NCBI GenBank assembly: GCA_902826615.1
Contig: CADEFN010000004.1
Coordinates: 310,001 to 374,000 of the forward strand
Reading direction: 5' to 3'
Length of the DNA: 64,000 nucleotides
From: an uncultured Gemmatimonadota bacterium
GTDB lineage: Bacteria; Gemmatimonadota; Gemmatimonadetes; Gemmatimonadales; Gemmatimonadaceae
In this document: in pieces, positions 1 to 64,000 of the stretch
How positions within the stretch are numbered: position 1 is the stretch's first letter
Layout of the letters: each line of letters begins with the position of its first letter
Made by a program: the position numbers and the translations under genes
Notes under the pieces: generated by a model
Seen by the model: the letters and a program-made list of their open reading frames with translations, nothing else
Databases searched by the model: none
What the model was told of the DNA's origin: nothing

Positions 1-169
1 CCGCCCCTCCCGAGGCGTCGAGGATCTCACGGCCGTCGGCAAGACGTATGGTCAGACCACGCCCCTCGGCAGCAACGGGGGGATGCGACGCGACGATGCG
101 ATGCAGGACGTGAGACACGTGCGGGCGGGTTCTGCTGCTGTCGTTGAAGTGAAGCGGCCCGCGGAACAT
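1..169 (-). CDS. Class III aminotransferase, N-terminal fragment cut by the window edge
   Basis: The minus strand reads open from a possible ATG at 167-169 to the window edge. The peptide contains VAAEGRGLTIRLADGREI followed by LDASGGA. This is the usual N-terminal signature of class III PLP-dependent aminotransferases, where a buried glycine-rich turn reads roughly EG-x-x-L-x-D-x-DG-x-x-x-LD-x-SGG. The PLP lysine and the rest of the enzyme lie outside the window, so the substrate cannot be named. No clear Shine-Dalgarno precedes the ATG, and a GTG some 17 codons later is an alternative start. The gene is divergent from the hydrolase at 247, and the roughly 80 bases between them must hold both promoters. 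Confidence 0.6.
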   Translation of the reverse strand, partial: MFRGPLHFNDSSRTRPHVSHVLHRIVASHPPVAAEGRGLTIRLADGREILDASGGA

Positions 170-246
170 ACGCCCCGCGCACACACAAGAGAATGTCCCG
201 GACTGACGTCTCACGCACTGGGCTGCACCGGCGTATTCTCCACCCC

Positions 247-2058
247 ATGACCCTACGACCCGTTCTCTTCCTGCTGCTCTGCGCCGCCACATCGCTCCGC
301 GCGCAAACATCCGCCGGCGAGCCACCCTTCCCGCGTCCCGCCGCCCGGTACGAGTTCGACGTGGAGAAGGATGTGATGGTCGCCATGCGCGACGGTGTCC
401 GCCTCGCGACCGACATCTACCGGCCCCGCGGACTCAGCGGCGCGCTGCCGGTGATCCTGATGCGCATGCCCTACAACAAGAATGTTTACGGGGGCGCCGT
501 GCCACCGGCCCGCTTTTTTGCAAGCCAGGGCTATGTCGTTGTCCTGCAGGACGTGCGTGGCAAGTTCTCATCCGAGGGCACGTACAAGGTCTACGAAGGC
601 GACGTCACCGACTGGTCCGACACCTTTGACTGGATTGGCGCCCAGTCATGGTCGACGAAAAAGATCGGCACCTACGGCTGCTCCTATCTTGGCGAAGGAC
701 AGATCATCGCCATGCAGCATCGGCATCGATATCACACGGCCGCACTGCCACAGGCCGCCGGTGGCAACCTGGGGCGTGTGCCGGGACGACGCAGCTTCTG
801 GGGCTCGGTGGAAGGAGGCGCCAACGCGTTGTCCATCAACTTCGGGTGGATGCCGATGTTTGCCTCCATCGACAAGGGCGCGCGCCCGCTGCCCCAGATC
901 GATTTCGCTCAGCACTTCAAGACGCTGCCGACCATTGACATGACGGACCGCGCGGGAAGCCCGAGCTGGGACTGGCGCAACTTTCTCGAGCGCTCGCCTG
1001 ACGATCCCTGGTGGGACGCGCAAGGCTACCTCACCACCACGGACAGCACCTCGACTCCGGCGCTGCATGTCACCTCGTGGTTCGACCTGGCGGCCGAAGC
1101 ATTGCAGGAGGCGGAGATCCTGTCACGCAATGCCACGACGCCTGAAGCGCGAGACAATCAGTACGTCATTGTCGGTCCCAATGTGCACTGCGCGTACGAG
1201 CTCTCCACCAGCGCCACGAAGGTTGGCGATCTGAATGTTGGTGATGCTCGCTTGCGCTACCATGAGGTCTACCTCAAGTGGTTCGACTACTGGCTCAAGG
1301 GCGACCAGAACGGCGTGCGCAACATGCCGAAGTTTCAGTACTTCGTGATCGGGAAGAACGAATGGCGCGGTTCACCGGTCTGGCCGGTGAAGGGCATGAG
1401 CGAAACATCGATGTATCTCTCCAGCCGTGGTGTCGCCAATACCTCTGCTGGCAGTGGGCGTTTAGGTATGACGCTGCCCAAAGGCGCCGTCCGCGACACC
1501 TTCACCTACGATCCGATGAATCCCATTCCGTCGCGTGGGGGGTCCATCTGCTGTACGGGGAACCCGAAGGACCAGCCGGGCGCCTTCGACCACGCCGATC
1601 TCGAATCAAGCCGTGCCGATATGCTGGTCTACACCAGCGACAGTTTCGCCAGTGGTCTCGAGCTGACCGGTCCGTTGCGCGCCGAGGTGTACCTCTCGTC
1701 CGACGCCCGGGACACGGATCTCACAGTGAAGGTGCTCGACGTCTACCCCGACGGCCGCTCCATGAACATGATCGAGGGCATTACCCGGGTGCGGTACCGC
1801 GACGGTTTTGGGACGCCCCGCATGATGGAGCGGGGCAAGGTCTACAAGGTGCCGGTAGACCTGCATGCCACCAGCTGGTATCTGGCCCCTGGCCACCGGC
1901 TCCGCGTGCAGATCTCGAGCTCCAACTTTCCGCGCTTTGACCGCAATCTCAACACCGGGGGTCGCAACTACGACGAAACGTCCGGGGTGAAGGCGCACAA
2001 CACCATCCACCACTCGGCGCGGTATCCGTCACGGCTCGTGCTGCCTGTCGTTCGTTAG
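247..2058 (+). CDS. Secreted CocE/NonD-family alpha/beta hydrolase (X-Pro dipeptidyl-peptidase-like)
   Basis: 603-residue exported serine hydrolase. The ATG at 247 is preferred over an in-frame ATG at 193 because it begins a clean signal peptide (TLRPVLFLLLCAATSLRA, then Q). The N-terminal half is the alpha/beta-hydrolase fold. The phrase VAMRDGVRLATDIYRP is typical of CocE/NonD proteins, and the nucleophile elbow GCSYLGE places Ser at about residue 146. The C-terminal 200 residues form the jelly-roll X-Pro dipeptidyl-peptidase C-terminal domain (LRAEVYLSSDARDTDLTVKV). The family contains cocaine esterase, acyl-amino-acid ester hydrolases and peptidases, and the substrate is not predictable here. 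The gene converges with the permease gene with 6 bases between stops. Its stop lies in the recurrent CGTTAGG word. Confidence 0.85.
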   Translation: MTLRPVLFLLLCAATSLRAQTSAGEPPFPRPAARYEFDVEKDVMVAMRDGVRLATDIYRPRGLSGALPVILMRMPYNKNVYGGAVPPARFFASQGYVVVLQDVRGKFSSEGTYKVYEGDVTDWSDTFDWIGAQSWSTKKIGTYGCSYLGEGQIIAMQHRHRYHTAALPQAAGGNLGRVPGRRSFWGSVEGGANALSINFGWMPMFASIDKGARPLPQIDFAQHFKTLPTIDMTDRAGSPSWDWRNFLERSPDDPWWDAQGYLTTTDSTSTPALHVTSWFDLAAEALQEAEILSRNATTPEARDNQYVIVGPNVHCAYELSTSATKVGDLNVGDARLRYHEVYLKWFDYWLKGDQNGVRNMPKFQYFVIGKNEWRGSPVWPVKGMSETSMYLSSRGVANTSAGSGRLGMTLPKGAVRDTFTYDPMNPIPSRGGSICCTGNPKDQPGAFDHADLESSRADMLVYTSDSFASGLELTGPLRAEVYLSSDARDTDLTVKVLDVYPDGRSMNMIEGITRVRYRDGFGTPRMMERGKVYKVPVDLHATSWYLAPGHRLRVQISSSNFPRFDRNLNTGGRNYDETSGVKAHNTIHHSARYPSRLVLPVVR

Positions 2059-2064
2059 GGGGCG

Positions 2065-4566
2065 TCACTCGTAACGCAGGGCCCGCATGGGGTGCACACG
2101 CGAGGCCCGAAGCGCCGGGAGATATCCGGCGCCCAGCGCCACGAGGGTGAGCAGCACCGCCGAAAGCGCAAACACCAGTGGATCGTTTCCCTTGAGACCG
2201 AACAGCAGGGAACTCGCGGCCTTGCCGAGCCCGTACGCCCCAAGCATCCCGAACACACCGCCGATCGCGGTGAGTACCCCGACCTGACGGAGTACCATGG
2301 TGCGCACGGCGCCGCCGGTCGCGCCAAGGGCCATCCTGACGCCAATCTCGCGTGTCCGCTGCGCGACCGTGTACGCCAGCACACCGTAGAGACCAACTGC
2401 GGCCAGCAGCGTCGCCAGCAGGGCAAAGGCCGACGAGAGTGTCCCGATCATCCGGTCCATGAAGACATTCTCCTTCACCTGCTGCGGCATCGTCTTCAGC
2501 TCCTGCACGGGGAGGTTGGGGTCGAGACGGCCGACCACACCCGGAATGGTGCGGAGCAATTCGGAGAGACTGCCCGACGTCCGCACGTAGAAATTCATCT
2601 CCCCGAGGGTGCTGTCCTGTCGCGCGGAAACAAAAAACACCGGGGGAATGTCGCCCTTTACCTCGCTGTACTTGGCGTCCTTCACCAGCCCGACAATTTC
2701 GAGATCGAGCTCGGCGGCTGACGACGAGTTCATGGACATCCGCTTCCCGACGGCGTCGCGGCCGAGGCCGAACTTCTTCGCGAACGCCTCATTCACCATC
2801 GCCACGCGGGATCCACCCGCCTGATCGGCGTCCGTGAACTCACGGCCACTCACCAGGGGCATGCCTAACGTTGAGAGGTACCTCGGGCCGACGGAATTCA
2901 TGCGCGAATTACTGTCGATGTCAGGACCATTCTTGAAGCCCTCCACCGAGACGTCGGTCCCCCAGTTGCTCCCAGCGAGAAATGGGACAAGGGCACTGCT
3001 GACCACCGTGACGCCGGGCAGCGAGGACAGTTCTTCGCTGAGCCGTGCGAAAAACACCGCACTGCGCCCGCCAGTGTACCCGTTGAGCTCCGGGGCGACG
3101 GAGAAAGTCACCACCTGATCCACCTCGGCACCAACATCCACCTTGCTCACATTGCGCAGACTCTGGATGAACAGCCCCGCGCAGGTGAGCAAGGCCATGG
3201 CCAGCGAGATCTGGACGGCGACCAGCGTGTTGCGAAACCGGGACGCCGTGCGCGCTCCGGACGCCTGGCCGGTGGTGGAGCGGATTGCCGTGATGAGGTC
3301 GGGGCGTGTGCTGTGCAGCGCCGGAAAGAGCCCGAACAAGAGACCCGTCCCCAGGGACAGCCCTGCGGCAAACGCCACCACAGGCCATTCGATCTGAAGC
3401 TGCAGAATGTCTGACGCCTCACGTGGCAACGAACTGGCGACGGCCGACAGGGTCCAGCGCGCCACGATCAGGGAGGCTGCACCTGCCATCAGGGCCAGCA
3501 GACAGGCCTCCAGCAGGAGCTGACCAATCACCTGAGGCCGCTGGGCACCTAACGACATGCGCACGGCCATCTCGGTGGCACGTCCGGCGCCGCGCGCCAT
3601 CAGGAGGTTGGCAATGTTGGCGCAGGCGATGAGGAGCACGATCCCGGTCACACCAAAGAGGATTCCCAGTGGAGTGCGCGCTTCGGCATGCAGCGACGAC
3701 TGCCCCTGTGGCGCCATCGAGAGCAGGATCTCCTTCTTCTTGAAGCGCACCATCGTGGTGTCACTCATCCCCTCCTGCAGCGGCGCCTCGACGTCCGAGA
3801 GGATGGGACGGTAGAGGAGATTCAGTGAGGTCTGGGCCTGGTCAACGGTGACCCCCGGCTTGAGCCGCCCGAAGACATAGATCCAGTAGCTGCGGCGCTG
3901 CTCGAATCCATCGAATCGGCGCTCCAGCTGTCCCCGCATCGAAATGGGCACGAACACATCGGGGAGCGCTCCCAGCGTGGTGCCATTGAAGTCCTTCGGC
4001 GCGATCCCCACCACCGTCATGCTGGTGCCATTGATGACAATCGGCTCGTTGAGCACGGAGGGATCGGAGCCGAGTTTGGTCTCCCAGTAGCGATAACTCA
4101 GGACAGCGACAAATCCCGTTCCCACAGTTTCGTCGTCCGATGGGGCCAGCAGGCGACCCATGAAGGGTTGCATCCCCAGCACCGGAAAGTACGAGCCGGA
4201 GACATACATGCCGCTCCCACTCAGCGTCTCCTTGCGCACGGCAACGTTTGCCCCGAAGGCCCGGTGTGCGGCCAGACCGGCGAGCGCGGTCTGCCCCTTC
4301 TCGAGGTCGCGGTACATCGGGTAACTGAACACCGCGTCGCAATCACCCGCCTGGTTGCACGACTGCGAGCCCGGGTTGGGCCCCGGCGCGGCGAGGTTGA
4401 CCAGTTCCCCAGGCTCCCGCACGGGAAGTTTTCGCAGCAAGAGCTGATTGAAGAGCGAAAAGATCGCGGCATTGGCACCGATCCCGAGCGCCAGGGAGAT
4501 CACCGCGACGGTGGTGACAAAGGGCGTTCGGAGCAGGGTCCGAAAAGCGAGACGGAGATTGCGCAT
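2065..4566 (-). CDS. ADOP-type ABC transporter permease (MacB/FtsX-like, duplicated)
   Basis: 833-residue membrane protein with two MacB periplasmic core plus FtsX permease units. The first unit starts with MRNLRLAFRTLLRTPFVTTV and a transmembrane helix ending ALGIGANAAIFSLFN. That is the hallmark of the acidobacterial duplicated orphan permease (ADOP) family. FtsX helices occur near residues 290-400, a second periplasmic domain follows, and a final FtsX block ends with a MRALRYE tail. The reading frame is open to 4689, but the ATG at 4564-4566 fits the family N-terminus. These permeases usually lack an adjacent ATPase, as here. They are thought to move macrolides, peptides or lipoproteins across the envelope by mechanotransmission. 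No substrate can be assigned. Confidence 0.88.
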   Translation of the reverse strand: MRNLRLAFRTLLRTPFVTTVAVISLALGIGANAAIFSLFNQLLLRKLPVREPGELVNLAAPGPNPGSQSCNQAGDCDAVFSYPMYRDLEKGQTALAGLAAHRAFGANVAVRKETLSGSGMYVSGSYFPVLGMQPFMGRLLAPSDDETVGTGFVAVLSYRYWETKLGSDPSVLNEPIVINGTSMTVVGIAPKDFNGTTLGALPDVFVPISMRGQLERRFDGFEQRRSYWIYVFGRLKPGVTVDQAQTSLNLLYRPILSDVEAPLQEGMSDTTMVRFKKKEILLSMAPQGQSSLHAEARTPLGILFGVTGIVLLIACANIANLLMARGAGRATEMAVRMSLGAQRPQVIGQLLLEACLLALMAGAASLIVARWTLSAVASSLPREASDILQLQIEWPVVAFAAGLSLGTGLLFGLFPALHSTRPDLITAIRSTTGQASGARTASRFRNTLVAVQISLAMALLTCAGLFIQSLRNVSKVDVGAEVDQVVTFSVAPELNGYTGGRSAVFFARLSEELSSLPGVTVVSSALVPFLAGSNWGTDVSVEGFKNGPDIDSNSRMNSVGPRYLSTLGMPLVSGREFTDADQAGGSRVAMVNEAFAKKFGLGRDAVGKRMSMNSSSAAELDLEIVGLVKDAKYSEVKGDIPPVFFVSARQDSTLGEMNFYVRTSGSLSELLRTIPGVVGRLDPNLPVQELKTMPQQVKENVFMDRMIGTLSSAFALLATLLAAVGLYGVLAYTVAQRTREIGVRMALGATGGAVRTMVLRQVGVLTAIGGVFGMLGAYGLGKAASSLLFGLKGNDPLVFALSAVLLTLVALGAGYLPALRASRVHPMRALRYE

Positions 4567-4831
4567 CGGGAACCGGGTGAGGGGCTGCCATCGCAGTACG
4601 TCGAGAGTGGCGCTGGGGTTTTGACACCGGATCCCCCCGGATCGATTGCATCCGATTTCAGTGCCACGGGTGTCGGCACAAACCGTCACTCACATTCCGT
4701 CAGACCGCCACACGGTCCGGCCCTGCGCCGGTACCTCCCGTCCCCGGCGTCGCAACCACGACATGCGCGGTTTCCGTCCCAGTCCGTGCGACACGGAATG
4801 ACCGCGCCGCTTTCTCTCTGTGGAGGTTTCC

Positions 4832-5347
4832 ATGCGCACGACAACCCTGCTCCTTCTGGCCTCGTTAGGTCTGCCCCTTCCCGCTGTTGCCCAGCGCGCG
4901 TTCGGCGCACCGGTTGCACGTCCCGGCGCCCTCGAGCCCGTCACCAAAACCGACCCGGCCCGCGTGGCGGCACTGCTCGCGCTCGCCGACTCGGCGTCCG
5001 CCGCCGGGCGTCCCGGGGAGGCCCGCTCGATTTACGAGAGTCTGGTCAGCGACCAGCGTGACGCCGGGCAGTTTGCCGGCAAGGCGCTCTGGCGCCTCGC
5101 CCTGAACTACCTCTACGCGGAAAAGCCCTACAAGGCAGCAACACTGCTCGACGACCTGGCGAGCGACGCCAACAAGTTCGGCGATCCCGCAGCGGAGCTG
5201 CGCGCCACGTTCGAGAGCGCCGTGCTCTGGGTGCAGCTCAAGCGGCCCGAGCTGGCGATGGCCCGCATCGAACGCACCAAAGCGCTGTTGCAATCCCCCG
5301 TCATCCCGGATGCCGACAAGGCCGCCATCAAGTCGCGGATGCAATAG
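4832..5347 (+). CDS. Small secreted TPR-like helical protein
   Basis: 171 residues. A strong GGAGG at 4822-4826, 5 bases before the ATG at 4832, fixes the start. The in-frame GTG at 4820 overlaps the ribosome binding site and is rejected. The first 20 residues form a signal peptide (TTTLLLLASLGLPLPAVA, then Q). The mature part is helical, with alanine-rich paired helices (GKALWRLALNYLYAEKPYKA and AELRATFESAVLWVQLKRPE) that look like two or three divergent tetratricopeptide repeats. It probably acts as a periplasmic scaffold. No specific family is recognised. It stands alone between the permease and the metal ATPase. Confidence 0.7.
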   Translation: MRTTTLLLLASLGLPLPAVAQRAFGAPVARPGALEPVTKTDPARVAALLALADSASAAGRPGEARSIYESLVSDQRDAGQFAGKALWRLALNYLYAEKPYKAATLLDDLASDANKFGDPAAELRATFESAVLWVQLKRPELAMARIERTKALLQSPVIPDADKAAIKSRMQ

Positions 5348-5455
5348 CGCCTGCTCCCGGGTGGAGCCGACTGCCCCTGCGGCGTCAGGAATCCCCCGCC
5401 CAGGATGCGGGATTCACGACTGCACCCGGCTGCACCCATGTGACAGATTGGCTGG

Positions 5456-7312
5456 GTGCAGCCCCGGGCCAGCAACCATCGCAACCTCGCTCGCGCCGGG
5501 ACCCTCCCGGCGCTGGCACTCCTTGTCATCGCCGCCGGCCTGATCCTGCATTCCCTCGGCCGGGGTGAAGCGGCCCAGACCACCTGGCTCGCCGGTCTCG
5601 TCTTGACCGGCGTCCCGGTCCTCTGGAAATCGGTACAGGACCTCAGGCGCGGGGCCTTTGCGAGCGACATCGTGGCCGGGCTCGCCGTGCTTACCGCGAT
5701 CCTGCTGCAGCAGCCACTCGCCGGGCTCATCGTGGTCCTCATGCAGACCGGCGGCGAAGCCCTGGAGCGATACGCCGAAGGGCGCGCCTCCGCGGCGGTG
5801 CGGGCACTCGAAGATGCGGCGCCGAGGCGCGCACATCGTCAGCGTAACGGCACCACGGAGGACATCCCCGCCGATCTCATCGTCGTCGGGGACACGCTGC
5901 TGGTGCGGCCTGGTGAGCTCGTGCCGTGCGATGGTGTAGTGGTCTCTGGACGCTCGTGGCTCGACACCTCACGACTGACAGGCGAGCCGATCCCGCGCGA
6001 GGCGGCGCCGGGCACCAAACTCCTCAGCGGATTTGGCAACACCGACGGTGCGCTCGTGATGCGCGCCACCGCGCGAGCGCAGGAGAGCCAGTACGCGCGT
6101 ATCGTGGAGCTCGTGCGGTCCGCCGAGGCGAGCAAATCGCCGTTGCAGCGCCTCGCCGACCGCGCAGCCGGATGGTTCACCCCCGTCACACTGCTGGTGT
6201 GCGCGGTCACCTGGCTCATCACCCGCGACCCGATGCGGGTGCTGGCCGTGCTGGTGGTGGCCACACCCTGCCCCCTCATCCTGGCCACGCCCATTGCGAT
6301 GATCGGGGGGATCAACCGTGCCGCGCGCCGCCAGGTGGTGCTGCGGAGTGGCGATTCGCTGGAGCGACTGTCGGCGGTTCGCGTCGCCGTCTTCGACAAG
6401 ACAGGCACCCTCACTCTCGGTACACCGCGTGTCCGCGCCGTCCATGTGCTTCCGGGCATGACGCGCAACGAACTCCTGCGACTCGCCGGTGCTCTGGAGC
6501 AGCAGGCAGGCCATCTGCTGGCGCGGTCGCTCGTGGAGACCGCCGTCGCCGCGACCGGACCACTCCCGGAGCCCTCCGAGGTGATCGAAACCCCTGGTCG
6601 CGGAGTGCAGGGGCTGGTGGACGGGCGTCGGGTGCTCGTCGGCTCTCGCTCGTTTGTTGGCGATGCGCTGGGCTCGAATGTCGTGGACATCGGCGGGGCC
6701 CCGGCCGACGCCCTCGTGGCGGTGGTGGCCATCGACGGTGTGGTCGCGGGCGCGGTGGAATACGCCGACGAAGTCCGTCCCACTGCCGCCGCCCTCATTG
6801 CCAGGCTCAAGTCGTTAGGTGTCCAGCGAACACTCCTCCTCTCTGGCGACCACGCCGGCACGGTCATGTCGGTGGCGACCACACTCGGTATCGACGAAGT
6901 GGCCGGTGACCTGCTCCCCGAAGGCAAGGTGGAGCGGGTCGCCCAGCTGGTGAGTGAGGGGGGTGGTGTGATGATGGTGGGTGATGGCACGAATGACGCC
7001 CCGGCACTGCGTCGCGCCGATGTGGGGGTCGCCATGGCGGGGCACGGGGGCGGCATCACCGCCGAAGCCGCCGATGTCGTGGTACTGGTCGATGATCTCG
7101 CACGCGTGGGGGAGGCGATGGCTATCGCCCAGCGCACCCTGCGCATCGCCCGTCAGAGCATCACGGTGGGGCTTGGCCTCAGCGGCATTGCCATGATCGT
7201 GGCGGCGGCCGGTTACCTCACGCCGGTGACTGGCGCAGTATTGCAGGAGGTGATTGATGTGGCGGTCATCCTCAACGCCCTGCGCGCCGCCACAGGCGCT
7301 GCCGAGGCTTAG
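5456..7312 (+). CDS. P1B-type heavy-metal-translocating ATPase (TPCP motif)
   Basis: 618-residue inner-membrane metal pump started by GTG at 5456. There is no N-terminal CxxC metal-binding domain, so the protein opens directly with transmembrane helices. Actuator motif LTGEPIPREA lies near residue 175. The membrane metal site reads TPCP at residues 270-273, followed by LILATP. The phosphorylation site is DKTGTLTLGTP with Asp at 314, and the hinge is GDGTNDAPALRRADVGVAM. The nucleotide-domain HP dipeptide of most P1B pumps is HL here (QAGHLLARSL). From memory, TPCP rather than CPC marks the P1B-5 (nickel/iron type) subgroup. The C-terminal hemerythrin domain of that subgroup is missing. The gene end overlaps the convergent phosphoribosyltransferase by 4 bases. 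Confidence 0.9.
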   Translation: MQPRASNHRNLARAGTLPALALLVIAAGLILHSLGRGEAAQTTWLAGLVLTGVPVLWKSVQDLRRGAFASDIVAGLAVLTAILLQQPLAGLIVVLMQTGGEALERYAEGRASAAVRALEDAAPRRAHRQRNGTTEDIPADLIVVGDTLLVRPGELVPCDGVVVSGRSWLDTSRLTGEPIPREAAPGTKLLSGFGNTDGALVMRATARAQESQYARIVELVRSAEASKSPLQRLADRAAGWFTPVTLLVCAVTWLITRDPMRVLAVLVVATPCPLILATPIAMIGGINRAARRQVVLRSGDSLERLSAVRVAVFDKTGTLTLGTPRVRAVHVLPGMTRNELLRLAGALEQQAGHLLARSLVETAVAATGPLPEPSEVIETPGRGVQGLVDGRRVLVGSRSFVGDALGSNVVDIGGAPADALVAVVAIDGVVAGAVEYADEVRPTAAALIARLKSLGVQRTLLLSGDHAGTVMSVATTLGIDEVAGDLLPEGKVERVAQLVSEGGGVMMVGDGTNDAPALRRADVGVAMAGHGGGITAEAADVVVLVDDLARVGEAMAIAQRTLRIARQSITVGLGLSGIAMIVAAAGYLTPVTGAVLQEVIDVAVILNALRAATGAAEA

Positions 7313-7824
7313 GCGTCGCGGTACTTCGGGTTGGGGCGCAGTTCCCCGTCGGCGAGAATTTCACGATCCCACGGCAGGACGATTGTGCTTTCGGTCGCCA
7401 GCGCGTGGAAATCCGGCTCATAACTCCCGGTCTTGAACGACACCGCGGTCCGCACTTCGCTGGCCCCCGCGTTCACAATCGACGACACCGCGAGCCGCAT
7501 GGTCTCACCGCTGTCGCACGTCTCATCGACAATGAGCACCCGCCGGTCCCGCACCTCGTGCGGCGCCGCGCCGAGCACCGCTGGCGTTTCGCGCACCCGG
7601 GTGGTGGTCTCGCGCCGTGTCACCAGAATCGAGCGGAAATCGCAGTCGAGAATGGCCGCCACCACCGCCCCGGGAATCACCCCCGCCGTCGCAATCCCGA
7701 CCACAATCTCCGGCCGGTACTCCCGGGCAACCTTGAGGGCGAGCGCCCTCGAGAGCTCCCCAAACAGCGGCCACTCGACGTCGAATCGGCCTTTCGTGGG
7801 ATCTACTTCGTAGCGGCGCGGCAT
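7309..7824 (-). CDS. Phosphoribosyltransferase, type I PRTase fold
   Basis: 171 residues from the ATG at 7822-7824. Frame continues upstream to 7980, but that extension has no family resemblance. The PRPP-binding loop is VLIVDETCDSGETM, matching the type I PRTase pattern of two acidic residues followed by a flexible TGxT-like loop. Upstream EIVVGIATAGVIPGAVVAAI is the usual pyrophosphate-loop region. The overall form resembles xanthine/hypoxanthine phosphoribosyltransferases of the Gpt-like kind, which salvage purine bases onto PRPP, but the base specificity is not readable. The gene is divergent from the TPR-ParA cassette and converges with the metal ATPase. Confidence 0.8.
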   Translation of the reverse strand: MPRRYEVDPTKGRFDVEWPLFGELSRALALKVAREYRPEIVVGIATAGVIPGAVVAAILDCDFRSILVTRRETTTRVRETPAVLGAAPHEVRDRRVLIVDETCDSGETMRLAVSSIVNAGASEVRTAVSFKTGSYEPDFHALATESTIVLPWDREILADGELRPNPKYRDA

Positions 7825-8026
7825 GGGTCCGTTGCAGGAGGGCGAGGCGCCACACAGAGCGGTGGCTGGCCTCTGCACAATGGAGAGACGCGCTCCGGAT
7901 ATCCAGTCACCCGTCCCCAAATCACCGGACCTTCTCCGCTTCTGTGCGCTTGCCGACTGTACGTCTCCTTCCCAATCCAATACCTTTGCGCAAGTTCATC
8001 CTGTGGCCGCACTCCCCGCGACGGCC

Positions 8027-8530
8027 ATGGCGCATTCCTCGCCCGCACTCGTGCCCCCAACCGATCGCAAGTCATGGTTCGATCGCCTCTTCGGCGGCCG
8101 ATCGGACGACGAGCTCAAGCCTCAACGCCTCGACTATCTGGCCGAAGCGCTGAGTTTGGAGCGTAGTGGCGACTACGACGCGGCCCTGACATCGTACCGG
8201 CTGGCCCTCCGCGACCAGCCCGACGATCACCGCGTCCTGATGAACATGGCCATTGCCTACACCAGGCTCGGCCGGATCGGTGAGGCCGAGCGGTGTTACG
8301 GCCGCACACTGCAAATCCGGCCCGACCACCCTGGCGCCCACTACGGCCTTGGCTTCCTCCTCCTCAAGAAGGGTGACCGAGGGGGGGCTGAAGGACATCT
8401 GGAGGCGTTCCTGAACGCGCCGGGCAAAGGGGCCGAACAGGCCAACATCGAACACGCTCGCAGGGCCCTGACTGACCTCAGGACCCCCAGCGCCGAACCG
8501 GGCGAGGAGCCCGCCGAGTCCGAGAGCTGA
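8027..8530 (+). CDS. TPR-repeat protein upstream of ParA
   Basis: 167 residues with about three tetratricopeptide repeats. The clearest pairs are LDYLAEALSLERSGDYDAAL, MNMAIAYTRLGRIGEAERCY and AHYGLGFLLLKKGDRGGAEG, each with the small-residue pattern at TPR positions 8 and 20. The tail is acidic and glutamate-rich. The start is uncertain: ATG at 8027 is chosen, and GTG at 8003 would add 8 residues. The upstream frame to 7823 looks non-coding and overlaps the divergent gene. The stop is 1 base before the GTG of parA, so the two are translationally linked. TPR proteins bind partner proteins, and the partner here may be the ParA ATPase. Confidence 0.75.
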   Translation: MAHSSPALVPPTDRKSWFDRLFGGRSDDELKPQRLDYLAEALSLERSGDYDAALTSYRLALRDQPDDHRVLMNMAIAYTRLGRIGEAERCYGRTLQIRPDHPGAHYGLGFLLLKKGDRGGAEGHLEAFLNAPGKGAEQANIEHARRALTDLRTPSAEPGEEPAESES

Positions 8531-8531
8531 C

Positions 8532-9299
8532 GTGGGGCGTGTCCTCGCAGTCGTCAGTCAAAAAGGTGGCGTTGGCAAGACCACGACCTCGGTGAACCTG
8601 GCCGCGGCCTTTGCCCGCCGCGGACTCCGGACCCTTATCATCGACGTCGACCCGCAGGGGGCCGTTCGGTATGGAGTGGGCCTCCGTAAGGGGCACCCCA
8701 CCTTCGGGTTCGCAGACTACCTCAATGGCGCCCGCTCGCTGCGGGAGATCATCCTCCCCACGGCCCTCCCCTGGCTGCGCTGTATCCTGGCCGGGTCGGT
8801 CTCTGATTCGGCCGATCACAGCTTCTATCAGCAGCTGATCGCCGACACCAATGTGCTGCACGATCTGCTGCGCATCGCACAGGAACGGTGTGACGTGGTG
8901 GTGGTGGACACCCCGCCAGGGCTCGGCGCCATCGTACATCGGGTGCTCGAGGCCAGCCATCATGTGATTGTGCCCCTGCAGTGCGAGCCTCTGGCATTGC
9001 AGACAACTCCGCAGATCCTGCGGGGTATCCAGGATGTGGTCGACACCAACAAGGACCTCACGCTGGACGGCATTCTCCTCACCATGTTCGAGCCCGGCAA
9101 CGCCTCGTCCGAGCGGGTGGCGGCGTACGTGCGCTCGCACCTGCCGGGCAACATGGTGTTTGACGTGCGCATTCCCCGCACCGACGCCACCCTCGAAGCC
9201 TTTGCCGCGGGTCAGCCCGTGGTGCTGCGGACCCCGGCAGACCCGGCTGCGCAGGCCTATGTGAACCTCGCCACCCTGCTGGCACCACGCCTCACATGA
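8532..9299 (+). CDS. ParA/MinD-family ATPase
   Basis: 255 residues starting with GTG. It carries the deviant Walker A KGGVGKTT at residues 11-18 with the signature lysine, then LIIDVDPQGAVRYGVGLRK (Walker A-prime), and VVVVDTPPGLGAIVHRVLEA (Walker B with the DTPP motif). ParA/Soj ATPases dimerise on ATP and position DNA, proteins or organelles. There is no parB or parS-like repeat beside it, so a role as a chromosome segregation ATPase is not supported. An orphan ParA positioning a protein cargo is more likely. The stop overlaps the next start as ATGA, so it forms a three-gene cassette with the TPR protein and the lipoprotein. Confidence 0.88.
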   Translation: MGRVLAVVSQKGGVGKTTTSVNLAAAFARRGLRTLIIDVDPQGAVRYGVGLRKGHPTFGFADYLNGARSLREIILPTALPWLRCILAGSVSDSADHSFYQQLIADTNVLHDLLRIAQERCDVVVVDTPPGLGAIVHRVLEASHHVIVPLQCEPLALQTTPQILRGIQDVVDTNKDLTLDGILLTMFEPGNASSERVAAYVRSHLPGNMVFDVRIPRTDATLEAFAAGQPVVLRTPADPAAQAYVNLATLLAPRLT

Positions 9300-10087
9300 C
9301 CCACTGGCGCCGGCTGGCGGGGATGACCGGGCTCGTGATACTCGGCGCCTGCATCGACATCACCGTCGACGGTGACGCGATCGGCTCTCTGGAGTTTGTG
9401 CCGCCAGCGTATCCTTCGATCGATGCCGGTGACGAACTGCGCGATACCCTCGGCCAGCTTACCTCACTCAAGGCGCGGGTGTTTCGGGCCAATGGCGATC
9501 CCGATTCCACGGCCGAGGTGACATTCACCCTGCTGCGGAGCACCGGCGCCCGCGTGGATGGCAACCGGCTGATTGCCGACACCCTGCGCGGAGACACCGC
9601 GTCGCGCACCATCACCCTTTTTGCGGCAACTGGCGGGCTGCAGAGCCAGAGCAAGACGCTCACCATCGTGCGATCCCCGACACTGTTTGTCGTCGACGGC
9701 GATTCCAACGTCAGCATCAACTACCGGCTTTTTCCTACCGCAAACGACAACGGTTCCGACCTCAAGACGAGTCTGCGTTTCGCGCAGGCACTCAATGCGG
9801 CGGTGCCGGGGTACATCACGCGCTTTCGCATCCTCAGGGGCACGACTCGGTTGCCCACCACCGACACCACGCAGTCGTACTTCCTCCTGGACGGAAGTGG
9901 GCGCCCATCAGATCTGGACACAACGTCCACCGCAGGCGACGCTTCCCGGCGTCTGGTGTATCGTCGGCGCGCTGGTCAGCCTGACCGGGATAGTTCGGTG
10001 GTGGTGGTAGCGGAGATCCGGCCGGCTCGCCCAAATCAGCCTCCCCGCCAGGTGAGTTGGCGGGTCCGGGTGCAACCCGCATCCTGA
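9296..10087 (+). CDS. Putative lipoprotein of unknown function
   Basis: 263 residues. A short positively charged N-terminus (MTHWRR) is followed by a hydrophobic stretch ending in a lipobox-like LGAC near residues 16-19, so the protein is probably lipid-anchored after cleavage before Cys. The mature part is beta-rich with Ig-like spacing (SLKARVFRANGDPDSTAEVT and VSWRVRVQ), which suggests a bacterial Ig-like fold. No named family is recognised. The ATG overlaps the parA stop by 4 bases, indicating translational coupling. It could be the envelope cargo or sensor of the ParA cassette, but that is inference. Confidence 0.65.
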   Translation: MTHWRRLAGMTGLVILGACIDITVDGDAIGSLEFVPPAYPSIDAGDELRDTLGQLTSLKARVFRANGDPDSTAEVTFTLLRSTGARVDGNRLIADTLRGDTASRTITLFAATGGLQSQSKTLTIVRSPTLFVVDGDSNVSINYRLFPTANDNGSDLKTSLRFAQALNAAVPGYITRFRILRGTTRLPTTDTTQSYFLLDGSGRPSDLDTTSTAGDASRRLVYRRRAGQPDRDSSVVVVAEIRPARPNQPPRQVSWRVRVQPAS

Positions 10088-10178
10088 TTGGAGTGTTGCG
10101 CTGTTGGTCGCGCTGCGCGCGGCCTGCGTGTCTGAAGTTTTCTGACTTGTGTCCCGCAAGAAAACGCCTGGAGCTGCC

Positions 10179-12056
10179 ATGTCTGCCACGCTGCCATCAG
10201 TTAGCGCTCCCTCCTCACATCAGGCCTTTGCCCGCGGCCCGCAACGTACCTCGGCGCCGGGAACTCTCCTTGACGTCTTCTTTGACGTCACCAGACGAGT
10301 CAATCGCCCCGACGCGATGCGGGTACGGACCGGGGTCAACCAGTGGAAGAACATCGGACACGCCGAGATGGCTCAGCGCGTGCGGCACATCGCATTTGCG
10401 TTGCAGGCGCTGGGGGTCCAGCGTGGCGACCGGGTGGCGATTCTGGCTGAAAACCGGCCCGAGTGGGCGATCTGTGACTGGGCCTGCCTGACGATTGGCG
10501 CGGCGGATGTACCGATCTACCCCACTCTTCCCGCGGAGCAGATACCGTATCTGCTGAGTGATTCTGGCGCGGTCGTGGTCCTGGTGTCGACCGCAGCCCA
10601 GGCCGAAAAAATCGCCGCGATCCGTTCGCAGGTGCCGTCACTGAAAGCCGTCGTCGGATTCGATGCCGCCACGCGCCCCTTTGTGGATCATCTGCTGGAA
10701 GATCTCGAAGCTCGCGAGCGAGCCCAGGATTCGCCAGAGCGCATCGCCAGTCATGAAGCCGCCGCGCGCAGCGTCACCCCGAGCGATCTGGCCACCATCA
10801 TCTACACATCGGGAACAACTGGCGCCCCCAAGGGCGTCATGCTCACGCACGACAACTTCTTCTCCAATATCACGGCGACACGCGAGTGCATTCCGATGGG
10901 CGCCGATGAAGTGGCGCTGTCATTCTTGCCACTCAGTCACATTTTCGAACGCACCGGTGACTACTGGTTCTTCCTGAACGGCGCCAGCATCGCCTATGTC
11001 GAGTCCATCGACCTCGTGCCCATCGCCATGGCCGAAGTGCGGCCCACGATCGCCATGTCGGTGCCACGGCTGTATGAAAAGATGTATGCGCGGGTGCTCG
11101 AGAACGCCCTCTCTGGTGGCGCGCTCAAAAAGCAGGTCTTCTTCTGGGCACGCCGCGTGGCCGAGCGGTTCCAGGCCGTGAAGGTCAGCGGACGGACACC
11201 GTCCGGCCTCCTCGCCATGCAATACTCCCTCGCGCATCGGCTGGTGTTCTCCAAGCTGCAGGCGCGCACCGGGGGCCGGCTGCGCTTTTTTGTCTCGGGC
11301 GGTGCACCCCTGGCGGCGGAGATCAACCAGTTCTTCAACGCGGCCGGCCTGACGATTCTCGAAGGATACGGCCTCACCGAGACCTCGCCCGTGATCTCGG
11401 TCAACACACCAAAAGCGCAGCGGGTAGGCACGGTCGGGCGCCCGGTGCTTGGGGTGGAGGTGGCCATTGCCGCTGACGGAGAGATCCTCACACGCGGTCC
11501 CCACGTGATGAAAGGCTACTTCAACAAACCCGAGGCCACGCGAGAGGCGATCGATGCCGATGGCTGGTTCCATACCGGCGATATCGGCGTACTCGAGGAC
11601 GACTACATCCGGATCACCGACCGCAAGAAGGACCTGATTGTCACTGCGGGGGGCAAGAACATCGCGCCCCAACCCATCGAGAACCTGGTCAAGACCAACA
11701 AGTACGTCAGCCAGGTCGTGATGATCGGAGACCGCCGGAAGTTCCCCGTCATGCTGGTCGTGCCAAACTTTGAACAGCTCGAGAAGTGGGCAAAGATCAA
11801 GGAGTTGATCTGGACCGACCGCGCCCAGTTGCTGCAAATGCCCACCGTGCTGGCGAAGATGGACAAGGAGGTCCGCTCGCAGCTGAAGGGACTCGCCTCG
11901 TTCGAAACGCCAAAGAAAATCGCGCTGCTCGAACATGACTTCAGCATCGAAAGTGGCGAGCTCACCCCGACACTCAAGGTGAAGCGACGTGTGATTGACG
12001 CCAACTATCGCTCGCTCATCGACTCGCTGTATGTGGGGGGCCCTGACAAGGAGTAA
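10179..12056 (+). CDS. Long-chain acyl-CoA synthetase (AMP-forming)
   Basis: 625 residues of the ANL adenylating superfamily. The ATG at 10179 has GGAG at 10170-10173, 5 bases upstream, and is preferred over an in-frame GTG at 10149. The P-loop-like A3 motif is IIYTSGTTGAPKGVMLTH, the A5 motif is ILEGYGLTETSPV, and the A7-A8 region reads WFHTGDIGVLEDDYIRITDR followed by KKDLIVTAGGKNIAPQPIE. Length and motif order match FadD15-like long-chain acyl-CoA ligases, which activate fatty acids to acyl-CoA through acyl-AMP. It acts in the cytosol or on the inner membrane face. It follows the lipoprotein gene after about 90 bases and may have its own promoter. Confidence 0.9.
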   Translation: MSATLPSVSAPSSHQAFARGPQRTSAPGTLLDVFFDVTRRVNRPDAMRVRTGVNQWKNIGHAEMAQRVRHIAFALQALGVQRGDRVAILAENRPEWAICDWACLTIGAADVPIYPTLPAEQIPYLLSDSGAVVVLVSTAAQAEKIAAIRSQVPSLKAVVGFDAATRPFVDHLLEDLEARERAQDSPERIASHEAAARSVTPSDLATIIYTSGTTGAPKGVMLTHDNFFSNITATRECIPMGADEVALSFLPLSHIFERTGDYWFFLNGASIAYVESIDLVPIAMAEVRPTIAMSVPRLYEKMYARVLENALSGGALKKQVFFWARRVAERFQAVKVSGRTPSGLLAMQYSLAHRLVFSKLQARTGGRLRFFVSGGAPLAAEINQFFNAAGLTILEGYGLTETSPVISVNTPKAQRVGTVGRPVLGVEVAIAADGEILTRGPHVMKGYFNKPEATREAIDADGWFHTGDIGVLEDDYIRITDRKKDLIVTAGGKNIAPQPIENLVKTNKYVSQVVMIGDRRKFPVMLVVPNFEQLEKWAKIKELIWTDRAQLLQMPTVLAKMDKEVRSQLKGLASFETPKKIALLEHDFSIESGELTPTLKVKRRVIDANYRSLIDSLYVGGPDKE

Positions 12057-12123
12057 GACTCCCAGGGTGTGTCCGTCGCATTCGTCCAAGGCGTGTCCTG
12101 AGGCCCGTGCGTAGAATCTCCTG

Positions 12124-13038
12124 ATGCGCACTTCCCTCCTCCTGTTACTGCTGGTCCCGTGTGCCACCAAGGCGCAGCGTCCCGACCTCACCGGTACGTG
12201 GGTTGCCGCCCCTGGTGAAACGCCGCGTGCCCTTCCCGCGGCACCGGGGCCTGTTCTCGGTGCTCGCTTTGCCCTGGCGATGGATGGCTCGACACTCGTC
12301 ATGACACGTGCCGGGCGCGACCAATCGTTGGTGACGCGACTTCCCCTCGACGGATCGGTGGTGAGCAGCCGTATCCCGGGCCGTATGTGCGAGGGAGAGG
12401 CGCAGTTCCATGAAACCGCTACGTGGGAGGGCGATGCCCTCGCCTTCACTACAGTCGGGCAGACACCGGCTGGCACTACCCAGCAACGTCCGGCCACATC
12501 ACGCCGCCTGCTCCGTCTCGAAGCCCCCGATCGACTGGTGGTGGAGGGCACCATGATGCAGGGTGGACAGGCTCGGCAGGTTGGGTCGGTGTACCGGCGA
12601 ACAACCGATCAGATGCCTGCAGCACGGCCTGCGACGTCCGGTCCCGCTGCCACCATCACGCAACTCGCATGGTTAGGCGCCACCTGGATTTCCAGTGGTA
12701 ATGTGACAACCGAAGAACGCTGGACGCCGCCCGCCTCCGGTGGAATGATCGCCGTCGCTCGCACCCTTCGCGGAGAGTCACTGGCGAGCTTCGAGTTCCT
12801 CTGCATCGCCGAGCGGAATGGGACCCTCGCCTATCTTGCGATGCCCGATGGACGGTCGCCGGCGACGGTGTTCACGCTCACGAGCATCACACCCACAAGT
12901 GCGACCTTCGAAAACCCGGCGCACGATTTCCCGAAGATGATTCGCTACTCACTCTCGTCTGATGGCACGACGCTCGAGACCATGATCGCGGGCGCCGGAG
13001 GTGCGCGGCCGCAAACCGTGACCCTCAAGAAGCAGTAG
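12124..13038 (+). CDS. Secreted protein with C-terminal DUF6265-type domain
   Basis: 304 residues with a signal peptide (RTSLLLLLLVPCATKA, then Q). The first half (RPDLTGTWVAAPGETPR onward) looks like a lipocalin-like GTW strand set. The second half, from about residue 185, begins LAWLGATWISSGN and contains TTEERWTPPASGGMIAVART, FEFLCIAERNGTLAYLAMP and ATFENPAHDFPKMIRYS. These are the conserved strands of DUF6265, whose function is unknown. Both halves therefore look like small beta-barrels that could bind a hydrophobic ligand. Its 3' end overlaps the convergent AraC-type gene by 14 bases. Confidence 0.75.
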   Translation: MRTSLLLLLLVPCATKAQRPDLTGTWVAAPGETPRALPAAPGPVLGARFALAMDGSTLVMTRAGRDQSLVTRLPLDGSVVSSRIPGRMCEGEAQFHETATWEGDALAFTTVGQTPAGTTQQRPATSRRLLRLEAPDRLVVEGTMMQGGQARQVGSVYRRTTDQMPAARPATSGPAATITQLAWLGATWISSGNVTTEERWTPPASGGMIAVARTLRGESLASFEFLCIAERNGTLAYLAMPDGRSPATVFTLTSITPTSATFENPAHDFPKMIRYSLSSDGTTLETMIAGAGGARPQTVTLKKQ

Positions 13039-13834
13039 AGGTTCCACCGAGGGCGGTAAACTGTCGCGTGAAGGCGCTCATGCCGGCCACGAGTCCTACC
13101 GGTGCCGCCCCACCGAGTTCGGAAAAGTCACGGACGAGGTGGGCCTGATCGAAGTATCCACAGGCGTGGGCCACAGCTGCCCAGGAACCGGGATCGTCGC
13201 GACGTGCCGCAAATACGCGCTGGAACCGCCGGATACGCGACAACAACTTGGGCGAGATGCCCACGTCGGCGCCAAAGAGGCGCTGCAGGTTGCGGGGGGA
13301 AGTCCCCGCATCACGCGCCACGTCGGCGACATCGGCGGTGCCGTGGGACTCCTCGATCCGCGTGACGGCCGCCACCACGCGGGCATCGGCACCACGCGCT
13401 CTCCCGGCGAGTACGCGCAGCTGCGCGGTCAGCTCGGCCAGCACATCGGCGGGCTGTGAACCCCGGTGCCGTTCGGCCAAAATGTGAAGTGATGTGGAGT
13501 CGAGGTCGTGCCACGCATCCGTGATCTCATGCATCGGGCGGAAGAGTTGGCACCCGCCAAACGGCGTCAGGCGCGCGGCCAGGAGTGCAATGGCCCCGCT
13601 CGGCGCCACACTGAAGGGTCGTGTGATCTGACCAACGAGCATTGCCACCGGTTGCTCTTCAGGCTCGCGGCCCCGAGAAGCCATGAAGGGATCGCCCAGA
13701 TTGATGATGAGCTCGGGACAGCCATCGGGCAGCGCTGGCTCAGGCGCGAAGTCCCCGGCAGGTGACCGCAGGGTCCAGAAGCACCGAACCAGGCTCTTCA
13801 GATCATCGGGTGGTGCGTACTCGTTGTATTCCAT
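13025..13834 (-). CDS. AraC-family transcriptional regulator with DUF6597-type sensor
   Basis: 269 residues. The N-terminal 120 residues (YAPPDDLKSLVRCFWTLRSP, then PDGCPELIINLGDPF) match the DUF6597 sensor domain usually found before an AraC helix-turn-helix. The C-terminal region has two HTH units: ADVARDAGTSPRNLQRLF, and then PKLLSRIRRFQRVFAARRD leading to WAAVAHACGYFDQAHLVRDF, where GYFDQAHL is the typical second recognition helix. Such regulators act on nearby or scattered metabolic genes. The DUF6265 protein that converges with it is a candidate neighbour but not a demonstrated target. Confidence 0.88.
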   Translation of the reverse strand: MEYNEYAPPDDLKSLVRCFWTLRSPAGDFAPEPALPDGCPELIINLGDPFMASRGREPEEQPVAMLVGQITRPFSVAPSGAIALLAARLTPFGGCQLFRPMHEITDAWHDLDSTSLHILAERHRGSQPADVLAELTAQLRVLAGRARGADARVVAAVTRIEESHGTADVADVARDAGTSPRNLQRLFGADVGISPKLLSRIRRFQRVFAARRDDPGSWAAVAHACGYFDQAHLVRDFSELGGAAPVGLVAGMSAFTRQFTALGGTSTAS

Positions 13835-13870
13835 CCTCCCGGCCTCCGGGCGGCGTGTGCCGTCGCCCGC

Positions 13871-14278
13871 TCACTTGGCCTTCATTCGGTTTCCGCGAGC
13901 GTTGTGTTCTACCTCGGCAAGACCCAGCGCCTCGAGGAGGGGCGGCATGTACATCCCGAATCGGCCACGGAGCCCTTTCTTCTTTCCATACCAGCCACCG
14001 ACAGGATTCCTGGGCGACCGGCCCCATGCTTCCACGGTGCCCTCCTTCGCAGGTTTCTGCTCGTCAGCGGAGCCGAGTTCCATCCAGTCTCCATGTTTCT
14101 TGAGCATGGCATGCAGGTCGTCGATGGCTCGCGCATCGTAATGCAGTACTGTTTTTCCGACGGTGCAGACCAGCAGATCCGCGCCGCCAATCACTTCGCG
14201 ATGCATCGTGTAGTCCGATGTGAGCGGAGGCGTCTTGAGCTGCCAGGGATCAGCGGGGGTGCCTTTGGCCTTTGCCAT
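13871..14278 (-). CDS. Conserved small protein of unknown function (DUF6855-like)
   Basis: 135 residues, cytosolic, no signal peptide or membrane helix. The motifs DPWQLKTPPLTSDYTMHRE, TVGKTVLHYDARAIDDLHAM, HGDWMELGSADEQKPAKEGT and GGWYGKKKGLRGRFGMYMPP look strongly conserved and match what I remember of DUF6855. That family has no known biochemical role. It lies 36 bases upstream of the AraC-type regulator on the same strand and may be cotranscribed with it. Confidence 0.72.
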   Translation of the reverse strand: MAKAKGTPADPWQLKTPPLTSDYTMHREVIGGADLLVCTVGKTVLHYDARAIDDLHAMLKKHGDWMELGSADEQKPAKEGTVEAWGRSPRNPVGGWYGKKKGLRGRFGMYMPPLLEALGLAEVEHNARGNRMKAK

Positions 14279-14314
14279 GTGTCGAGAGACTCGTTGAGTT
14301 GAAGGAGCGATGAG

Positions 14315-14902
14315 CTACGGCGATTCAGAGTTTACCCTGGTGCCGCGGTCCAGACGGTGGAGTTCAAGAACGAAAAAGACGGCGCCGATCGCGGCGAGGA
14401 CGCCAGCCAGGGCAGGAACCGCCACGCCCCGCGCCCGGAGCCACGGGCCGGCGTTGAAGATCCACAGCACCCCGCACAACACCGGAAAGAGCCAGGCACC
14501 CAGCACCGAACCATAGATGAGCGCCAGCGCGCGATCGTGCCAGATATCAATCACACCGCCAAACTGCCTGGTGCGCCCCGGTCGGCTCGTGAACTGTCCC
14601 CCCTCGAAGAGACCGAGCGCGGCCTCCAGCCGTTTGGCGCGACCGGCAAGGGCATTGTAGAGCTGGGTGTTCCGCTGGTCGTAGAAGGTGAGACCAAGCG
14701 TGATGGCAAACCCCAGAAGGCCCACCATGAGTCGCGGGCCCGGCTCGGCCTTGAAGGCCTCGATGTTGAACGTCGTCACTCCGATGGCAAACCCCGAGAC
14801 TGCGGGCAACGCTGCCAGCAGATGGAAACGGATGTCCGCCAGATGCCGGAAACCGGCGAGTGTTGTTTCGTAGTCCTTCCAGTCGGTTTCGCGCTTGTCC
14901 AT
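14315..14902 (-). CDS. Four-helix membrane protein divergent from CHAT protease gene
   Basis: 195 residues from the ATG at 14900-14902, which has an AGGGGG Shine-Dalgarno about 7 bases upstream. The N-terminal 25 residues are soluble (MDKRETDWKDYETTLAGFRH). Hydrophobic segments follow near residues 28-45, 55-72, 125-145 and 160-180. A charged cytosolic loop after the second helix reads YDQRNTQLYNALAGRAKRLE. The two-helix hairpin plus helical linker resembles SLATT-like or RipA-like small membrane proteins, some of which accompany conflict-system effectors. That match is by layout only. It is transcribed away from the CHAT gene and may be its membrane partner. Confidence 0.6.
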   Translation of the reverse strand: MDKRETDWKDYETTLAGFRHLADIRFHLLAALPAVSGFAIGVTTFNIEAFKAEPGPRLMVGLLGFAITLGLTFYDQRNTQLYNALAGRAKRLEAALGLFEGGQFTSRPGRTRQFGGVIDIWHDRALALIYGSVLGAWLFPVLCGVLWIFNAGPWLRARGVAVPALAGVLAAIGAVFFVLELHRLDRGTRVNSESP

Positions 14903-14941
14903 GCCCACTGCCCCCTGTGATTCTGCCCCGGATTGCGGTGG

Positions 14942-14971
14942 AGCATGCGGCGTGCTGCGGCCACCTGTCAA
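14942..14971 (-). promoter_or_regulatory. Possible sigma70-type promoter for the membrane protein gene
   Basis: On the minus strand TTGACA (14971-14966) is followed after 18 bases by CATGCT (14947-14942). The -35 box is perfect and the -10 box is weak (three of six). It lies about 40 bases upstream of the ATG at 14902, a sensible distance. The CHAT gene starts 80 bases away on the other strand, so regulation of the two may be linked. Confidence 0.35.
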
Positions 14972-15052
14972 CACCTCTGACTGCGGAGTCTTGCGGCGCA
15001 CATCTTGCCCGCGCAGGAACGTGGGTGTCGAACCTTGCCGGGAGGGGACTGC

Positions 15053-17113
15053 GTGAGTGATCGGGACGGGCTGGTAACGCCACTGGTGGTTGAGAGCAGC
15101 GCGACATTGGGTTCGCTGGCGCACCTTGTGAGTCTGGCGAAGGCCGCAGTGTGGGTGCTGGTGAGGAGCACGGTTGGCTTCGACGTCGTGTGGAACCTCC
15201 TCCACATCGAGGACATCCGGATGGCTACGGACGAGCCCGCCGACCCGAAGGCCCGGTTGTCGGAGGCGCGGGTGCTCGAAGAACGAAACCGCGTGAGGAC
15301 CATTCCACTCAGCGCCTGGTCCGAGTCCACATCGGGCCCTGTGGTGATTCTCGCAGGGACGCGGGTCTTTGGTCTCGTTCCTCCCAAACTAGCTACAGCT
15401 CCCAGCGCAACGCGCAGCATCGGGGCGAGAGACCTCCCTCCACCGCCGCCCGCCCGGGCCAGGAGTGCACCTCTCAGTCCGCAGCCGGTAGGCGCCGCCC
15501 CTGCCGGCCTCGCGGAGGCGCTTCGGATCGATGCGTCGGCCTTTGTGCACTCCCCACAGAAGGTTCTGCAGGGCGAGACCTTCACACTCGAGGTAGGGCT
15601 GGCCGCCACTCCCGTCGCGGGTGTGGAGGCGGGCGCGGTGCGCATCGACTTTCAGCCTGGTGAATCAGCGGTCAATCTCGACATCCGCGTGGAGTGCGAG
15701 GGGTTCAACTCCGCAAACGGCTTCAGCCAGACCCTGTCGATTCCGCGTGATGATCCCTTCACCCCTCGGGTGAAACTGAGCCTGACGACAGCGGCCCTCC
15801 CCGACGGCATCGACGAAGTGCTGCGGGTGATCCACATCTCATATGCCTGCCGCGGCCTCACCTGTGGCACAGCCGCCTGGCGCGTTCTCGTGCAGCGCAC
15901 CGCGACCCAGGTGCCGGTACCTCGTGCGGCCCCGCCGCGTGTGGCCATCAACACCTCTGCGCCTCCAATCGACCTGACGCTGCAATGTGTGTGGCAGGAC
16001 GACAACGAAGCCTCACACACCCTGCGCTGGAGTTACTCGACACCGCATACCATCGCAGCGCCAACTAAAAAGATGGTGCGCAGTTCTGCAGAGCTGGCCA
16101 CCCTTCCCCTGGGAATCGTCGACGAGATGGCCCAGGCCGATGGGCGCGACGATGTCGAGCTCACGATGGGAGGTGTGGCGGCGCGCATCGCGGCCGAAGT
16201 GCCGAGTGGGGTGTGGGAAGTCCTGCGGGCTATCACCACGGCAGTCAAAGCGGCGCGCGGCGATGCCGCAGTGCCCACCCTGCTCCTGCTCACGCAGGAA
16301 ACCCGGGTCCCGTGGGAACTCGCGCTGCTGCCTGACGAGCCTGGCTCAGACGGCACCGGACCCCTTCGGCTGATCGGCACGGAGTTCATCGTGTCGCGCT
16401 GGGTCCTCGACGACGACAACCTGCCGCCACTCCCACCCCACGAGATCCGCTCGCACGACATCGTGGCGGTGTTTGGCGACTACGCGGGCACCATGGTCGC
16501 CGAGCTTCCCTTTGCGAAACAGGAGGCGGAGTGGCTGCGGCAACGTCATGGGATCCCGATCCCGGCGTCGCGGGCGAACCTGGTGAAGTTGCTCAACGAT
16601 CAGCAGCAAGACGACGCGGGGGAGCGTCTGACACCCGGCATTCTGCACTTTGCCGGACACGGCGAGGCCGCGCGCCCCAACACGCCATCATCGTTTATCG
16701 TGCTCAACGATGGCTCGAACATGTCGAGCACCGCGTTCTTGAACGCCCCATTGCTCAAGAAGAACGCCCCGCTGGTCTTTCTCAACGCCTGCCAGCTTGG
16801 GGCCGGCACCTCGTCGCTTGGGCAACCTGGCGGCTTTGCCGTCGTGTTCGTGCGCGCCCGGTGCTCGGCGGTGATCGCACCGCTCTGGTCGGTAAACGAT
16901 CAGGTCGCGCACGACATCGCGACGCACTTCTACGAAAACACCCTGGGCCTCGACACCGGCCCGCGCAAGTCGGTCGCGGAAGCCATGCGTGAGGCCCGCC
17001 TTGCCCGATTCACCGATGTGCAGGTTCCCGATCGTGACGGCGCGACCACCACACGTCGCACCTCGACACCGCTGGCTTATCTCGTCTACGGTCACCCCGC
17101 GCTGCATCTGTGA
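15053..17113 (+). CDS. CHAT-domain (caspase HetF-associated) protease
   Basis: 686 residues. GTG at 15053 is chosen because GGGAGGGG sits 5-12 bases upstream. The C-terminal 300 residues form a CHAT domain, a caspase-like clan CD cysteine peptidase. The catalytic His is in ILHFAGHGEA (His536) and the Cys in PLVFLNACQLG (Cys580). The phrases VPWELALLPDE and AVIAPLWSVNDQVAHD are typical family markers. Residues 1-90 form an unassigned alpha/beta module, 95-150 a proline-rich linker, and 165-280 a beta-sandwich (VKLSLTTAALPDGIDEVLRV). CHAT proteases cleave partner proteins in programmed cell death and antiphage systems. The hydrolase gene 30 bases downstream is the natural candidate partner. No repeat sensor or NTPase domain is present. 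Confidence 0.85.
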   Translation: MSDRDGLVTPLVVESSATLGSLAHLVSLAKAAVWVLVRSTVGFDVVWNLLHIEDIRMATDEPADPKARLSEARVLEERNRVRTIPLSAWSESTSGPVVILAGTRVFGLVPPKLATAPSATRSIGARDLPPPPPARARSAPLSPQPVGAAPAGLAEALRIDASAFVHSPQKVLQGETFTLEVGLAATPVAGVEAGAVRIDFQPGESAVNLDIRVECEGFNSANGFSQTLSIPRDDPFTPRVKLSLTTAALPDGIDEVLRVIHISYACRGLTCGTAAWRVLVQRTATQVPVPRAAPPRVAINTSAPPIDLTLQCVWQDDNEASHTLRWSYSTPHTIAAPTKKMVRSSAELATLPLGIVDEMAQADGRDDVELTMGGVAARIAAEVPSGVWEVLRAITTAVKAARGDAAVPTLLLLTQETRVPWELALLPDEPGSDGTGPLRLIGTEFIVSRWVLDDDNLPPLPPHEIRSHDIVAVFGDYAGTMVAELPFAKQEAEWLRQRHGIPIPASRANLVKLLNDQQQDDAGERLTPGILHFAGHGEAARPNTPSSFIVLNDGSNMSSTAFLNAPLLKKNAPLVFLNACQLGAGTSSLGQPGGFAVVFVRARCSAVIAPLWSVNDQVAHDIATHFYENTLGLDTGPRKSVAEAMREARLARFTDVQVPDRDGATTTRRTSTPLAYLVYGHPALHL

Positions 17114-17143
17114 CCCATCTCCCTCTCTTCTGCGAGTAATCTC

Positions 17144-18667
17144 ATGGCCGACCTTACCGGTTCCAGCCAGCCTGTCACTTTAGGCAGCAACTTCCGTCTC
17201 CGCGCCCCGGGTGTCGTGGGACAGGCCAACCTGGTGCTGGCCCGCGCCACCACCGGCACCACGCGGAGCACAACCTCCGCGCAGGAGCGCGCCGCCCTCG
17301 ACCGGGCGCTCACCTCGCAGGAAATGCGGGACGTGGCCACCATCGATGTCTCCGTGACACGGGTCATGGCGCAGCCGGCGGGCGCTACGCTGCGCGCCCC
17401 GACCGGCGACGACGCCATGGAACTCGAAATCCCGGCGCCACCCGAGGGTCACGACGCCCTCGTGCTCGCCGTCGACGAGGCAGGCGCGATTACGTGGAAC
17501 TACCCGCTGGCCAGTGATGGATCACCGGCCCCTGCCGTGACACGCGGCGCCGGAGACGTAGTCCGCTTCCGCATTCCCAACGGACCTGCACTTCCTCCGC
17601 GCACGACACAAACCACGCGGTCCATCTTTGGGAGCATTGGCAAGAAAATTCTCAAGGTGCTCATCTATCCCATCACCGATCGTCTGGTCGGCCCCCTGGT
17701 TGAGCGCTTCGCCGAAAAGTGGGAGGGAAAGAACCGGCCGTACCGGTTCCGCCTGATGACACCCGACAACTACAATGTGCCGGATGTGAAGGCGCTTTCC
17801 CCCGATGATCTCGAGTGGGAAGATCTCGCCAAGGGGCGCTCTCTCCTGTTTGTGCACGGCACCTTCAGCACGGCCCACAGCGCCTTTGCCGGGCTCACAC
17901 GCGACGACGTGGCCGCCTTGTCACAGGCCTACGGCGGCCGGCTGTACGCCTTCGACCATCATACCCTCTCGCATTCTCCCACGCGGAACATCGAGGAGCT
18001 GGTGGGACGGCTCCCGGTGGGGCTCACCTTCGACTCGGACATCGTCTGCCACAGCCGCGGCGGACTCGTCTCCCGTGAAATCGTGGAGAAGCGGCGGGTC
18101 AATGGGCTCGATGGGCGACTCGCAGCAGGCAAGGTGGTGTTTGTCGGTGCCGCCAACGCCGGGACCATCCTCACCCATCCCGATCATATGACCTCGATGA
18201 TCGACCGGTTCACCACGGCCATCGACGTCCTCCCCGATGGACCGGTCACCTGGATACTCGAAGCCATCATCACGGCCGTGAAGGTCATCGGACATGGCGG
18301 GCTCAACTCGCTCGAGGGCATCAAGTCCATGAACCCCAAGGGCAAGTACCTGTCCGACCTCGCAACGGCCTCAGCGGACAAGGCGCACTACCTCGGCGTC
18401 ACTGCGAACTTCGATCCCACCGGAACTCCCTTCTCGCGGCTGGCACTCAAGCAAACCGCCAGTAACAAACTCGTGGACCGGATTTTCGAAGGCGCCGCCA
18501 ACGACCTGGTGGTCCCCACCGATGGCGTTGGCATTGCCGCAGGGCCCTGCTTCCCGATTGCCGGCGCGGACCTGCTCTCCCTCGACGCGGCGGCGGGCGT
18601 GACACACACCACCTACTTCGGCAGCAAAACTGTCCAGCAGCAACTGCGCACCTGGCTGACGGGCTGA
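17144..18667 (+). CDS. Alpha/beta-hydrolase (lipase/esterase-like) paired with CHAT protease
   Basis: 507 residues. Residues 1-150 form a beta-rich N-terminal domain (AMELEIPAPPEGHDALVLAV). A basic amphipathic helix at 155-185 (SIGKKILKVLIYPITDRLVG) could touch membrane. The hydrolase core follows: oxyanion motif LLFVHGTFS (His238), nucleophile elbow CHSRGG (Ser304), acid in NDLVVPTD near residue 455, and His488 in THTTYF. The full triad is thus present. The family includes lipases and the DUF7379-type hydrolases that I recall beside CHAT proteins. There is no signal peptide, so it should act in the cytosol or on the inner membrane. It is likely cotranscribed with the CHAT gene, and release or activation by that protease is plausible inference. 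Confidence 0.8.
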   Translation: MADLTGSSQPVTLGSNFRLRAPGVVGQANLVLARATTGTTRSTTSAQERAALDRALTSQEMRDVATIDVSVTRVMAQPAGATLRAPTGDDAMELEIPAPPEGHDALVLAVDEAGAITWNYPLASDGSPAPAVTRGAGDVVRFRIPNGPALPPRTTQTTRSIFGSIGKKILKVLIYPITDRLVGPLVERFAEKWEGKNRPYRFRLMTPDNYNVPDVKALSPDDLEWEDLAKGRSLLFVHGTFSTAHSAFAGLTRDDVAALSQAYGGRLYAFDHHTLSHSPTRNIEELVGRLPVGLTFDSDIVCHSRGGLVSREIVEKRRVNGLDGRLAAGKVVFVGAANAGTILTHPDHMTSMIDRFTTAIDVLPDGPVTWILEAIITAVKVIGHGGLNSLEGIKSMNPKGKYLSDLATASADKAHYLGVTANFDPTGTPFSRLALKQTASNKLVDRIFEGAANDLVVPTDGVGIAAGPCFPIAGADLLSLDAAAGVTHTTYFGSKTVQQQLRTWLTG

Positions 18668-18679
18668 ACCAGCCAGGAC

Positions 18680-20758
18680 CTAACGAGTAGTGGTGCCGGC
18701 CGGCATCCCGGCCGGCGATCGTTCGATCGCGGCCCGAAGCTCGGCGAACCTGAAAGGCTTGGAGAGGAAGTCGTTCATCCCGGCCGACAGACAGGCTTCG
18801 CGATCGGCGTCTGCCACCGTTGCGGTCAGGGCAATAATCCAGGGTTGCGGTGCGTCGTGTGCCCAGTCGCGGCGAATACGTCGCGTGGCCTCGAGCCCAT
18901 CCATCCCGGGCATGTGGACGTCCATGAGGATGATGCCGTAGGGGTGGCCAAGCGCGGCAGACAACGCCTCCGCCCCCGTCATCACCGTGTCGCCCTGCAG
19001 CCCCATGCTGCGCAGCGCACCGACCACCACCTTCTGGTTTACCCGGTTGTCGTCGGCAACAAGCACACGATGACCGCCCTCGAACGGCTCTGTTGCCGTG
19101 GACTGGGTGAGTGTCTCGTTCGCGAGATCACGACCCAGAGGGTTTTCCTGCCATCGTCGCCTCACCTCGACCGGAATGCGCAACGCTGACTGAGCGGGCG
19201 TCGCGGCGGCGGCCACCCGCAGACGCGCCACAAATGTCGCACCCTGTCCTGGCACGCTATGCACCGTGAGCGCGCCTCCCATGGCTTCCGCGAGTTTGCG
19301 GCTGATGACCAGCCCGAGGCCCGTGCCACCATGCACCCGCGTCGTGGAAGCGTCGCCCTGCGAGAACGCATTGAACAACCGCTGTTGCGCCTCGTCGCTG
19401 ATGCCCGGGCCGGTGTCTCGCACCGCCAGCTCGAGGTCGTACAAACCATCCTCTCGCGTCACCGCGCTGATACTTACGGTCACCTCACCGCGCTCGGTGA
19501 ACTTGACCCCGTTCCCCACCAGGTTCAGCAGGATCTGGCGCACGCGAGTATCATCCGCACAGAGGCGATGTGGCACAGCTGCTGCCAATGTGTAGCCAAG
19601 GTCGAGGCCCTTTTCGGCGGCTCGGGGTGCCAGCACATCAAACACCCCATCAATACACGCCGGGAGATCGAAGTCACGTGGCTCGAGCTCCAGACGATCG
19701 GCCTCGATCTTGGAGAAGTCGAGCACGTCGTTGATGAGCCCGAGTAACCCCGTCCCGCTGGTCTCGATGATCCGCACATACTCCCGCTGTTGCGCGGTCA
19801 GCGGTCCCTCGCCGAGCAGCGATGCCATGCCCAGCACACCATTCATCGGCGTGCGGATCTCATGACTCATGACGGCAAGAAAGCGGGATTTCGCCTGATT
19901 GGCAGCTTCGGCCGCCTCCGATTTCCGCTCCGCGAGTTCGCGTGCCTCGTCGGCGGCGGCCAGCGCGGCCCGCTCCCGATCCTGCGCGGCGGCGACCGCG
20001 GCAAGTGCCCGGTAGGCCACCATCGACACCAGCGTCGCGAGCACCACTACTACAATCCAGGCCAGGGCCACGGCATTCCTGATGGTCGCCAGCCGCCGCT
20101 CCAGATCGGCCGCCCACATATCCACGCCGAGAATGCCCACCTGCACACCAGCACGGGTGCGCACCGGTGCATAGGCCGACAAGTACGACCGGTGCGCCTC
20201 CTGCACGGGAGCCTCGTTGACCTGCAGTGTACCGGTTGTCAGCGCCCGCTCGACCAGCGGATCAGTCCCCCGATACGGGGTCATCACGGTGTCGACGGGT
20301 AGTGTATCACCCGGAATGCGGTACACCTGATCGCTGCCCAGAATGAAATGCGGCTTACCCTTCCGCTGCGCGATGGTGTAGACGTAGATGATATCTCTGG
20401 CGGCCTGGTGGAACGAGACCAGCGGCGCCACGGCCCGCTGGAACTCCGGCGTCGGTACCTGCGCGTTGCTGACGATCGTCTCGTGCAGGTCCCCGTCCAC
20501 CTGGGCAGCAAGCGTGGACGCCAGCTGCCCCACTTCCTGCTGCACCGCCGCCAGCTGCGCCTGTCGCGCACGCCAGAACGTGAGTCCCAAACCAAGTGAT
20601 GCAACCACCACAATGGCCACGCCAATCAGCGCCGCTTCGCGCGCAGGGCGCGTCAGGACCTGACGACTGGACTCGCCGGCCTGGCTGGAAGGGTTGGGCA
20701 TGAGAGGGTCGTGGTCCGACTTGGCGAAGCCGGACGATGGCATTCGGGGCAGGCTCAT
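18680..20758 (-). CDS. Hybrid sensor histidine kinase with C-terminal receiver
   Basis: 692 residues. A transmembrane helix at about 42-62 and another at 231-250 enclose a periplasmic sensor of about 170 residues, Cache-like in layout ([20 protein letters not shown]). A coiled coil joins it to the HisKA domain with phospho-acceptor His299 in [11 protein letters not shown]. The HATPase has N-box [10 protein letters not shown] (415 region), G1 DTGPGIS and G2 GGTGLGL. A receiver follows with Asp613 in [12 protein letters not shown] and Lys667 in FLSKPF. There is no Hpt domain, so output needs a separate phosphotransfer protein. The start at 20758 has GAGG 8 bases upstream. Its TAG stop lies inside the CCTAACG word and it converges with the hydrolase gene after 12 bases. 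Confidence 0.92.
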
Positions 20759-20820
20759 TACAGACGCCTCATGGAGGGAATTCGTTACACCCCCACGGCA
20801 CTGCAGCTGGTGCCCTGACC

Positions 20821-21363
20821 TCAGGGAGAGAGGGCCTTGGAAAGCGCGGACAGAACGGCCGCCGAGTCGTATCCGGGGTCGATGGCAGCGCGTGACGCAT
20901 CGATGGAACCACGCCCATCACCTGGGGCGACTCCCACCAGTCGTGGCCCCTCCCATGCGCCATACCAGCGCGCCTGCACGGGTGCGCTCTCACGAAGCGC
21001 AAACGATCGCTGCGTCTCCGCTGAAAGCTCGCGGACCACAAAGGCGCCTGCCACGAACTCGGCGGCCACCGGCGCCTGTGTCACTTCGTCGTCCGCGGTC
21101 TGGGGGCGGTGAGCCCGATGACGACTCTCCCAGCGCGCGCCCAGCCAGCGGCCAAGCAGCATGCCGGCTCCGCCACCCGACAGTGCGGCCACAACAACAA
21201 TGGCGCCAAAACGCAGGAGCGCCGGCTCGAGATTGCCCGTACGGAAACCGGCCGCCAGGATCTTGAGGCTCGTGAGGGACGCGCCTAACGCGGCGATCCC
21301 CATGCACGCGAGGGCACTCAGGTCGGCAATCTGCGTGCGGCGGGCGGCGTAGAATTCGGACAT
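20821..21363 (-). CDS. Two-helix membrane protein of unknown function
   Basis: 180 residues. Two hydrophobic helices near residues 15-38 ([19 protein letters not shown]) and 50-72 ([20 protein letters not shown]) are followed by a soluble C-terminal region of about 100 residues with a beta-rich centre ([20 protein letters not shown]). It has no recognised family. It sits between the hybrid kinase and the molybdenum-hydroxylase genes, on the same strand as both, with gaps of 62 and 35 bases. Association with either is not established. Confidence 0.6.
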
Positions 21364-21398
21364 CGCAGGTGGAAGGTGACGCCCGGGCCGTGCGCAGT

Positions 21399-22313
21399 CT
21401 ACCCGCTGGCCAGCCTGTCCAGCTGGTCACGCAGCAATCCCTGGAGCAGCGGGCCCTTGTAAGCCGTCATCGGGAGCGGGCGAGCACTTTCGAGGGCGGC
21501 CTGCGCGGCCCGGGCGATCGTTGCGGCATTGAGCGAGTGCCCCTGAAGGGCATCCTCTGCCGCTCGAAGACGGAGCGGTGTGTTGGCCACACCACCCGCC
21601 ACCACCCGGGCGAGGGTGACGCGACCTTCACTCACGCCCAGCCGAACCACCAACTCCACGAGCGGCCACTCGGCAAAGTGGCGTCCGGTGGCTCGCCGAT
21701 AGGTGGCACGTTCGCTGGCACCGGGTGGGGCGAGCAGAAGCGCGCTGATGAGTTCTCCTTCAGCAAGCTGATGATCACGTGATCCGTCACGCCCATCACC
21801 GAAGACCTCCTCCACGGTCAGGGTGCGGCCGAGGGTCGTCTCGATGGTGGCCTCGTACGCAAGCAAGGCGGCGCCTAACGTCGACGGATGCGGCGCCACA
21901 CAGGGCCCTTGATCAAAGAGGACCCCCAGGAGATGATTGCCGTCGCGCGCCGGGCACACTTCGCCGCCCTTCTTGAGACACGACGTGTGGGGGTGCCGGT
22001 AATACCAGCAGCGGGTGCGCTGCGTGAGGTTGCCCGCCACCGTCGCCATCGCCCGAACTTGTGGAGTCGCCAAACCACCTGCAGCGCCTGCGAGGGCCGC
22101 GTATCCGGCCTTCACTCTGGGGTCATCTGCCAGCTGCTGGATAGGCACCATCGCTCCGACGCGCAGCCCGTCGCCCCATGGCACGATGTCGAGCATGCCG
22201 GGCGCCGGTGTCAGTTCGCCGGCGAAGGTGTCGGATACACCACTGCGCAGCCGCTCACTCAGGTCGGTTCCGCCGGCGCGCCACTCTGCGCCTCGTTTGT
22301 GCGCGCCGCTCAT
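21399..22313 (-). CDS. Molybdenum hydroxylase FAD-binding subunit with 4Fe-4S insert
   Basis: 304 residues of the CoxM/XdhB/PaoB type. The FAD region reads WRAGGTDLSERLRSG and AMATVAGNLTQRTRCWYYRH. The cysteine pattern RCWYYRHPHTSCLKKGGEVC matches the extra 4Fe-4S loop of the periplasmic aldehyde oxidoreductase subunit PaoB/YagS. The C-terminal CO-dehydrogenase flavoprotein domain is RHFAEWPLVELVVRLGVSEG onward. It passes electrons from the molybdopterin/2Fe-2S subunit to an acceptor. The ATG overlaps the stop of the upstream large subunit by 4 bases, so the two are translationally coupled and belong to one complex. Confidence 0.87.
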   Translation of the reverse strand: MSGAHKRGAEWRAGGTDLSERLRSGVSDTFAGELTPAPGMLDIVPWGDGLRVGAMVPIQQLADDPRVKAGYAALAGAAGGLATPQVRAMATVAGNLTQRTRCWYYRHPHTSCLKKGGEVCPARDGNHLLGVLFDQGPCVAPHPSTLGAALLAYEATIETTLGRTLTVEEVFGDGRDGSRDHQLAEGELISALLLAPPGASERATYRRATGRHFAEWPLVELVVRLGVSEGRVTLARVVAGGVANTPLRLRAAEDALQGHSLNAATIARAAQAALESARPLPMTAYKGPLLQGLLRDQLDRLASG

Positions 22314-24988
22314 CGTGCGTCGACGTCCGCGAGGAGTGTCATGAGCCGGTCGGGACGCAACGGGAGTTCGCGGACTCGGCGCCCGGTGGCGTTGTACACG
22401 GCGTTGGCGACGGACGCGGCCACGGCCAGTGTCGACACCTCACCCATGCCAACCCCTCCCCCTCCGACGTGGTCAAAGCCCTCTTCGTCGAAGTGCACAT
22501 CCAGCAGCGGCATCTCGGCCATCCCGGGAATGCGATAGTCCTCCAGTCCCGCAGTGAGCGTGAGCCCGCTGCTGCCATCGAGTTGCCGCTCCTCATGCAA
22601 GGCGTGACCGATCCCCTGGATCACGGCACCCGCCACTTGGGAATGCGCCAGCTCTCGAGCGCGAATCCGGCCCACGGCAATACCGGCGTGCGTGCGAGTC
22701 ACTTGTACGTGACCGAGCCAGGTATCCACCTCGACCTCGGTGACAATCACCGCCCCGGGCGATCCACGTCCTGTGCGCAATCCGGTACTAAAGCGAAGGA
22801 TGTAGTCGAAGGCGGTGCCCATGATGCCGGTCCCCTGGAGGGGGCTGACCGCCTCTCCGTCGTTGGAGTCAGGGACGCGCGTTGCAGTCACCCGAATGTC
22901 CGGCGCGGCGGCAATTCGTGCGGCCCAGGTGATGCCCGGTGCAAGCGCACCGAGTCGTTCCTTGAGTTCGGCGCAGGCCTGCAGCGTTGGCGGAACGATG
23001 GTGGGCGTGGTCCGGCTTCCGCCCGACAACGGACCTTCGGGAAGCGACGAATCGCCGATCCGCACCACAACCTCTGCCGGTGTGATTCCGAATGACTCGG
23101 CGACCGCTCGCGCCAGCACGGTGCGGCTCCCCGTCCCCATGTCCTGCGTACCGGTCGACACGACCAGGCGTCCCTTCTCAACGGCCAGGCTAACCGACAT
23201 GCCCGGCTCGTACCAGTACAGCCAGTTGGCCGCCGCCACCCCAACACCCCGGAGCATGCGGCCGCTCCCCGAACCACTCGCCCTCCGGGAGTACCACGTT
23301 TCCAGACCGGCTGCCCATCGGTAGAGTCTCTGGCGTGCAGGCTCCGGGTCCCAGCGTTGCCGTAGCGCGATCGGATCTGAGGCGAGGCGATGGGCGGCCT
23401 CGTCCACCCCTTGTTCGAGCGCAAAACAGAGGGCCGGTCCGCCAGGTCCACGAAAGGGCGACGCGGGGGGCAGGTGGCTGACCACATCGTAGTCGACGAG
23501 ATCCTTGGCCTTCGCCGGGTAGATGAGTCGCGCAAGGGCAGCGATGGTGGAGTTGATGGCGACGCCCCCGTCGGCCCAGGCGTGAACGGAGAGCGCGTCG
23601 AGAGTGCCGTCGTCACCGGCCAGAAGCCCCAGCTCGATCCGCGTGGCGGGGCGGTACCCCGTGACACTCAGCTCCTCTTCGCGGCTCAGCACCACACGGA
23701 CCGGCCTCCCGCTTGTCCGGGCCAGTAACACGGCCGCCGTGGCCTCGTCGCCTAACGCCAGCTTCGACCCGAAGCCGCCACCGACATATTCCGCCACCAC
23801 CCGCACCCGTTCTTCCGGGAGACCGGCGACGGCCGCCACCTTCCTGGCCATGTGTCCCACCGACTGCGTCGAGAGATGCAGGGTGAGCCCGTCCGCGTCA
23901 AAGCGAGCGACGGCAGCGTGTGGCTCAAACGAGGTATGGCTCTGTGCCCCGGTCTGGAAGGTACCCTCCACCAGCAGCGGGTCTTTGCGGGCGCGCGCGT
24001 CGGCGATCACCCGTCTGGCTTGGCGTGGTTTGTCTGCAAAACTCTGTGACGGCCCGCGGATGTTGCCCTTCCACGGCGAGGGGATCACCGGTCCTTCGGC
24101 GCCATTGAGGGCGTCACGCCGGAGGCCACGGTACACCAGCGGCGCTCCGGCGGCTGTGGCCTGGTCCACCCCAACCACGGCAGGCAGCTGCTCCCACACA
24201 ATTCGAATCGCCGCGAGTGCCGCACGGAGCCGCCGAGCGTCTGCCGCCGCCACCGCAGCAACGGCGTGGCCGACATAGCGGACCGTGGCACCCGGCTCCA
24301 CCATGGCGACGGCCGTCACGCCATCGAGTGCAAGCGCCCCCGTAACGTCGATCGAGATCACACGGGCGTGCGCGTGCGGTGATCGGAGGATGGTGCCCTC
24401 CCACTGTCCGTCGTATCGAATGTCCACCGTGTAGCGCGCCGCACCGGTCACCTTTTCGCGGGCGTCGTGACGCGGGGAGCGCTCCGATGCCGCGTCATCA
24501 AACGCACCGGCGCATGCGTCGGCGACCGCGCGATAAATCCCGTCGTAGGCGCCACAGCGACAGAGGTGGCCCGCGAGCGCCGCCGCAATCTCGGCACGCT
24601 CTGGCCGGCGCGGCCCATACGCGGCACGCCACTGGTCGTACCACGCCACCGCTTCCACAACAAACCCCGGCGTGCAGAATCCACACTGCAAGGCGTCGTG
24701 CGCCATGAAGGCGCGCTGGACGGGGTGTAGCCCATCCTCTGGCCCGACTCCTTCAACGGAAGTCACCTCTGTGCCCTCGAGCGCGGCGGCCGGCAAGAGG
24801 CAACTCACCTTTGGCACACCGTCCACCAGCACGGTGCACGCGCCACAAACGCCCGCGCCGCACACGAGTTTGGTCCCCGTCAGCCCGCATCGCTCCCGAA
24901 GCAGATCGATGGCGGATTCCCCGGGTGCCGTCGTTGCGTTCCTGACCTCGCCATTCAAGGTGAAGTGCAGGTCGCGAGCAGTCGTCAT
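22310..24988 (-). CDS. Fused 2Fe-2S and molybdopterin-binding subunit of xanthine-dehydrogenase-family enzyme
   Basis: 892 residues joining two subunits that are usually separate. Residues 1-165 form the 2Fe-2S small subunit: plant-type cluster ligands CGAGVCGACTVL, then the second cluster CGFCTPGFVVEA and HLCRCGAYDGI. Residues 175-892 form the molybdopterin large subunit: AREKVTGAARYTVDIRY, GGFGSKLALGDEATA, PGGPALCFALEQGVDEAAHR, and the catalytic-glutamate region GGVGVGMGEVSTLAVAAS. The CO-dehydrogenase active-site AYxCSFR loop is absent, so an aldehyde or N-heterocycle oxidase is more likely than a CO oxidase. No Tat signal is visible at the ferredoxin N-terminus. No XdhC/PaoD-type maturation factor is present nearby. 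Confidence 0.9.
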   Translation of the reverse strand: MTTARDLHFTLNGEVRNATTAPGESAIDLLRERCGLTGTKLVCGAGVCGACTVLVDGVPKVSCLLPAAALEGTEVTSVEGVGPEDGLHPVQRAFMAHDALQCGFCTPGFVVEAVAWYDQWRAAYGPRRPERAEIAAALAGHLCRCGAYDGIYRAVADACAGAFDDAASERSPRHDAREKVTGAARYTVDIRYDGQWEGTILRSPHAHARVISIDVTGALALDGVTAVAMVEPGATVRYVGHAVAAVAAADARRLRAALAAIRIVWEQLPAVVGVDQATAAGAPLVYRGLRRDALNGAEGPVIPSPWKGNIRGPSQSFADKPRQARRVIADARARKDPLLVEGTFQTGAQSHTSFEPHAAVARFDADGLTLHLSTQSVGHMARKVAAVAGLPEERVRVVAEYVGGGFGSKLALGDEATAAVLLARTSGRPVRVVLSREEELSVTGYRPATRIELGLLAGDDGTLDALSVHAWADGGVAINSTIAALARLIYPAKAKDLVDYDVVSHLPPASPFRGPGGPALCFALEQGVDEAAHRLASDPIALRQRWDPEPARQRLYRWAAGLETWYSRRASGSGSGRMLRGVGVAAANWLYWYEPGMSVSLAVEKGRLVVSTGTQDMGTGSRTVLARAVAESFGITPAEVVVRIGDSSLPEGPLSGGSRTTPTIVPPTLQACAELKERLGALAPGITWAARIAAAPDIRVTATRVPDSNDGEAVSPLQGTGIMGTAFDYILRFSTGLRTGRGSPGAVIVTEVEVDTWLGHVQVTRTHAGIAVGRIRARELAHSQVAGAVIQGIGHALHEERQLDGSSGLTLTAGLEDYRIPGMAEMPLLDVHFDEEGFDHVGGGGVGMGEVSTLAVAASVANAVYNATGRRVRELPLRPDRLMTLLADVDAR

Positions 24989-25091
24989 GTCGGCGCCCCA
25001 TTAAGCGCAGGAGAAGGTCACAACCGGTCATGGTCCTGCCCCGTCCGCGTTGCCAGCCGACGGTGGGACGAAACGTCACTGGGAAAAACTA

Positions 25092-25106
25092 CACTCGGCA
25101 CGAGTG
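25092..25106. promoter_or_regulatory. Short perfect inverted repeat upstream of the vWA gene
   Basis: CACTCG and CGAGTG (25092-25097 and 25101-25106) flank a 3-base spacer, 165 bases before the vWA gene start and 100 bases before the molybdenum-hydroxylase start. In the 282-base divergent gap 24989-25270 this is the only clear symmetrical site. It could be an operator. No convincing -35/-10 pair was seen on either strand. Confidence 0.25.
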
Positions 25107-25270
25107 CATCGGGTCACTTTGAGCGGCCTGTCCCACATGGGGAACGCGATTCTCTGACGTGTGTAGCTCCTGAGATCCTCACCCAGGGAGGCATGCCAGG
25201 CTCGCTCACGTTGGGCCCTGTGCAAGTTTGCGCAGTGGCCACGTCTCCATCCCATCACAGGAGTGTTGCC

Positions 25271-27172
25271 ATGATCCGAACCTTTGTCAGTTCACTGCTG
25301 GCCCTCGCGGTTGTCACCGTGCCACCGCCGAGGCCACACGTCCAGCCCGTTCTCACGGGGACCGTCAGCAACAGTAGTGGCCAGCCAGTGCAGGGCGCCG
25401 CTATTACGGTGCGTGACCTCGTCGCCCAGGTCATCACCGGAGCAGACGGGAAGTACCGGACGCCATTGCCCGACTCGCTGCGTGGCCGAAATCTTGTCAT
25501 TTCGGCGCGAGCGCTCGGGTACCAGCCGCAGTCCACCACCATACGCGTCGCCGGTGACTCCGTGGTTGCCAACTTCACGCTCGCAACCTCACCGCTCACA
25601 CTTGATCAAGTGGTGGTCACGGGAGCGGCGGCTGTTCAAGAGCGGCGTGTACTCGGCGCGACGGTAGCCACCGTGGGTGGCAATGAGGCGAAACGTCCAC
25701 GCACGCCGGTGCAGTTACAGGGCGAGCCTGACTACGGCACCGAAGTTTATGGCCGCATCTCGGAGAACACCTTCCGGTCGGCGCGACAGGTGCCGCTCTC
25801 CACCTTCTCGATCGACGTGGATCGCGCCTCGTACGCCAACGTGCGGCGCTTCATCAACTCGGGACAGCTGCCTCCTGCTGACGCCATCAGGCTGGAAGAA
25901 CTCGTCAACTACTTCCCGTACGATTACGCCGCGCCCACGAGCGACGACCCGGTGCACTTCAATGCCGACGTCGCCCGTGCACCCTGGGCGCCGAACAATC
26001 GCCTGGTGCGCATCGGGGTCCAGGCGCGGCGCGTCCCGCTGGAGAAGCTCCCGCCGAGCAACCTGGTCTTTTTGCTCGATGTCTCGGGCTCGATGTCGAG
26101 CGCGAACAAGTTGCCACTGGTCAATGAAGCCTTTCGAATGCTGGTGGACCAGCTGCGGGAGAATGACCGGGTGGCGATTGTGGTCTACGCAGGCGCAGCC
26201 GGATTGGTGCTGCCGTCTACACCGGGATCATCAAAGGCCGAGATCCGAGCGGCACTCGACCGGCTCGAGGCAGGTGGCTCGACCGCAGGTGGCGCCGGTA
26301 TCCATCTCGCGTATCGAGTCGCCACTGAGCACTTCATCGAAGGCGGCAACAACCGCGTGATCCTTGCCACCGACGGCGACTTCAATGTGGGTGCGTCGAG
26401 CGATGCAGAAATGGAAGCCCTCATCGAAGCCAAAAGAGCCGGAGGGACCTTCCTCACGGTGCTCGGCTTCGGCATGGGCAACCTCAAGGACTCCAAGCTC
26501 GAAAAGCTGGCCGATCGCGGGAACGGCAACTACGCCTATGTCGATTCACCGCTCGAGGCACGCAAGGTGTTTGTGCATGAGTTCGGCGGGACGATGCTCA
26601 CCGTGGCCAAGGATGTGAAGCTGCAGGTGGAATTCAACCCGGCGCGGGTCAAGTCGTATCGCCTGCTCGGATACGAAAACCGTCTCCTCAACGACCAGGA
26701 CTTCACCGACGATCGCAAGGACGCGGGCGATATGGGGGCCGGGCACTCGGTCACGGCCTTGTACGAAATTGTGCCCACGGATCGCTACGCGGAGCCGAAA
26801 AACACATCGATCCCGCTGCGCTACCAGGATGAGCGTCCTCTGCCACGTGCGTCCGGGACCACAGGCGAACTGCTGCAGATCAAGATGCGGTTCAAGGAGC
26901 GCGACGGCTCGAAGAGTCGTGAGGTGCACACCATCGTTGAGGATCGCCTTTCGCCGTTGCGTGGTGAGTTTGCCTTCGCCACCGCGGTCGCCGAGTATGC
27001 CATGGTGCTGCGCGGTTCGAAACACGCGGGCAGTGCCTCACTGGCGTCGGCCCTGGCTCGCGCCGAGGGCTCGCTCGGGGAGGATGTGCATGGATACCGC
27101 CGCGACTTCCTCGGTCTGGTGCGACAGACCATAGAACTGAGGGAGCGCGTGGCGTCGATCGATCGTCGTTAG
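25271..27172 (+). CDS. Secreted von Willebrand factor A protein with carboxypeptidase-regulatory-like domain
   Basis: 633 residues. The ATG at 25271 follows AGGAG at 25259-25263 by 7 bases, and the frame upstream to 24965 is rejected. A signal peptide is followed by a CarboxypepD-regulatory-like beta-sandwich at about 28-115 (LTGTVSNSSGQPVQGAAITV) ending in LDQVVVTG, the motif that normally leads into a TonB plug. Residues 160-250 form a YfbK N-terminal-like domain (PLSTFSIDVDRASYANVRRF). The vWA domain has a perfect MIDAS, DVSGSMS, at about 273. The C-terminal 200 residues are the YfbK C-terminal beta region. Such proteins are exported and bind protein ligands through a metal ion. Confidence 0.88.
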   Translation: MIRTFVSSLLALAVVTVPPPRPHVQPVLTGTVSNSSGQPVQGAAITVRDLVAQVITGADGKYRTPLPDSLRGRNLVISARALGYQPQSTTIRVAGDSVVANFTLATSPLTLDQVVVTGAAAVQERRVLGATVATVGGNEAKRPRTPVQLQGEPDYGTEVYGRISENTFRSARQVPLSTFSIDVDRASYANVRRFINSGQLPPADAIRLEELVNYFPYDYAAPTSDDPVHFNADVARAPWAPNNRLVRIGVQARRVPLEKLPPSNLVFLLDVSGSMSSANKLPLVNEAFRMLVDQLRENDRVAIVVYAGAAGLVLPSTPGSSKAEIRAALDRLEAGGSTAGGAGIHLAYRVATEHFIEGGNNRVILATDGDFNVGASSDAEMEALIEAKRAGGTFLTVLGFGMGNLKDSKLEKLADRGNGNYAYVDSPLEARKVFVHEFGGTMLTVAKDVKLQVEFNPARVKSYRLLGYENRLLNDQDFTDDRKDAGDMGAGHSVTALYEIVPTDRYAEPKNTSIPLRYQDERPLPRASGTTGELLQIKMRFKERDGSKSREVHTIVEDRLSPLRGEFAFATAVAEYAMVLRGSKHAGSASLASALARAEGSLGEDVHGYRRDFLGLVRQTIELRERVASIDRR

Positions 27173-27194
27173 GTTGGGTGGGCTGGAAGGCGTC

Positions 27195-27839
27195 TCACAC
27201 ACGCCTTCCAGCCTGGGCCCGGCGCAGGGGCATCGGCGCCGACACGCGCTCGCGGCTTCGCTCAGCCACCCACTCGCGCGTATCGCGGGCCAGCTCGGCA
27301 ACACCGTCGGGAAGTGGGACCTCCACCGGAGCCACGATTCGTCCACCAGCACGCACTGCGGTGGCAAGATTGGCCATGAACACCCCGGTGACCGGCCCTG
27401 CTCCCACCATCGCCGCTCGCAACACGCCGGGCGCCAGCGGCAAACGATCCTCAACCCAAATGGTGGAAACACCTGGTTCGAGACGCACCCCCTGCGGGTT
27501 CACAAGCAGGAACGTCGCCTGGGTTTCTTCCTCGAGTGCCAGCGCCAGGGAGGCAGCGTCGCCGTACAGCGCCACCAGGCCACCCGGTTCCGCCAGATCC
27601 AGCAGGGCGCGGGCCCGCAGCACCGTGTCCTCGTCAGGCGGGACTCCCGGCTCCGAGCTCCCTCCGGGACGGCCAAACGCGACCTCCCCGTTTTCCACCT
27701 GGTACTGCGTGCGGCACACGGGACAACCTAACGAGCCGCGTGCCAGGTGACGCCCGCGAAACTCCGCCACCGCCGCTACGAGCCACGTGTCCTCATGGTC
27801 GGCGATGCACCGTAGAGAGTCCACCAGCTCAATGAACAT
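27195..27839 (-). CDS. Trm112-like zinc-ribbon protein with degenerate methyltransferase-like C-terminus
   Basis: 214 residues. The N-terminal part resembles a Trm112-type module: a CPVC pair in SLGCPVCRTQYQVENGEVAF, with an earlier Cys at about residue 11 and His15 (CIADHEDTW) as possible further ligands. From residue 75 a Rossmann-like segment reads ALLDLAEPGGLVALYGDAAS. It has the order of a SAM methyltransferase but lacks the glycine-rich GxGxG loop. It starts 9 bases after folE and is probably the third gene of the queD-folE operon. Function unknown. Confidence 0.55.
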   Translation of the reverse strand: MFIELVDSLRCIADHEDTWLVAAVAEFRGRHLARGSLGCPVCRTQYQVENGEVAFGRPGGSSEPGVPPDEDTVLRARALLDLAEPGGLVALYGDAASLALALEEETQATFLLVNPQGVRLEPGVSTIWVEDRLPLAPGVLRAAMVGAGPVTGVFMANLATAVRAGGRIVAPVEVPLPDGVAELARDTREWVAERSRERVSAPMPLRRAQAGRRV

Positions 27840-27848
27840 GTGGGGCCC

Positions 27849-28508
27849 TTACCGTGACGACCCGAACCCGTGCGCCAGGCGCAGAAACTCGTCACGGGTC
27901 ATGGCGTCGTCCCGGAACGTGCCGAGCAGCGCCGACGTGATGGTCTTGGAGTTCTGCTTCTCCACCCCGCGCATCATCATGCACAGGTGATACGCCTCGA
28001 TGACCACACCCACACCACAGGGATTGAGGATATCCTGGATGGCCTGGGCAATCTCACCCGTGAGCCGCTCCTGCACCTGGAGCCGCCGCGCAAACATGTC
28101 CACAATGCGCGGGAGTTTGGAGAGCCCCACGATGCGTCCATTCGGGATGTAGGCGATATGCGCCTTGCCAAAGAAGGGCAGCATATGGTGCTCGCACATC
28201 GAGTAGAGCTCGATATCGCGCACCATCACCATCTGCCGGTAGTCTTCGGCAAAGATGCCCTCACCCACCACGTCCTCCACCCGCAGGTGATAACCCTGCG
28301 TGAGGAACTGCATGGCCCCCACCACGCGGTGCGGCGTGCGTTGCAGCCCTTCGCGTTCGGGGTCCTCCCCGAGGAGCGCGAGTTGTCGGCGGACAAGCCC
28401 TTCGTACTCCAGCTCGCTCGCGTCCGTGTGCGAGCCGTCCTCGCTATCGACCGTCTGCGGAATGAAAGGCGGGAGGGAATGCACGTGGGTGTCAGGTGTT
28501 GCCGTCAT
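27849..28508 (-). CDS. folE: GTP cyclohydrolase I
   Basis: 219 residues (TTG at 28517 would give 222). FolE converts GTP to 7,8-dihydroneopterin triphosphate, the first step of folate, tetrahydrobiopterin and queuosine precursors. The zinc ligands are visible in [20 protein letters not shown] (Cys and His) and [20 protein letters not shown] (second Cys). [20 protein letters not shown] completes the family core. The start overlaps the end of queD by 17 bases, indicating translational coupling. Together the two give the first two steps towards 7-carboxy-7-deazaguanine. QueE and QueC are not in the window. Confidence 0.95.
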
Positions 28509-28908
28509 AGTCAACAAAGTTGTGTTCGGTCTCCCACAGACGCAGCCGGGTGAGACGCGCGGGAGTGATCAGTGGCGCAATCACGCGCCAGATGGCGACC
28601 ACGAGGTTCTCGGACGTTGGATTGATGCCGCGCAGGAAGTCGACATCGAGGTTCAGGTTGCGATGGTCCAGCTTGTCGATCACTTCGCGAGTGACGATGT
28701 CCCGTACGTCCCCCAGATCGATCACGTAGCCGGTGCGCGGATCAACCTCACCAGTGACCGAGACATCGAGGAGGTAGTTGTGCCCGTGCCAGTTGGGGTT
28801 GTTACACTTCCCGTACAGGCGTGCGTTCTCGTCGTCGCTCAGGGCCGGATTGTGGATCCGGTGAGCCGCGTTGAATCGCAACCGGCGGGTGATGGTGACG
28901 ACGGGCAA
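28492..28908 (-). CDS. queD: 6-pyruvoyl-tetrahydropterin synthase/QueD family protein
   Basis: 138 residues. QueD turns dihydroneopterin triphosphate into 6-carboxy-5,6,7,8-tetrahydropterin for queuosine; eukaryote-like PTPS makes 6-pyruvoyl-tetrahydropterin. Zinc ligands are His in FNAAHRI and the pair HGHNY. The catalytic Cys is in [15 protein letters not shown]. The glutamate near the end ([11 protein letters not shown]) binds the pterin. The [11 protein letters not shown] form is shared by bacterial PTPS-like and QueD proteins, so which product is made cannot be settled from sequence alone. It is the first gene of the operon. The 318-base leader upstream is described separately. Confidence 0.9.
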
Positions 28909-29025
28909 GGTGTCGGCGGGAATTGGGTGGAGTCAGCAACACGAAAGATGGATGGTAACGCCCGCAATCGGCTCGCCCGCACCATCGTCCCAGATCAAGC
29001 CGCGGGCCGGGGTGGGGGTTCCACG

Positions 29026-29226
29026 AAAAACGAGCCCCACCTGGACGGGTGGGGCTCGCGTAAGTCGGAACGAAGAGGGTTTTTTGAAGCCCGGACGATA
29101 GGAGTAAGATCCGCAACCAGTCTTCCGCCTTCCCCGCGCTGGGGCATGACGTCAACCAATATGTTGGACCCCTTCGCTGAGCTTGTTGGCTCAAAAAATT
29201 GGTCTCTCCGTCCCTATCTTTCAGTC
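29026..29226 (-). ncRNA. Candidate structured leader or small RNA upstream of queD
   Basis: The gap 28909-29261 is the only gene-free stretch over 300 bases. A minus-strand RNA starting near 29226 from the promoter at 29233-29261 and ending at the terminator at 29031-29058 would be about 200 nt. Local helices include a GAGC/GCTC pair (29179-29192) and a CCCC/GGGG pair (29132-29144). No known preQ1, tetrahydrofolate, TPP, cobalamin or SAM core was recognised, and no tRNA fold. It may be an attenuator leader for queD-folE or a free-standing small RNA. The evidence is promoter, terminator and position only. Confidence 0.4.
29031..29058 (-). terminator. Intrinsic terminator hairpin in the queD leader
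   Basis: On the minus strand an 11-bp perfect GC-rich stem (arms 29058-29048 and 29041-29031) closes a 6-base loop and is followed at once by five T residues (29030-29026). That is a textbook Rho-independent terminator for minus-strand transcription. It lies about 120 bases upstream of queD and about 170 bases downstream of the minus promoter at 29233-29261. It therefore either ends a small RNA or acts as an attenuator of queD-folE. Confidence 0.7.
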
Positions 29227-29232
29227 GCCCCG

Positions 29233-29261
29233 AATGTACGGGGCCGCGACAAACCGGTCAA
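29233..29261 (-). promoter_or_regulatory. Sigma70-type promoter for the queD leader
   Basis: On the minus strand TTGACC (29261-29256) and TACATT (29238-29233) are separated by exactly 17 bases, matching 5 of 6 and 4 of 6 consensus positions. The -35 box ends immediately before the start codon of the divergent small membrane-protein gene. Expected start of transcription is near 29226. Confidence 0.5.
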
Positions 29262-29438
29262 ATGGATCTAGGAATCGTTGCAGCCATCGCCATGCTCGGC
29301 GTCTGGGCCTTCGCCACATTTACGACTGAGGCCCCCGGTTGGATACATGGTCTCCTCACGGCCGGCGTCTTTCTGCTGATCTATCGCATCGTGGTCAGGG
29401 GCAGCCCTCCACTCCCCAAGGACTCCAGCAAGAAGTGA
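29262..29438 (+). CDS. Small membrane protein, DUF5670 (Lmo0937)-like
   Basis: 58 residues from the ATG at 29262; the frame upstream to 29199 is not coding-like. Two hydrophobic helices (LGIVAAIAMLGVWAFATFT and IHGLLTAGVFLLIYRIVVRG) are joined by a short turn with GWIH. They are followed by a charged tail ending in SSKK. The two-helix pattern with a central G-x-I-H matches DUF5670/Lmo0937, a family of about 50-residue proteins of unknown role often linked with envelope stress. Its promoter region overlaps the oppositely directed queD leader. Confidence 0.6.
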   Translation: MDLGIVAAIAMLGVWAFATFTTEAPGWIHGLLTAGVFLLIYRIVVRGSPPLPKDSSKK

Positions 29439-29522
29439 TTTCTCGGCGCGAATCACAGGGCGCGACTTCCCGGCCGAAGGAAATTCCCGCTTCTGAAAGA
29501 ATTTTCGTTTAGTTTCTCCCCG

Positions 29523-30029
29523 ATGTCGGCACCGGTCAGTTACCGCGCAGAGTTCGCCAATCAGATCCTTGTGAGCCTCAAGAAGTTCGATGAGGCCGCC
29601 TGGCTGGTGTGCGAAGCCCGTATGACAGATCGAGCGCGGACCTTTGACCTCGCGTACCGACTCGCCGAAGACGCAATCAACCTCCTCGCCGAGGAGTTCG
29701 GTGCCGACATGCATGGAGTGATCCACGCCCGGCTCTCCGATGTCGACGCGATATTCGGTATGGTCCCGATCGAAGAGACCTTGGACCCGGGCCCCATTCG
29801 CTGGCGTGTAGCCCGAGGCGCAATCCTTTCAGTTTTCCTCAGGGACTCTCGCGGCTTCAACCATGGCGCCTTCGAGGAACTCTTCCGCCCCGTGGCCGCC
29901 ATCGTGGAGCTCGGCGAGCTCGAGCGCACCGTACAGACGTCGCTGGGCACAAGTGCCGAGGACAGTTCGGCCCTGGTTCGCCCTGCAGAACAATCCGGGC
30001 CGACACAACGCGACACGCGCTCAGCCTGA
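29523..30029 (+). CDS. Hypothetical cytosolic helical protein
   Basis: 168 residues, no signal peptide or membrane helix, mostly helical (YRAEFANQILVSLKKFDEAA and LAYRLAEDAINLLAEEFGAD). The last 30 residues are polar and probably disordered. No family is recognised. The codon usage and third-position GC match neighbouring genes, which supports it being real. The upstream 80 bases contain an AT-rich patch (29490-29515) that could hold a promoter. It converges with the GNAT gene after 6 bases. Confidence 0.55.
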   Translation: MSAPVSYRAEFANQILVSLKKFDEAAWLVCEARMTDRARTFDLAYRLAEDAINLLAEEFGADMHGVIHARLSDVDAIFGMVPIEETLDPGPIRWRVARGAILSVFLRDSRGFNHGAFEELFRPVAAIVELGELERTVQTSLGTSAEDSSALVRPAEQSGPTQRDTRSA

Positions 30030-30035
30030 GACCGG

Positions 30036-31010
30036 TCAGATCTCCCAGTTGCTGAAGACCACACCTCGACCTGGTGTCTCTTCGCCGTAGCCTCGCACGG
30101 TCATGCGCAGGTCAGTCCATCTCACCCGTGCGCCCGTCTCGATGAGCTGCCGGTACGTCTCGTCGTACTCCGTTTGCACACGAATGGCGGCCCGGCGTGT
30201 GCCGGCGCGCCGCGCCGCGTCGGAAATGAGGGATGCGATCTGCGGCACCAGCGCGTCATCGCGCAACACCAGCTTGAGCACGCGCATTTCTTCGCGCGAG
30301 CGTCCTTCGACAAGCGCCGTGGCATGAAAGAGGGCAAAACCCGAAAGTCCTGCGCCGTCATACAGCAGCACGATATCCCCCAGCCCGAGCTGGAGCGTGA
30401 GCTCGAGTTCGCGGGTGAAGTCGATGCCCGGCTTGACCAGCTGTGTCAGGTCGCGGCACGCTGCGATGACGTCGGTGCGACCCCGCGCCGGCAGATCGCC
30501 CGCCAGGGCAACCGGGCGGTCGCGCTCTGCGGCCTCCACGGTCACGGTGATGGTGAGGCGGCCAGGCAGAAAGCCTAACGAGGAGTAGAACCCGATGTTG
30601 TCCATCGTCCGCGGCATCGTCTCGAGGCCGACGGTGATCGCCCCGTGTGCACGCAGCCAGGCGATTCCCTCCTTCACAATCGTCTTACCGAGTCCGGTGC
30701 CCTGCCATTCCGGCCGCACGGCCAGCGGACCCATCCACCCTTCGGTGCCCGAGAGGTGCGCGACGTTGAAGGCAATCACCTCACCCCGGTCGTCGCGCCA
30801 CAACATGGCCCCTTCGCGGGCATCTTCGATGGCGTATCGCCAGATGGCCGGGTTGAGCTGAGGTACCCGGACCCCCACCATTCCGTCACGCCGATACCGC
30901 TCGGTGAAGGCGTCGGAAAACACGCGGTTGACGGCGTCGATGTCCGACACACGCATCTGGTGCGGGCCGCTCAGGACGCGAGGTGGACGCCAGGTCTCGG
31001 ACGCCGTCAC
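30036..31010 (-). CDS. GNAT acetyltransferase, tandem-domain
   Basis: 324 residues. The N-terminal GNAT domain (20-155) has the acetyl-CoA loop VRPEWQGTGLGKTIVKEG, fitting Q/R-x-x-G-x-G. The C-terminal half (200-320) has the GNAT strand order (GDIVLLYDGAGLSGFALFHA) but no clean loop and may be a second, degenerate domain. The acceptor is unknown. The start overlaps the stop of the Rad50-like gene by 4 bases, so it is translationally coupled to the DNA-end-processing genes. This may reflect only operon packing. Confidence 0.8.
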   Translation of the reverse strand: MTASETWRPPRVLSGPHQMRVSDIDAVNRVFSDAFTERYRRDGMVGVRVPQLNPAIWRYAIEDAREGAMLWRDDRGEVIAFNVAHLSGTEGWMGPLAVRPEWQGTGLGKTIVKEGIAWLRAHGAITVGLETMPRTMDNIGFYSSLGFLPGRLTITVTVEAAERDRPVALAGDLPARGRTDVIAACRDLTQLVKPGIDFTRELELTLQLGLGDIVLLYDGAGLSGFALFHATALVEGRSREEMRVLKLVLRDDALVPQIASLISDAARRAGTRRAAIRVQTEYDETYRQLIETGARVRWTDLRMTVRGYGEETPGRGVVFSNWEI

Positions 31011-33463
31011 AACCCGGCTCCTTCCAGCTCCGCGCCATCAAAGAGCCCGGGGTCAGGAAAGGCAGGGGTACGCCCCCGAACGACCGATGCCCCGGTGGCG
31101 GCGTCGTAATGCATCACGATCTCGCGGTCCATCAGCTGCCCCAGTGCCTCGATGTGCGTGATGAGGATGACCTGATCAAATCGGTCCTGCAGCCGCTGCA
31201 GGAGACCAACGACACGATGCCGGCGGACCTCGTCGAGTGACCCGAGGATTTCGTCGAGCACCAGGAGCGAGAACTTCTGCCCCGAACGCTCGGCAATCAT
31301 CTGCGACACGGCGAGCCGCAAGGCGAGATTGGCCACATCTTCCTCACCCCCGGAAATCACGGGCTTGGGACGCCCATCCTCCATGACGACGATGTTGTAT
31401 TCGTCATCCAGCTCCATCTCGGTGTAGCGATAGTCGGTGAGCTCGGTAAGGTACACACTCGCCAGCTCCGACAACTCCGGACGCAGGGCATGGTTGAGAT
31501 CGGTACGAAGATCGGTGTAAGCGCGATCGAGTTCGTCATGCAGACGTTTGTCGCGCACCAGCACCCGCTCCGTTTCCTGCGCTTTCTGCAGGTCGCGCAA
31601 GGCGGCATTGGCGCCTTCAGCAGCGCGCTGCGCCGCCTTCAGTTCGGCCGTGGCACCCGCCCGCGCAATCTCGGCGTCCTGCGCAGCACGTGTGGCCGCT
31701 TCCTGCGCCTGCCGCAGCGCAACATAGTCGCCTTCGGAAAAGCGCACCGCCCCGCGCTGCGACTCCAGCTCGGCGATTCTCGCACGCAGCCGCTGCAGCT
31801 GTGCCTGCACCGTCGCCATCTCGCTCTGCAGCTGCTCCTCGCGCTCAAGTTGAGTTGAGAGGCGCGTGACTCGCTCGTTGAGTGGCGCAAGCCGTTCGAT
31901 CTCGGCCTTCACCTCGGCATGACGCGCCGAGTCGTATCCACTCGGCAGGGATGCCAGATCCTGCGTCATTTGTGTGTATCGTTGTTCCTTGACCGCGAGT
32001 TCCCGTTGCAACTGCGCGAGCTCCTGCACCTCGCTGCGCACTCGCGCCAGACGCATCTCCTGCTCACCGGCCTCGCGTTGCTGCTCACGACGTTGTTCCT
32101 CCAGCCGGCCGATCTCGGCGGGGAGTGGTTCCACCTGCGTGAGTTTGTTGGCGAAGTACTTCCCGTCCACGGTCACCGTGTCGATCTGGTCGTCGATCTG
32201 CTCCAGCACGCTGCGCAGGTTTTCGCCAAGCACTCGAGTGCAGGTGGGACAGCGACCATCTTCGCCGAGCTGCACCACTTCCTCGCGTTGCTTCTTGAGC
32301 TCACGCAGCTGGGCGCGCAAGGCATCGCGTTTTGTCTCGGCCTCCTGGCGGTCACGCACCCATCCGGTCCGCAGCAGCTCGATGGCGCCTAACGTGGCCT
32401 CCACTTCGCGACGCCGGGCCTCGAGGGCAATCGTGACTTCCTCCTCGGCCTGTGGCGCCCCCGCAATGCGCGCGCGCCGCTCACGTTTCCCGATCAGCTC
32501 CTCCGCCAGCCCTCGGGCGCTGTCACTCAGTGCCTGACGACGCCCCTCGGCACGCGCCAGTTCCTCGAGCCGGGCGTACTCCGACGCATACTCGGAGAGC
32601 GGGACCAGTTCCTTTGAGAGCTCCGTCAGCTCGATACGCGCCGCACCCGTGGCATCGAGTTCACCGGCCAGCCGGTCGGCGTCGCGCGTGCGAGCCTGCA
32701 GCTCGCTTTCGGCCACCCGCAGCTCCCCCGAGAGCTCATTGTATCGGTCACGGGCCTGCTGCGCCTCGGCCCACCCCGGTGAGATCTCGGCCAGCCGGCT
32801 GGTGGCCTCGGCATGCGCCGACTCCGACGTGGACAGGGCGCGTTCCGCCTCGATGCGCCGTGTGGCGGATTCATTGAGCGCGCGCTGCACTGCGTCCACA
32901 TCGGGCATGGCCGAGCGTACGCCGGAGAGCTCCGCTGTCAGTAGTTTGCGCTGCTCGCGAACGGCTTCCTGCGCCACGCGGAGCTTTTCGTAGCCCAGCA
33001 CCCGGGACAGAAACTGCGCTCGTTCACTCGGCCCCATCGCCGACATGACATTGAGTTCTTTCTGCCCGGTGAAGTAGGTGTGAAAGAACTCGGCACGCGT
33101 CATGCCGAGACGCCGCTGCAGCAGGTCACTGACCGACGACAACGAGTTGGCAATGGGTTCCGAGCCGCCATCGAGATACAGCTCGGCGCTGTTGAGGCCC
33201 CGTGCCACACGATAGCGGTGTCCGCCGAGCTCGAAGTCCAGTTCCACACGCACACTCGCTCGCGGCGCGGCACGCACAAACCGTATCGAATCCTTGGTGC
33301 CACGCGCGGCGGGCTGGCCATACAGCGCCCAGGCAATGGCCTCGAGCACCGTGCTCTTGCCCGCGCCGTTCGGCCCCACGATACCCGTCAGCCCGGTATC
33401 GAACTCCAGAACCGAGTCGGCGTGCTGTCGGAAGTTTGTCAGCGAGAGGGAGTTGAGTCTCAC
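31007..33463 (-). CDS. Rad50/SbcC-family AAA+ SMC-like ATPase
   Basis: 818 residues, shorter than E. coli SbcC and closer to archaeal Rad50. Walker A is GIVGPNGAGKST (28-39). Long coiled coils flank a zinc hook CPTC near residue 404 (DGRCPTCTRVLGEN). The C-terminal half has the ABC signature region VISGGEEDVANLALRLAVSQ and Walker B LLVLDEILGSLDEVRRHRVV. It binds and bridges DNA ends, and ATP drives the nuclease partner. The start overlaps the Mre11-like stop by 4 bases, so the pair is made together. Naming as rad50 or sbcC is equally valid. Confidence 0.93.
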   Translation of the reverse strand: MRLNSLSLTNFRQHADSVLEFDTGLTGIVGPNGAGKSTVLEAIAWALYGQPAARGTKDSIRFVRAAPRASVRVELDFELGGHRYRVARGLNSAELYLDGGSEPIANSLSSVSDLLQRRLGMTRAEFFHTYFTGQKELNVMSAMGPSERAQFLSRVLGYEKLRVAQEAVREQRKLLTAELSGVRSAMPDVDAVQRALNESATRRIEAERALSTSESAHAEATSRLAEISPGWAEAQQARDRYNELSGELRVAESELQARTRDADRLAGELDATGAARIELTELSKELVPLSEYASEYARLEELARAEGRRQALSDSARGLAEELIGKRERRARIAGAPQAEEEVTIALEARRREVEATLGAIELLRTGWVRDRQEAETKRDALRAQLRELKKQREEVVQLGEDGRCPTCTRVLGENLRSVLEQIDDQIDTVTVDGKYFANKLTQVEPLPAEIGRLEEQRREQQREAGEQEMRLARVRSEVQELAQLQRELAVKEQRYTQMTQDLASLPSGYDSARHAEVKAEIERLAPLNERVTRLSTQLEREEQLQSEMATVQAQLQRLRARIAELESQRGAVRFSEGDYVALRQAQEAATRAAQDAEIARAGATAELKAAQRAAEGANAALRDLQKAQETERVLVRDKRLHDELDRAYTDLRTDLNHALRPELSELASVYLTELTDYRYTEMELDDEYNIVVMEDGRPKPVISGGEEDVANLALRLAVSQMIAERSGQKFSLLVLDEILGSLDEVRRHRVVGLLQRLQDRFDQVILITHIEALGQLMDREIVMHYDAATGASVVRGRTPAFPDPGLFDGAELEGAGL

Positions 33464-34674
33464 TCGGCCTCCACCGGTGCCGCAGAAACTCCCGCCGCCA
33501 CCTCACGTGCCTCCGCCTCCCGCAGATACCGCAGCCCCAGATCCACCAGGGCATCGCGCTCGATATCGGGTGTGAGCGGACGGCTCCAGAGTCGCTCCTG
33601 CACCAGGTCGATGAGCGAGGGGCGCCGCCCTCCCGTTCCCGTGAGTGGCAGCGCGCGCAGCAAGTCGGGACGGCGCGTGTCGAGATGAAACTGCAATGCC
33701 GTGTGCCGGTACTCGCGCAACACCTTGTGATCGAGTTCGCGGGCGATGTGCCGCGGAATGTCTCTCACCACCTGCCGAACGATCTTGTCGCGGATCCCAC
33801 CCTTCACCGCTGCCACACTCGCGGCGATAGCGGCATCCACATCACTCGCCGTCATCCCCCGCGCATCAATCGGCCGGAGGTCGATCAGGGGCCGAGCGGC
33901 CGGGATCTTGTGCAGTGTCCGCTTGCGGGTGTCGAGGTTGTACTCCACGAAATACTTGCCGCCCTCGTCGCCACCCAATTTCGCGTCCTTTTCTTCGTGC
34001 TTCTCACCCCAGATGTTGACACTGGTGTACTCCATCGCCCCCGAGTAGCAGGCGTTAGGCGCGAGCTGATGGAACACATGATGATGGCCCAGCGCCACAT
34101 ACGACCATCGCGCGAAGCCGATCTCCTCGGGCGCCAGCTGCAACGCCGCCTGCTCCTCGTAGCCATACTTGTCCGGGAGGCTCCCGGGCATGTTGCCGTG
34201 GGCCACCAGCACGTTGTACCGCGCCGTCTCGTCCGTGTCATACGAGATGTTCAGCCCCGGCGCATCAGGAATGGCAAACACCGACAGCGACCGGTCGGCG
34301 AACGACAGCCGCTGCGGCTCGCTATCCACCACCTGGATGCCTAACGGGATAAAGAGGCGCAGGATACACCCCGTCTCCACGGCACGGGGGGTGTCGTGAT
34401 TCCCTGCGACCATCACGACCAGCGTATCGGGCAGCGTTCGACGCAGCCGGGACAGCTGGTGAAAGGCATGCAAAATCGCCGGGTTGGGCGGCCGAACGCT
34501 GTGAAACACGTCCCCGGCGATCACCACCAGATCGGGGGCCAGCTCGATGATCTTGTCGATGACCTTGGTGAACACGCCAGCAACGTCAGCTTCCCGCTGG
34601 TTGATCCCGGCGGAGGTCTGGCGCTGGAATTGTCGGATCCCGAGGTGCAGGTCTGACAGGTGAATCAGCCGCAT
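33460..34674 (-). CDS. Mre11/SbcD-family DNA repair exonuclease
   Basis: 404 residues. The metallophosphoesterase motifs appear in order: HLSDLHLG (5-12), VVIAGDVFHS (50s), MVAGNHDTP (88-96), LVAHGNM, and ALGHHHVF with the paired His ligands. These bind two manganese ions for 3'-5' exonuclease and endonuclease action at DNA ends. The C-terminal 120 residues form the cap and Rad50-binding region. It is the first gene of the mre11-rad50-GNAT block. A 9-bp repeat array (34694-34779) separates it from the secreted-protein gene upstream. Confidence 0.93.
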   Translation of the reverse strand: MRLIHLSDLHLGIRQFQRQTSAGINQREADVAGVFTKVIDKIIELAPDLVVIAGDVFHSVRPPNPAILHAFHQLSRLRRTLPDTLVVMVAGNHDTPRAVETGCILRLFIPLGIQVVDSEPQRLSFADRSLSVFAIPDAPGLNISYDTDETARYNVLVAHGNMPGSLPDKYGYEEQAALQLAPEEIGFARWSYVALGHHHVFHQLAPNACYSGAMEYTSVNIWGEKHEEKDAKLGGDEGGKYFVEYNLDTRKRTLHKIPAARPLIDLRPIDARGMTASDVDAAIAASVAAVKGGIRDKIVRQVVRDIPRHIARELDHKVLREYRHTALQFHLDTRRPDLLRALPLTGTGGRRPSLIDLVQERLWSRPLTPDIERDALVDLGLRYLREAEAREVAAGVSAAPVEAE

Positions 34675-34693
34675 GCGGGAAAGGTATCAAACA

Positions 34694-34779
34694 GAGGCAC
34701 GGGAAGCACGAGAGGCACGAGAAGCACGGCGCGCCATGGGGAGTCGTGCCTCCCGTGCTTCCCATGCTTCCCATGCTTC
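34694..34779. repeat. Inverted array of 9-bp units (4 + 4)
   Basis: Four tandem units of GARGCACGR fill 34694-34729 (GAGGCACGG, GAAGCACGA, GAGGCACGA, GAAGCACGG). After 14 bases, four complementary units fill 34744-34779 (TCGTGCCTC, CCGTGCTTC, CCATGCTTC twice). Any left unit can pair with any right unit, so the RNA can form a long hairpin in several registers. The array ends one base before the stop codon of the secreted-protein gene (34781) and begins 20 bases before the Mre11-like start, inside a same-strand gene run. Confidence 0.9.
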
Positions 34780-34780
34780 C

Positions 34781-35608
34781 CTAAATGACCCTCATCCACT
34801 GCGTGATCTTCACACGCACCCGTGTTGGACCCGATTCCTTGCCGCTCCCACCACTGATCAGCGACCGCAGGGTGACCACGGAGCGGGCATCGGCAATCCA
34901 CCCGCGCCGCAAGTCGATCAGGATCTTCCCCGTGACGTCCCCCGCCGTTTGCACCACCGAGCGCCGGGAGCCCACCACCTGCCCGGCCCGCACCAGCCGA
35001 CCACGAACCGAGAGGTAGGCATACTCGTCGGAATGCGAGAGCGAGTCGAAACGGAAGGTCGCGTTGAGGGTGGCAGTACCCCGCCCATCAGGTGTCGCGG
35101 CGAGAGGGATTTCGACGGCGCGCACCCATGAGTCACCCGGTGACAGCTTTTCGCGTGGCAAGGTTGCCGGTAGCTGCGAAAAGAGCCCGCTGATCCCCTG
35201 AATCATGGGGTCGGCACCTGTCAGCATCGTTCCGCCATCAGGTTGCACGCGAAAACGGAAGCGTTGCCCCTGCATGGCGCGGGCGGCCCGCAATGACGGC
35301 GAGGCATCCAGCCCTCCGGTGCCGGACACGCGCACCGAATCGGCCAGCGCCAGCACGGTCGCCCCCTCGGCGTCCGCCCCTTCGATAGCGATGCGCGCCA
35401 GCAGCACCAGCGACGCCACATCCCCTCCCTCCGAGTCGTCATCGTTAGGCTTCGACGAGCGGGACATCTCGATCGTCTGGTCCATTCGCACGTGCAGCGT
35501 GTCGCCGGCACGGGGACGCAATCGGAGATGCACCCCAGCCCCCTGCCCACTCAGCGAGGAGGCGCCAACAACCAGGGCCATCACCACCAGACGCGAGCGG
35601 GTGTGCAA
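34781..35608 (-). CDS. Secreted protein of unknown function (DUF6263-like) between HerA and Mre11 genes
   Basis: 275 residues starting with TTG two bases after the HerA stop; an ATG at 35581 is an alternative but cuts the signal peptide. The signal peptide (RLVVMALVVGASSLSG, then Q) shows export. The mature protein opens with HLRLRPRAGDTLHVRMDQ and is beta-rich to the end. This resembles DUF6263, whose members are exported beta proteins of unknown use. An exported protein inside a DNA-repair gene run is odd. Tight spacing to herA suggests cotranscription. Confidence 0.7.
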   Translation of the reverse strand: MHTRSRLVVMALVVGASSLSGQGAGVHLRLRPRAGDTLHVRMDQTIEMSRSSKPNDDDSEGGDVASLVLLARIAIEGADAEGATVLALADSVRVSGTGGLDASPSLRAARAMQGQRFRFRVQPDGGTMLTGADPMIQGISGLFSQLPATLPREKLSPGDSWVRAVEIPLAATPDGRGTATLNATFRFDSLSHSDEYAYLSVRGRLVRAGQVVGSRRSVVQTAGDVTGKILIDLRRGWIADARSVVTLRSLISGGSGKESGPTRVRVKITQWMRVI

Positions 35609-35610
35609 GG

Positions 35611-37578
35611 TCAGCCGCCGTAGGGGTCGTCGGCCGGAGTGGATCGCAAGGGAGCACGCGGTGCCGCCACCGGCTCACGCGCCACGATCTTCCGCCCGAA
35701 CTGATCGAGAAAGAACCCCTTCACCTGCTTGGGACGCGCACGCATGGTGGCATCCCGTGCCTTGAGTACCTCGGCTTCATCGTACAGCGCAAAGACCTGC
35801 TCGATCGCCGCCATGGTCAGCGACGGGTCAAGCTGACGGAGGGACCGCAGAATGGCGTCGGGGAATGGGATGTCCGGCACCGGCGGGAAACGGCGCGATC
35901 CCTCCCGCCCGGTCATGACGGCCGGTCGCGGGAACTTCACGAAGATGGGTTGAGCAAAGTGCGGGTGTCGCACCATCAACTGCCCTTTTTCCAGGGTCGC
36001 CAGCTTGATCTTGATCGCCGGACTGAGCACTGCGTACCCCGGAGTCGCCAGTTCGTCCCCGTCCATGCGGCCGTATACCGCGGTCGCCGAGTTGCCGACA
36101 ACCCGCCGGTGCACCTGCGACCGGAATTGCTGGGCACTGAAGAGGACCAGCCCCAGATATCGGCCCCGTTCGGCGATATCGAGGAGCATTTTCCTGACAT
36201 AGGTCTCGTGCCCGTCCCCCGGCGCGTACTTGTTGAGCTCATCGACAAATACCACCACGTGGTCAACACCAAGACTTCGCCGTTCGAGATGCTCGCGCAG
36301 TTTTGAAACGACACGGGCAAACACCAGGTCCTGGGCGTCGTCCTCGAGATTGGCCACGTCCACCACGTACACGGACCGGTCCTGGAAGCTGCCAAATGGC
36401 AGATCACTGGCGCCCCCGTCGTTGGTGACCAACCCCTGACAGCGGGTGGCGATATTCACCAGGCGGTTGCGCACCTTGCGCATGGTCGCGATGTGATGGG
36501 TGCGCCATGACTCGTGGTTGCGCGATTCCATGGCCGCGATCACGTCCTTGAACCAGCGATCGAGGTCCCCGAAACTCTTCACGTTGTACTGCTGCGTGCC
36601 GAGGGCATCGTCCTGGAACTGCATGCCCACCACCCGCATGGAGATGAAGTCGATCAGGGCATCGGCCTTGGCATCGACGTCATCCTTGTTGAGCAGCACT
36701 TCCGCGTACTGCAGTACTTCGTTGAGGCCCCAGGTCAGTGCCGAGACGTTGTGCTGCAGATCGGGATGCGAACGCAGGGTGTTGAGCGAAGCACCCGTCG
36801 CGGTGTAGGGCGCGAAGTAGTGCACCCGTTCGAATGGCGCAGCCGGCACGCCCATCCGGTCGTAGAGCCGCCGGTCCTCGTCGGACAGCGTGGCAGGCTG
36901 GTCGAGATAGCAGAGGTCGGGTCCCTTCACGTTGAAGCAGACCGCCGCCACCGTGCCACGCGACTCGGGAAAATGCGCAAAAATCGACGACAGGAGCCAT
37001 TCCACCGCCGACGTCTTGGTAGCAAGCCCGGACACACCGGTGATGTTGAGATGCGCTGCCTCAGGGCCCAGAAGAAAGTCGGAGTCCAGGTAGACGGGTG
37101 ACTCCATCCCGCCACCGCGGTACACCCCGACAGGAATTCCCGTGTTGGTACCCGCCGCGAGATACACATCCATCCGTAGCGCGATCTCCACGTCGGCGTC
37201 GTCGGCGAGATACACCGCACCCATGGGCACCGGCTGCAGCGGCTCGTCAGGCACCTGCCGCAGTACCGCCGCCGTATACAGCCGGATCTCGGCGCGTTGT
37301 GTCGGGGCCTGCGCCGCGCGCTCGGGATCGCTGTCGTGGCCGAGCACATCGTGCAACGGTGAGATGAGATCGGAGTAACTCTCGCCTTCGGTCACCACAC
37401 CGTAGATGCGCGGAATCACACCCTGCTGCGGGTCACGCCCTTCCACCCGCACGATCGTCCCGATCCCCACCGGAGAGTCGAGCGAGGTCCAGAAGTGGAA
37501 CTGATGCGGCGTGTTAGGGCGCTTTTCGGTGGCGACCACACGACCCAGGAGCGACGCGGGTGACGGATGCGGATTCAA
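35611..37578 (-). CDS. herA: HerA-family DNA translocase ATPase
   Basis: 655 residues. The N-terminal HAS-barrel-like region starts LLGRVVATEKRPNTPHQFHF. The P-loop position reads ITGVSGLATKTSAVEWLL (179-196), a variant in which the usual GSGKT is GLATKT; the Lys-Thr pair is kept. Walker B is HVVVFVDELNKYAP (Asp446, Glu447). The region GLVLFSAQQFRSQVHRRVVG matches the sensor and arginine-finger segment of FtsK/HerA ATPases. HerA forms hexameric rings that pump DNA and activate NurA. The stop-start overlap with the NurA-like gene is 4 bases, the usual archaeal pairing. Confidence 0.85.
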   Translation of the reverse strand: MNPHPSPASLLGRVVATEKRPNTPHQFHFWTSLDSPVGIGTIVRVEGRDPQQGVIPRIYGVVTEGESYSDLISPLHDVLGHDSDPERAAQAPTQRAEIRLYTAAVLRQVPDEPLQPVPMGAVYLADDADVEIALRMDVYLAAGTNTGIPVGVYRGGGMESPVYLDSDFLLGPEAAHLNITGVSGLATKTSAVEWLLSSIFAHFPESRGTVAAVCFNVKGPDLCYLDQPATLSDEDRRLYDRMGVPAAPFERVHYFAPYTATGASLNTLRSHPDLQHNVSALTWGLNEVLQYAEVLLNKDDVDAKADALIDFISMRVVGMQFQDDALGTQQYNVKSFGDLDRWFKDVIAAMESRNHESWRTHHIATMRKVRNRLVNIATRCQGLVTNDGGASDLPFGSFQDRSVYVVDVANLEDDAQDLVFARVVSKLREHLERRSLGVDHVVVFVDELNKYAPGDGHETYVRKMLLDIAERGRYLGLVLFSAQQFRSQVHRRVVGNSATAVYGRMDGDELATPGYAVLSPAIKIKLATLEKGQLMVRHPHFAQPIFVKFPRPAVMTGREGSRRFPPVPDIPFPDAILRSLRQLDPSLTMAAIEQVFALYDEAEVLKARDATMRARPKQVKGFFLDQFGRKIVAREPVAAPRAPLRSTPADDPYGG

Positions 37579-38546
37579 CTTCTCAAGACCTCCTCACAGT
37601 TGCGAATGCCATATGCCATGGTGTCCCAGCGGCCGTCGGGCAGAGCGAGAGGCGAACGCTCCGCCATCACCCATCCCGACCAGGTGTCGGCCAGATCGCC
37701 CCCACCCTGCTGCGCGATTAGGAGCGGGAGCTCCAGGCGCACCAGCCCCCAGAACGGCCCATGCCCGCGCGGATCGCGAAGCCGAAGGTACCAGCTCGCC
37801 ACCGGATCGCGATGCCGGCTTTCGATGGCAAACATCGACGACCGTTCCCCTTCTTTCAGATCGAGGACGAGTGTGAGCGCGGCTCCCGTGGCATACACCG
37901 TCTGGTGGCTCTTGATCACACCCACCACACGCTCGGACTCATGCACACTCTTCGCACGCGGCAGGGGGCCATCGAGGTACAATGTACCAGCCTGCCGGGC
38001 GCAGAACTGCTCGGCGAGTGAATTCTCCAGGAGTTCCCGGTCCTGCTTCACGGCGTTTGTCGCGGCCTGCAGCTGGCGAAAAGGATGTTCTCCCGTGCCA
38101 TCTGCGGTTTCCTCGTCCATCACCTCTCGGGTGCTCAGACCGAACTCCTGGAACAAGGCCTGATCGCGCTGTGTCATTCGCGACCAGGGCGCGTACACCG
38201 CTTCCCGGCGGAGCGGCGCCGCTCCCCAGGTGTAGAGACGCCGCTCGCGTCGTTCACGAATGACCGCGGCCACCCGACCCCACACCAGCGGCGTCACGCC
38301 CATCCAGGCGATTTCCCGGCTTTCCTGCACGCCGTCGAGGAAAGCCGTCACTGACGCGGGTGCGTCAGCAGGTACAGGCCACACGCGCATCGCGTCCCCT
38401 TCGAGTAAACGAGCCCTCGCACTTTCCGGACGTTCTATCCGGTTGAGCATGACCTCCAGCGAGGCACCTGCCGGATCGGCGCGACGCAACCCCGCCACGC
38501 GCGACTCCAGCTCGGAGAGCGCGCGCAGAACCGCCGTTGTCAACAT
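37575..38546 (-). CDS. nurA: NurA-domain nuclease
   Basis: 323 residues. The RNase H-like NurA core shows ASVTAFLDGVQESREIAW with the first acidic residue at Asp71, then AGTLYLDGPLP near residue 194, VVGVIKSHQTVYATG around 212, and SWYLRLRDPRGHGPFWGLVR, where NurA proteins keep a late acidic/His region. NurA is a manganese-dependent nuclease that resects 5' strands when bound to HerA. The gene precedes and overlaps herA. A family paralogue with another partner is possible, but the genomic pairing supports the name. Confidence 0.75.
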   Translation of the reverse strand: MLTTAVLRALSELESRVAGLRRADPAGASLEVMLNRIERPESARARLLEGDAMRVWPVPADAPASVTAFLDGVQESREIAWMGVTPLVWGRVAAVIRERRERRLYTWGAAPLRREAVYAPWSRMTQRDQALFQEFGLSTREVMDEETADGTGEHPFRQLQAATNAVKQDRELLENSLAEQFCARQAGTLYLDGPLPRAKSVHESERVVGVIKSHQTVYATGAALTLVLDLKEGERSSMFAIESRHRDPVASWYLRLRDPRGHGPFWGLVRLELPLLIAQQGGGDLADTWSGWVMAERSPLALPDGRWDTMAYGIRNCEEVLRS

Positions 38547-38585
38547 GACTGCCTAACGAAGTCCATGGCGGTCTCTCGAGTCCCG

Positions 38586-38622
38586 TCGTGCTTCCCATGC
38601 TTCCTCGTGCTTCCCGTGCTTC
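38586..38622. repeat. Half array of the 9-bp unit
   Basis: Four units in a single orientation: TCGTGCTTC, CCATGCTTC, then one extra C, TCGTGCTTC and CCGTGCTTC. No complementary arm is present within the 82-base gap between nurA and the RAM-domain gene. It is therefore a one-armed version of the inverted arrays at 34.7, 42.8 and 49.4 kb. Confidence 0.8.
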
Positions 38623-38627
38623 TGCAG

Positions 38628-38912
38628 TTACGCCCCAATGTCCCACGCCTGTTCGAGATCCTTGCGCGAGTACGCACGAAAGGCGGTGAGGGTCTGCGTG
38701 CGCACAATGCCCGTGACGGCCGGGAACCGCTCGGTCACCACTTCGGCGATCTGCATGTACTCCTTCACCCGGACGATCGCGACCAGGTCCCACTCCCCCG
38801 ACACCGAGTACACCTCCTGCACACCCTCGATCCCGGCAATTTCACGCGCTGTATCCGGGATCCGTTTGGGGTCAGCCTTGATCAGGACAATCGTCGTGAT
38901 GCTTTCGGACAT
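38628..38912 (-). CDS. Stand-alone Lrp/AsnC ligand-binding (RAM) domain protein
   Basis: 94 residues, the length of a lone RAM domain. There is no helix-turn-helix. The core SESITTIVLIKADPKRIPD, GVQEVYSVSGEWDLVAIVRV and GIVRTQTLTAFRAYS follows the Lrp/AsnC effector domain, which binds amino acids and assembles dimers to octamers. Lone RAM proteins may sense amino acids or modulate full-length Lrp proteins. It starts 3 bases after the stop of the aminotransferase gene, an amino-acid metabolism neighbour, which suggests a shared transcript. Confidence 0.85.
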   Translation of the reverse strand: MSESITTIVLIKADPKRIPDTAREIAGIEGVQEVYSVSGEWDLVAIVRVKEYMQIAEVVTERFPAVTGIVRTQTLTAFRAYSRKDLEQAWDIGA

Positions 38913-38915
38913 GGC

Positions 38916-40148
38916 CTATCCTCCCGCGACAGCCAGGGAGCCACTGGCGGCCCGCATCCGGGACCAGAGCGCCACCACCTGACGCACCCCTTCGACCACG
39001 TCGGCTTCGGGCGAGGCGTAGGAGAGCCGGATCCAGTCTGGCGTCTTGAATGCCACGCCCGGCACCACGGCCACGCCGAGTTCCTCGAGCAGGCGCTTTG
39101 CAAAGGTTGTCCCCGCGTCCGGATCACCGGGGCAGGCCGCCGACACATCGACGTAGAAGTAGAAGGCCCCGTCGGGGCGCACGATGGGCAGATCCGGCGC
39201 CGTCGCGAAGACGGCGAGCCCCGCGTCGCGGCGTGTCCGGTATTGGGCGACCATTTCTGAAATGGCCCGGTCAGCCTCGTCGCGATTCACCAGCGCCGCC
39301 ACCGCGCCATGTTGGGCCATCGCCGCCGTGTGGAAGGTGGCGTGTGACTGAAAGGCGGTCATCGCCCGGGTCACCTCACGCGGCGCCACCGTCCACCCGA
39401 CCCGCCATCCCGTCATCGCCCACGCCTTCGCCACGCCGTCGATCACAATCAGGTTCTCGCGCGATGGGGCCACCTGCAAGGCACTCACCGCTGCACCGTT
39501 GTAGGCAATCCGCCGGTAGATCTCGTCGGAGAGGACCCACCATCCGCGCCGGTGCGCCAGTTCGAGGAGCGCCCGCAACTCGTCAGGCGAATACACCGCG
39601 CCGGTGGGGTTGCACGGGGAGTTGAGCATGATGCCTCGCGTCCGCGGCGTGGCAGCACGCTCGCAGTCCTCCACCGTCACCTTGAGATCGCGCTCGCGGG
39701 AACCGTACACCTCAACAGGAGTGGCCCGGGCCAGCTGCACAATTTCGTAGTACGACGTCCAGGAGGGCGTTGGCACCAGTACTTCATCACCCGGACCAAA
39801 CAACACAAAGCACGCGTTGAAGATCGACTGCTTTGAGCCGTTGGAAATCACGACATCCTGGGCCACCACGTCGGCGGCCAGGGGACCGTAGCTCCTGGTG
39901 TAGGCCGCCACGGCTTCTCGCAGGGGCAGAATGCCCTCCGTGGCCGTGTAGCGGGTGGCCCCGGCATGCATCGCCTTGGCCGCCGCCTCACGTATGAAGA
40001 GCGGCGTATCGAAGTCGGGCTCCCCGGCTCCCATATCGACGATCGTGCGGCCCTCCGCCTTGAGTGCCTTGGCCCGTTGCGAGACCGCGATCGTGGCCGA
40101 CTCGCGCAGCAACGCGATGTTTTCGGATGGGGAGTAGCGGAAGCTCAT
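38916..40148 (-). CDS. Class I/II PLP-dependent aminotransferase (aspartate aminotransferase-like)
   Basis: 410 residues from the ATG at 40146-40148; the frame continues upstream but overlaps the divergent gene and is not coding. Family marks are DMGAGEPDFDTPLFIREAA, RYTATEGILPLREAVA, LNSPCNPTGAVYSPDELRAL, the PLP lysine in DGVAKAWAMTGWRVGW, and the substrate-binding arginine near the end in DWIRLSYASPEADV. This is the AspB/AspC Iγ-type aspartate/prephenate aminotransferase pattern, transferring amino groups between aspartate and 2-oxoglutarate. Specificity is not certain. It is the promoter-proximal gene of the minus-strand run. Confidence 0.9.
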   Translation of the reverse strand: MSFRYSPSENIALLRESATIAVSQRAKALKAEGRTIVDMGAGEPDFDTPLFIREAAAKAMHAGATRYTATEGILPLREAVAAYTRSYGPLAADVVAQDVVISNGSKQSIFNACFVLFGPGDEVLVPTPSWTSYYEIVQLARATPVEVYGSRERDLKVTVEDCERAATPRTRGIMLNSPCNPTGAVYSPDELRALLELAHRRGWWVLSDEIYRRIAYNGAAVSALQVAPSRENLIVIDGVAKAWAMTGWRVGWTVAPREVTRAMTAFQSHATFHTAAMAQHGAVAALVNRDEADRAISEMVAQYRTRRDAGLAVFATAPDLPIVRPDGAFYFYVDVSAACPGDPDAGTTFAKRLLEELGVAVVPGVAFKTPDWIRLSYASPEADVVEGVRQVVALWSRMRAASGSLAVAGG

Positions 40149-40184
40149 GCCGGCAACGGTGGAGGGTGTGTGATTCGAAGCAAA

Positions 40185-40214
40185 TTGGGCACTTCGCCCC
40201 CATCCCGCTATACT
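40185..40214 (+). promoter_or_regulatory. Sigma70-type promoter for the helicase-like gene and tdk
   Basis: TTGGGC (40185-40190) and TATACT (40209-40214) are separated by 18 bases. The -10 box matches five of six consensus positions. It lies in the divergent gap between the aminotransferase and the helicase-like gene and predicts a leader of about 60 bases. Distance and boxes make it one of the best promoter matches in the window. Confidence 0.55.
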
Positions 40215-40278
40215 TCGTCCCTCGGATCGCACGGCCAATCGGGCCCTGCCATCCCCCTGATTGACAAGCGAGGAGACC

Positions 40279-42156
40279 GTGGAGCAGGACCTTAAGGAAA
40301 CGGGCGCCGCCCGGAGCCAGCACGTCGTGCACGTGCTACCGGCCGATGACGCCAGAACAATTGATATCGTGCGCACCCAGGTGGAGCGCCTTGGAAGTAC
40401 TTCCGAAGAAGCGGGTCCGGGACTCCGGCTCCTCGTTGTCGCGCCCAGCGCCGACGATGCCGCCAGCGTGGCCAGGAACGTCAACGACGGCCTCGACGCC
40501 GACGGCGCCCTTCTCGTGGCGGTCGACACCGGTGCGCGCAGCCTGCGACGTCTCCCGGCCAGTGCGGCGATTGCCGTCTCGGCCGAAGATCTCCTCGCCC
40601 TTGTGGCCAAGTCGGCGGTCAAGCTCGAGTCGGTCGAATCGGTAGTCATGGTGCATCTCGACCGCCTCGCGGCGGACGCCGTGCGGATCGACAACCTCTT
40701 CTCGGAGCTGCCCAAGACGGCCGCCCGGGTCGCGACAACATCTGAGCTCACCCCCGAGGTCGAAGCCGTCCTCGAGCGGCACGCCCGCAAGGCGCGGCGC
40801 ATGACGCACGATCTCCCGGAAGCCTCGGACGCTCCGACCGAATACGTCCTCTGCGATCGCGTCAACCGGACCGCCGTCCTCGCGCGCATCCTCGACCTCA
40901 TCGATCCCGCCCACGCCACCCTGGTGGCCAGCGAGGACGACGCCGAGGCCGCCTGCGCCACGCTCGCGCAGCTCGGATATGGGCCCGATGACGCCCTCAT
41001 CTCCTACTCTGACGGCGAATGCCCCGAGGGCGAACCCCTCGTGATTGTTTACTCTGCCCCGGCCGATCCGGGCGATCTTGCCCCGGTGCTGGAGGCCGAA
41101 CCCAAGCGCACCGTCGTCCTGGTTTCTCCCGACGAACGGGCCGCTTTTCTGCGTGCCTTCGGTCCGTCCGCCAAGGCACTTGCCCTTCCCGTGGGCGCCG
41201 GCGCTCGCAACACGGTCCACGCCATGCGCGAGCGTGTGCGGGTGGCCCTCACCGGTCCCCTGCACCATGAGCTGCTGGCCCTCGCCCCGCTTTTCGAGGA
41301 CCATGACGCGGCCGAAGTGGCGGCCGCCCTGCTCAGCCTCAATGAGTCTGCCATCGCGCCGACGCCGGCTCCCGCTCCCGTGATGCGTTCGATGACCATT
41401 GAACCCTCGGCGCCGCGACTCGTGCGTGAGCGTCGACCTGCGGACAGCACCCCGGCGCCCGCGCCGAGCGGCAGCATGACCGCACTGTTCATCAACGTGG
41501 GCGAAAAGGACGGCGCGCGGAAAGGTGACCTGGTTGGCGCCATTACCAACGAGGCCGGCATCACCTCCGACTTGTTAGGCAAGATCACCATGCGTGATGT
41601 CTTCAGTGTGGTGGAAGTGGACGCGGCAGTGGCCGACCGGGTGATCGAGGCGATCAATGGCAAGAGTGTGCGGGGCCGCATTGTAAATGCGCGGATCGAC
41701 CGCAAACCTGAAGATCGCGGTGATCGCGGTGATCGAGGCGATCGCGGTGATCGTGGTGACCGTGGTGATCGTGGCGACCGTCGAGGCCCGCCGCGCGCGC
41801 GTGGCGACTTTGATGGTCCGCCCAAGCGTCGTCCCCCCCGTGAAGGCGGCGCGAGCCGCGGCGGATTCGGGGATCGTCCGGCGCGCAGCACTGGGAGCCG
41901 CAGCGGCTTTGGGGAACGTCCGCGCCGCGACGACGATGCACGCGGTGGCAGCAGCAGCGGTCGCGCGGGAGGCAAACCCCGCTTTGTCCGTGATGGGGAG
42001 CGTCCCCGTCGTTCACGCGACGACGCCGGTGGCCCGCGCACCTTCCGTGGCGACGAGCAGACTCGCGGCCCACGTGCCATGGGGGAACACCGCGAATGGA
42101 AGGAACGTGGCGAAAGCCTGCGCAACACCCGCCGTCCCAGGAGGGGTGACGACTGA
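40279..42156 (+). CDS. Catalytically degenerate DEAD-box helicase with DbpA-type RNA-binding domain
   Basis: 625 residues. GTG at 40279 has GAGGAG 3 bases upstream; a TTG at 40261 is the alternative. Residues 1-370 keep the two-domain order of DEAD-box helicases but have lost every ATPase motif I looked for. The DEAD position reads VVMVHLDRL, motif III reads ARVATTSELTP, and the HRxGRxxR region is gone, although VVLVSPDERAAFLRAF after it is recognisable. Residues 399-473 (TALFINVGEKDGARKGDLVG, then VVEVDAAVADRVIEAINGKS) form an intact DbpA C-terminal RNA-binding domain. The tail holds GDR repeats and RGG-like Arg/Gly sequence. It probably binds structured RNA without unwinding it. The stop overlaps tdk by one base (TGATG). 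Confidence 0.75.
   Translation: MEQDLKETGAARSQHVVHVLPADDARTIDIVRTQVERLGSTSEEAGPGLRLLVVAPSADDAASVARNVNDGLDADGALLVAVDTGARSLRRLPASAAIAVSAEDLLALVAKSAVKLESVESVVMVHLDRLAADAVRIDNLFSELPKTAARVATTSELTPEVEAVLERHARKARRMTHDLPEASDAPTEYVLCDRVNRTAVLARILDLIDPAHATLVASEDDAEAACATLAQLGYGPDDALISYSDGECPEGEPLVIVYSAPADPGDLAPVLEAEPKRTVVLVSPDERAAFLRAFGPSAKALALPVGAGARNTVHAMRERVRVALTGPLHHELLALAPLFEDHDAAEVAAALLSLNESAIAPTPAPAPVMRSMTIEPSAPRLVRERRPADSTPAPAPSGSMTALFINVGEKDGARKGDLVGAITNEAGITSDLLGKITMRDVFSVVEVDAAVADRVIEAINGKSVRGRIVNARIDRKPEDRGDRGDRGDRGDRGDRGDRGDRRGPPRARGDFDGPPKRRPPREGGASRGGFGDRPARSTGSRSGFGERPRRDDDARGGSSSGRAGGKPRFVRDGERPRRSRDDAGGPRTFRGDEQTRGPRAMGEHREWKERGESLRNTRRPRRGDD
41713..41781 (+). repeat. In-frame 9-bp repeat encoding Gly-Asp-Arg
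   Basis: A 69-base run of 9-bp units close to GATCGCGGT codes for seven to eight consecutive Asp-Arg-Gly triplets in the C-terminal tail of the degenerate helicase. Later units differ only at third positions, so the protein repeat is kept. Such tandem DNA is prone to slipped-strand length change, which here would keep frame because the unit is 9 bp. Confidence 0.9.
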
Positions 42157-42764
42157 TGACGTCGTTGCAACTCACCGGCGGCTGGATCGAAGTGGTCGCC
42201 GGTGTGATGTTCAGCGGGAAGTCTGAAGAGCTCATGCGCCGCGTGCGACGCGCCATCATCGCACGCAAGCGGGTCCAGGTGTTCAAGTCGCACCTGGACA
42301 ACCGCTACGCCGGGTTGTTTGCGATCTCGAGCCATGACGGGCGCACGGTCGAGGCCATCCCCGTGGATTCGTCCGCGCAGATCGCGGCGCGTATCGATCC
42401 CACCGCCCACGTGATTGCCGTGGACGAAGCGCAGTTTCTGGATGAGGGGATCTGCGATCTGGCCACCACGCTGGCGTCACGCGGGCGCCGCGTCATCCTG
42501 GCTGGCACCGACACCGACTTTCGCGGGGAGCCCTTTGGCCCCATGCCGCGTCTCCTGGCAATTGCGGAGCTGGTCGACAAGCTGCACGCGATTTGTGTGT
42601 TATGCGGGGCGCCAGCGTGCCGCAATCAGCGGCTCATCGAAGGGGAGCCGGCCCCCTGGGATTCGCCCGTCATCATGGTGGGGGCGAAGGAGTCGTACGA
42701 GGCGCGATGTCGGGCCTGCCACATCGTACGGCGACGCGACGAAACGCAGGGAAAGCTTTTCTGA
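42156..42764 (+). CDS. tdk: Thymidine kinase, type II
   Basis: 202 residues. It phosphorylates thymidine with ATP in the salvage pathway. Motifs: P-loop GVMFSGKSEELMRRV, the DEAQFL Walker B motif with catalytic Glu (VIAVDEAQFLDEG), and a zinc lasso with Cys pairs CVLCGAP and CRACH. The lid tyrosine region near residue 180 (KESYEARCRACH) is normal for bacterial and vaccinia-type enzymes. It is translationally coupled to the helicase-like gene. The 9-bp repeat array begins at the base after its stop codon. Confidence 0.95.
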   Translation: MTSLQLTGGWIEVVAGVMFSGKSEELMRRVRRAIIARKRVQVFKSHLDNRYAGLFAISSHDGRTVEAIPVDSSAQIAARIDPTAHVIAVDEAQFLDEGICDLATTLASRGRRVILAGTDTDFRGEPFGPMPRLLAIAELVDKLHAICVLCGAPACRNQRLIEGEPAPWDSPVIMVGAKESYEARCRACHIVRRRDETQGKLF

Positions 42765-42872
42765 GAGGCACGGGAGGCACGGGAAGCACGAGAGGCACGG
42801 GCTATTCGCTCGTGCCTCTCGTACTTCTCGTGCTTCTCGTACTTCTCGTGCTTCTCGTACTTCTCGTGCTTC
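42765..42872. repeat. Inverted array of 9-bp units (4 + 7)
   Basis: Four left units at 42765-42800 (GAGGCACGG twice, GAAGCACGA, GAGGCACGG), a 9-base loop, then seven right units at 42810-42872 alternating TCGTGCTTC and TCGTACTTC after a first TCGTGCCTC. It starts directly after the tdk stop and ends 4 bases before the PilX-like stop (42877). It fills a convergent gap, where a bidirectional hairpin could act as a terminator. The right arm has expanded relative to the left, with a 18-bp higher-order period. Confidence 0.92.
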
Positions 42873-42876
42873 CCCG

Positions 42877-44967
42877 TTACGGGGCTGACTGCATACGGCG
42901 GTAGAACTGCGCCACGCCGATCGAGTTGAAGACGGCCGGGTCGATCTCGTAGAACTCGTTGTCGAGGTATCTCCCCGTCAGCGGGAAGTACGGTGGGGAG
43001 TCGACATCGAGGCAGGCGTCTTTCAATCGATTCTCAGCGAAGCCTGTGCCGGTTCCGGCGAAGGTCGCGGTCAGCCCTCGGGTGATCACCCCACCGGACT
43101 GGTTGATGCAGCCGCCTGATGTGGTAACCGTGTACCCTGACACCGGTGTGCACTGGCGGCCCGCATTCGGGCCCGAGGCGAATGCCTCGACGCCAGTGAC
43201 CGCTGAGGTATTGACCACACCAGTAAGTGCGACCGCGTGCAGCACGAAGTCCTGATTGTCGTCAAAGAACCGGGTGTTGGCGGCTGCTGTTCCGTTCACC
43301 CGCCGCGGCCTGGTCATGACTCCATCGATAATATCCAGATTCTGTCCGGTAATGATACCCAGCAGATTCTGGCAGATGGGGAGCGACGCCGGATTGGTGA
43401 CATACGTGAGATCGTCGTAGAACTTGCCTGTTCCCGAGATGTAGAGTGTGGCCCGGCCGCGGAAGTTACCACCGAGCCAGATGTCTCCATTCACGTAGAT
43501 GACGCCCTTGGTGTTCAGGTTCTGCGTTCGGTGGATGGGCCAAAGGAACGGTTCCTCAACCGCCTGACGACGTGTGGCACCGGTAAAAAAGGTCCCGGCA
43601 AAGCCCGGCCATGCCCGCCACGATCCCGTCAGGGTCACGAAGCTGAACGTGGTATCAGACCCCCCTCGTTGGTCCTGCGGATCGAGGGCCCCCGTTGGAG
43701 GGTTCGGTGCGCTCGCGCGGCGCTCCACCGGCATCAGGCGAGGGTCGCCCGCCGGGTAGCAGCGAATGGGCTGTCCGGCGGGAGGATTCTGCATGAACGT
43801 GCCGATCGTCGCTGCAGGCGTGGCCGCGGCGGTGAGACCGGCACGTGCATTCCGGATGGCGACCGATGTGATCCCGTTGCGCGCTGTACCGAGCCATGCT
43901 TGCAACGAATCTCGGAACCACTGATATCGGACAACCGTGGAGTCGTGCACTGCCAGCGGAACGAAGACGGTGTCGTTCGGCACGCCGCCGGCGTCGATGT
44001 TCATCACGTAATTGAGACCACAGTGGTTCACCACGTTCACACGTTGCGCGGTCCCGAGAACGGTCACCACCTGCGTGGTATTCCCGGGCCAGCTCATGCG
44101 CGTGCGTGTGGTATCCACGGTCGAATCGAAGATGCGGAAGTAGCCCTCGGCAGCACCCGTGAAAGCGCTGTCGCCATTGAGGTCAACCGGTGTGAACTCG
44201 AGCCGTGATCCTCCAATGGCGCCGACGACCGGCGCCGGGGTGAAGCTCAGGCCGGCAGACGCGGCGTAGCCCGGCATGAAGGAAAGCTTTGACACCGAGG
44301 GGAAGTTGATCCTCGGGTGCAGATTGATCTTGGCGGACTGGTACTGGCCGGTGCCAGTCACGGTGCCCACCGCGCTGACGGTGTCGGTGTGAATTACGCC
44401 CGGCGCTGAGCCGCAGTTCTTCCAGTCCTGATTGGAGTGTGCGCGACCTCGGAGGATTTCTCCAGTGGCGTAACATGCGCCTCCCGGCCATTGGTCCACA
44501 AACATCGCGTAGCGAGCGAAGTTCTCGGCCTGGAGTTCAAGTCGGCGTACGTGCCGGGCGCCGCCGTTGTCGTAGGCAACCGCGACCATTTCCACAAAAC
44601 GCCCGTACTGACCTGATGACTGGCCACCAACGCCAACGTAGAGGTCAACGAGCACCTTCGGCACCACCTGGCCTCCGGCATCCGTGACCGTCTGCCCGTT
44701 CATGAGCTGGACGTAGAGCGAGTCAGGCATCACGAACGTCGTGTCCTTGGTGAGCCTGGCCTTGCCGATGGCCAGCGCCCACTCGGCAGCGTACCGATAG
44801 TCGCGCTCTCGGTCGTACAGCTTGGCGAGCATCTTGGTACTCGCGCCCATATAGATGGCCGAGATCGCGAGCCCGCCTAACGCAAGCGTGAAGATCATGG
44901 TGAGCATGAGGGCCGAGCCCTTGCGGGGCCGCCGGGTCTGCTCGGGGAGCGTCGGAGTTGGGTTCAT
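42877..44967 (-). CDS. PilX-like type IV pilus assembly protein, large C-terminal domain
   Basis: 696 residues. ATG at 44967 follows a GGTGGAG ribosome binding site by about 6 bases, so the GTG at 44979 is not the start. A short basic N-terminus (PEQTRRPRKGSALMLTMIFT) precedes one long transmembrane helix, as in PilX/PilV-type minor pilins. There is no G|FTxxE prepilin cleavage site. The rest is a long secreted region with beta-rich stretches (GVIYVNGDIWLGGNFRGRAT) and a few cysteine pairs. It is the last gene of the minor-pilin operon and may be the tip adhesin. Confidence 0.75.
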   Translation of the reverse strand: MNPTPTLPEQTRRPRKGSALMLTMIFTLALGGLAISAIYMGASTKMLAKLYDRERDYRYAAEWALAIGKARLTKDTTFVMPDSLYVQLMNGQTVTDAGGQVVPKVLVDLYVGVGGQSSGQYGRFVEMVAVAYDNGGARHVRRLELQAENFARYAMFVDQWPGGACYATGEILRGRAHSNQDWKNCGSAPGVIHTDTVSAVGTVTGTGQYQSAKINLHPRINFPSVSKLSFMPGYAASAGLSFTPAPVVGAIGGSRLEFTPVDLNGDSAFTGAAEGYFRIFDSTVDTTRTRMSWPGNTTQVVTVLGTAQRVNVVNHCGLNYVMNIDAGGVPNDTVFVPLAVHDSTVVRYQWFRDSLQAWLGTARNGITSVAIRNARAGLTAAATPAATIGTFMQNPPAGQPIRCYPAGDPRLMPVERRASAPNPPTGALDPQDQRGGSDTTFSFVTLTGSWRAWPGFAGTFFTGATRRQAVEEPFLWPIHRTQNLNTKGVIYVNGDIWLGGNFRGRATLYISGTGKFYDDLTYVTNPASLPICQNLLGIITGQNLDIIDGVMTRPRRVNGTAAANTRFFDDNQDFVLHAVALTGVVNTSAVTGVEAFASGPNAGRQCTPVSGYTVTTSGGCINQSGGVITRGLTATFAGTGTGFAENRLKDACLDVDSPPYFPLTGRYLDNEFYEIDPAVFNSIGVAQFYRRMQSAP

Positions 44968-44979
44968 GGTTATCTCCAC

Positions 44980-46149
44980 CTAGTGCAAAACGTTGGCGCT
45001 GCCGAGAATCGACGAGTTGGCCGGCGAACAATCCTGGGCCGCTACGCCATACTGATATGTGTTGCCGAACTGGATATCGAAATCTTCCCACATGTAGGGT
45101 CCGCCTGACTTGCCCACCACGGCCAGAGGCTCATCCCACGGGTCACCCACCAGCCGCCGGAAGATGGCGTAGCGCTCTACGTCGCGCTCGCCGCTCGCTT
45201 CATCACCCGAGGCCGCGAACGTGATGCGCACCTTGTCCGTTGCCAGCGCGGCGTTGAGGAAGATCGTAGCCGTGGGCACGCCGGGATTCAGCGGTACATC
45301 ACCGCACGAATTGCGCTGCGACAATCCAATATTCGCCAGGTTGGTCTGCGTCTTCACATACCGCTCGTACGTCGTCGCCTTGTTGTTCAGGTTGTAGCCC
45401 CGAAACACACCGCGCACCTCGAGCTGCACACTCCGGATCGAATCGGCGATCTGCGACGCGTCATCCCAATGGATGGGCAGCGAGGCGTTTGGTACAGTGG
45501 CCACCGCCCCCGTCCCGATCACACGCCGATAGCTGAACAAGGGCTGACCAGCCGGCACGCGAATGCCGCGCGCCACCACCGCCACCGGTCCGTCGTTGAC
45601 GCGGCGGAACATCACGTACTCATCCGGCTGACCGCTCGTGGAATCAAGTGACGCCCAGTAGGACACCGTCTCCGCCGTGCTCAGCGCGCCGACATTGTCA
45701 CGGTAGACCAGGTCCGGATAGGGTCGCGCAGTCAGCGGCAGCTGGATCATGCTCGCCGCGGGGAGCGCCGTCGTCAGAGCAGCCGGCACGTTGGGGTCGT
45801 AGTACACGGCATTCATGTCGATCGTGTCGTTCGCCACGAGATTGCTGTTGAACGTCACGGCAAAGGCATGTGCCAGCACGATCTTCGGCTGGTTCCGGGG
45901 AATCCCGGCACCAGGATTCATCGGCGTCGTCGCAATCCCGATGTTGCGCAGCTCGCGGTCAACCATGTTCTGCGCAAACCGCGCCGTCTGCTGGGCATCC
46001 GAACGACCGAGGTCCTGCTGCAGCTGCCGCATCTGCAAACTGAAGAACGGCACCGCTGCCGAGAACACGGCGATGGTAAGCGTGATCGAGAGCAGCAACT
46101 CCGCCAGAGTGAAGCCGGCGCGCCTGCCCGAAGTGAATGTCCGTGACAT
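44980..46149 (-). CDS. PilW-like minor prepilin
   Basis: 389 residues, starting at ATG 46147-46149 with AGGA about 8 bases upstream. The class III prepilin leader ends RRAG and is cleaved before FTLAELLLS, keeping Glu at position 5 of the mature chain. A long hydrophobic helix and a soluble beta-rich domain follow. PilW-type proteins help prime pilus assembly under the inner membrane. It lies 12 bases upstream of the PilX-like gene and 10 bases downstream of the PilV-like gene. Confidence 0.82.
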   Translation of the reverse strand: MSRTFTSGRRAGFTLAELLLSITLTIAVFSAAVPFFSLQMRQLQQDLGRSDAQQTARFAQNMVDRELRNIGIATTPMNPGAGIPRNQPKIVLAHAFAVTFNSNLVANDTIDMNAVYYDPNVPAALTTALPAASMIQLPLTARPYPDLVYRDNVGALSTAETVSYWASLDSTSGQPDEYVMFRRVNDGPVAVVARGIRVPAGQPLFSYRRVIGTGAVATVPNASLPIHWDDASQIADSIRSVQLEVRGVFRGYNLNNKATTYERYVKTQTNLANIGLSQRNSCGDVPLNPGVPTATIFLNAALATDKVRITFAASGDEASGERDVERYAIFRRLVGDPWDEPLAVVGKSGGPYMWEDFDIQFGNTYQYGVAAQDCSPANSSILGSANVLH

Positions 46150-46159
46150 GAATGGATTC

Positions 46160-46546
46160 CTAGAAGAAGGCAATGGCCGACGTCTTCTTCACCGGAGCTG
46201 CCATGGCAGCCCGGGTCACCGCCACAGTTACGGTCTTGTAGTCAACCTGGGCCGAGAGGGTGCGGACGATCGCTGTCGTGCGGGTATACGTCAGACCGTT
46301 ATGGCTGATCGAATGCACCCCGGCCATCGTGTCAATCGCCGCGTAGTTCCGCTGCGACTTGACCTCTTCCACACGCGCGGTCGCAATATCCATGGCGCTG
46401 TTCTGCGTCATGGCCTGACCGTTGGTCTTGGCAAATTGCCGACCGTACTCGGCCATCCCGATCAGTGAGCCCCCGAGGATCGTCAGGGCCACCATCACTT
46501 CAAGCAGCGACAGTCCTGCCCGCACCTGCCGGTTAGTGGTCTGCAT
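46160..46546 (-). CDS. PilV-like minor prepilin
   Basis: 128 residues. The leader QTTNRQVRAG is followed by the mature start LSLLEVMVALTILGGS, where Leu replaces the usual Phe at position 1 and Glu is at position 5. The helix and a short soluble domain with no cysteines follow, the size of PilV/PilE-like minor pilins. Its start codon shares one base with the stop of the upstream FimT-like gene. Confidence 0.82.
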   Translation of the reverse strand: MQTTNRQVRAGLSLLEVMVALTILGGSLIGMAEYGRQFAKTNGQAMTQNSAMDIATARVEEVKSQRNYAAIDTMAGVHSISHNGLTYTRTTAIVRTLSAQVDYKTVTVAVTRAAMAAPVKKTSAIAFF

Positions 46547-47142
46547 CAGTTGGTCCTCTTCCAGGTGGAGCCGTCAAAGCGGAAGGCTTCTGTGCGCCCC
46601 GAGGCCATCGTGACGCGGATCAAGCGGTAATCCTTGGCGGTCCCGCGACTCGACGTCAGATAGACATCCAGATCGGTGGCGGTGGCACCATCACGAAGAA
46701 ACTGGATGGCGCGCAGCCCACGCACGGTGCACATGTTCGGGCCCGTCACCGGGCTTGCGACCGGTGATCCGTAGGGCGTCGGCGGCAACGAGAACTTCGA
46801 GCCCTCTTCAAGCGGGCGTGTCACCAGACGCTCGCCCGGGTCATACTGGCAATCGTTGTCGGTGTCCTCGATGATCTCCATCAGACCCGCCGCCTCATTG
46901 AAGCCCACCACCACATTGGTCTGACGCATGATCGCGTTGCGCTGCGAGGCCTGCAGTATCGAACGCACTGTCCGCATGGCTGCATCGGCTCTGTAGCGCT
47001 CGTAGTTCAGCCGCGGCACCGCGATGCCGGCAATGAGGCTGACCATGATCAGCACCACCGTCAGCTCGAGGATCGTGAATCCGCGACGGGGGCCCGCAGC
47101 TGAACGCGGCGTGGTTCGTGAGTTGTTGGATCGACTGGACAT
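46546..47142 (-). CDS. FimT/GspH-like minor prepilin
   Basis: 198 residues. AGGAG about 7 bases before the ATG at 47142 fixes the start; the frame upstream to 47397 is not used. The prepilin site GPRRG|FTILELTVVL is standard, with Glu5. The C-terminal domain (GRTEAFRFDGSTWKRTN) matches the GspH/FimT pseudopilin fold. It is the first gene of the operon fimT-pilV-pilW-pilX type. Major pilin, PilB/PilC and PilQ genes are not in the window, so this set must work with a pilus machine encoded elsewhere. Confidence 0.85.
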   Translation of the reverse strand: MSSRSNNSRTTPRSAAGPRRGFTILELTVVLIMVSLIAGIAVPRLNYERYRADAAMRTVRSILQASQRNAIMRQTNVVVGFNEAAGLMEIIEDTDNDCQYDPGERLVTRPLEEGSKFSLPPTPYGSPVASPVTGPNMCTVRGLRAIQFLRDGATATDLDVYLTSSRGTAKDYRLIRVTMASGRTEAFRFDGSTWKRTN

Positions 47143-47218
47143 GGCACTTCTCCTTCTGACGCAGATCACGCGAAACTTGTGACGCACTCGACGCAAGTCA
47201 TTGCCGCGATTGAACTTC

Positions 47219-47230
47219 GGAGCCTGCTCC
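47219..47230. promoter_or_regulatory. Palindromic site in the gap between fimT-like and AraC-like genes
   Basis: GGAGC and GCTCC flank CT at 47219-47230, with partly matching AT-rich flanks (TTGAACTTC on the left, AATTGAAG on the right). It sits 77 bases upstream of the minor-pilin operon start and 174 bases upstream of the AraC-like gene, where a regulator could act on both. Confidence 0.3.
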
Positions 47231-47403
47231 AATTGAAGAGACGAACGGCACCGCGGCGAAGTTACCGCCACCGGACAGACGGTCCTGTCACACTCCGAGC
47301 ATGGGCCGTCACGCGCTCGGTTACCCCGCGCCGTGACGCGGAGGACCCGAGAGCCGTCTCTCCGTGAGGTGGGGCAAATCCAGCGCCACTCACGCATCGG
47401 ATC

Positions 47404-48192
47404 ATGGGACTCATCGCCGCGCTGCTTCCTAACCCCTCACGCCTCTTTCGGTTACGCGCCGCCATCCGTGGACGCCACACCGTCGAAGCGTGTGCAAACT
47501 GGGGGGATGTCATCAGGCTTTGTGACACACAACCCGTGCATCTTGCGATAGTCGACCTGTTTTCAGACGGCTCCATGAGCCTGGAACCGGTTCGCCAGCT
47601 CAAACGGCGCTTTCCGCGGCTGGGCACGGTAGCCTACGTGGATGCTGCTGGCGACCGCTGCCGTGACCTCTTCGACGCCGGCCGCTCGGGGATCGACGCC
47701 CTGATCCTGGCCAACATCGACGACGACGCCCTGTCCATTGCCGCTACCCTCGAACACGCCGAGGCGCGGGGCGTGGCCGGACTCCTCCGCGGCACCCTCG
47801 ATGCCTACCGTCCGACAGCGCGCGATGCCGTGCTGCTGGCCGTCACCAGGGCGCACGAAACGCTGAACCCCGACGACCTGGCACGGCGCCTCTCCCTCAG
47901 CCGCCGCGTCCTGGCCAAACATCTGGAGCAGGCGGAGCTGCCCTCACCCCAGCGCCTCATTACCTGGGCCCGGCTCCTCGTTGCCGCGCACCTCCTCGAA
48001 GATCCGGAGCGCAGTGCCGACAACATCGCCCTCGCCCTGCACTTCCCCTCCGGGAGTGCCTTCCGGAACACCTGCCAGCGATACCTGCACGCCACCCCCT
48101 CCGAAATCCGCGCCGGCGGCGCGCCCTGGGTGTTGCAGCAAATGCTGGCCGATTCCACGAGCGACGACGCCGCGGAAAGCGACGCCGCGTAA
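47404..48192 (+). CDS. AraC-like regulator with pseudo-receiver domain
   Basis: 262 residues. Residues 1-120 resemble a response-regulator receiver in strand order (ACANWGDVIRLCDTQPVHLA, IVDLFSDGSMSLEPVRQLKR), with one Asp after strand 3 but without the acidic pair near the N-terminus and with no clear late Lys. It therefore looks like a receiver that cannot be phosphorylated normally. The C-terminal AraC-type HTH region has DDLARRLSLSRRVLAKHLEQ and a second helix pair NIALALHFPSGSAFRNTCQ. It is divergent from the minor-pilin operon and is a natural candidate to control it. Confidence 0.78.
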   Translation: MGLIAALLPNPSRLFRLRAAIRGRHTVEACANWGDVIRLCDTQPVHLAIVDLFSDGSMSLEPVRQLKRRFPRLGTVAYVDAAGDRCRDLFDAGRSGIDALILANIDDDALSIAATLEHAEARGVAGLLRGTLDAYRPTARDAVLLAVTRAHETLNPDDLARRLSLSRRVLAKHLEQAELPSPQRLITWARLLVAAHLLEDPERSADNIALALHFPSGSAFRNTCQRYLHATPSEIRAGGAPWVLQQMLADSTSDDAAESDAA

Positions 48193-48288
48193 CGGGCCGT
48201 CTCCCTCTGGTGCTGCCACGGAAGCTCGGCAGCACTACCTTACCGGCCACGTTGTACACCTGGTGAATCCCTCGTCTCCGATTCCACC

Positions 48289-48927
48289 CTGCTGATCCTC
48301 GCCCTGACCGGCAACATCGCCAGCGGAAAGTCGGTGGTGGCTGCCCGGCTCGTGGAGCTGGGTGCCACCCTCATCGATGCCGATATGCTGGCGCGCGAGG
48401 CGGTGGCTCCCGGAACACCCGGGCTGGACGCCATCGTCACACGCTGGGGCACACATCTGCGCCGCAACGATGGCACACTCGACCGGGCCGCACTCAGGCA
48501 GATAGTCTTTAGTGACCCTGCCGATCGCGGCGCGCTCGATGCGATCGTGCATCCGGAGGTGGAACGCCGCCGCCAGATGCTGGTCGATGCGGCACGCACA
48601 CGCGGCGACGAAATCGTGGTGTGCGACATTCCCCTGCTCTTCGAGAAGAATCTCCAGGACCGCTTTGGCGCGGTGATTCTGGTCGACGCCCCCGTAGCCC
48701 TCAGGGCCGAGCGGCTGGTACGGAACCGCCGACTCACACCGGCCGAAGCCCAGGCCATGATAGACGCGCAACTTCCGTCCGGACCCAAACGCGAACGGGC
48801 GACGTGGGTAATCGACAACACCGGCTCCCTCGACGAGTTGCGTGCGCAGGTCGACGCACTCTGGCCAAGGATCCGCACACAGGCGTCGGCCCTTTCCCCT
48901 CTACCACCCTCGCGCGGCGACACCTAG
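48289..48927 (+). CDS. coaE: Dephospho-CoA kinase (start codon unusual)
   Basis: About 212 residues. CoaE phosphorylates the 3'-hydroxyl of dephospho-CoA, the last step of CoA synthesis. The P-loop is LTGNIASGKSVVAARL, the CoA-lid and substrate region is LGATLIDADMLAREAVAPGT, and the core reads VVCDIPLLFEKNLQDRFGAV. The first canonical start codon in frame (GTG 48334) lies inside the P-loop and would destroy it. Between the in-frame context and the P-loop there is no ATG, GTG or TTG. CTG at 48289 or 48292 gives a normal N-terminus (LLILALTGN). A frameshift is the alternative. Confidence 0.85.
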   Translation: MLILALTGNIASGKSVVAARLVELGATLIDADMLAREAVAPGTPGLDAIVTRWGTHLRRNDGTLDRAALRQIVFSDPADRGALDAIVHPEVERRRQMLVDAARTRGDEIVVCDIPLLFEKNLQDRFGAVILVDAPVALRAERLVRNRRLTPAEAQAMIDAQLPSGPKRERATWVIDNTGSLDELRAQVDALWPRIRTQASALSPLPPSRGDT

Positions 48928-48966
48928 AATTCGCGCCACACCGCGACCCCCATACCGGATCACCCC

Positions 48967-49350
48967 GTGGCAAACATCCCCGCCGACCTGCACTACACCG
49001 CCGATCACGAATACGTCAAAGGCACCAGCGATCCGAACGTGTTTGTCATCGGCATTACCGACTACGCGCAGGATCAGCTGGGCGACATCGTTTTCGTCGA
49101 GCTCCCCAAGGAGGGTGCGAGTTACGGTGCACACGACACCTTCGGAACGATCGAGGCAGTGAAGGCGGTGTCAGAGCTCTTCTCGCCGGTCGCGGGCGAA
49201 GTGGTCGAGGTCAACAGCGCCCTCGATGGCGACCCCTCATCGGTCAACCGCGATCCCTACGGCGCGGGCTGGATGATCAAGATGCGGCTCTCCTCGCCAC
49301 CGTCTGATCTCATGGACGCAGCCGCGTACCAGAAGCACATCGGGGGCTAG
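48967..49350 (+). CDS. gcvH: Glycine cleavage system H protein
   Basis: 127 residues, GTG start at 48967. GcvH carries the aminomethyl group on a lipoyl arm between the P, T and L proteins. The lipoylated lysine is in TFGTIEAVKAVSELFSP, the standard signature. DHEYVKGTSDPNVFVIGITD is the usual first strand pair. Length matches the family. It converges with gcvP. The 9-bp repeat array (49354-49450) lies between the stops. Confidence 0.95.
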   Translation: MANIPADLHYTADHEYVKGTSDPNVFVIGITDYAQDQLGDIVFVELPKEGASYGAHDTFGTIEAVKAVSELFSPVAGEVVEVNSALDGDPSSVNRDPYGAGWMIKMRLSSPPSDLMDAAAYQKHIGG

Positions 49351-49353
49351 GGA

Positions 49354-49450
49354 GAAGCACGGGAGGCACGGGAAGCATGAGAAGTACGGGAGTGGTTCGT
49401 GCCTCCCGTGCCTCCCGTGCTTCCCGTGCTTCCCGTGCCTCCCGTACCTC
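49354..49450. repeat. Inverted array of 9-bp units (4 + 6)
   Basis: Left arm 49354-49389 holds GAAGCACGG, GAGGCACGG, GAAGCATGA and GAAGTACGG. After a 7-base loop, right arm 49397-49450 holds TCGTGCCTC, CCGTGCCTC, CCGTGCTTC twice, CCGTGCCTC and CCGTACCTC. It starts 4 bases after the gcvH stop and its last unit touches the gcvP stop at 49451. It fills the convergent gap and could form a long hairpin on either transcript. Confidence 0.92.
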
Positions 49451-52321
49451 TCAGCTGGCGTACATCTCGATCGGCGGGCAGGAACACACGACATTCCGGT
49501 CGCCGTACGCATTGTCCACGCGCGAAACCGCGGGCCAGAATTTTCGCTCGCGGGTCCAGGGGGCGGGGAACGCCGCCTTCTCGCGTGAGTAGGCGCGGTT
49601 CCACGAGTCCGAGATGACCACCGCCTGCGTGTGCGGCGCGTGTTTCAGCGGGTTGTCGTCCTTGTCGAGCACCCCGGCCGCGATTTCGTCCATCTCACCA
49701 CGAATCGCAATCAGCGCGTCGCAGAAACGATCGAGCTCGGCCTTTGACTCCGACTCGGTCGGCTCGATCATCAGCGTCCCGGCAACGGGGAACGACACAG
49801 TGGGTGCGTGGAAACCATAGTCCATGAGGCGCTTGGCGATGTCTTCCACCTCGACGCCTGTGGTGGCCTTGAGTGGTCGCGGATCGACGATGCATTCGTG
49901 CGCCACCCGGCCGTTGCGCCCCTTGTACAACACGGGGAACGAACTCTCCAGACGATGGGCGACGTAGTTGGCGCTGAGGATCGCGATTTTCGTCGCGTAG
50001 GCCAGCCCTTCGCCTCCCATCATCTTGATATAGACCCACGAGATCGGCAGGATCGACGCCGAACCCCACGGGGCGGCCGACACCGCACCTAACGAGCTGC
50101 GCCCCGGCTGCGCCACCACCGGATGACCCGGGAGGTGCGGCGCCAGATGGGCCGCCACACCGATCGGTCCCATCCCGGGACCACCACCACCGTGCGGAAT
50201 ACAAAACGTCTTGTGCAGGTTGAGGTGGCAGACATCAGCGCCGATGTCACCGGGACGCGCCACACCGACGAGGGCATTCATGTTGGCGCCATCCATGTAC
50301 ACCTGCCCCCCATGCGCATGCACAATCTCGCAGATGGTCTTGATTCCCTCCTCGAACACGCCATGCGTCGAGGGATAGGTCACCATGAGCGCCGCCAGGT
50401 TGGTCGCGTGTTCGGCCGCCTTGGCGCGCAGATCATCGATGTCGATGTCGCCGCTGGCCGTGCTTTTTACGACCACCACTTTCATGCTCGCCATCGCCGC
50501 GCTGGCGGGATTCGTCCCGTGCGCCGACTGCGGAATGAGACAGACATTGCGATGCGTGTCACCGCGCGACTCGTGATACTTGCGGATCACCAGAAGCCCG
50601 GCGTACTCCCCCTGTGAACCGGCATTCGGCTGCAGCGACACCGCCGAAAATCCGGTGATCTCCGCCAGATCGGCCTCGAGGGTCCTGAACAACTCGGCAT
50701 ACCCCTTCATCTGCGACGCAGGGGCAAAGGGATGCATCCGCCCGTGCGTCGGCCAGGTGACCGGGAACATCTCGGCGGTGGCGTTGAGCTTCATGGTGCA
50801 CGAGCCCAGCGCGATCATCGAGTGACAGAGGGAGAGATCACGCGATTCGAGCTTCCGGATGTAGCGCAGCATCTCGTGTTCGGCATGATGCCGCGAGAAC
50901 ACCGGGTGCGTGAGGAAGGAGCTCGTCCGCGCGAATCGTTCGTCGTAGCGATCGTCGACCGGGATGGCGTCGACCGTGAAGGGCACGGCGCCACTGGCCA
51001 GCGAGGCCAGGACGTCCATCACATCGGCCGGCTGCGTGGTTTCGTCAAAGGCCACACTCACACTCGAGGCATCGAGCCTGCGCAGATTGATGCCACGGGC
51101 GAGTGCGCTGGCCACCACGGCGTCGGCGGTGGTGCCCTTGAGATCGATGCGCACCGTGTCGAAGAACTCGTGGGGCACGGCATGTCCCAGGCGCTCGGCG
51201 CCGGCCGCCAGGATGGCTGCCATGTGATGCACACGCCGCGCGATGCGGGTAAGGCCGGCCGGACCATGCCAGGCAGCGTACATCCCGGCGATCACGGCCA
51301 GCAGCACCTGCGCCGTGCAGATATTGCTGGTCGCCTTCTCGCGACGGATATGCTGCTCACGGGTGCCTAACGCCATCCGCAGCGCCATCTGTCCCTGCGC
51401 ATCGCGCGACACGCCAATCAGACGCCCGGGCATGAGCCGCTTGAACTCGTCCTTGGTCGCGAAAAAGGCCGCATGCGGCCCGCCAAAACCCATCGGCACT
51501 CCAAACCGCTGCGAGTTGCCCACCGCCACGTCGGCGCCCCATTCCCCTGGCGGTGTCAGCAGCGTGAGCGCCAGCAGGTCGGTCGCGGCAATCACGAGCG
51601 CATCGGCAGCGTGCGCCCGGCTGCACACCTCACGGTAGTCGCGGATGGCGCCATCGGTCGTGGGGTACTGCAACACCACCGCAAACACCTCGGCCCCAAA
51701 GGTCGCCGACTCCACGTCAGTGACCCTCACCTCAATCCCGGACGCCCAGGCACGGGTCTGGATGATGTCGATGGTCTGCGGATGACAGCGCGCATCGACG
51801 ACGATGGTCTCCTTCCCCTCCTTGCCCTTGACCCCGTAAGCCAGATGCATGGCTTCGGCGGCGGCGGTCCCTTCGTCGAGCATGGAGGCGTTGGCGATCT
51901 CCATCCCCGTCAGGTCAATGACCATGGTCTGGTAATTGAGGAGGGCCTCCAGCCGCCCCTGGGCAATCTCCGCCTGGTATGGCGTGTACGCGGTGTACCA
52001 GCCCGGGTTCTCGAGGATGTTGCGCTGAATCACGGGAGGGACGAGCGTATCGTGATACCCGAGGCCGAGATAGGACCGGTGCGGCACGTTGTGATCGGCC
52101 ATGGCCCCCAGTTCGGCCAGCACGTCGTGCTCCGTTCGGGCCGGTCCGGTATTCAGCGTGCGCCGAAAACGGATCCCCTCGGGCACCACGGCATCGATAA
52201 AGGAGTCTAACGATTCATAGCCAAGCGTGGCGAGCATCGCCTGGACATCAGCCCAGGACGTGCTGATGTGGCGGCGAACGAACGTGTCCGAGTCGTTCAG
52301 GTAGTGTTCCAGGGAGGGCAT
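49451..52321 (-). CDS. gcvP: Glycine dehydrogenase (decarboxylating), P protein
   Basis: 956 residues, the full single-chain P protein (not the split GcvPA/GcvPB form). It uses PLP to decarboxylate glycine and loads the aminomethyl group onto GcvH. The PLP lysine is in [19 protein letters not shown] near residue 700. Other family marks are [20 protein letters not shown] and [20 protein letters not shown]. The gene converges with gcvH and is divergent from the lipM-like gene. GcvT and the L protein are not in the window. Confidence 0.95.
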
Positions 52322-52450
52322 GGGCGTCGGGACGATCGTGAAAAGGCGCGGGGTCCTTCAGAAGCGCGCGTGATGCGCGGGAAAGCTATCGGCCGTGCAC
52401 GCTCGTCGCGACCAAGCCGAATAGGGGATTCTCGGACTAACTTCCGCACC

Positions 52451-53203
52451 ATGCGGTGGCGGCTTCTTCTCACGCCCCCCTTGCCGGGCGCGCTCAACAT
52501 GGCAATCGACGAGGCCCTTGTGGCACGCGCCCGCACGACGGGTGAGGGTGTGGCGCGTGTGTACACCTGGGACAAACCGACCATCTCTCTCGGGCGCAAT
52601 CAGAGGGCCCGCGGCGCCTGGGACCCCAACCGCGGGTTACCGATCGTCCGGCGTCTCACGGGGGGACGCGCCGTGCTGCACGCACGGGAGATCACGTACT
52701 CCATCACCACGCCTACTGGGGACGAACCCGGTCTTGGCCCCCTGTACCGGGACATCAATGAAGTGCTCCTGCTGAGCCTGCGCGCCCTCGGCGTGGACGC
52801 GAGTCTGGCGCCATATCGCGGGCGGATGCCCCTCCCCGGCAGCGCCCCCTGCTTCGAACTCCCGGCCCCCGGCGAGATCATGGTGGACGAGCGGAAGCTT
52901 GTCGGCAGTGCCCAGGTGCGCGAAGAGGGAGCAGCCTTGCAGCATGGCTCCATCCTCGTGCACGACGATCAGAGCATGCTGCAGGTGGCCGCGCTGCACC
53001 CGGTTCCGCTTGGCCAGGCGGCTTCGCTTGCCACTATCCTGGGGCGTCCGGTCACCGCGGGGGAGTTTGCCACGCCGTTTTTTACCGCCGTGCGTGAGCG
53101 GTGGGACGCCGACGCCACGGCGCTCGAATTCACCTCCCTGCAGCCCGCGATTGAAGCCGCGCATCCGAGATATGTCGGCGAGGAGTGGACATGGCGCCGG
53201 TAA
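52451..53203 (+). CDS. LipM-type octanoyltransferase
   Basis: 250 residues from the ATG at 52451; the upstream frame to 52268 overlaps gcvP and is rejected. The fold is biotin/lipoate ligase-like: RRLTGGRAVLHAREITYSI is the substrate-clamping motif. A cysteine in GSAPCFELPAPGEIMVDERK is followed by LVGSAQVREEGAALQHGSIL, matching the position of the catalytic Cys of Bacillus LipM. It would therefore move octanoyl from ACP to GcvH rather than ligate free lipoate. The short length (no ATP-dependent accessory domain) fits. Its place next to gcvH/gcvP supports the role. LplA-type ligase is the alternative. Confidence 0.75.
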   Translation: MRWRLLLTPPLPGALNMAIDEALVARARTTGEGVARVYTWDKPTISLGRNQRARGAWDPNRGLPIVRRLTGGRAVLHAREITYSITTPTGDEPGLGPLYRDINEVLLLSLRALGVDASLAPYRGRMPLPGSAPCFELPAPGEIMVDERKLVGSAQVREEGAALQHGSILVHDDQSMLQVAALHPVPLGQAASLATILGRPVTAGEFATPFFTAVRERWDADATALEFTSLQPAIEAAHPRYVGEEWTWRR

Positions 53204-53246
53204 GAGGTCTCCCTCGTCAGGCATTTGACGCGTACACTTCGCGCCG

Positions 53247-54218
53247 ATGATTGCCCTTCTGCTCCGGCGGCTCGCCCTGGGAATCGCCACCGTGTTCCTT
53301 GTGACTACGGGGACCTTTGCCTTGGTCCACGCCGCACCAGGAGAGCCATTCGCCGGGGTGCTGGAGGACTCGCGCTTCACCCCGGAGATCCGTGCCGCCT
53401 TTCGCGCGAAATACGGGCTCGATGACAGTGTCCCGGTCCAATATCGGCGATACATGGGGAATCTCCTGCGCGGCGACCTTGGAGACTCATTCACCCTCAA
53501 ACGACCGGTGGCCACACTCATCGGTGAGCGGCTCCCACGCACGCTGCTCCTCATGGGCACAGCCATCATCCTCGGCTTTGCGTTAGGCATCGCCCTCGGG
53601 GCACGGCAGGCGGCACACGCCGGTTCACGCTTCGACCGGTGGGCGGAACGCATCACCGTGGCCCTGAGCGCCCTCCCCGATTTCTGGATCGCGCTCGCCC
53701 TCCTCCTTGTCCTGGCCTTCACCCTGCGCTGGTTTCCCGTGACCGGGATGACCACGACGAGTATGCACGAGTTCTACTCACCACTGGGCAAGATCCGCGA
53801 CATTGCCTGGCATCTCGTTCTGCCGGCGCTGTCGCTCACCGTGCTCGTCACGGCCGGTGTCGCGCGCTTCCAGCGTGCCGCGGTCCTCGAGACACTACCT
53901 AACGACTATGTGAGAACCGCCCGGGCCAAGGGCCTCACGCATTCGCAGGTGGTGCGGCGTCACGCCCTGCGCAATGCGTGGCTTCCGACCATCACGCTCT
54001 TCGGGTTGTCCCTGCCCTCCATGGTTGGCGGGGCCGTCTTTGTCGAAACAATCTTCTCGTGGCCGGGGGTGGGTGACCTGGCCGTGGGAGCGATTGGCAG
54101 TCGCGACTATCCCGTGATACTCGGTGTCACCATCGTCGCCAGTGTGATGGTGGTGCTGGCCGGCGCGCTCACGGATATTGCCTATGCCTGGGCCGATCCC
54201 CGCACTCGACATGGCTGA
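53247..54218 (+). CDS. Peptide ABC transporter permease, DppB/OppB type
   Basis: 323 residues, six transmembrane helices. Its N-terminal LLRRLALGIATVFLVTTGTF, the QYRRYMGNLLRGDLGDSF region and the cytoplasmic loop with ALSALPDFWIALALLLV are typical of DppB/OppB. The EAA coupling loop reads NDYVRTARAKGLTHSQVV. The protein forms the membrane channel with the DppC-like partner. Its stop overlaps the next start by 8 bases. The gene starts 43 bases after the lipM-like gene and may share a transcript with it. Confidence 0.9.
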   Translation: MIALLLRRLALGIATVFLVTTGTFALVHAAPGEPFAGVLEDSRFTPEIRAAFRAKYGLDDSVPVQYRRYMGNLLRGDLGDSFTLKRPVATLIGERLPRTLLLMGTAIILGFALGIALGARQAAHAGSRFDRWAERITVALSALPDFWIALALLLVLAFTLRWFPVTGMTTTSMHEFYSPLGKIRDIAWHLVLPALSLTVLVTAGVARFQRAAVLETLPNDYVRTARAKGLTHSQVVRRHALRNAWLPTITLFGLSLPSMVGGAVFVETIFSWPGVGDLAVGAIGSRDYPVILGVTIVASVMVVLAGALTDIAYAWADPRTRHG

Positions 54219-55113
54219 CACCCCGGTCGCCCTCTTTGTCGTCGACGCGACGGCGGCTGGCCCCACCGCGCCGCCGTCCTGGCAGCGGCTCACCGCCGAT
54301 CGTCGTGGTCGTCTGGCGCTCTCAGCGCTCGGGTTGATGGTGATCGCCGCAGTGGCCGCACCCTGGATCGCGCCCTATTCCCCTATCGATGTGCTGGGCG
54401 ACGCCGTGGCCCTCAAGGCCAACGCCCCGTCCCTGCAACACTGGTTTGGCACCGACCTCGCCGCCCGGGACGTCCTCAGTCGCATGCTCTTTGGCGCGCG
54501 GATCTCGCTGCTCATCGCCTTCCTCTCTGCGGCGCTGGCGGCCGTGGTTGGGCTGCTCTGGGGTGCGATTGCCGGCTTCAGCGGCGGCGTCACCGACACG
54601 ATCATGATGCGTCTCGTCGATGCCATGCTGGCGGTCCCCCGGGTGCTCCTCGTGCTCACGGTCATTAGCCTGTGGCCACCCACGGTCACCTCACTGGTCC
54701 TGGTCCTCGGATTCACCGGATGGTTTGGGGTGAGCCGCCTGGCCCGCGCCGAAACACTGGCGCTCCGTCAGCGCGAGTTCCTCATGGCCTCGCGAGCCCT
54801 TGGCGTGTCGCCCCTGTCCATACTCGTCAGGCATATCCTGCCACACGCAGCCGGCCCAGTGCTTGTCGCCGCGACCATTGCGGTCGGGCATGCCATTGTG
54901 CTTGAAGCGGGCCTCTCTTTTCTTGGTGTCGGCGTCCAGCCTCCCACCGCGAGCTGGGGCACGATCATCAGTGACGGCTGGGACAGTTTCGCGCAAACCT
55001 GGTGGATGACGTTGTTCCCGGGGATCGCACTGATCGGCACGGCGCTCGCCGTGAACACGGTCGCCGGGCTATTGCGCTCGCGGATCAACCCGCGACAGCT
55101 TCCCGGCCGATGA
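54211..55113 (+). CDS. Peptide ABC transporter permease, DppC/OppC type
   Basis: 300 residues. ATG at 54211 is chosen; ATG at 54178 would put a longer, less likely overlap into the upstream gene. N-terminal helix [20 protein letters not shown] and [20 protein letters not shown] are the family signature. The EAA loop is [20 protein letters not shown]. It pairs with the DppB-like permease. The stop overlaps the next start as ATGA. Confidence 0.9.
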
Positions 55114-56111
55114 CCGCGAGCCCACACGCCACCGACAAGGCGCCACTCCTGCAGGTGCGCGACCTGCGCACCTGGTTCCATACCCGCGAGGGTGTTGCTC
55201 GCGCGGTCGATGGCGTGTCGTTCGACGTCACAGCGGGGGAGACGGTCTGCGTGGTCGGCGAGTCCGGAAGCGGCAAGTCGGTGACCGCCCTCTCGCTCAT
55301 GCGCCTAATCGATCCCCCGGGCCGCATCGAGGCGGGAAGCCGCATTCTTTTCGAAGGTCGCGACCTCATGACCGCCTCCGAAGAAGAGGTGCGCCGGCTC
55401 CGTGGCAATCGCATGGCCATGGTCTTCCAGGAGCCGATGACGGCGCTCAACCCCGTCTTCACCATCGGCGACCAGGTGGCCGAAGTAGCGCGCATTCATG
55501 ACCACGCCTCCAAAAAGGTTGCCTGGGATCGCGCCGTTGAGATGCTCTCCCTGGTTGGCATCCCCTCGCCACGCGAACGCGCGTCGCAATACCCGCACGA
55601 GTTGTCCGGTGGTATGCGGCAGCGTGTGCTGATTGCCATGGCGCTGGTGATGAATCCGGCGCTCCTCATCGCCGACGAACCCACCACCGCCCTCGACGTC
55701 ACCATCCAGGCGCAGATTCTCGAGTTGCTTGCCTCGGTCCAGCAGCAGTTCGGGACGGCCATCATCCTCATCACCCATGACCTCGGTGTGGTGGCCGAAA
55801 TCGCCTCACGCGTCCTGGTGATGTACGGTGGGCAGGTGGTGGAACGTGCCGGTGTGAAGGAGCTGTTTGCCTCGCCGTCGCATCCGTACACGCAGGGCCT
55901 GCTGCGCGCCATGCCGCGCGTGGGCCAGGGCCTCGCACGTCTCGAGACCATCGCCGGTACGGTGCCACCGCCCACGCAATGGCCATCGGGGTGCCGCTTT
56001 CACGATCGCTGCCCGCTGGTATTCGATCGCTGCTCGCGCGAAGCACCGGCACTGCCTGACGAGTCGCACGCCGCCCGCTGTCATCTCGCCACCGCGGCGC
56101 CCGTCGCATGA
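55110..56111 (+). CDS. Peptide ABC transporter ATPase, DppD/OppD type
   Basis: 333 residues. Walker [11 protein letters not shown]-loop [12 protein letters not shown], signature [15 protein letters not shown], Walker [13 protein letters not shown] and switch His in [11 protein letters not shown] are all intact. The C-terminal oligopeptide-transport extension carries Cys residues typical of a 4Fe-4S or zinc site ([18 protein letters not shown]). It powers import with the DppF-like partner. Start and stop both overlap neighbours by 4 bases. Confidence 0.92.
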
Positions 56112-57172
56112 CGGCCCCTCTCCTCTCAGTGCGCGACCTCAAGATGCATTTCCCCGTCCGGACGGGGCTCTTCGGTCGTGCGACGAATGTGGTCCGCGCC
56201 GTTGATGGCGTGTCGCTCGACGTACATCCCGGTGAAACGTTAGGCATCGTGGGCGAATCCGGGTGTGGCAAAACCACCCTTGGTCGCGCCATCCTCCGGC
56301 TCGTGGAGCCCACCAGCGGCTCCATCCAGTTTGATGGACAGGACTTCCGCGCACTCAAGGGGTCAGCGTTGCGTGCCATGCGACGTCACCTGCAGATCAT
56401 TTTCCAGGATCCCTTCTCGTCGCTGAATCCGCGGCTCACGGTAGGCACCACAATCAAGGAAGGACTCCTCGTCCACCACATCGCCGAAGGGGCCGCCGCC
56501 GACAAGCGCGTGGCCCAGTTGCTCGATGAGGTCGGGATGCAGGCCGCCTACGCCTCGCGGTATCCCCACGAGTTCTCCGGCGGACAGCGTCAGCGCATCG
56601 GCATCGCCCGCGCACTGGCCGTCGAACCGCGGCTCATCGTCTGCGACGAGCCGGTCTCGGCCCTCGACGTATCGGTCCAGGCGCAGGTCATCAACCTCTT
56701 GCGTGACCTGCAAAAGTCCCGGGGGCTGGCCTACCTCTTCATTGCGCACGATCTCTCGGTGGTCGAGCACATGGCCAACCGCGTGGCGGTGATGTACCTC
56801 GGCCGCTTTGTCGAGTTAGGTGCTGCCAGGGACCTCTACCGCGAGCCACTCATGCCGTACACGCAGGCACTGCTCTCCGCGGTTCCGGTGCCCGACCCCG
56901 AACGGAAGCGCATGCGCATTGTGCTCGAGGGCGACCCACCATCACCCGCCAACCCGCCGAGTGGGTGCGTATTTCATCCCAGATGTCATCATCCGGCAAA
57001 GGACGCCGCCTGTAGTTCCCTCGTACCTCCGCTGGAGGAAAAGGGAGCCGATCACTGGTGTGCGTGTATCAAGCAGCCACCCTGCAGTGTATCGTTTGCC
57101 GATCAGCAACGTGCGGGAGGCACAAAGGAGCCGATACGCCACCTCCCGGTAGCCTCCTTCCGCGCGCTGTAA
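56108..57172 (+). CDS. Peptide ABC transporter ATPase, DppF/OppF type
   Basis: 354 residues. Walker [17 protein letters not shown]-loop [16 protein letters not shown], signature [15 protein letters not shown], Walker [15 protein letters not shown]. The C-terminal oligopeptide-transport tail has [18 protein letters not shown]. After that the last 28 residues (about 327-354) are not family-like and may have been gained by loss of a nearer stop. It is the last of the four dpp-like genes; no substrate-binding protein gene follows or precedes the cluster. Confidence 0.9.
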
Positions 57173-57230
57173 CAGCTCGCTGCCTCCAGAGCGCCCCGCG
57201 TCGCCCCAGCCCCCCTCGCCCCCCATTCCA

Positions 57231-58719
<1,489 letters not shown>

Positions 58720-58733
<14 letters not shown>

Positions 58734-60399
58734 AGATCGACTGCGGGAGCACCCGCTCCCGCGCCGACAGGATATCGTTGGGCACACGCCAGAACTGCGA
58801 GGTCCGGTCTTCACTCGACATCCGGATCTCGAACCCCGCCCGGTCGGCCCGACTGGTCGGCACGGCAAAGTCGATGCGCCACATCCGCTGGGAACGAGGT
58901 GGCGCGGCCACAATCAGCGACGCCCCCACCGACTGGCGCACCCCGCTCGACATGCCTAACGGTACGTCACCGGCGCGGACGGCGCCGACATCGGTAAAGA
59001 CCGCGGCACCGATGGCAGCACTCCCGCGGATGTTCGCCACGCGCCACCGCTCCTCCGCGCGCGCCACCACCCGCGAGCCCCCGGCGAGCCAGGCCCGGTT
59101 GTAACCCCGCATCCCCCCACGCCGGTCACCTAACGAGAGCTGCACCGGGATCCGCGACTCCCGCACCGCCGCCCAACTCAGGTCCACCGACACCAGGTGC
59201 CGGGGATGTGGCTTGAGATACCAGGCCGCCCGCCCGTTCGACACCAGGTCCCCCCAGTCGCCGCCTCGCGACCGCCGCCCTTCAAGGTCGGCATCGATGG
59301 CCGCAAAGGTGGTAGCCGACCCCACCCCGGCGTACAGCTCACCGCCGACATACAGCTCGCCCTCAGCCGCGCCACGAGAGCTGGGAAGACTGCGACCCAC
59401 CGTGGTGCTGAGCTGCACCCCCGTTCGCAAATCCTGCGGTCCACTCAGCGCATCAAAGCCGGTCACGCGCAAAAAGCGCACACGCCTGAACCCCAGCAGG
59501 GCGTTCATCCGCACACTGCGCCAGGGGGAGTACCGGTTGATGAGTGATGAGGTCGTATCAGCGACAATCCCACTCCCCGAGACAAACACCGGCCTGCTGT
59601 CAGGCTCCACGTCTTCCACCGTGAATTGCAACCCTGCCAGCCCCAGCCGACCGGGTGGACCAAATCGCCCCAGCGCTCCGGCCTCCACGTAGTCTCGTGT
59701 GAGCGGGACCGATACGGCCCGGAGCTCGGGACGGATGAACCGAGCGTACTCCGAGCTTCCGCCGGCAGACACCCGCCACGCCACGCGCTGCACATCGGTG
59801 AGAAAGGGGTAGCTCACCTGACTCAGCCAGTCACTCCCGATTTCGCGACGCCCGCCGCGAATGTCCAGCTGATAGGGCCGGGAAAAGAGCTGATAGTTGG
59901 TGTATCGCCCCGAGAGTCCATCGCGATAGAAACCGCCCTCCCGCCATCCGGCGGCCGCATAGACCCCGTTCCCCAGCAGGTTCCCGTTGCCTAACGTGAC
60001 TCGCGAGAGAAAGGGGGCCCCGCTCCGGACCCCGATGTTCGCCACCACCGAAGGCTCATCCACCGTCACCACTTCGATACGCACGCCGGCACCGTCCTGG
60101 TAGGCTGTCACCGACGCGTCGGCAATAAACGGCATGGCGCGCAGGATACGCTCACTTTCCGAGCGTCGCAGCGGCGTACACCGGTCCCCGCGCTTGAGCA
60201 GGATCAGGGCGCGGATCACCTTCGGCGCGGTTGGCGTGTGCACCTTCGTGAGGACGCGTCCCAATCGCGGCGATCGCTCGAACGCACTCCCGAACGATGG
60301 GCCCTCCGAACGGATCACCACCTCGGTGACCACCTGCCCGGCACAACGCGCCTGGGTCCGCCCAGCCACAACCTGACTCCACCCGCTGGCCGGAAACAC
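58720..60399 (-). CDS. Omp85/BamA-TamA-like outer membrane protein
   Basis: 559 residues from GTG at 60397-60399. An in-frame 12-codon extension upstream supplies a better signal peptide (LRATWLVAATGLVFPASG) but needs a CTG start directly after the previous gene stop; see the finding. One POTRA-like domain lies near residues 35-105 (LRRSESERILRAMPFIADAS). The remaining 450 residues are amphipathic beta strands with the conserved RGYN-like lid motif (GMRGYNRAWLAGG) around residue 435 and a C-terminal strand ending in Trp-Pro. Omp85 proteins insert or export proteins across the outer membrane. It is shorter than BamA and closer to patatin-less TamA or FhaC size. Confidence 0.75.
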
Positions 60400-60435
60400 C
60401 AGACCGGTGGCCGCAACCAGCCACGTTGCGCGCAG

Positions 60436-60990
60436 TTAGAGCCCCATCCGACGCTTCAGCTCCGCCAGCCGGGCGTCAGCGTCTGCTTCATGCGCGGCAC
60501 GTTTCTGTGCGCGGTTGAGACCCGACAGCTCCCGGTCGAGTGAGGCGTCGCGGTTCGTGAGATCCTCATCCTCCGTCGCCTGTCCGGGTCGCAGCCCCGA
60601 ACCCACCCCAGCCTGCGCCGCCTTGTATTGCACTGTCATCTCCTCGACGTCGCGCTCCACCAGGGCGAGTTCCCCCTGCTCGGCGTCGAGTTTTTTCTCC
60701 AGCAGGGCCACCCGCTCCAGATGCTGGGTCTCGAACCGCTGCGCTACCGCCACCGTCTCGGCGTCATTGATCCCTTCGGCGAGGGCACGACGACGCTGCA
60801 CCGTCTCGAGTTCGGCCCGCTCGCGAACCAGCCGCTTCTCCGTGGTGCTTACCCCTTCGCGCAGGTCGTCCACCGCCATCTTTGCCTGCACCAGCGTGGC
60901 CCGCATCTCCTGGAGGAGGTCGCGGCGATCGCCGGGCGCGACATTGCCGTTCAGCAAGTCGTGAAAAGCCTGTTTGACGTCATCGAACAT
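60436..60990 (-). CDS. Coiled-coil protein (PspA-like in layout)
   Basis: 184 residues from the ATG at 60988-60990; the frame upstream is rejected. It is almost entirely helical and charged (RATLVQAKMAVDDLREGVST, KRLVRERAELETVQRRRALA), with heptad-like spacing, and starts MFDDVKQAFHDLLNGNVAPG. The layout resembles PspA/IM30-type coiled-coil proteins but the family signature is absent. Its stop is adjacent to the start region of the Omp85-like gene, so the two are probably coupled. A role in envelope maintenance is inference. Confidence 0.65.
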   Translation of the reverse strand: MFDDVKQAFHDLLNGNVAPGDRRDLLQEMRATLVQAKMAVDDLREGVSTTEKRLVRERAELETVQRRRALAEGINDAETVAVAQRFETQHLERVALLEKKLDAEQGELALVERDVEEMTVQYKAAQAGVGSGLRPGQATEDEDLTNRDASLDRELSGLNRAQKRAAHEADADARLAELKRRMGL

Positions 60991-61057
60991 GGAGAAATGA
61001 TACGGGTTCGATGGCCGAGCGCGGTAGGTGGCGCCGCACACGCCTGCTGCCGCCTGC

Positions 61058-61771
61058 TCAGGATGCCTGTCGAACTTGCCGGATCAGCTTGTCGGCGCTG
61101 TGAAAGCGGGGGAAAAGCACCCGATCACTCAGCCCGTTGAGCGCCACACGCCACCGCGGGAACGACTCCGCCGCGTGTTCGTACAGCTGCTCCAGGCCAT
61201 GTTCGGCCGCCAAGCGATGGTGGGCCGCCATCTCATACCCGCGACGCCCCATCTCATCGAAGTACTCGAGCCCGGGGCTGCCACGCCGGTGGCGCTGGGC
61301 CTCGATCCGGTCCGGAAACATTCCCGCCATCCACAGGGCGTAGTGACCCATATGCGCCCGCACCAGAAATGCACGGAGCGGATCACCACACTCGGCATCA
61401 GCGGCCAGCCCGGCCAGGGTCGTGTATGTCACGTCATCATGTTCACGAATCCGGTGCGCCCGGTCACGCAACCCGAAGTGCAGCACGATGCCCGACACAA
61501 AATCCGCCACCACCCGGTCGTCGTCGTGGGCCGCACGCAACGCCCGCCTGACGAGTACATACACCACAAGGGGCAACGAGGCGTGGGCCCCGGTCTCCTG
61601 AGTGAGAAGGGCGTCCGGCAGTCGCGGGTCGTCGAGCAACACATCGATCCCGCCCTCACGCAGGGCGTCTGCCAGCACCTCGTGTTCACCAGGCGCAAGA
61701 CGAACCAGCAGCTGCAACGCCAGCTGCGCGTCACTCCTCGTCAGGCGCGAACGAATCGTCCCGGGGATCAT
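61058..61771 (-). CDS. Hypothetical helical protein
   Basis: 237 residues from ATG at 61769-61771, which has GGAGG 4 bases upstream. An ATG at 61832-61834 would add 21 residues and sits inside a 19-bp duplication. The protein is helical and acidic (LALQLLVRLAPGEHEVLADA) with a His/Trp-rich segment AHMGHYALWMAGMFPDRIEA and a C-terminal MAAHHRLAAEHGLEQLYEH. No family is recognised. It is divergent from the glycosyltransferase genes. Confidence 0.6.
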   Translation of the reverse strand: MIPGTIRSRLTRSDAQLALQLLVRLAPGEHEVLADALREGGIDVLLDDPRLPDALLTQETGAHASLPLVVYVLVRRALRAAHDDDRVVADFVSGIVLHFGLRDRAHRIREHDDVTYTTLAGLAADAECGDPLRAFLVRAHMGHYALWMAGMFPDRIEAQRHRRGSPGLEYFDEMGRRGYEMAAHHRLAAEHGLEQLYEHAAESFPRWRVALNGLSDRVLFPRFHSADKLIRQVRQAS

Positions 61772-61819
61772 CAGCCCTCCCGTGCGGTCGTCAGGATCGT
61801 ACACCAATGACGTCTTCTT

Positions 61820-61857
61820 GTTGTATCGACGCATGAGCGTTGTATCGACGCATGAGC
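61820..61857. repeat. 19-bp perfect tandem duplication
   Basis: The unit GTTGTATCGACGCATGAGC occurs twice head to tail at 61820-61838 and 61839-61857. Each copy contains a minus-strand ATG, in different frames because 19 is not a multiple of three. It lies just upstream of the preferred start of the hypothetical gene at 61058-61771. Confidence 0.95.
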
Positions 61858-61910
61858 GCCTGAAGTGAAACCCGAGTTGCCTCACCACCGCTGGCGGCAC
61901 ACTTTCCGGG

Positions 61911-62969
61911 ATGCCCCTGCGTGTCCTGCACATCGACAGTGGTCGTGAATGGCGAGGGGGCCAGCGTCAGGTGCTGCTGCTCGCTCGTGGGCAGCGCGAC
62001 CGCGGCGTCGAACCCCTGGTCATTGCGCAACCTGACTCACCGCTCGTCAGGCGCGTGAGTGGGGCCGGTCTTGCCGCCAGCGTGGTGCGCATGCGCGCGG
62101 ACTGGGACCTCGCCGCGGTACGACGCATTCGGTCATCACTCCGCACCTGGCGACCCGACGTTGTGCATGCCCACGATGCGCGCGCCCATGCGCTCGCACT
62201 CGCCGCGCTCACCGGACTGCGTCACATCCCCCTCGTCGTCACACGACGGGTGCAGTTTGTACCACGCGGCCGCATCAAGTATGGCTCACGCGTCGCTCGA
62301 TTCATCGCCATCTCCGGCGCCGTCAAAAGCGCCATGCAGGAGGGCGGTGTCCCCGCTGACCAGATCGACATCGTCTACTCGGGTGTCCCGGCACCGCAGG
62401 TGGACACTCCGCGAAACTGGCGCGCCGAGATCGGGTGGCCTCACGACGCTGTCATCTGCGGTATCGTGGGCGCCATGACCCAGGAGAAAGGGATCGATGT
62501 CCTCCGCCGCGTGGCCGACTCGGTTTCGAGCGCAGCGCGGGAACGCTGCCGGCTGGTTTTCCTGGGCGGGCACGCCAAGGGCGCGGTACAGATTGGGCAG
62601 ATCGAGGGGTACCGAGCGGGATTCGTCGACGAAATCCACGCCGCCATGGCCTCCCTCGACGTCCTCTGGCATCCGTCGAGCGCCGAAGGGCTCGGCACCA
62701 GCGTGATCGACGCCATGGCGCTCGGGGTCCCACCCATCGCCTTTGCCGTTGGTGGTCTCCCCGAACTGATCGAGTCGGGGGTCACCGGCCTCCTGGCCCC
62801 TCCCGGTGACGTGCAGGCCTTCGCCGACGCCGCGTCGAGGCTCGCCCTCGACACCGGACTTCGTGGCCGGCTCGGGGCCGCTGGACGCCCCCGCGCCGCC
62901 CATTTTGGCGTCGATCAGATGGTGGACGGCACCGCCGACGTCTACACCACAGTCCTGCGCGGTAGATAG
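61911..62969 (+). CDS. Glycosyltransferase, GT4-like (GT-B fold)
   Basis: 352 residues. The N-terminal Rossmann domain begins LRVLHIDSGREWRGGQRQVL with the glycine-rich acceptor loop. The donor-binding E-x7-E motif is in SSAEGLGTSVIDAMALGVPP followed by IAFAVGGLPELIESG. Retaining GT4 enzymes add sugars from nucleotide donors during lipopolysaccharide, glycolipid or exopolysaccharide synthesis. It is cytosolic or peripheral to the inner membrane. It is followed after 28 bases by a GT2 enzyme, so the two probably build one glycan. Confidence 0.9.
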   Translation: MPLRVLHIDSGREWRGGQRQVLLLARGQRDRGVEPLVIAQPDSPLVRRVSGAGLAASVVRMRADWDLAAVRRIRSSLRTWRPDVVHAHDARAHALALAALTGLRHIPLVVTRRVQFVPRGRIKYGSRVARFIAISGAVKSAMQEGGVPADQIDIVYSGVPAPQVDTPRNWRAEIGWPHDAVICGIVGAMTQEKGIDVLRRVADSVSSAARERCRLVFLGGHAKGAVQIGQIEGYRAGFVDEIHAAMASLDVLWHPSSAEGLGTSVIDAMALGVPPIAFAVGGLPELIESGVTGLLAPPGDVQAFADAASRLALDTGLRGRLGAAGRPRAAHFGVDQMVDGTADVYTTVLRGR

Positions 62970-62997
62970 TACCGCTTCGTTTTTCGCCCGCTGGTGT

Positions 62998-63822
62998 ATG
63001 AACGACCGGGCGCCTCCCCTAGCTTTCCTCTGTCCCAGCCAGCGCAAGGCCGTGCTCTACATCTGCATACCCGTCCACAACGAAGCCCCGACCATCGGGG
63101 TGCTCCTCTGGAAGCTCCGGTCGGTTTTTCAGGAGTACTCCCGGGAGCACGAAGTCATCGTCTTCAACGACGGGAGCACTGACGCGACCGCGGAAATTCT
63201 CGCGGGATACGAAGCGGCCCTCCCGTTGACGGTCATCGGCTCCACCACGCAGGTCGGTTACGCCCGCGCCCTCACCGAGCTGTTTGCCACCGCCTCACAG
63301 CGCACACGATACGCGCGACGCGACGCGGTCATCACCATGCAGGGTGACTTCACCGATCTCCCGGAACGCATTCCCGAGTTCGTGAAGCGATTTGAAGGTG
63401 GCGCCGACATCGTCGTCGGTGAACGGCATGAGACACCGTCCCCTGAGGGGCAGGAACCCCCGGTGCCGGTCAAGCGGATGCAGCGGCTGGCCTCCTGGGC
63501 GCTCAAACCCTTTGTGCGCACACCGGGCATCGCCGATCCATTCGGCACCTTTCGTCTCTATCGCGTCTCCGTGATCCGCGATGCGCTCAAGGCGGCAGGG
63601 GAAAAGCCCCTCGTACAGACCAATGGCTGGGCGGCCAATGTCGACCTCCTGCTCTCCCTCGTGCCGCACGCGCGGCGAGTGGAGAGCGTAACACTCGAGC
63701 CCCGCTACGATCTGCGTCCGCGTCCTTCGCGCGTCCGCCCGTTCGCCGACGCGTGGGCCCTCTTTCACTATGGCCGGAGCGCGCGCAGCCGCTCGCTTAC
63801 GGAGCTTCCGGCCAAGCCGTAA
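62998..63822 (+). CDS. Glycosyltransferase family 2
   Basis: 274 residues from ATG 62998, the first in-frame start after the upstream gene; an earlier frame start at 62806 lies inside that gene and is rejected. The GT-A fold shows LYICIPVHNEAPTIGVLLWK, the DGST motif in IVFNDGSTDATAE, and the DxD-like position in ITMQGDFTDLPERI, where it reads GDFTD. These are dolichol-phosphate-mannose synthase-like GT2 features. There is no C-terminal membrane segment. It is inverting and uses a nucleotide sugar. Coupled with the GT4 gene upstream and a DUF3108 gene downstream. Confidence 0.88.
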   Translation: MNDRAPPLAFLCPSQRKAVLYICIPVHNEAPTIGVLLWKLRSVFQEYSREHEVIVFNDGSTDATAEILAGYEAALPLTVIGSTTQVGYARALTELFATASQRTRYARRDAVITMQGDFTDLPERIPEFVKRFEGGADIVVGERHETPSPEGQEPPVPVKRMQRLASWALKPFVRTPGIADPFGTFRLYRVSVIRDALKAAGEKPLVQTNGWAANVDLLLSLVPHARRVESVTLEPRYDLRPRPSRVRPFADAWALFHYGRSARSRSLTELPAKP

Positions 63823-63823
63823 C

Positions 63824-64000
63824 ATGGCCCGCTCATGGCGCGCAGGGCTCGGCCTGCTCGCAATCGTTTGCTTCCCCGGCGTGATGGGAGCACAGACGGC
63901 CACCACCGCGCCTACCGCCACGCCCATGGCCGTTCCGTTCGCCCTCGGCGAGCGCCTCACCTACGACCTGCGCTTCGGCAAGCTCAAGGTAGGCGAAGGC
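63824..64000 (+). CDS. DUF3108 exported protein, N-terminal fragment cut by the window edge
   Basis: The frame is open from ATG 63824 to the edge, 59 codons. A signal peptide (ARSWRAGLGLLAIVCFPGVM, then GAQ) is followed by FALGERLTYDLRFGKLKVGE. This matches the start of DUF3108, whose members are exported beta proteins next to envelope glycan genes. The start is one base after the stop of the GT2 gene, so it is coupled to the glycosyltransferases. Confidence 0.72.
   Translation, partial: MARSWRAGLGLLAIVCFPGVMGAQTATTAPTATPMAVPFALGERLTYDLRFGKLKVGEG

Follow-up and report, generated by a model that had tools for sequence, protein, structure and literature searches.

Many bacteria restrain transcription globally by means of 6S RNA, which holds back RNA polymerase. 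In Escherichia coli the gene order around the 6S gene ssrS is zapA-ssrS-fau, and an excerpt of PMC7641849 describes a wide zapA-6S arrangement in the Proteobacteria. The short product RNA (pRNA) that is copied from the E. coli 6S RNA starts at U44, as given in part of PMC8876501, and reads AUCGGCUCAGGGG when taken from the ssrS sequence; for B. subtilis 6S-1 an extract of PMC12005410 gives GUUCGGUCAAAACUA. A further RNA, Ms1 of the Actinobacteria, resembles 6S RNA in overall fold and is linked to RNA polymerase, in its case the core enzyme, according to the section of PMC9130861 that treats it.

The DNA analyzed here is a stretch of 64,000 nucleotides from an uncultured Gemmatimonadota bacterium (the window), and our subject is the gap that separates a divergent 58-aa gene (29262-29438, plus strand) from a gene that had been read as queD (28908-28492), the gap being read on the minus strand. 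We are highly confident that this gap holds a stand-alone 6S RNA gene in a diverged form. The RNA thus belongs to a known kind, and it stays below the Rfam cut-off in the window's genome.

A sequence-only reading of the gap had pointed to a minus-strand promoter, TTGACC-17-TACATT, and to an 11-bp terminator with five T in front of queD, and both are present where it had placed them. The -35 box TTGACC (29256-29261, minus strand) was found in the sequence and by a promoter scan and is kept upstream of related RNAs, and the -10 box TACATT (29233-29238, minus strand), 17 nt from the -35 box, is supported by the sequence, the scan and conservation; transcription would start near 29226. The intrinsic terminator, seen in the sequence and by a scan, is a stem-loop at 29030-29059 (minus strand) followed by five T at 29030-29026, and its stem has 12 pairs when a final G-U is counted with the 11 Watson-Crick pairs. 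The distances hold as well: what had been given as about 170 nt from the promoter to the terminator is 174 nt from the -10 box to the start of the stem, and the approximately 120 nt to queD are 117 nt from the T-run to the TTG start (28908). Taken alone, the promoter is at chance level, with one in 6 kb against 0.7 expected from shuffles, and terminator-like sites number 7, where 3.7 are expected. It is because they are conserved among relatives that the two elements rise above chance: an upstream promoter that matches at 9 or more of the 12 positions accompanies 36 of 68 related RNAs (1.7 expected from shuffles), and a terminator-like hairpin with a T-run lies 3' of the RNA in 28 of 56 loci, compared with 4.3% of shuffles. 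The ATG of the 58-aa gene, whose protein has a weak match to DUF5670 (Pfam, 21.4 bits, under the 23.5 cut-off), abuts the -35 box, and within the same family this gene is the divergent neighbour at the majority of loci.

Of the 60 nearest genomes, the majority gave DNA matches to 29215-29067. Each of the 60 has some match at E<=1, the weak ones being chance, and in the solid matches the identity goes down to approximately 70% with the order unchanged. Two covariance models were built, R1 from the sequences of 31 relatives and the broader R2 from 33 phylum-wide sequences with ten family codes. R1 matches in 188 of 200 phylum genomes and R2 in 195, leaving five of the 200 without an R2 match; in the window's genome each model matches one place only, G000:C4:339067-339215, and the gene is thereby single-copy. 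Conservation of the leader therefore extends across the phylum, and a functional RNA is not refuted. The apical motif gave the same picture, since all 15 of the 15 named stretches that carry it are titled Gemmatimonadetes, Gemmatimonadaceae, Gemmatimonas or Roseisolibacter, the last of which we take to be a member of the Gemmatimonadota.

Covariation among relatives, which had been suggested as a check, was strong in two alignments. A1 is a plain MAFFT alignment of 31 cores, drawn from 30 loci of the DNA search and two others, without L026, which carries an insert, and with L032 and L034 dropped as duplicates. It shows 96.9% standard pairs against 93.0% in shuffles, and double changes in 15 of 33 pairs (2.0 in shuffles) and in 35 cells (3.4 in shuffles), all for a structure that was itself predicted from A1. 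In A2 double changes occur in 32 of 38 pairs and in 185 cells, compared with 54.9 in shuffles, and 94.0% of the cells are paired, which drops to 41-56% (maximum 56.3%) when the partner strand is slid; as A2 was fitted to model R1, these counts lean towards the R1 structure.

The predicted gene extends over approximately 201 nt on the minus strand (29026-29226), from the inferred start to the end of the terminator T-run, and both this length and the conserved promoter of its own fit 6S RNA (about 180-200 nt). Its conserved core is 149 nt (29067-29215, minus strand; row L001:1668-1816 of A1). RNAalifold on A1 gave a closing stem, a second stem in which UUUUUGAGCC pairs with GGCUUCAAAAA, then a bubble and, at the tip, a stem-loop. 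This is a long hairpin of the 6S type, with closing stem, central bubble and apical stem, as seen in the consensus fold and in the covariation. The closing stem P1 has its 5' strand at 29205-29214 (minus strand), which pairs with 29076-29067, and all 10 of its 10 pairs have changes on both sides in A2. The second stem P2, the putative pRNA template, has its 5' strand UUUUUGAGCC at 29188-29197 (minus strand) paired with 29091-29081, with one U bulged; 97.9% of the A2 cells in its 10 pairs are paired, and the models align the strand in register with E. coli CCCCUGAGCC. The apical stem-loop CGUC aug CCCC agcgc GGGG aa GGCG (29126-29151, minus strand; helices 6 and 7) is paired in 95-98% of cells. 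When the window RNA was folded as a single sequence the closing stem formed and P2 was absent, P2 being a feature of the consensus only. A local GAGC/GCUC hairpin that appeared in the single-sequence fold was rejected, as the sequence at this place is AAGTCC in most relatives.

A scan of the window with Rfam returned zero families at cut-off, and in a permissive scan the 6S model RF00013 gave a full-length match to 29223-29058 with 18.2 bits (E 0.14 for 451 bases; cut-off 46.4). Among the 60 relatives, RF00013 matches were obtained in 13 genomes, none above the cut-off and most of them at the conserved place, and 23 of the 200 phylum genomes had a match at E<=1, one of which was above the cut-off; the filters of this sweep were strict, and L118 escaped it although a direct scan puts that locus above the cut-off. 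Two orthologues pass the 46.4 bits by direct scan, L119 (56.6 bits) and L118 (51.4 bits), and R1 matches them at the same places with 66.4 and 64.9 bits, respectively. It is this coincidence that ties the window RNA to 6S. The RF00013 matches, compared by hand, fall on the R1 or R2 place in 22 of the 23 genomes; a weak match in G209 (L084) lies off the R1 place and was taken as chance.

The link also holds in the reverse direction. R1 and R2 were built without any E. coli sequence, and in a search space of 50 kb of E. coli DNA the best match of both models was ssrS over its full length, although these matches are weak, with 20.4 bits (E 0.0056) for R1 and 22.8 bits (E 0.0037) for R2. Two sequence elements are common to ssrS and these RNAs and take the same positions in both: UGAGCC(A/G)A, where the pRNA starts, and CAUGC...GAAG, which belongs to the apical loop. 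The likeness to RF00013 and ssrS thus comprises a length of approximately 200 nt, a closing stem, a second stem, a central bubble and an apical stem-loop, full-length matches both ways, and zapA upstream in some relatives. The differences are that the sequence in the window's genome is too diverged for the Rfam cut-off, and that the gene in the window's lineage precedes PTPS-folE instead of standing beside zapA. A free small RNA of approximately 200 nt had been offered as the alternative to a leader; the free RNA stands, and only the word new has to go, since by homology to Rfam 6S and ssrS it is 6S RNA.

By homology with 6S RNA elsewhere, a promoter of the sigma-70 type and the intrinsic terminator would produce an RNA of about 200 nt, which would fold into the long hairpin with closing stem, second stem, open central bubble and apical stem-loop. 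The hairpin would mimic an open promoter and, chiefly in cells that have ceased to grow, bind the polymerase that carries the housekeeping sigma factor. When nutrients return, the polymerase would begin within the central bubble and copy a short pRNA off the second stem, and this would refold the 6S RNA and free it.

The neighbourhood of the RNA was compared in 56 loci. The start of the PTPS gene, i.e. the gene read as queD, lies at most 400 bp downstream of the RNA in 33 of them, folE comes first downstream in three, and in eight PTPS or folE is found 1.3-1.45 kb from the RNA. Four loci have zapA directly upstream, seven have none of PTPS, folE and zapA beside the RNA, and one is cut off too early for a call. 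For two of the four zapA loci a Pfam match confirms ZapA, and RNase Y and YmdB are found downstream in one each. The window's genome has zapA on another contig, grouped with a pheT-like and an rny-like frame (these two were named by eye from their translations), and R2 gave no match in the zapA-rny gap there. Most likely, 6S left the zapA-rny slot for its present place in front of PTPS-folE; that it moved this way round was taken from the zapA-6S order being widespread in the Proteobacteria, as an excerpt of PMC7641849 has it. The window's lineage would then show clearly a 6S gene that has acquired new neighbours, and a related reading is that the move to a pterin operon independently echoes the folate-gene link of the Proteobacteria. 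In L101-L104, L106 and L110 the RNA is separated from PTPS or folE by a frame of opposite orientation, and in L101 this frame has a weak match to a Na/Ca exchanger.

The sequence-only reading had seen queD and folE as the genes that follow. This is correct for folE, the gene for GTP cyclohydrolase I (27849-28517, minus strand), which overlaps the end of the gene before it; that gene (28492-28908, minus strand) matches Pfam PTPS and is better read as PTPS than as queD from the NCBIfam and PDB scores. It reaches 67.3 bits with NCBIfam QueD, under the cut-off of 89.25, and in the PDB its closest match is 1b66 (129.5 bits), with the QueD-type 4ntm at 50.7 bits. We take 1b66 to be the rat 6-pyruvoyl-tetrahydropterin synthase and 4ntm the E. 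coli QueD-type enzyme. Being under the QueD cut-off and closest to 1b66, the protein makes a queuosine link doubtful; judged from its sequence it looks less like E. coli QueD than like the 6-pyruvoyl-tetrahydropterin synthase of the animal type, and the operon looks like one for pterin, not queuosine.

A 6S RNA in this position could have a second role, in which partial read-through of the terminator supplies PTPS and folE. Such a role would be compatible with the 6S reading, and it is favoured by the fact that 44 of 56 loci have the RNA linked to PTPS-folE, as well as by E. coli, where the folate gene fau follows ssrS and an excerpt of PMC7641849 reports a common ssrS-fau transcript. We nevertheless consider it rather unlikely, as in the window a strong terminator and 117 nt separate 6S from PTPS, the linkage is absent in 11 of the 56 loci, and in the eight loci with PTPS or folE 1.3-1.45 kb off, several have an oppositely oriented frame in between. 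If true, read-through would tie the supply of pterin or folate to 6S production.

The riboswitch or attenuator that had been proposed for queD and folE, with a pterin or deazapurine sensed by the leader and the terminator setting the read-through into PTPS and folE, fares far worse. The order of promoter, structured RNA and terminator is indeed that of a leader, and PTPS or folE does follow in the loci counted above. Against this, 11 of the 56 loci carry the RNA with neither queD nor folE in the stretch examined (e.g. L030 and L033), and the RNA of relatives passes the Rfam 6S cut-off. This distribution, together with the 6S homology, led us to reject the leader, which we regard as highly improbable. 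That no known riboswitch core could be seen by eye agrees with Rfam, which has none at cut-off in the window; SAM-VI, on the other strand with 19.2 bits against a cut-off of 57.5, is the only riboswitch among the weak matches, none of which belongs to a pterin or preQ1 family. The weak matches to SAM-VI and to the rnk leader lean on the terminator hairpin and were discarded.

It is scarcely credible that an unrelated structured RNA, or an Ms1-like binder of core polymerase, merely resembles 6S here, even if the window itself scores low with Rfam 6S and Ms1 has a 6S-like structure in a phylum from which 6S is reportedly absent (PMC9130861, in part), since there are direct links to Rfam 6S, above the cut-off, as well as an in-register link to E. 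coli ssrS, the pRNA template motif is conserved, four of 56 loci keep the zapA-6S order, and Ms1, which differs in binding core polymerase, has no match listed for the window stretch or for the two sets of 8 loci scanned with Rfam.

Returning to the 6S reading, the models align E. coli U44 with window base 29185, and from this alignment a 14-nt pRNA, 5'-GUUGGCUCAAAAAA, is predicted to be templated by the 6S RNA from 29185 onwards (29185-29198, plus strand). In a comparison of the pRNAs alone, GUUGGCUCAAAAAA resembles GUUCGGUCAAAACU of B. subtilis 6S-1 and shares its G start (PMC12005410, in part). The three bases before the template run fall into few classes: a motif search gave 69 distinct RNAs with AAC in 37, GAU in 26, GAC in five and AAU in one, and a narrower motif with 68 RNAs gave 36, 26, 5 and 1 in the same order, the counts covering the RNAs that fit the motif, with the others left out. 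From the sequence, the pRNA of the AAC type is predicted to start GUU, as in B. subtilis, and that of the GAU type AUC, as in E. coli, with predicted beginnings GUUGGCUC and AUCGGCUC, respectively.

On a quick tree of 46 loci, in which 10 of the 43 inner branches were drawn open, the third base of the triplet changes at least nine times, the first base nine times and the combination 10 times, and the first and third bases change together. An independent-pairs test of this coupled switch found approximately five of six pairs going the same way (median p 0.0625), which is not significant on its own. The pRNA start nucleotide of 6S may thus have switched repeatedly within one phylum, a reading that we find plausible but hold only tentatively. 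If true, release of the polymerase would be GTP-dependent in some species and ATP-dependent in others, and the phylum, in which predicted pRNA starts of the E. coli and the B. subtilis kind have replaced each other many times, would amount to an experiment set up by nature on the sensing of the energy state by 6S.

In the strict sweep RF00013 stayed under its cut-off in 199 of the 200 phylum genomes, at least one of which passes in a direct scan, and automatic annotation would consequently omit most of these 6S genes, a gap that R1 and R2 fill. Our search for literature on 6S RNA in Gemmatimonadetes, Gemmatimonas or Gemmatimonadota found none, with the survey of Wehner et al. 2014 outside that search. 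It is reportedly the main 6S survey and may list the phylum, for which reason a first report is not claimed.

Some single loci showed features of their own. Downstream of the RNA in L017 lies a long, separate self-complementary stretch (L017:1718-1969), which produces spurious microRNA matches on both strands, and the matches of this locus to microRNA and UTR families were set aside as belonging to it. Four of the 200 genomes (G071, G193, G050 and G198) have two R2 matches each, possibly a second 6S gene, and in G071 a tRNA-like sequence, read by eye, follows directly 3' of the RNA (L079:1639-1708).

What the first reader, a model, noticed from the sequence alone, without database searches (positions are those of the whole stretch)
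30036..38546. HerA-NurA and Mre11-Rad50 in one gene run, as in archaea
On the minus strand nurA-herA overlap by 4 bases, then a secreted-protein gene, a repeat array, and mre11-rad50-GNAT with 4-base overlaps. In thermophilic archaea these four genes form a conserved DNA end-resection operon. In most bacteria the pairs are apart or one is absent. RecBCD/AddAB-type genes are not seen here. This lineage may resect double-strand breaks in the archaeal way.
Basis: partly seen in the sequence, partly recalled or inferred. Interest (0 to 1): 0.6.

Follow-up and report, generated by a model that had tools for sequence, protein, structure and literature searches.

The report
Bacterial four-gene DNA break-end operon
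A bacterium of the phylum Gemmatimonadota keeps, in one run of genes, the four proteins that heat-loving archaea are thought to use to trim broken DNA ends; the set belongs to a divergent bacterial branch of the family, is part of the normal gene set of its order, and its nurA and herA genes are lost together.

Summary
The gene run is real. On the minus strand lie nurA (37575-38546), herA (35611-37578), a secreted DUF6263-like gene, a repeat array, mre11, rad50 and a GNAT gene, with the stated 4-base overlaps. NurA scores below Pfam's cut-off, but a profile and an AlphaFold model match D. radiodurans, Thermotoga and Sulfolobus NurA. The genome (Gemmatimonadota, 99% complete) has no RecC and no PDDEXK_1 nuclease, hence no RecBCD or AddAB. 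It does have RecJ, RecQ, RecN and Ku-LigD.

HerA is not archaeal. It is a deep Gemmatimonadota clade of the bacterial (Deinococcus-type) HerA family. The run is conserved: mre11 lies downstream of herA on the same strand in 118/118 genomes with both on one contig. In the family, herA and nurA co-occur perfectly (86 both, 17 neither), while mre11 stays in 102/103. Genomes without herA-nurA carry RecC more often (12/17 vs 19/86); corrected for phylogeny this is only suggestive.

Distant herA-mre11-rad50-nurA clusters recur in other bacterial phyla and on plasmids, so the arrangement is not peculiar to archaea and this lineage. Most likely function: Mre11-Rad50 opens broken ends and the HerA-NurA motor-nuclease resects them, in parallel with RecJ-RecQ. 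A new member of a known kind.

The parts
37575..38546 (-). nurA: RNase H-fold nuclease, NurA family (323 aa)
   Evidence: A1 profile to drNurA 7f6d 1.5e-5; AF2 pLDDT 87, Foldseek 7f6d 1.7e-12, 1zup 4.9e-12, 2ygk 1.3e-6; motifs FLDG69-72, LDG191-193, KSH212-214
35611..37578 (-). herA: hexameric HerA/FtsK-type DNA translocase (655 aa, TTG start)
   Evidence: phmmer 7f6d_B 3e-43; profile 4e-59 and 5e-172; Walker A GVSGLATKTS 181, Walker B VDELNKY
34781..35608 (-). DUF6263-like gene with a signal-peptide-like N-terminus, function unknown; a DUF6263-type gene at this spot is present in some relatives and absent in others
   Evidence: PF19777 E 6e-5, below cut-off; found in 7 of 20 related loci; herA-mre11 gap is bimodal
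34693..34781 (.). intergenic palindromic array of 9-bp repeats; predicted RNA hairpin
   Evidence: TRF; fold z -7.7; sister genome G029 has mre11 and DUF6263 about 12 bp apart, without it
33460..34674 (-). mre11: calcineurin-like nuclease (404 aa)
   Evidence: PF00149, TIGR00619 just below cut-off; best PDB match M. jannaschii Mre11 1.6e-25; SDLH, AGD, GNHD, AHG, GHHH motifs
31007..33463 (-). rad50: SMC-like ATPase with CPTC zinc hook (818 aa, short coil)
   Evidence: NF003034 archaeal Rad50 1e-54 against SbcC TIGR00618 9e-29, both below their cut-offs; Walker A, CPTC 405, SGGE, LDE
30036..31010 (-). GNAT acetyltransferase (324 aa), conserved next to rad50
   Evidence: PF00583; next to rad50 in most related loci
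38628..38912 (-). Lrp/AsnC ligand-binding domain protein upstream; syntenic flank
   Evidence: PF01037; conserved position

Best explanation
This is a chromosomal break-end processing operon of the Gemmatimonadota order to which the genome belongs. Inferred mechanism: the Mre11-Rad50 clamp recognises a double-strand end and nicks or clears it; a HerA hexamer threads the duplex and feeds it to a NurA dimer, which degrades the 5' strand and leaves a 3' tail for RecA. It stands in for RecBCD/AddAB, which this genome lacks, and works beside RecJ-RecQ. HerA-NurA is one inseparable unit, and Mre11-Rad50 is a second unit that is kept when the first is lost. Shown here: the genes, their motifs and folds, operon conservation, exact co-presence of herA and nurA in the family, and absence of RecBCD/AddAB. 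Inferred: physical complex, polarity, and role in repair.
For: Family identity and intact motifs. mre11 downstream of herA on the same strand in 118/118 pairs on one contig, 105 within 1.3 kb. In family f1, HerA+NurA+ 86, HerA-NurA- 17, no mixed case, while mre11 is in 102/103. At 15 herA-less loci examined the flanking genes, with mre11 and in most also rad50 and GNAT, remain. No RecC and no PDDEXK_1 nuclease in G000. HerA-lacking genomes carry RecC in 12/17 against 19/86 (Fisher 2e-4); 4 of 8 inferred losses fall on RecC branches that make up 19% of the HerA-bearing tree (P 0.045). Published: drNurA-HerA resects the 5' strand in vitro (PMC9960219); T. thermophilus hepA (herA) mutants are UV-sensitive (PMC5448004).
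Against: RecJ and RecQ are present in all 8 genomes tested. D. radiodurans nurA/herA deletions improve tolerance of mitomycin C and UV (PMC9960219). The T. kodakarensis enzyme degrades both strands and an antiviral role was proposed (PMC12977600). The link between HerA loss and RecC is not significant by independent pairs, and 19 family genomes keep both. The first motif Asp of NurA (D71) is N or G in two f2 orthologues.
Confidence: 0.6

Rival explanations
1. RecJ-RecQ with RecFOR does the bulk of resection, as reported for D. radiodurans, and HerA-NurA is an accessory or competing end-degrading nuclease.
For: RecJ 6.6e-153 and RecQ 3.5e-136 in G000. Published D. radiodurans phenotype. HerA-NurA has been lost 8-9 times, some of them without RecBCD/AddAB detected.
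Against: The operon is near-universal in the two sampled families of the order (149 of 167 genomes have HerA) and in strict gene order, which is much for a dispensable accessory.
Confidence: 0.25
2. The operon is an anti-phage or anti-plasmid nuclease system acting on free linear DNA ends.
For: The distant version of the cluster is patchy, spread over many phyla and found on plasmids, one copy beside DUF2397/TIGR02678/TIGR02680 genes of the Wadjet type. HerA pairs with other nucleases in defence (PMC12977600). PADLOC gives weak MADS-type hits only.
Against: The window's version is chromosomal, confined to one HerA clade that follows the families, with constant housekeeping neighbours (aminotransferase, AsnC, PTPS, FolE), unlike a mobile defence island.
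Confidence: 0.13
3. The operon was recently taken from thermophilic archaea.
For: Same four genes as in thermophilic archaea. Mre11 and Rad50 resemble M. jannaschii and Pyrococcus proteins more than E. coli SbcCD.
Against: HerA matches drHerA at 5e-172 and the best archaeal-type chain only at 0.14. It forms a deep clade that follows the Gemmatimonadota families, at 57-85% identity within the order.
Confidence: 0.02

Closest known systems
Archaeal nurA-rad50-mre11-herA operon (Constantinesco 2004; Sulfolobus, Pyrococcus)
   Same: The same four families in one run; same inferred division of labour
   Different: HerA shows no significant profile match to archaeal HerA; NurA reaches Sso NurA only by fold; bacterial RecJ/RecQ background; extra DUF6263 and GNAT genes
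Deinococcus radiodurans NurA-HerA (7f6d; PMC9960219)
   Same: Best match for both HerA and NurA; host lacks RecBCD/AddAB and has RecJ-RecQ
   Different: HerA on a very long branch apart; here mre11-rad50 is in the same run, whereas D. radiodurans was described as lacking Mre11-Rad50 (PMC12977600)
Oceanithermus profundus nurA-hepA-sbcD-sbcC (PMC5448004)
   Same: A bacterial precedent for the four-gene run, with sbcD-sbcC downstream of hepA (herA)
   Different: One thermophile; here a core operon conserved across an order of another phylum
Distant herA-mre11-rad50-nurA clusters of Actinomycetota, Chloroflexota, Acidobacteriota, plasmids and other Gemmatimonadota (this work)
   Same: The same four families, usually adjacent
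   Different: HerA about 30% identical; patchy, partly plasmid-borne; mostly nurA last instead of first

Membership tests
NurA nuclease family | NurA profile match | tested here: inconclusive
   PF09376 16.2 bits, below the 21-bit cut-off; family profile to drNurA 1.5e-5
NurA nuclease family | RNase H-like NurA fold | tested here: met
   AF2 pLDDT 87; Foldseek hits at E<=0.001 are NurA structures only
NurA nuclease family | Conserved catalytic acidic residues | tested here: inconclusive
   D71 and D192 present in the window; D192 invariant, D71 not in two f2 members; mapping onto known catalytic residues not done
NurA nuclease family | Mn-dependent 5'-3' nuclease in complex with HerA | not testable with these tools
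   needs biochemistry
HerA (bacterial Deinococcus type) | Full-length profile similarity, Walker A/B intact | tested here: met
   A5 profile 5e-172 over drHerA 10-604; K188, D446-E447 invariant
HerA (archaeal type) | Closer to archaeal than to bacterial HerA | tested here: not met
   NCBIfam HerA_Thermprot 18 bits against an 800-bit cut-off; best archaeal-type PDB chain E 0.14
Mre11-Rad50 | Phosphoesterase motifs; ABC ATPase with CxxC hook | tested here: met
Archaeal-type four-gene resection operon | All four genes co-directional and adjacent, conserved | tested here: met
Archaeal-type four-gene resection operon | Host lacks RecBCD/AddAB | tested here: met
   G000; not a rule in relatives
Archaeal-type four-gene resection operon | Joint function in end resection | not testable with these tools
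   needs mutants or purified proteins

The most novel reading that the evidence does not exclude
In Gemmatimonadota an archaeal-style Mre11-Rad50/HerA-NurA machine is the ancestral chromosomal resection system, and HerA-NurA is discarded as a unit when RecBCD arrives. That would make RecBCD and HerA-NurA true functional substitutes and bear directly on whether HerA-NurA resects breaks in vivo.
Probability: 0.35. Interest if true: 0.7.

Novelty: new member of a known kind. Interest (0 to 1): 0.45.

Why it matters
A 2023 structural paper says bacterial NurA-HerA occurs in only a few bacteria, such as Deinococcus-Thermus (PMC9960219), and a 2026 paper doubts that HerA-NurA resects breaks at all (PMC12977600). 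Here a divergent version, missed by standard profiles, is core to an order of Gemmatimonadota, in one operon with mre11-rad50. It is lost cleanly several times, often where RecBCD is present. That natural series of losses makes the resection-or-defence question directly testable in bacteria.

Tried and rejected
Archaeal origin of HerA: rejected by profiles; the tree places it as a deep Gemmatimonadota clade. The 969-aa UvrD-like gene on contig C8 as a RecB/AddA: rejected; it is a UvrD helicase with a DnaQ-type exonuclease insert near Ku and LigD. The C12 UvrD-like gene: Gabija-like pair with an OLD-TOPRIM ATPase. General mutual exclusion of HerA and AddAB: rejected; strong PDDEXK_1 hits occur at similar rates in HerA+ and HerA- members of the family (11/86 and 3/17), and f5-f7 genomes have both a distant HerA and AddAB-type genes. 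Independent-pairs test of HerA loss against RecC: uninformative. A tree with archaeal HerA could not be built because no archaeal locus was obtained; plasmid searches gave none for HerA. The placement of drHerA in the HerA tree is unsure (long-branch warning). No held paper links Gemmatimonadota to HerA-NurA; the 2004 founding papers are not held. The structure job for the DUF6263-like protein had not finished.

Full report
What is there. The window is G000:C4:310001-374000 of a 5.9 Mb, 98-contig genome that is 99% complete. Its phylum is Gemmatimonadota: a genome of the same class (G017) is about 83-90% identical in DNA over roughly 15 kb to a public record of that name. A palindromic 9-bp repeat array fills the 106 bp between the DUF6263-like gene and mre11. 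The sister genome G029 has only about 12 bp there, so the array looks like an insertion into an older operon.

Identity of the proteins. Mre11 and Rad50 are found by Pfam and NCBIfam and keep their motifs, including the CPTC zinc hook. Their closest solved relatives are M. jannaschii and Pyrococcus Mre11/Rad50, ahead of E. coli SbcCD; this is similarity, not a tree. HerA itself has no Pfam hit but matches D. radiodurans HerA. A profile that also holds distant Gemmatimonadota HerA matches drHerA end to end at 5e-172, while the best archaeal-type chain reaches only 0.14. NurA is below Pfam's cut-off. Its family profile hits drNurA (1.5e-5) and Thermotoga TM1739 (0.0034). The AF2 model (pLDDT 87) finds only NurA structures at E<=0.001: D. 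radiodurans, Thermotoga and Sulfolobus.

Conservation. HerA was searched in 297 genomes of the phylum: 187 matched; Mre11 matched in 263 and NurA in 170. Where herA and mre11 lie on one contig, mre11 is always downstream on the same strand (118/118), within 1.3 kb in 105 (only listed matches could be used, which favours closer relatives). The gap is bimodal, under 200 bp or 0.5-1.3 kb, because some genomes have a DUF6263-type gene in between and others do not. The flanks (aminotransferase, AsnC, PTPS, FolE) are largely constant within the family.

Co-loss. In family f1, HerA and NurA are both present in 86 genomes and both absent in 17, with no mixed case. Mre11 is present in 102 of these 103. 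At 15 herA-less loci examined, the neighbouring genes and mre11 remain, in most with rad50 and GNAT. On an Mre11-Rad50 tree this takes 8-9 losses. So herA-nurA is one unit and mre11-rad50 another. In f2, 55 of 63 HerA genomes have a detectable NurA; eight do not, by loss or divergence. In f9, NurA is present but unlinked.

Other resection systems. G000 has no PDDEXK_1 nuclease and no RecC, so no AddAB or RecBCD was found. Its UvrD-family hits are two proteins judged by size to be UvrD/PcrA helicases (C3 and C4, open frames of 777 and 801 aa), a UvrD-exonuclease fusion near Ku and LigD, and a Gabija-like pair. RecJ, RecN and RecQ are present. Relatives differ: G039 has HerA-NurA plus a complete recC-recB-recD, and G019 has RecBCD but no HerA-NurA. 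In f1, RecC is in 12/17 HerA-less and 19/86 HerA-bearing genomes (p 2e-4, ignoring phylogeny). By branch length, 4 of 8 losses fall on the 19% of the tree that has RecC (P 0.045); the independent-pairs test has no power. I treat functional substitution as suggested, not shown.

Wider distribution. One scan of 84,980 species genomes, seeded with a distant HerA from another family of the class, gave at least 518 relatives; the best 80 were kept. Of these, 56 have all four genes within the fetched stretch and 14 more have HerA, Mre11 and Rad50 (after setting aside the ten loci of this phylum that I added). They are labelled Actinomycetota (Micromonospora, Glycomyces, Acidimicrobiia), Chloroflexota, Acidobacteriota, Pseudomonadota, Bacteroidota and Bacillota (many are MAGs, so single labels may be wrong). 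Such clusters are also on plasmids of Sphaerospermopsis, Streptomyces (beside Wadjet-type genes) and Chlorohelix. In the HerA tree the window's type is a separate Gemmatimonadota clade on a long branch (the placement of drHerA is unsure). Thus the four-gene run is a recurrent bacterial arrangement, with at least one core and one apparently mobile form. Oceanithermus profundus was the only bacterial precedent I found in the held papers (PMC5448004).

Mechanism. Shown: genes, motifs, folds, operon conservation, exact herA/nurA co-presence in the family, absence of RecBCD/AddAB in this genome. From published work: drHerA-NurA forms a motor-nuclease that can resect 5' ends (PMC9960219), with mixed phenotypes in Deinococcus and UV sensitivity of the Thermus mutant. 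Inferred: that the Gemmatimonadota proteins do the same, are handed ends by Mre11-Rad50, and share the work with RecJ-RecQ. The defence rival is more plausible for the plasmid-borne form than for this chromosomal one.

Verdict. The 'archaeal way' is right as a functional parallel, wrong as ancestry for HerA, and not exclusive.

Noticed in passing
34693-34781, 38587-38622, 42765-42872, 49358-49450: Intergenic palindromic arrays of a 9-bp unit (CGTGCTTCC type): 18 matches of a 22-mer against 0.02 expected; the first folds into a strong hairpin (z -7.7).
   Followed up: partly
L097 (G000:C8:219000-233000): Ku and LigD, with a 969-aa UvrD helicase carrying an inserted DnaQ-type exonuclease domain nearby; UvrD-family ORFs of about 960-990 aa occur in several relatives.
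   Followed up: partly
L098 (G000:C12:57000-69000): Gabija-like pair: OLD-TOPRIM ATPase (593 aa) and UvrD helicase (636 aa), next to a restriction-type gene.
   Followed up: partly
34781-35608: DUF6263-like secreted protein in the middle of a DNA-repair run; kept next to mre11 in several genomes that lost herA-nurA.
   Followed up: partly
L289, L290, L291: Plasmid-borne herA-sbcD-sbcC clusters annotated only as hypothetical or ATP-binding proteins, with an adjacent hypothetical gene of NurA size; one lies beside DUF2397/TIGR02678/TIGR02680 (Wadjet-type) genes.
   Followed up: partly
L048, L050 (family f9): herA stands next to a carB-like gene, without nurA, mre11 or rad50 nearby; nurA is elsewhere in the genome.
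   Followed up: no
L031:10630-15490, L032:6729-9103, L042:5242-8562: Inserts of 2.4-4.9 kb between nurA and herA in relatives, including the sister genome.
   Followed up: no
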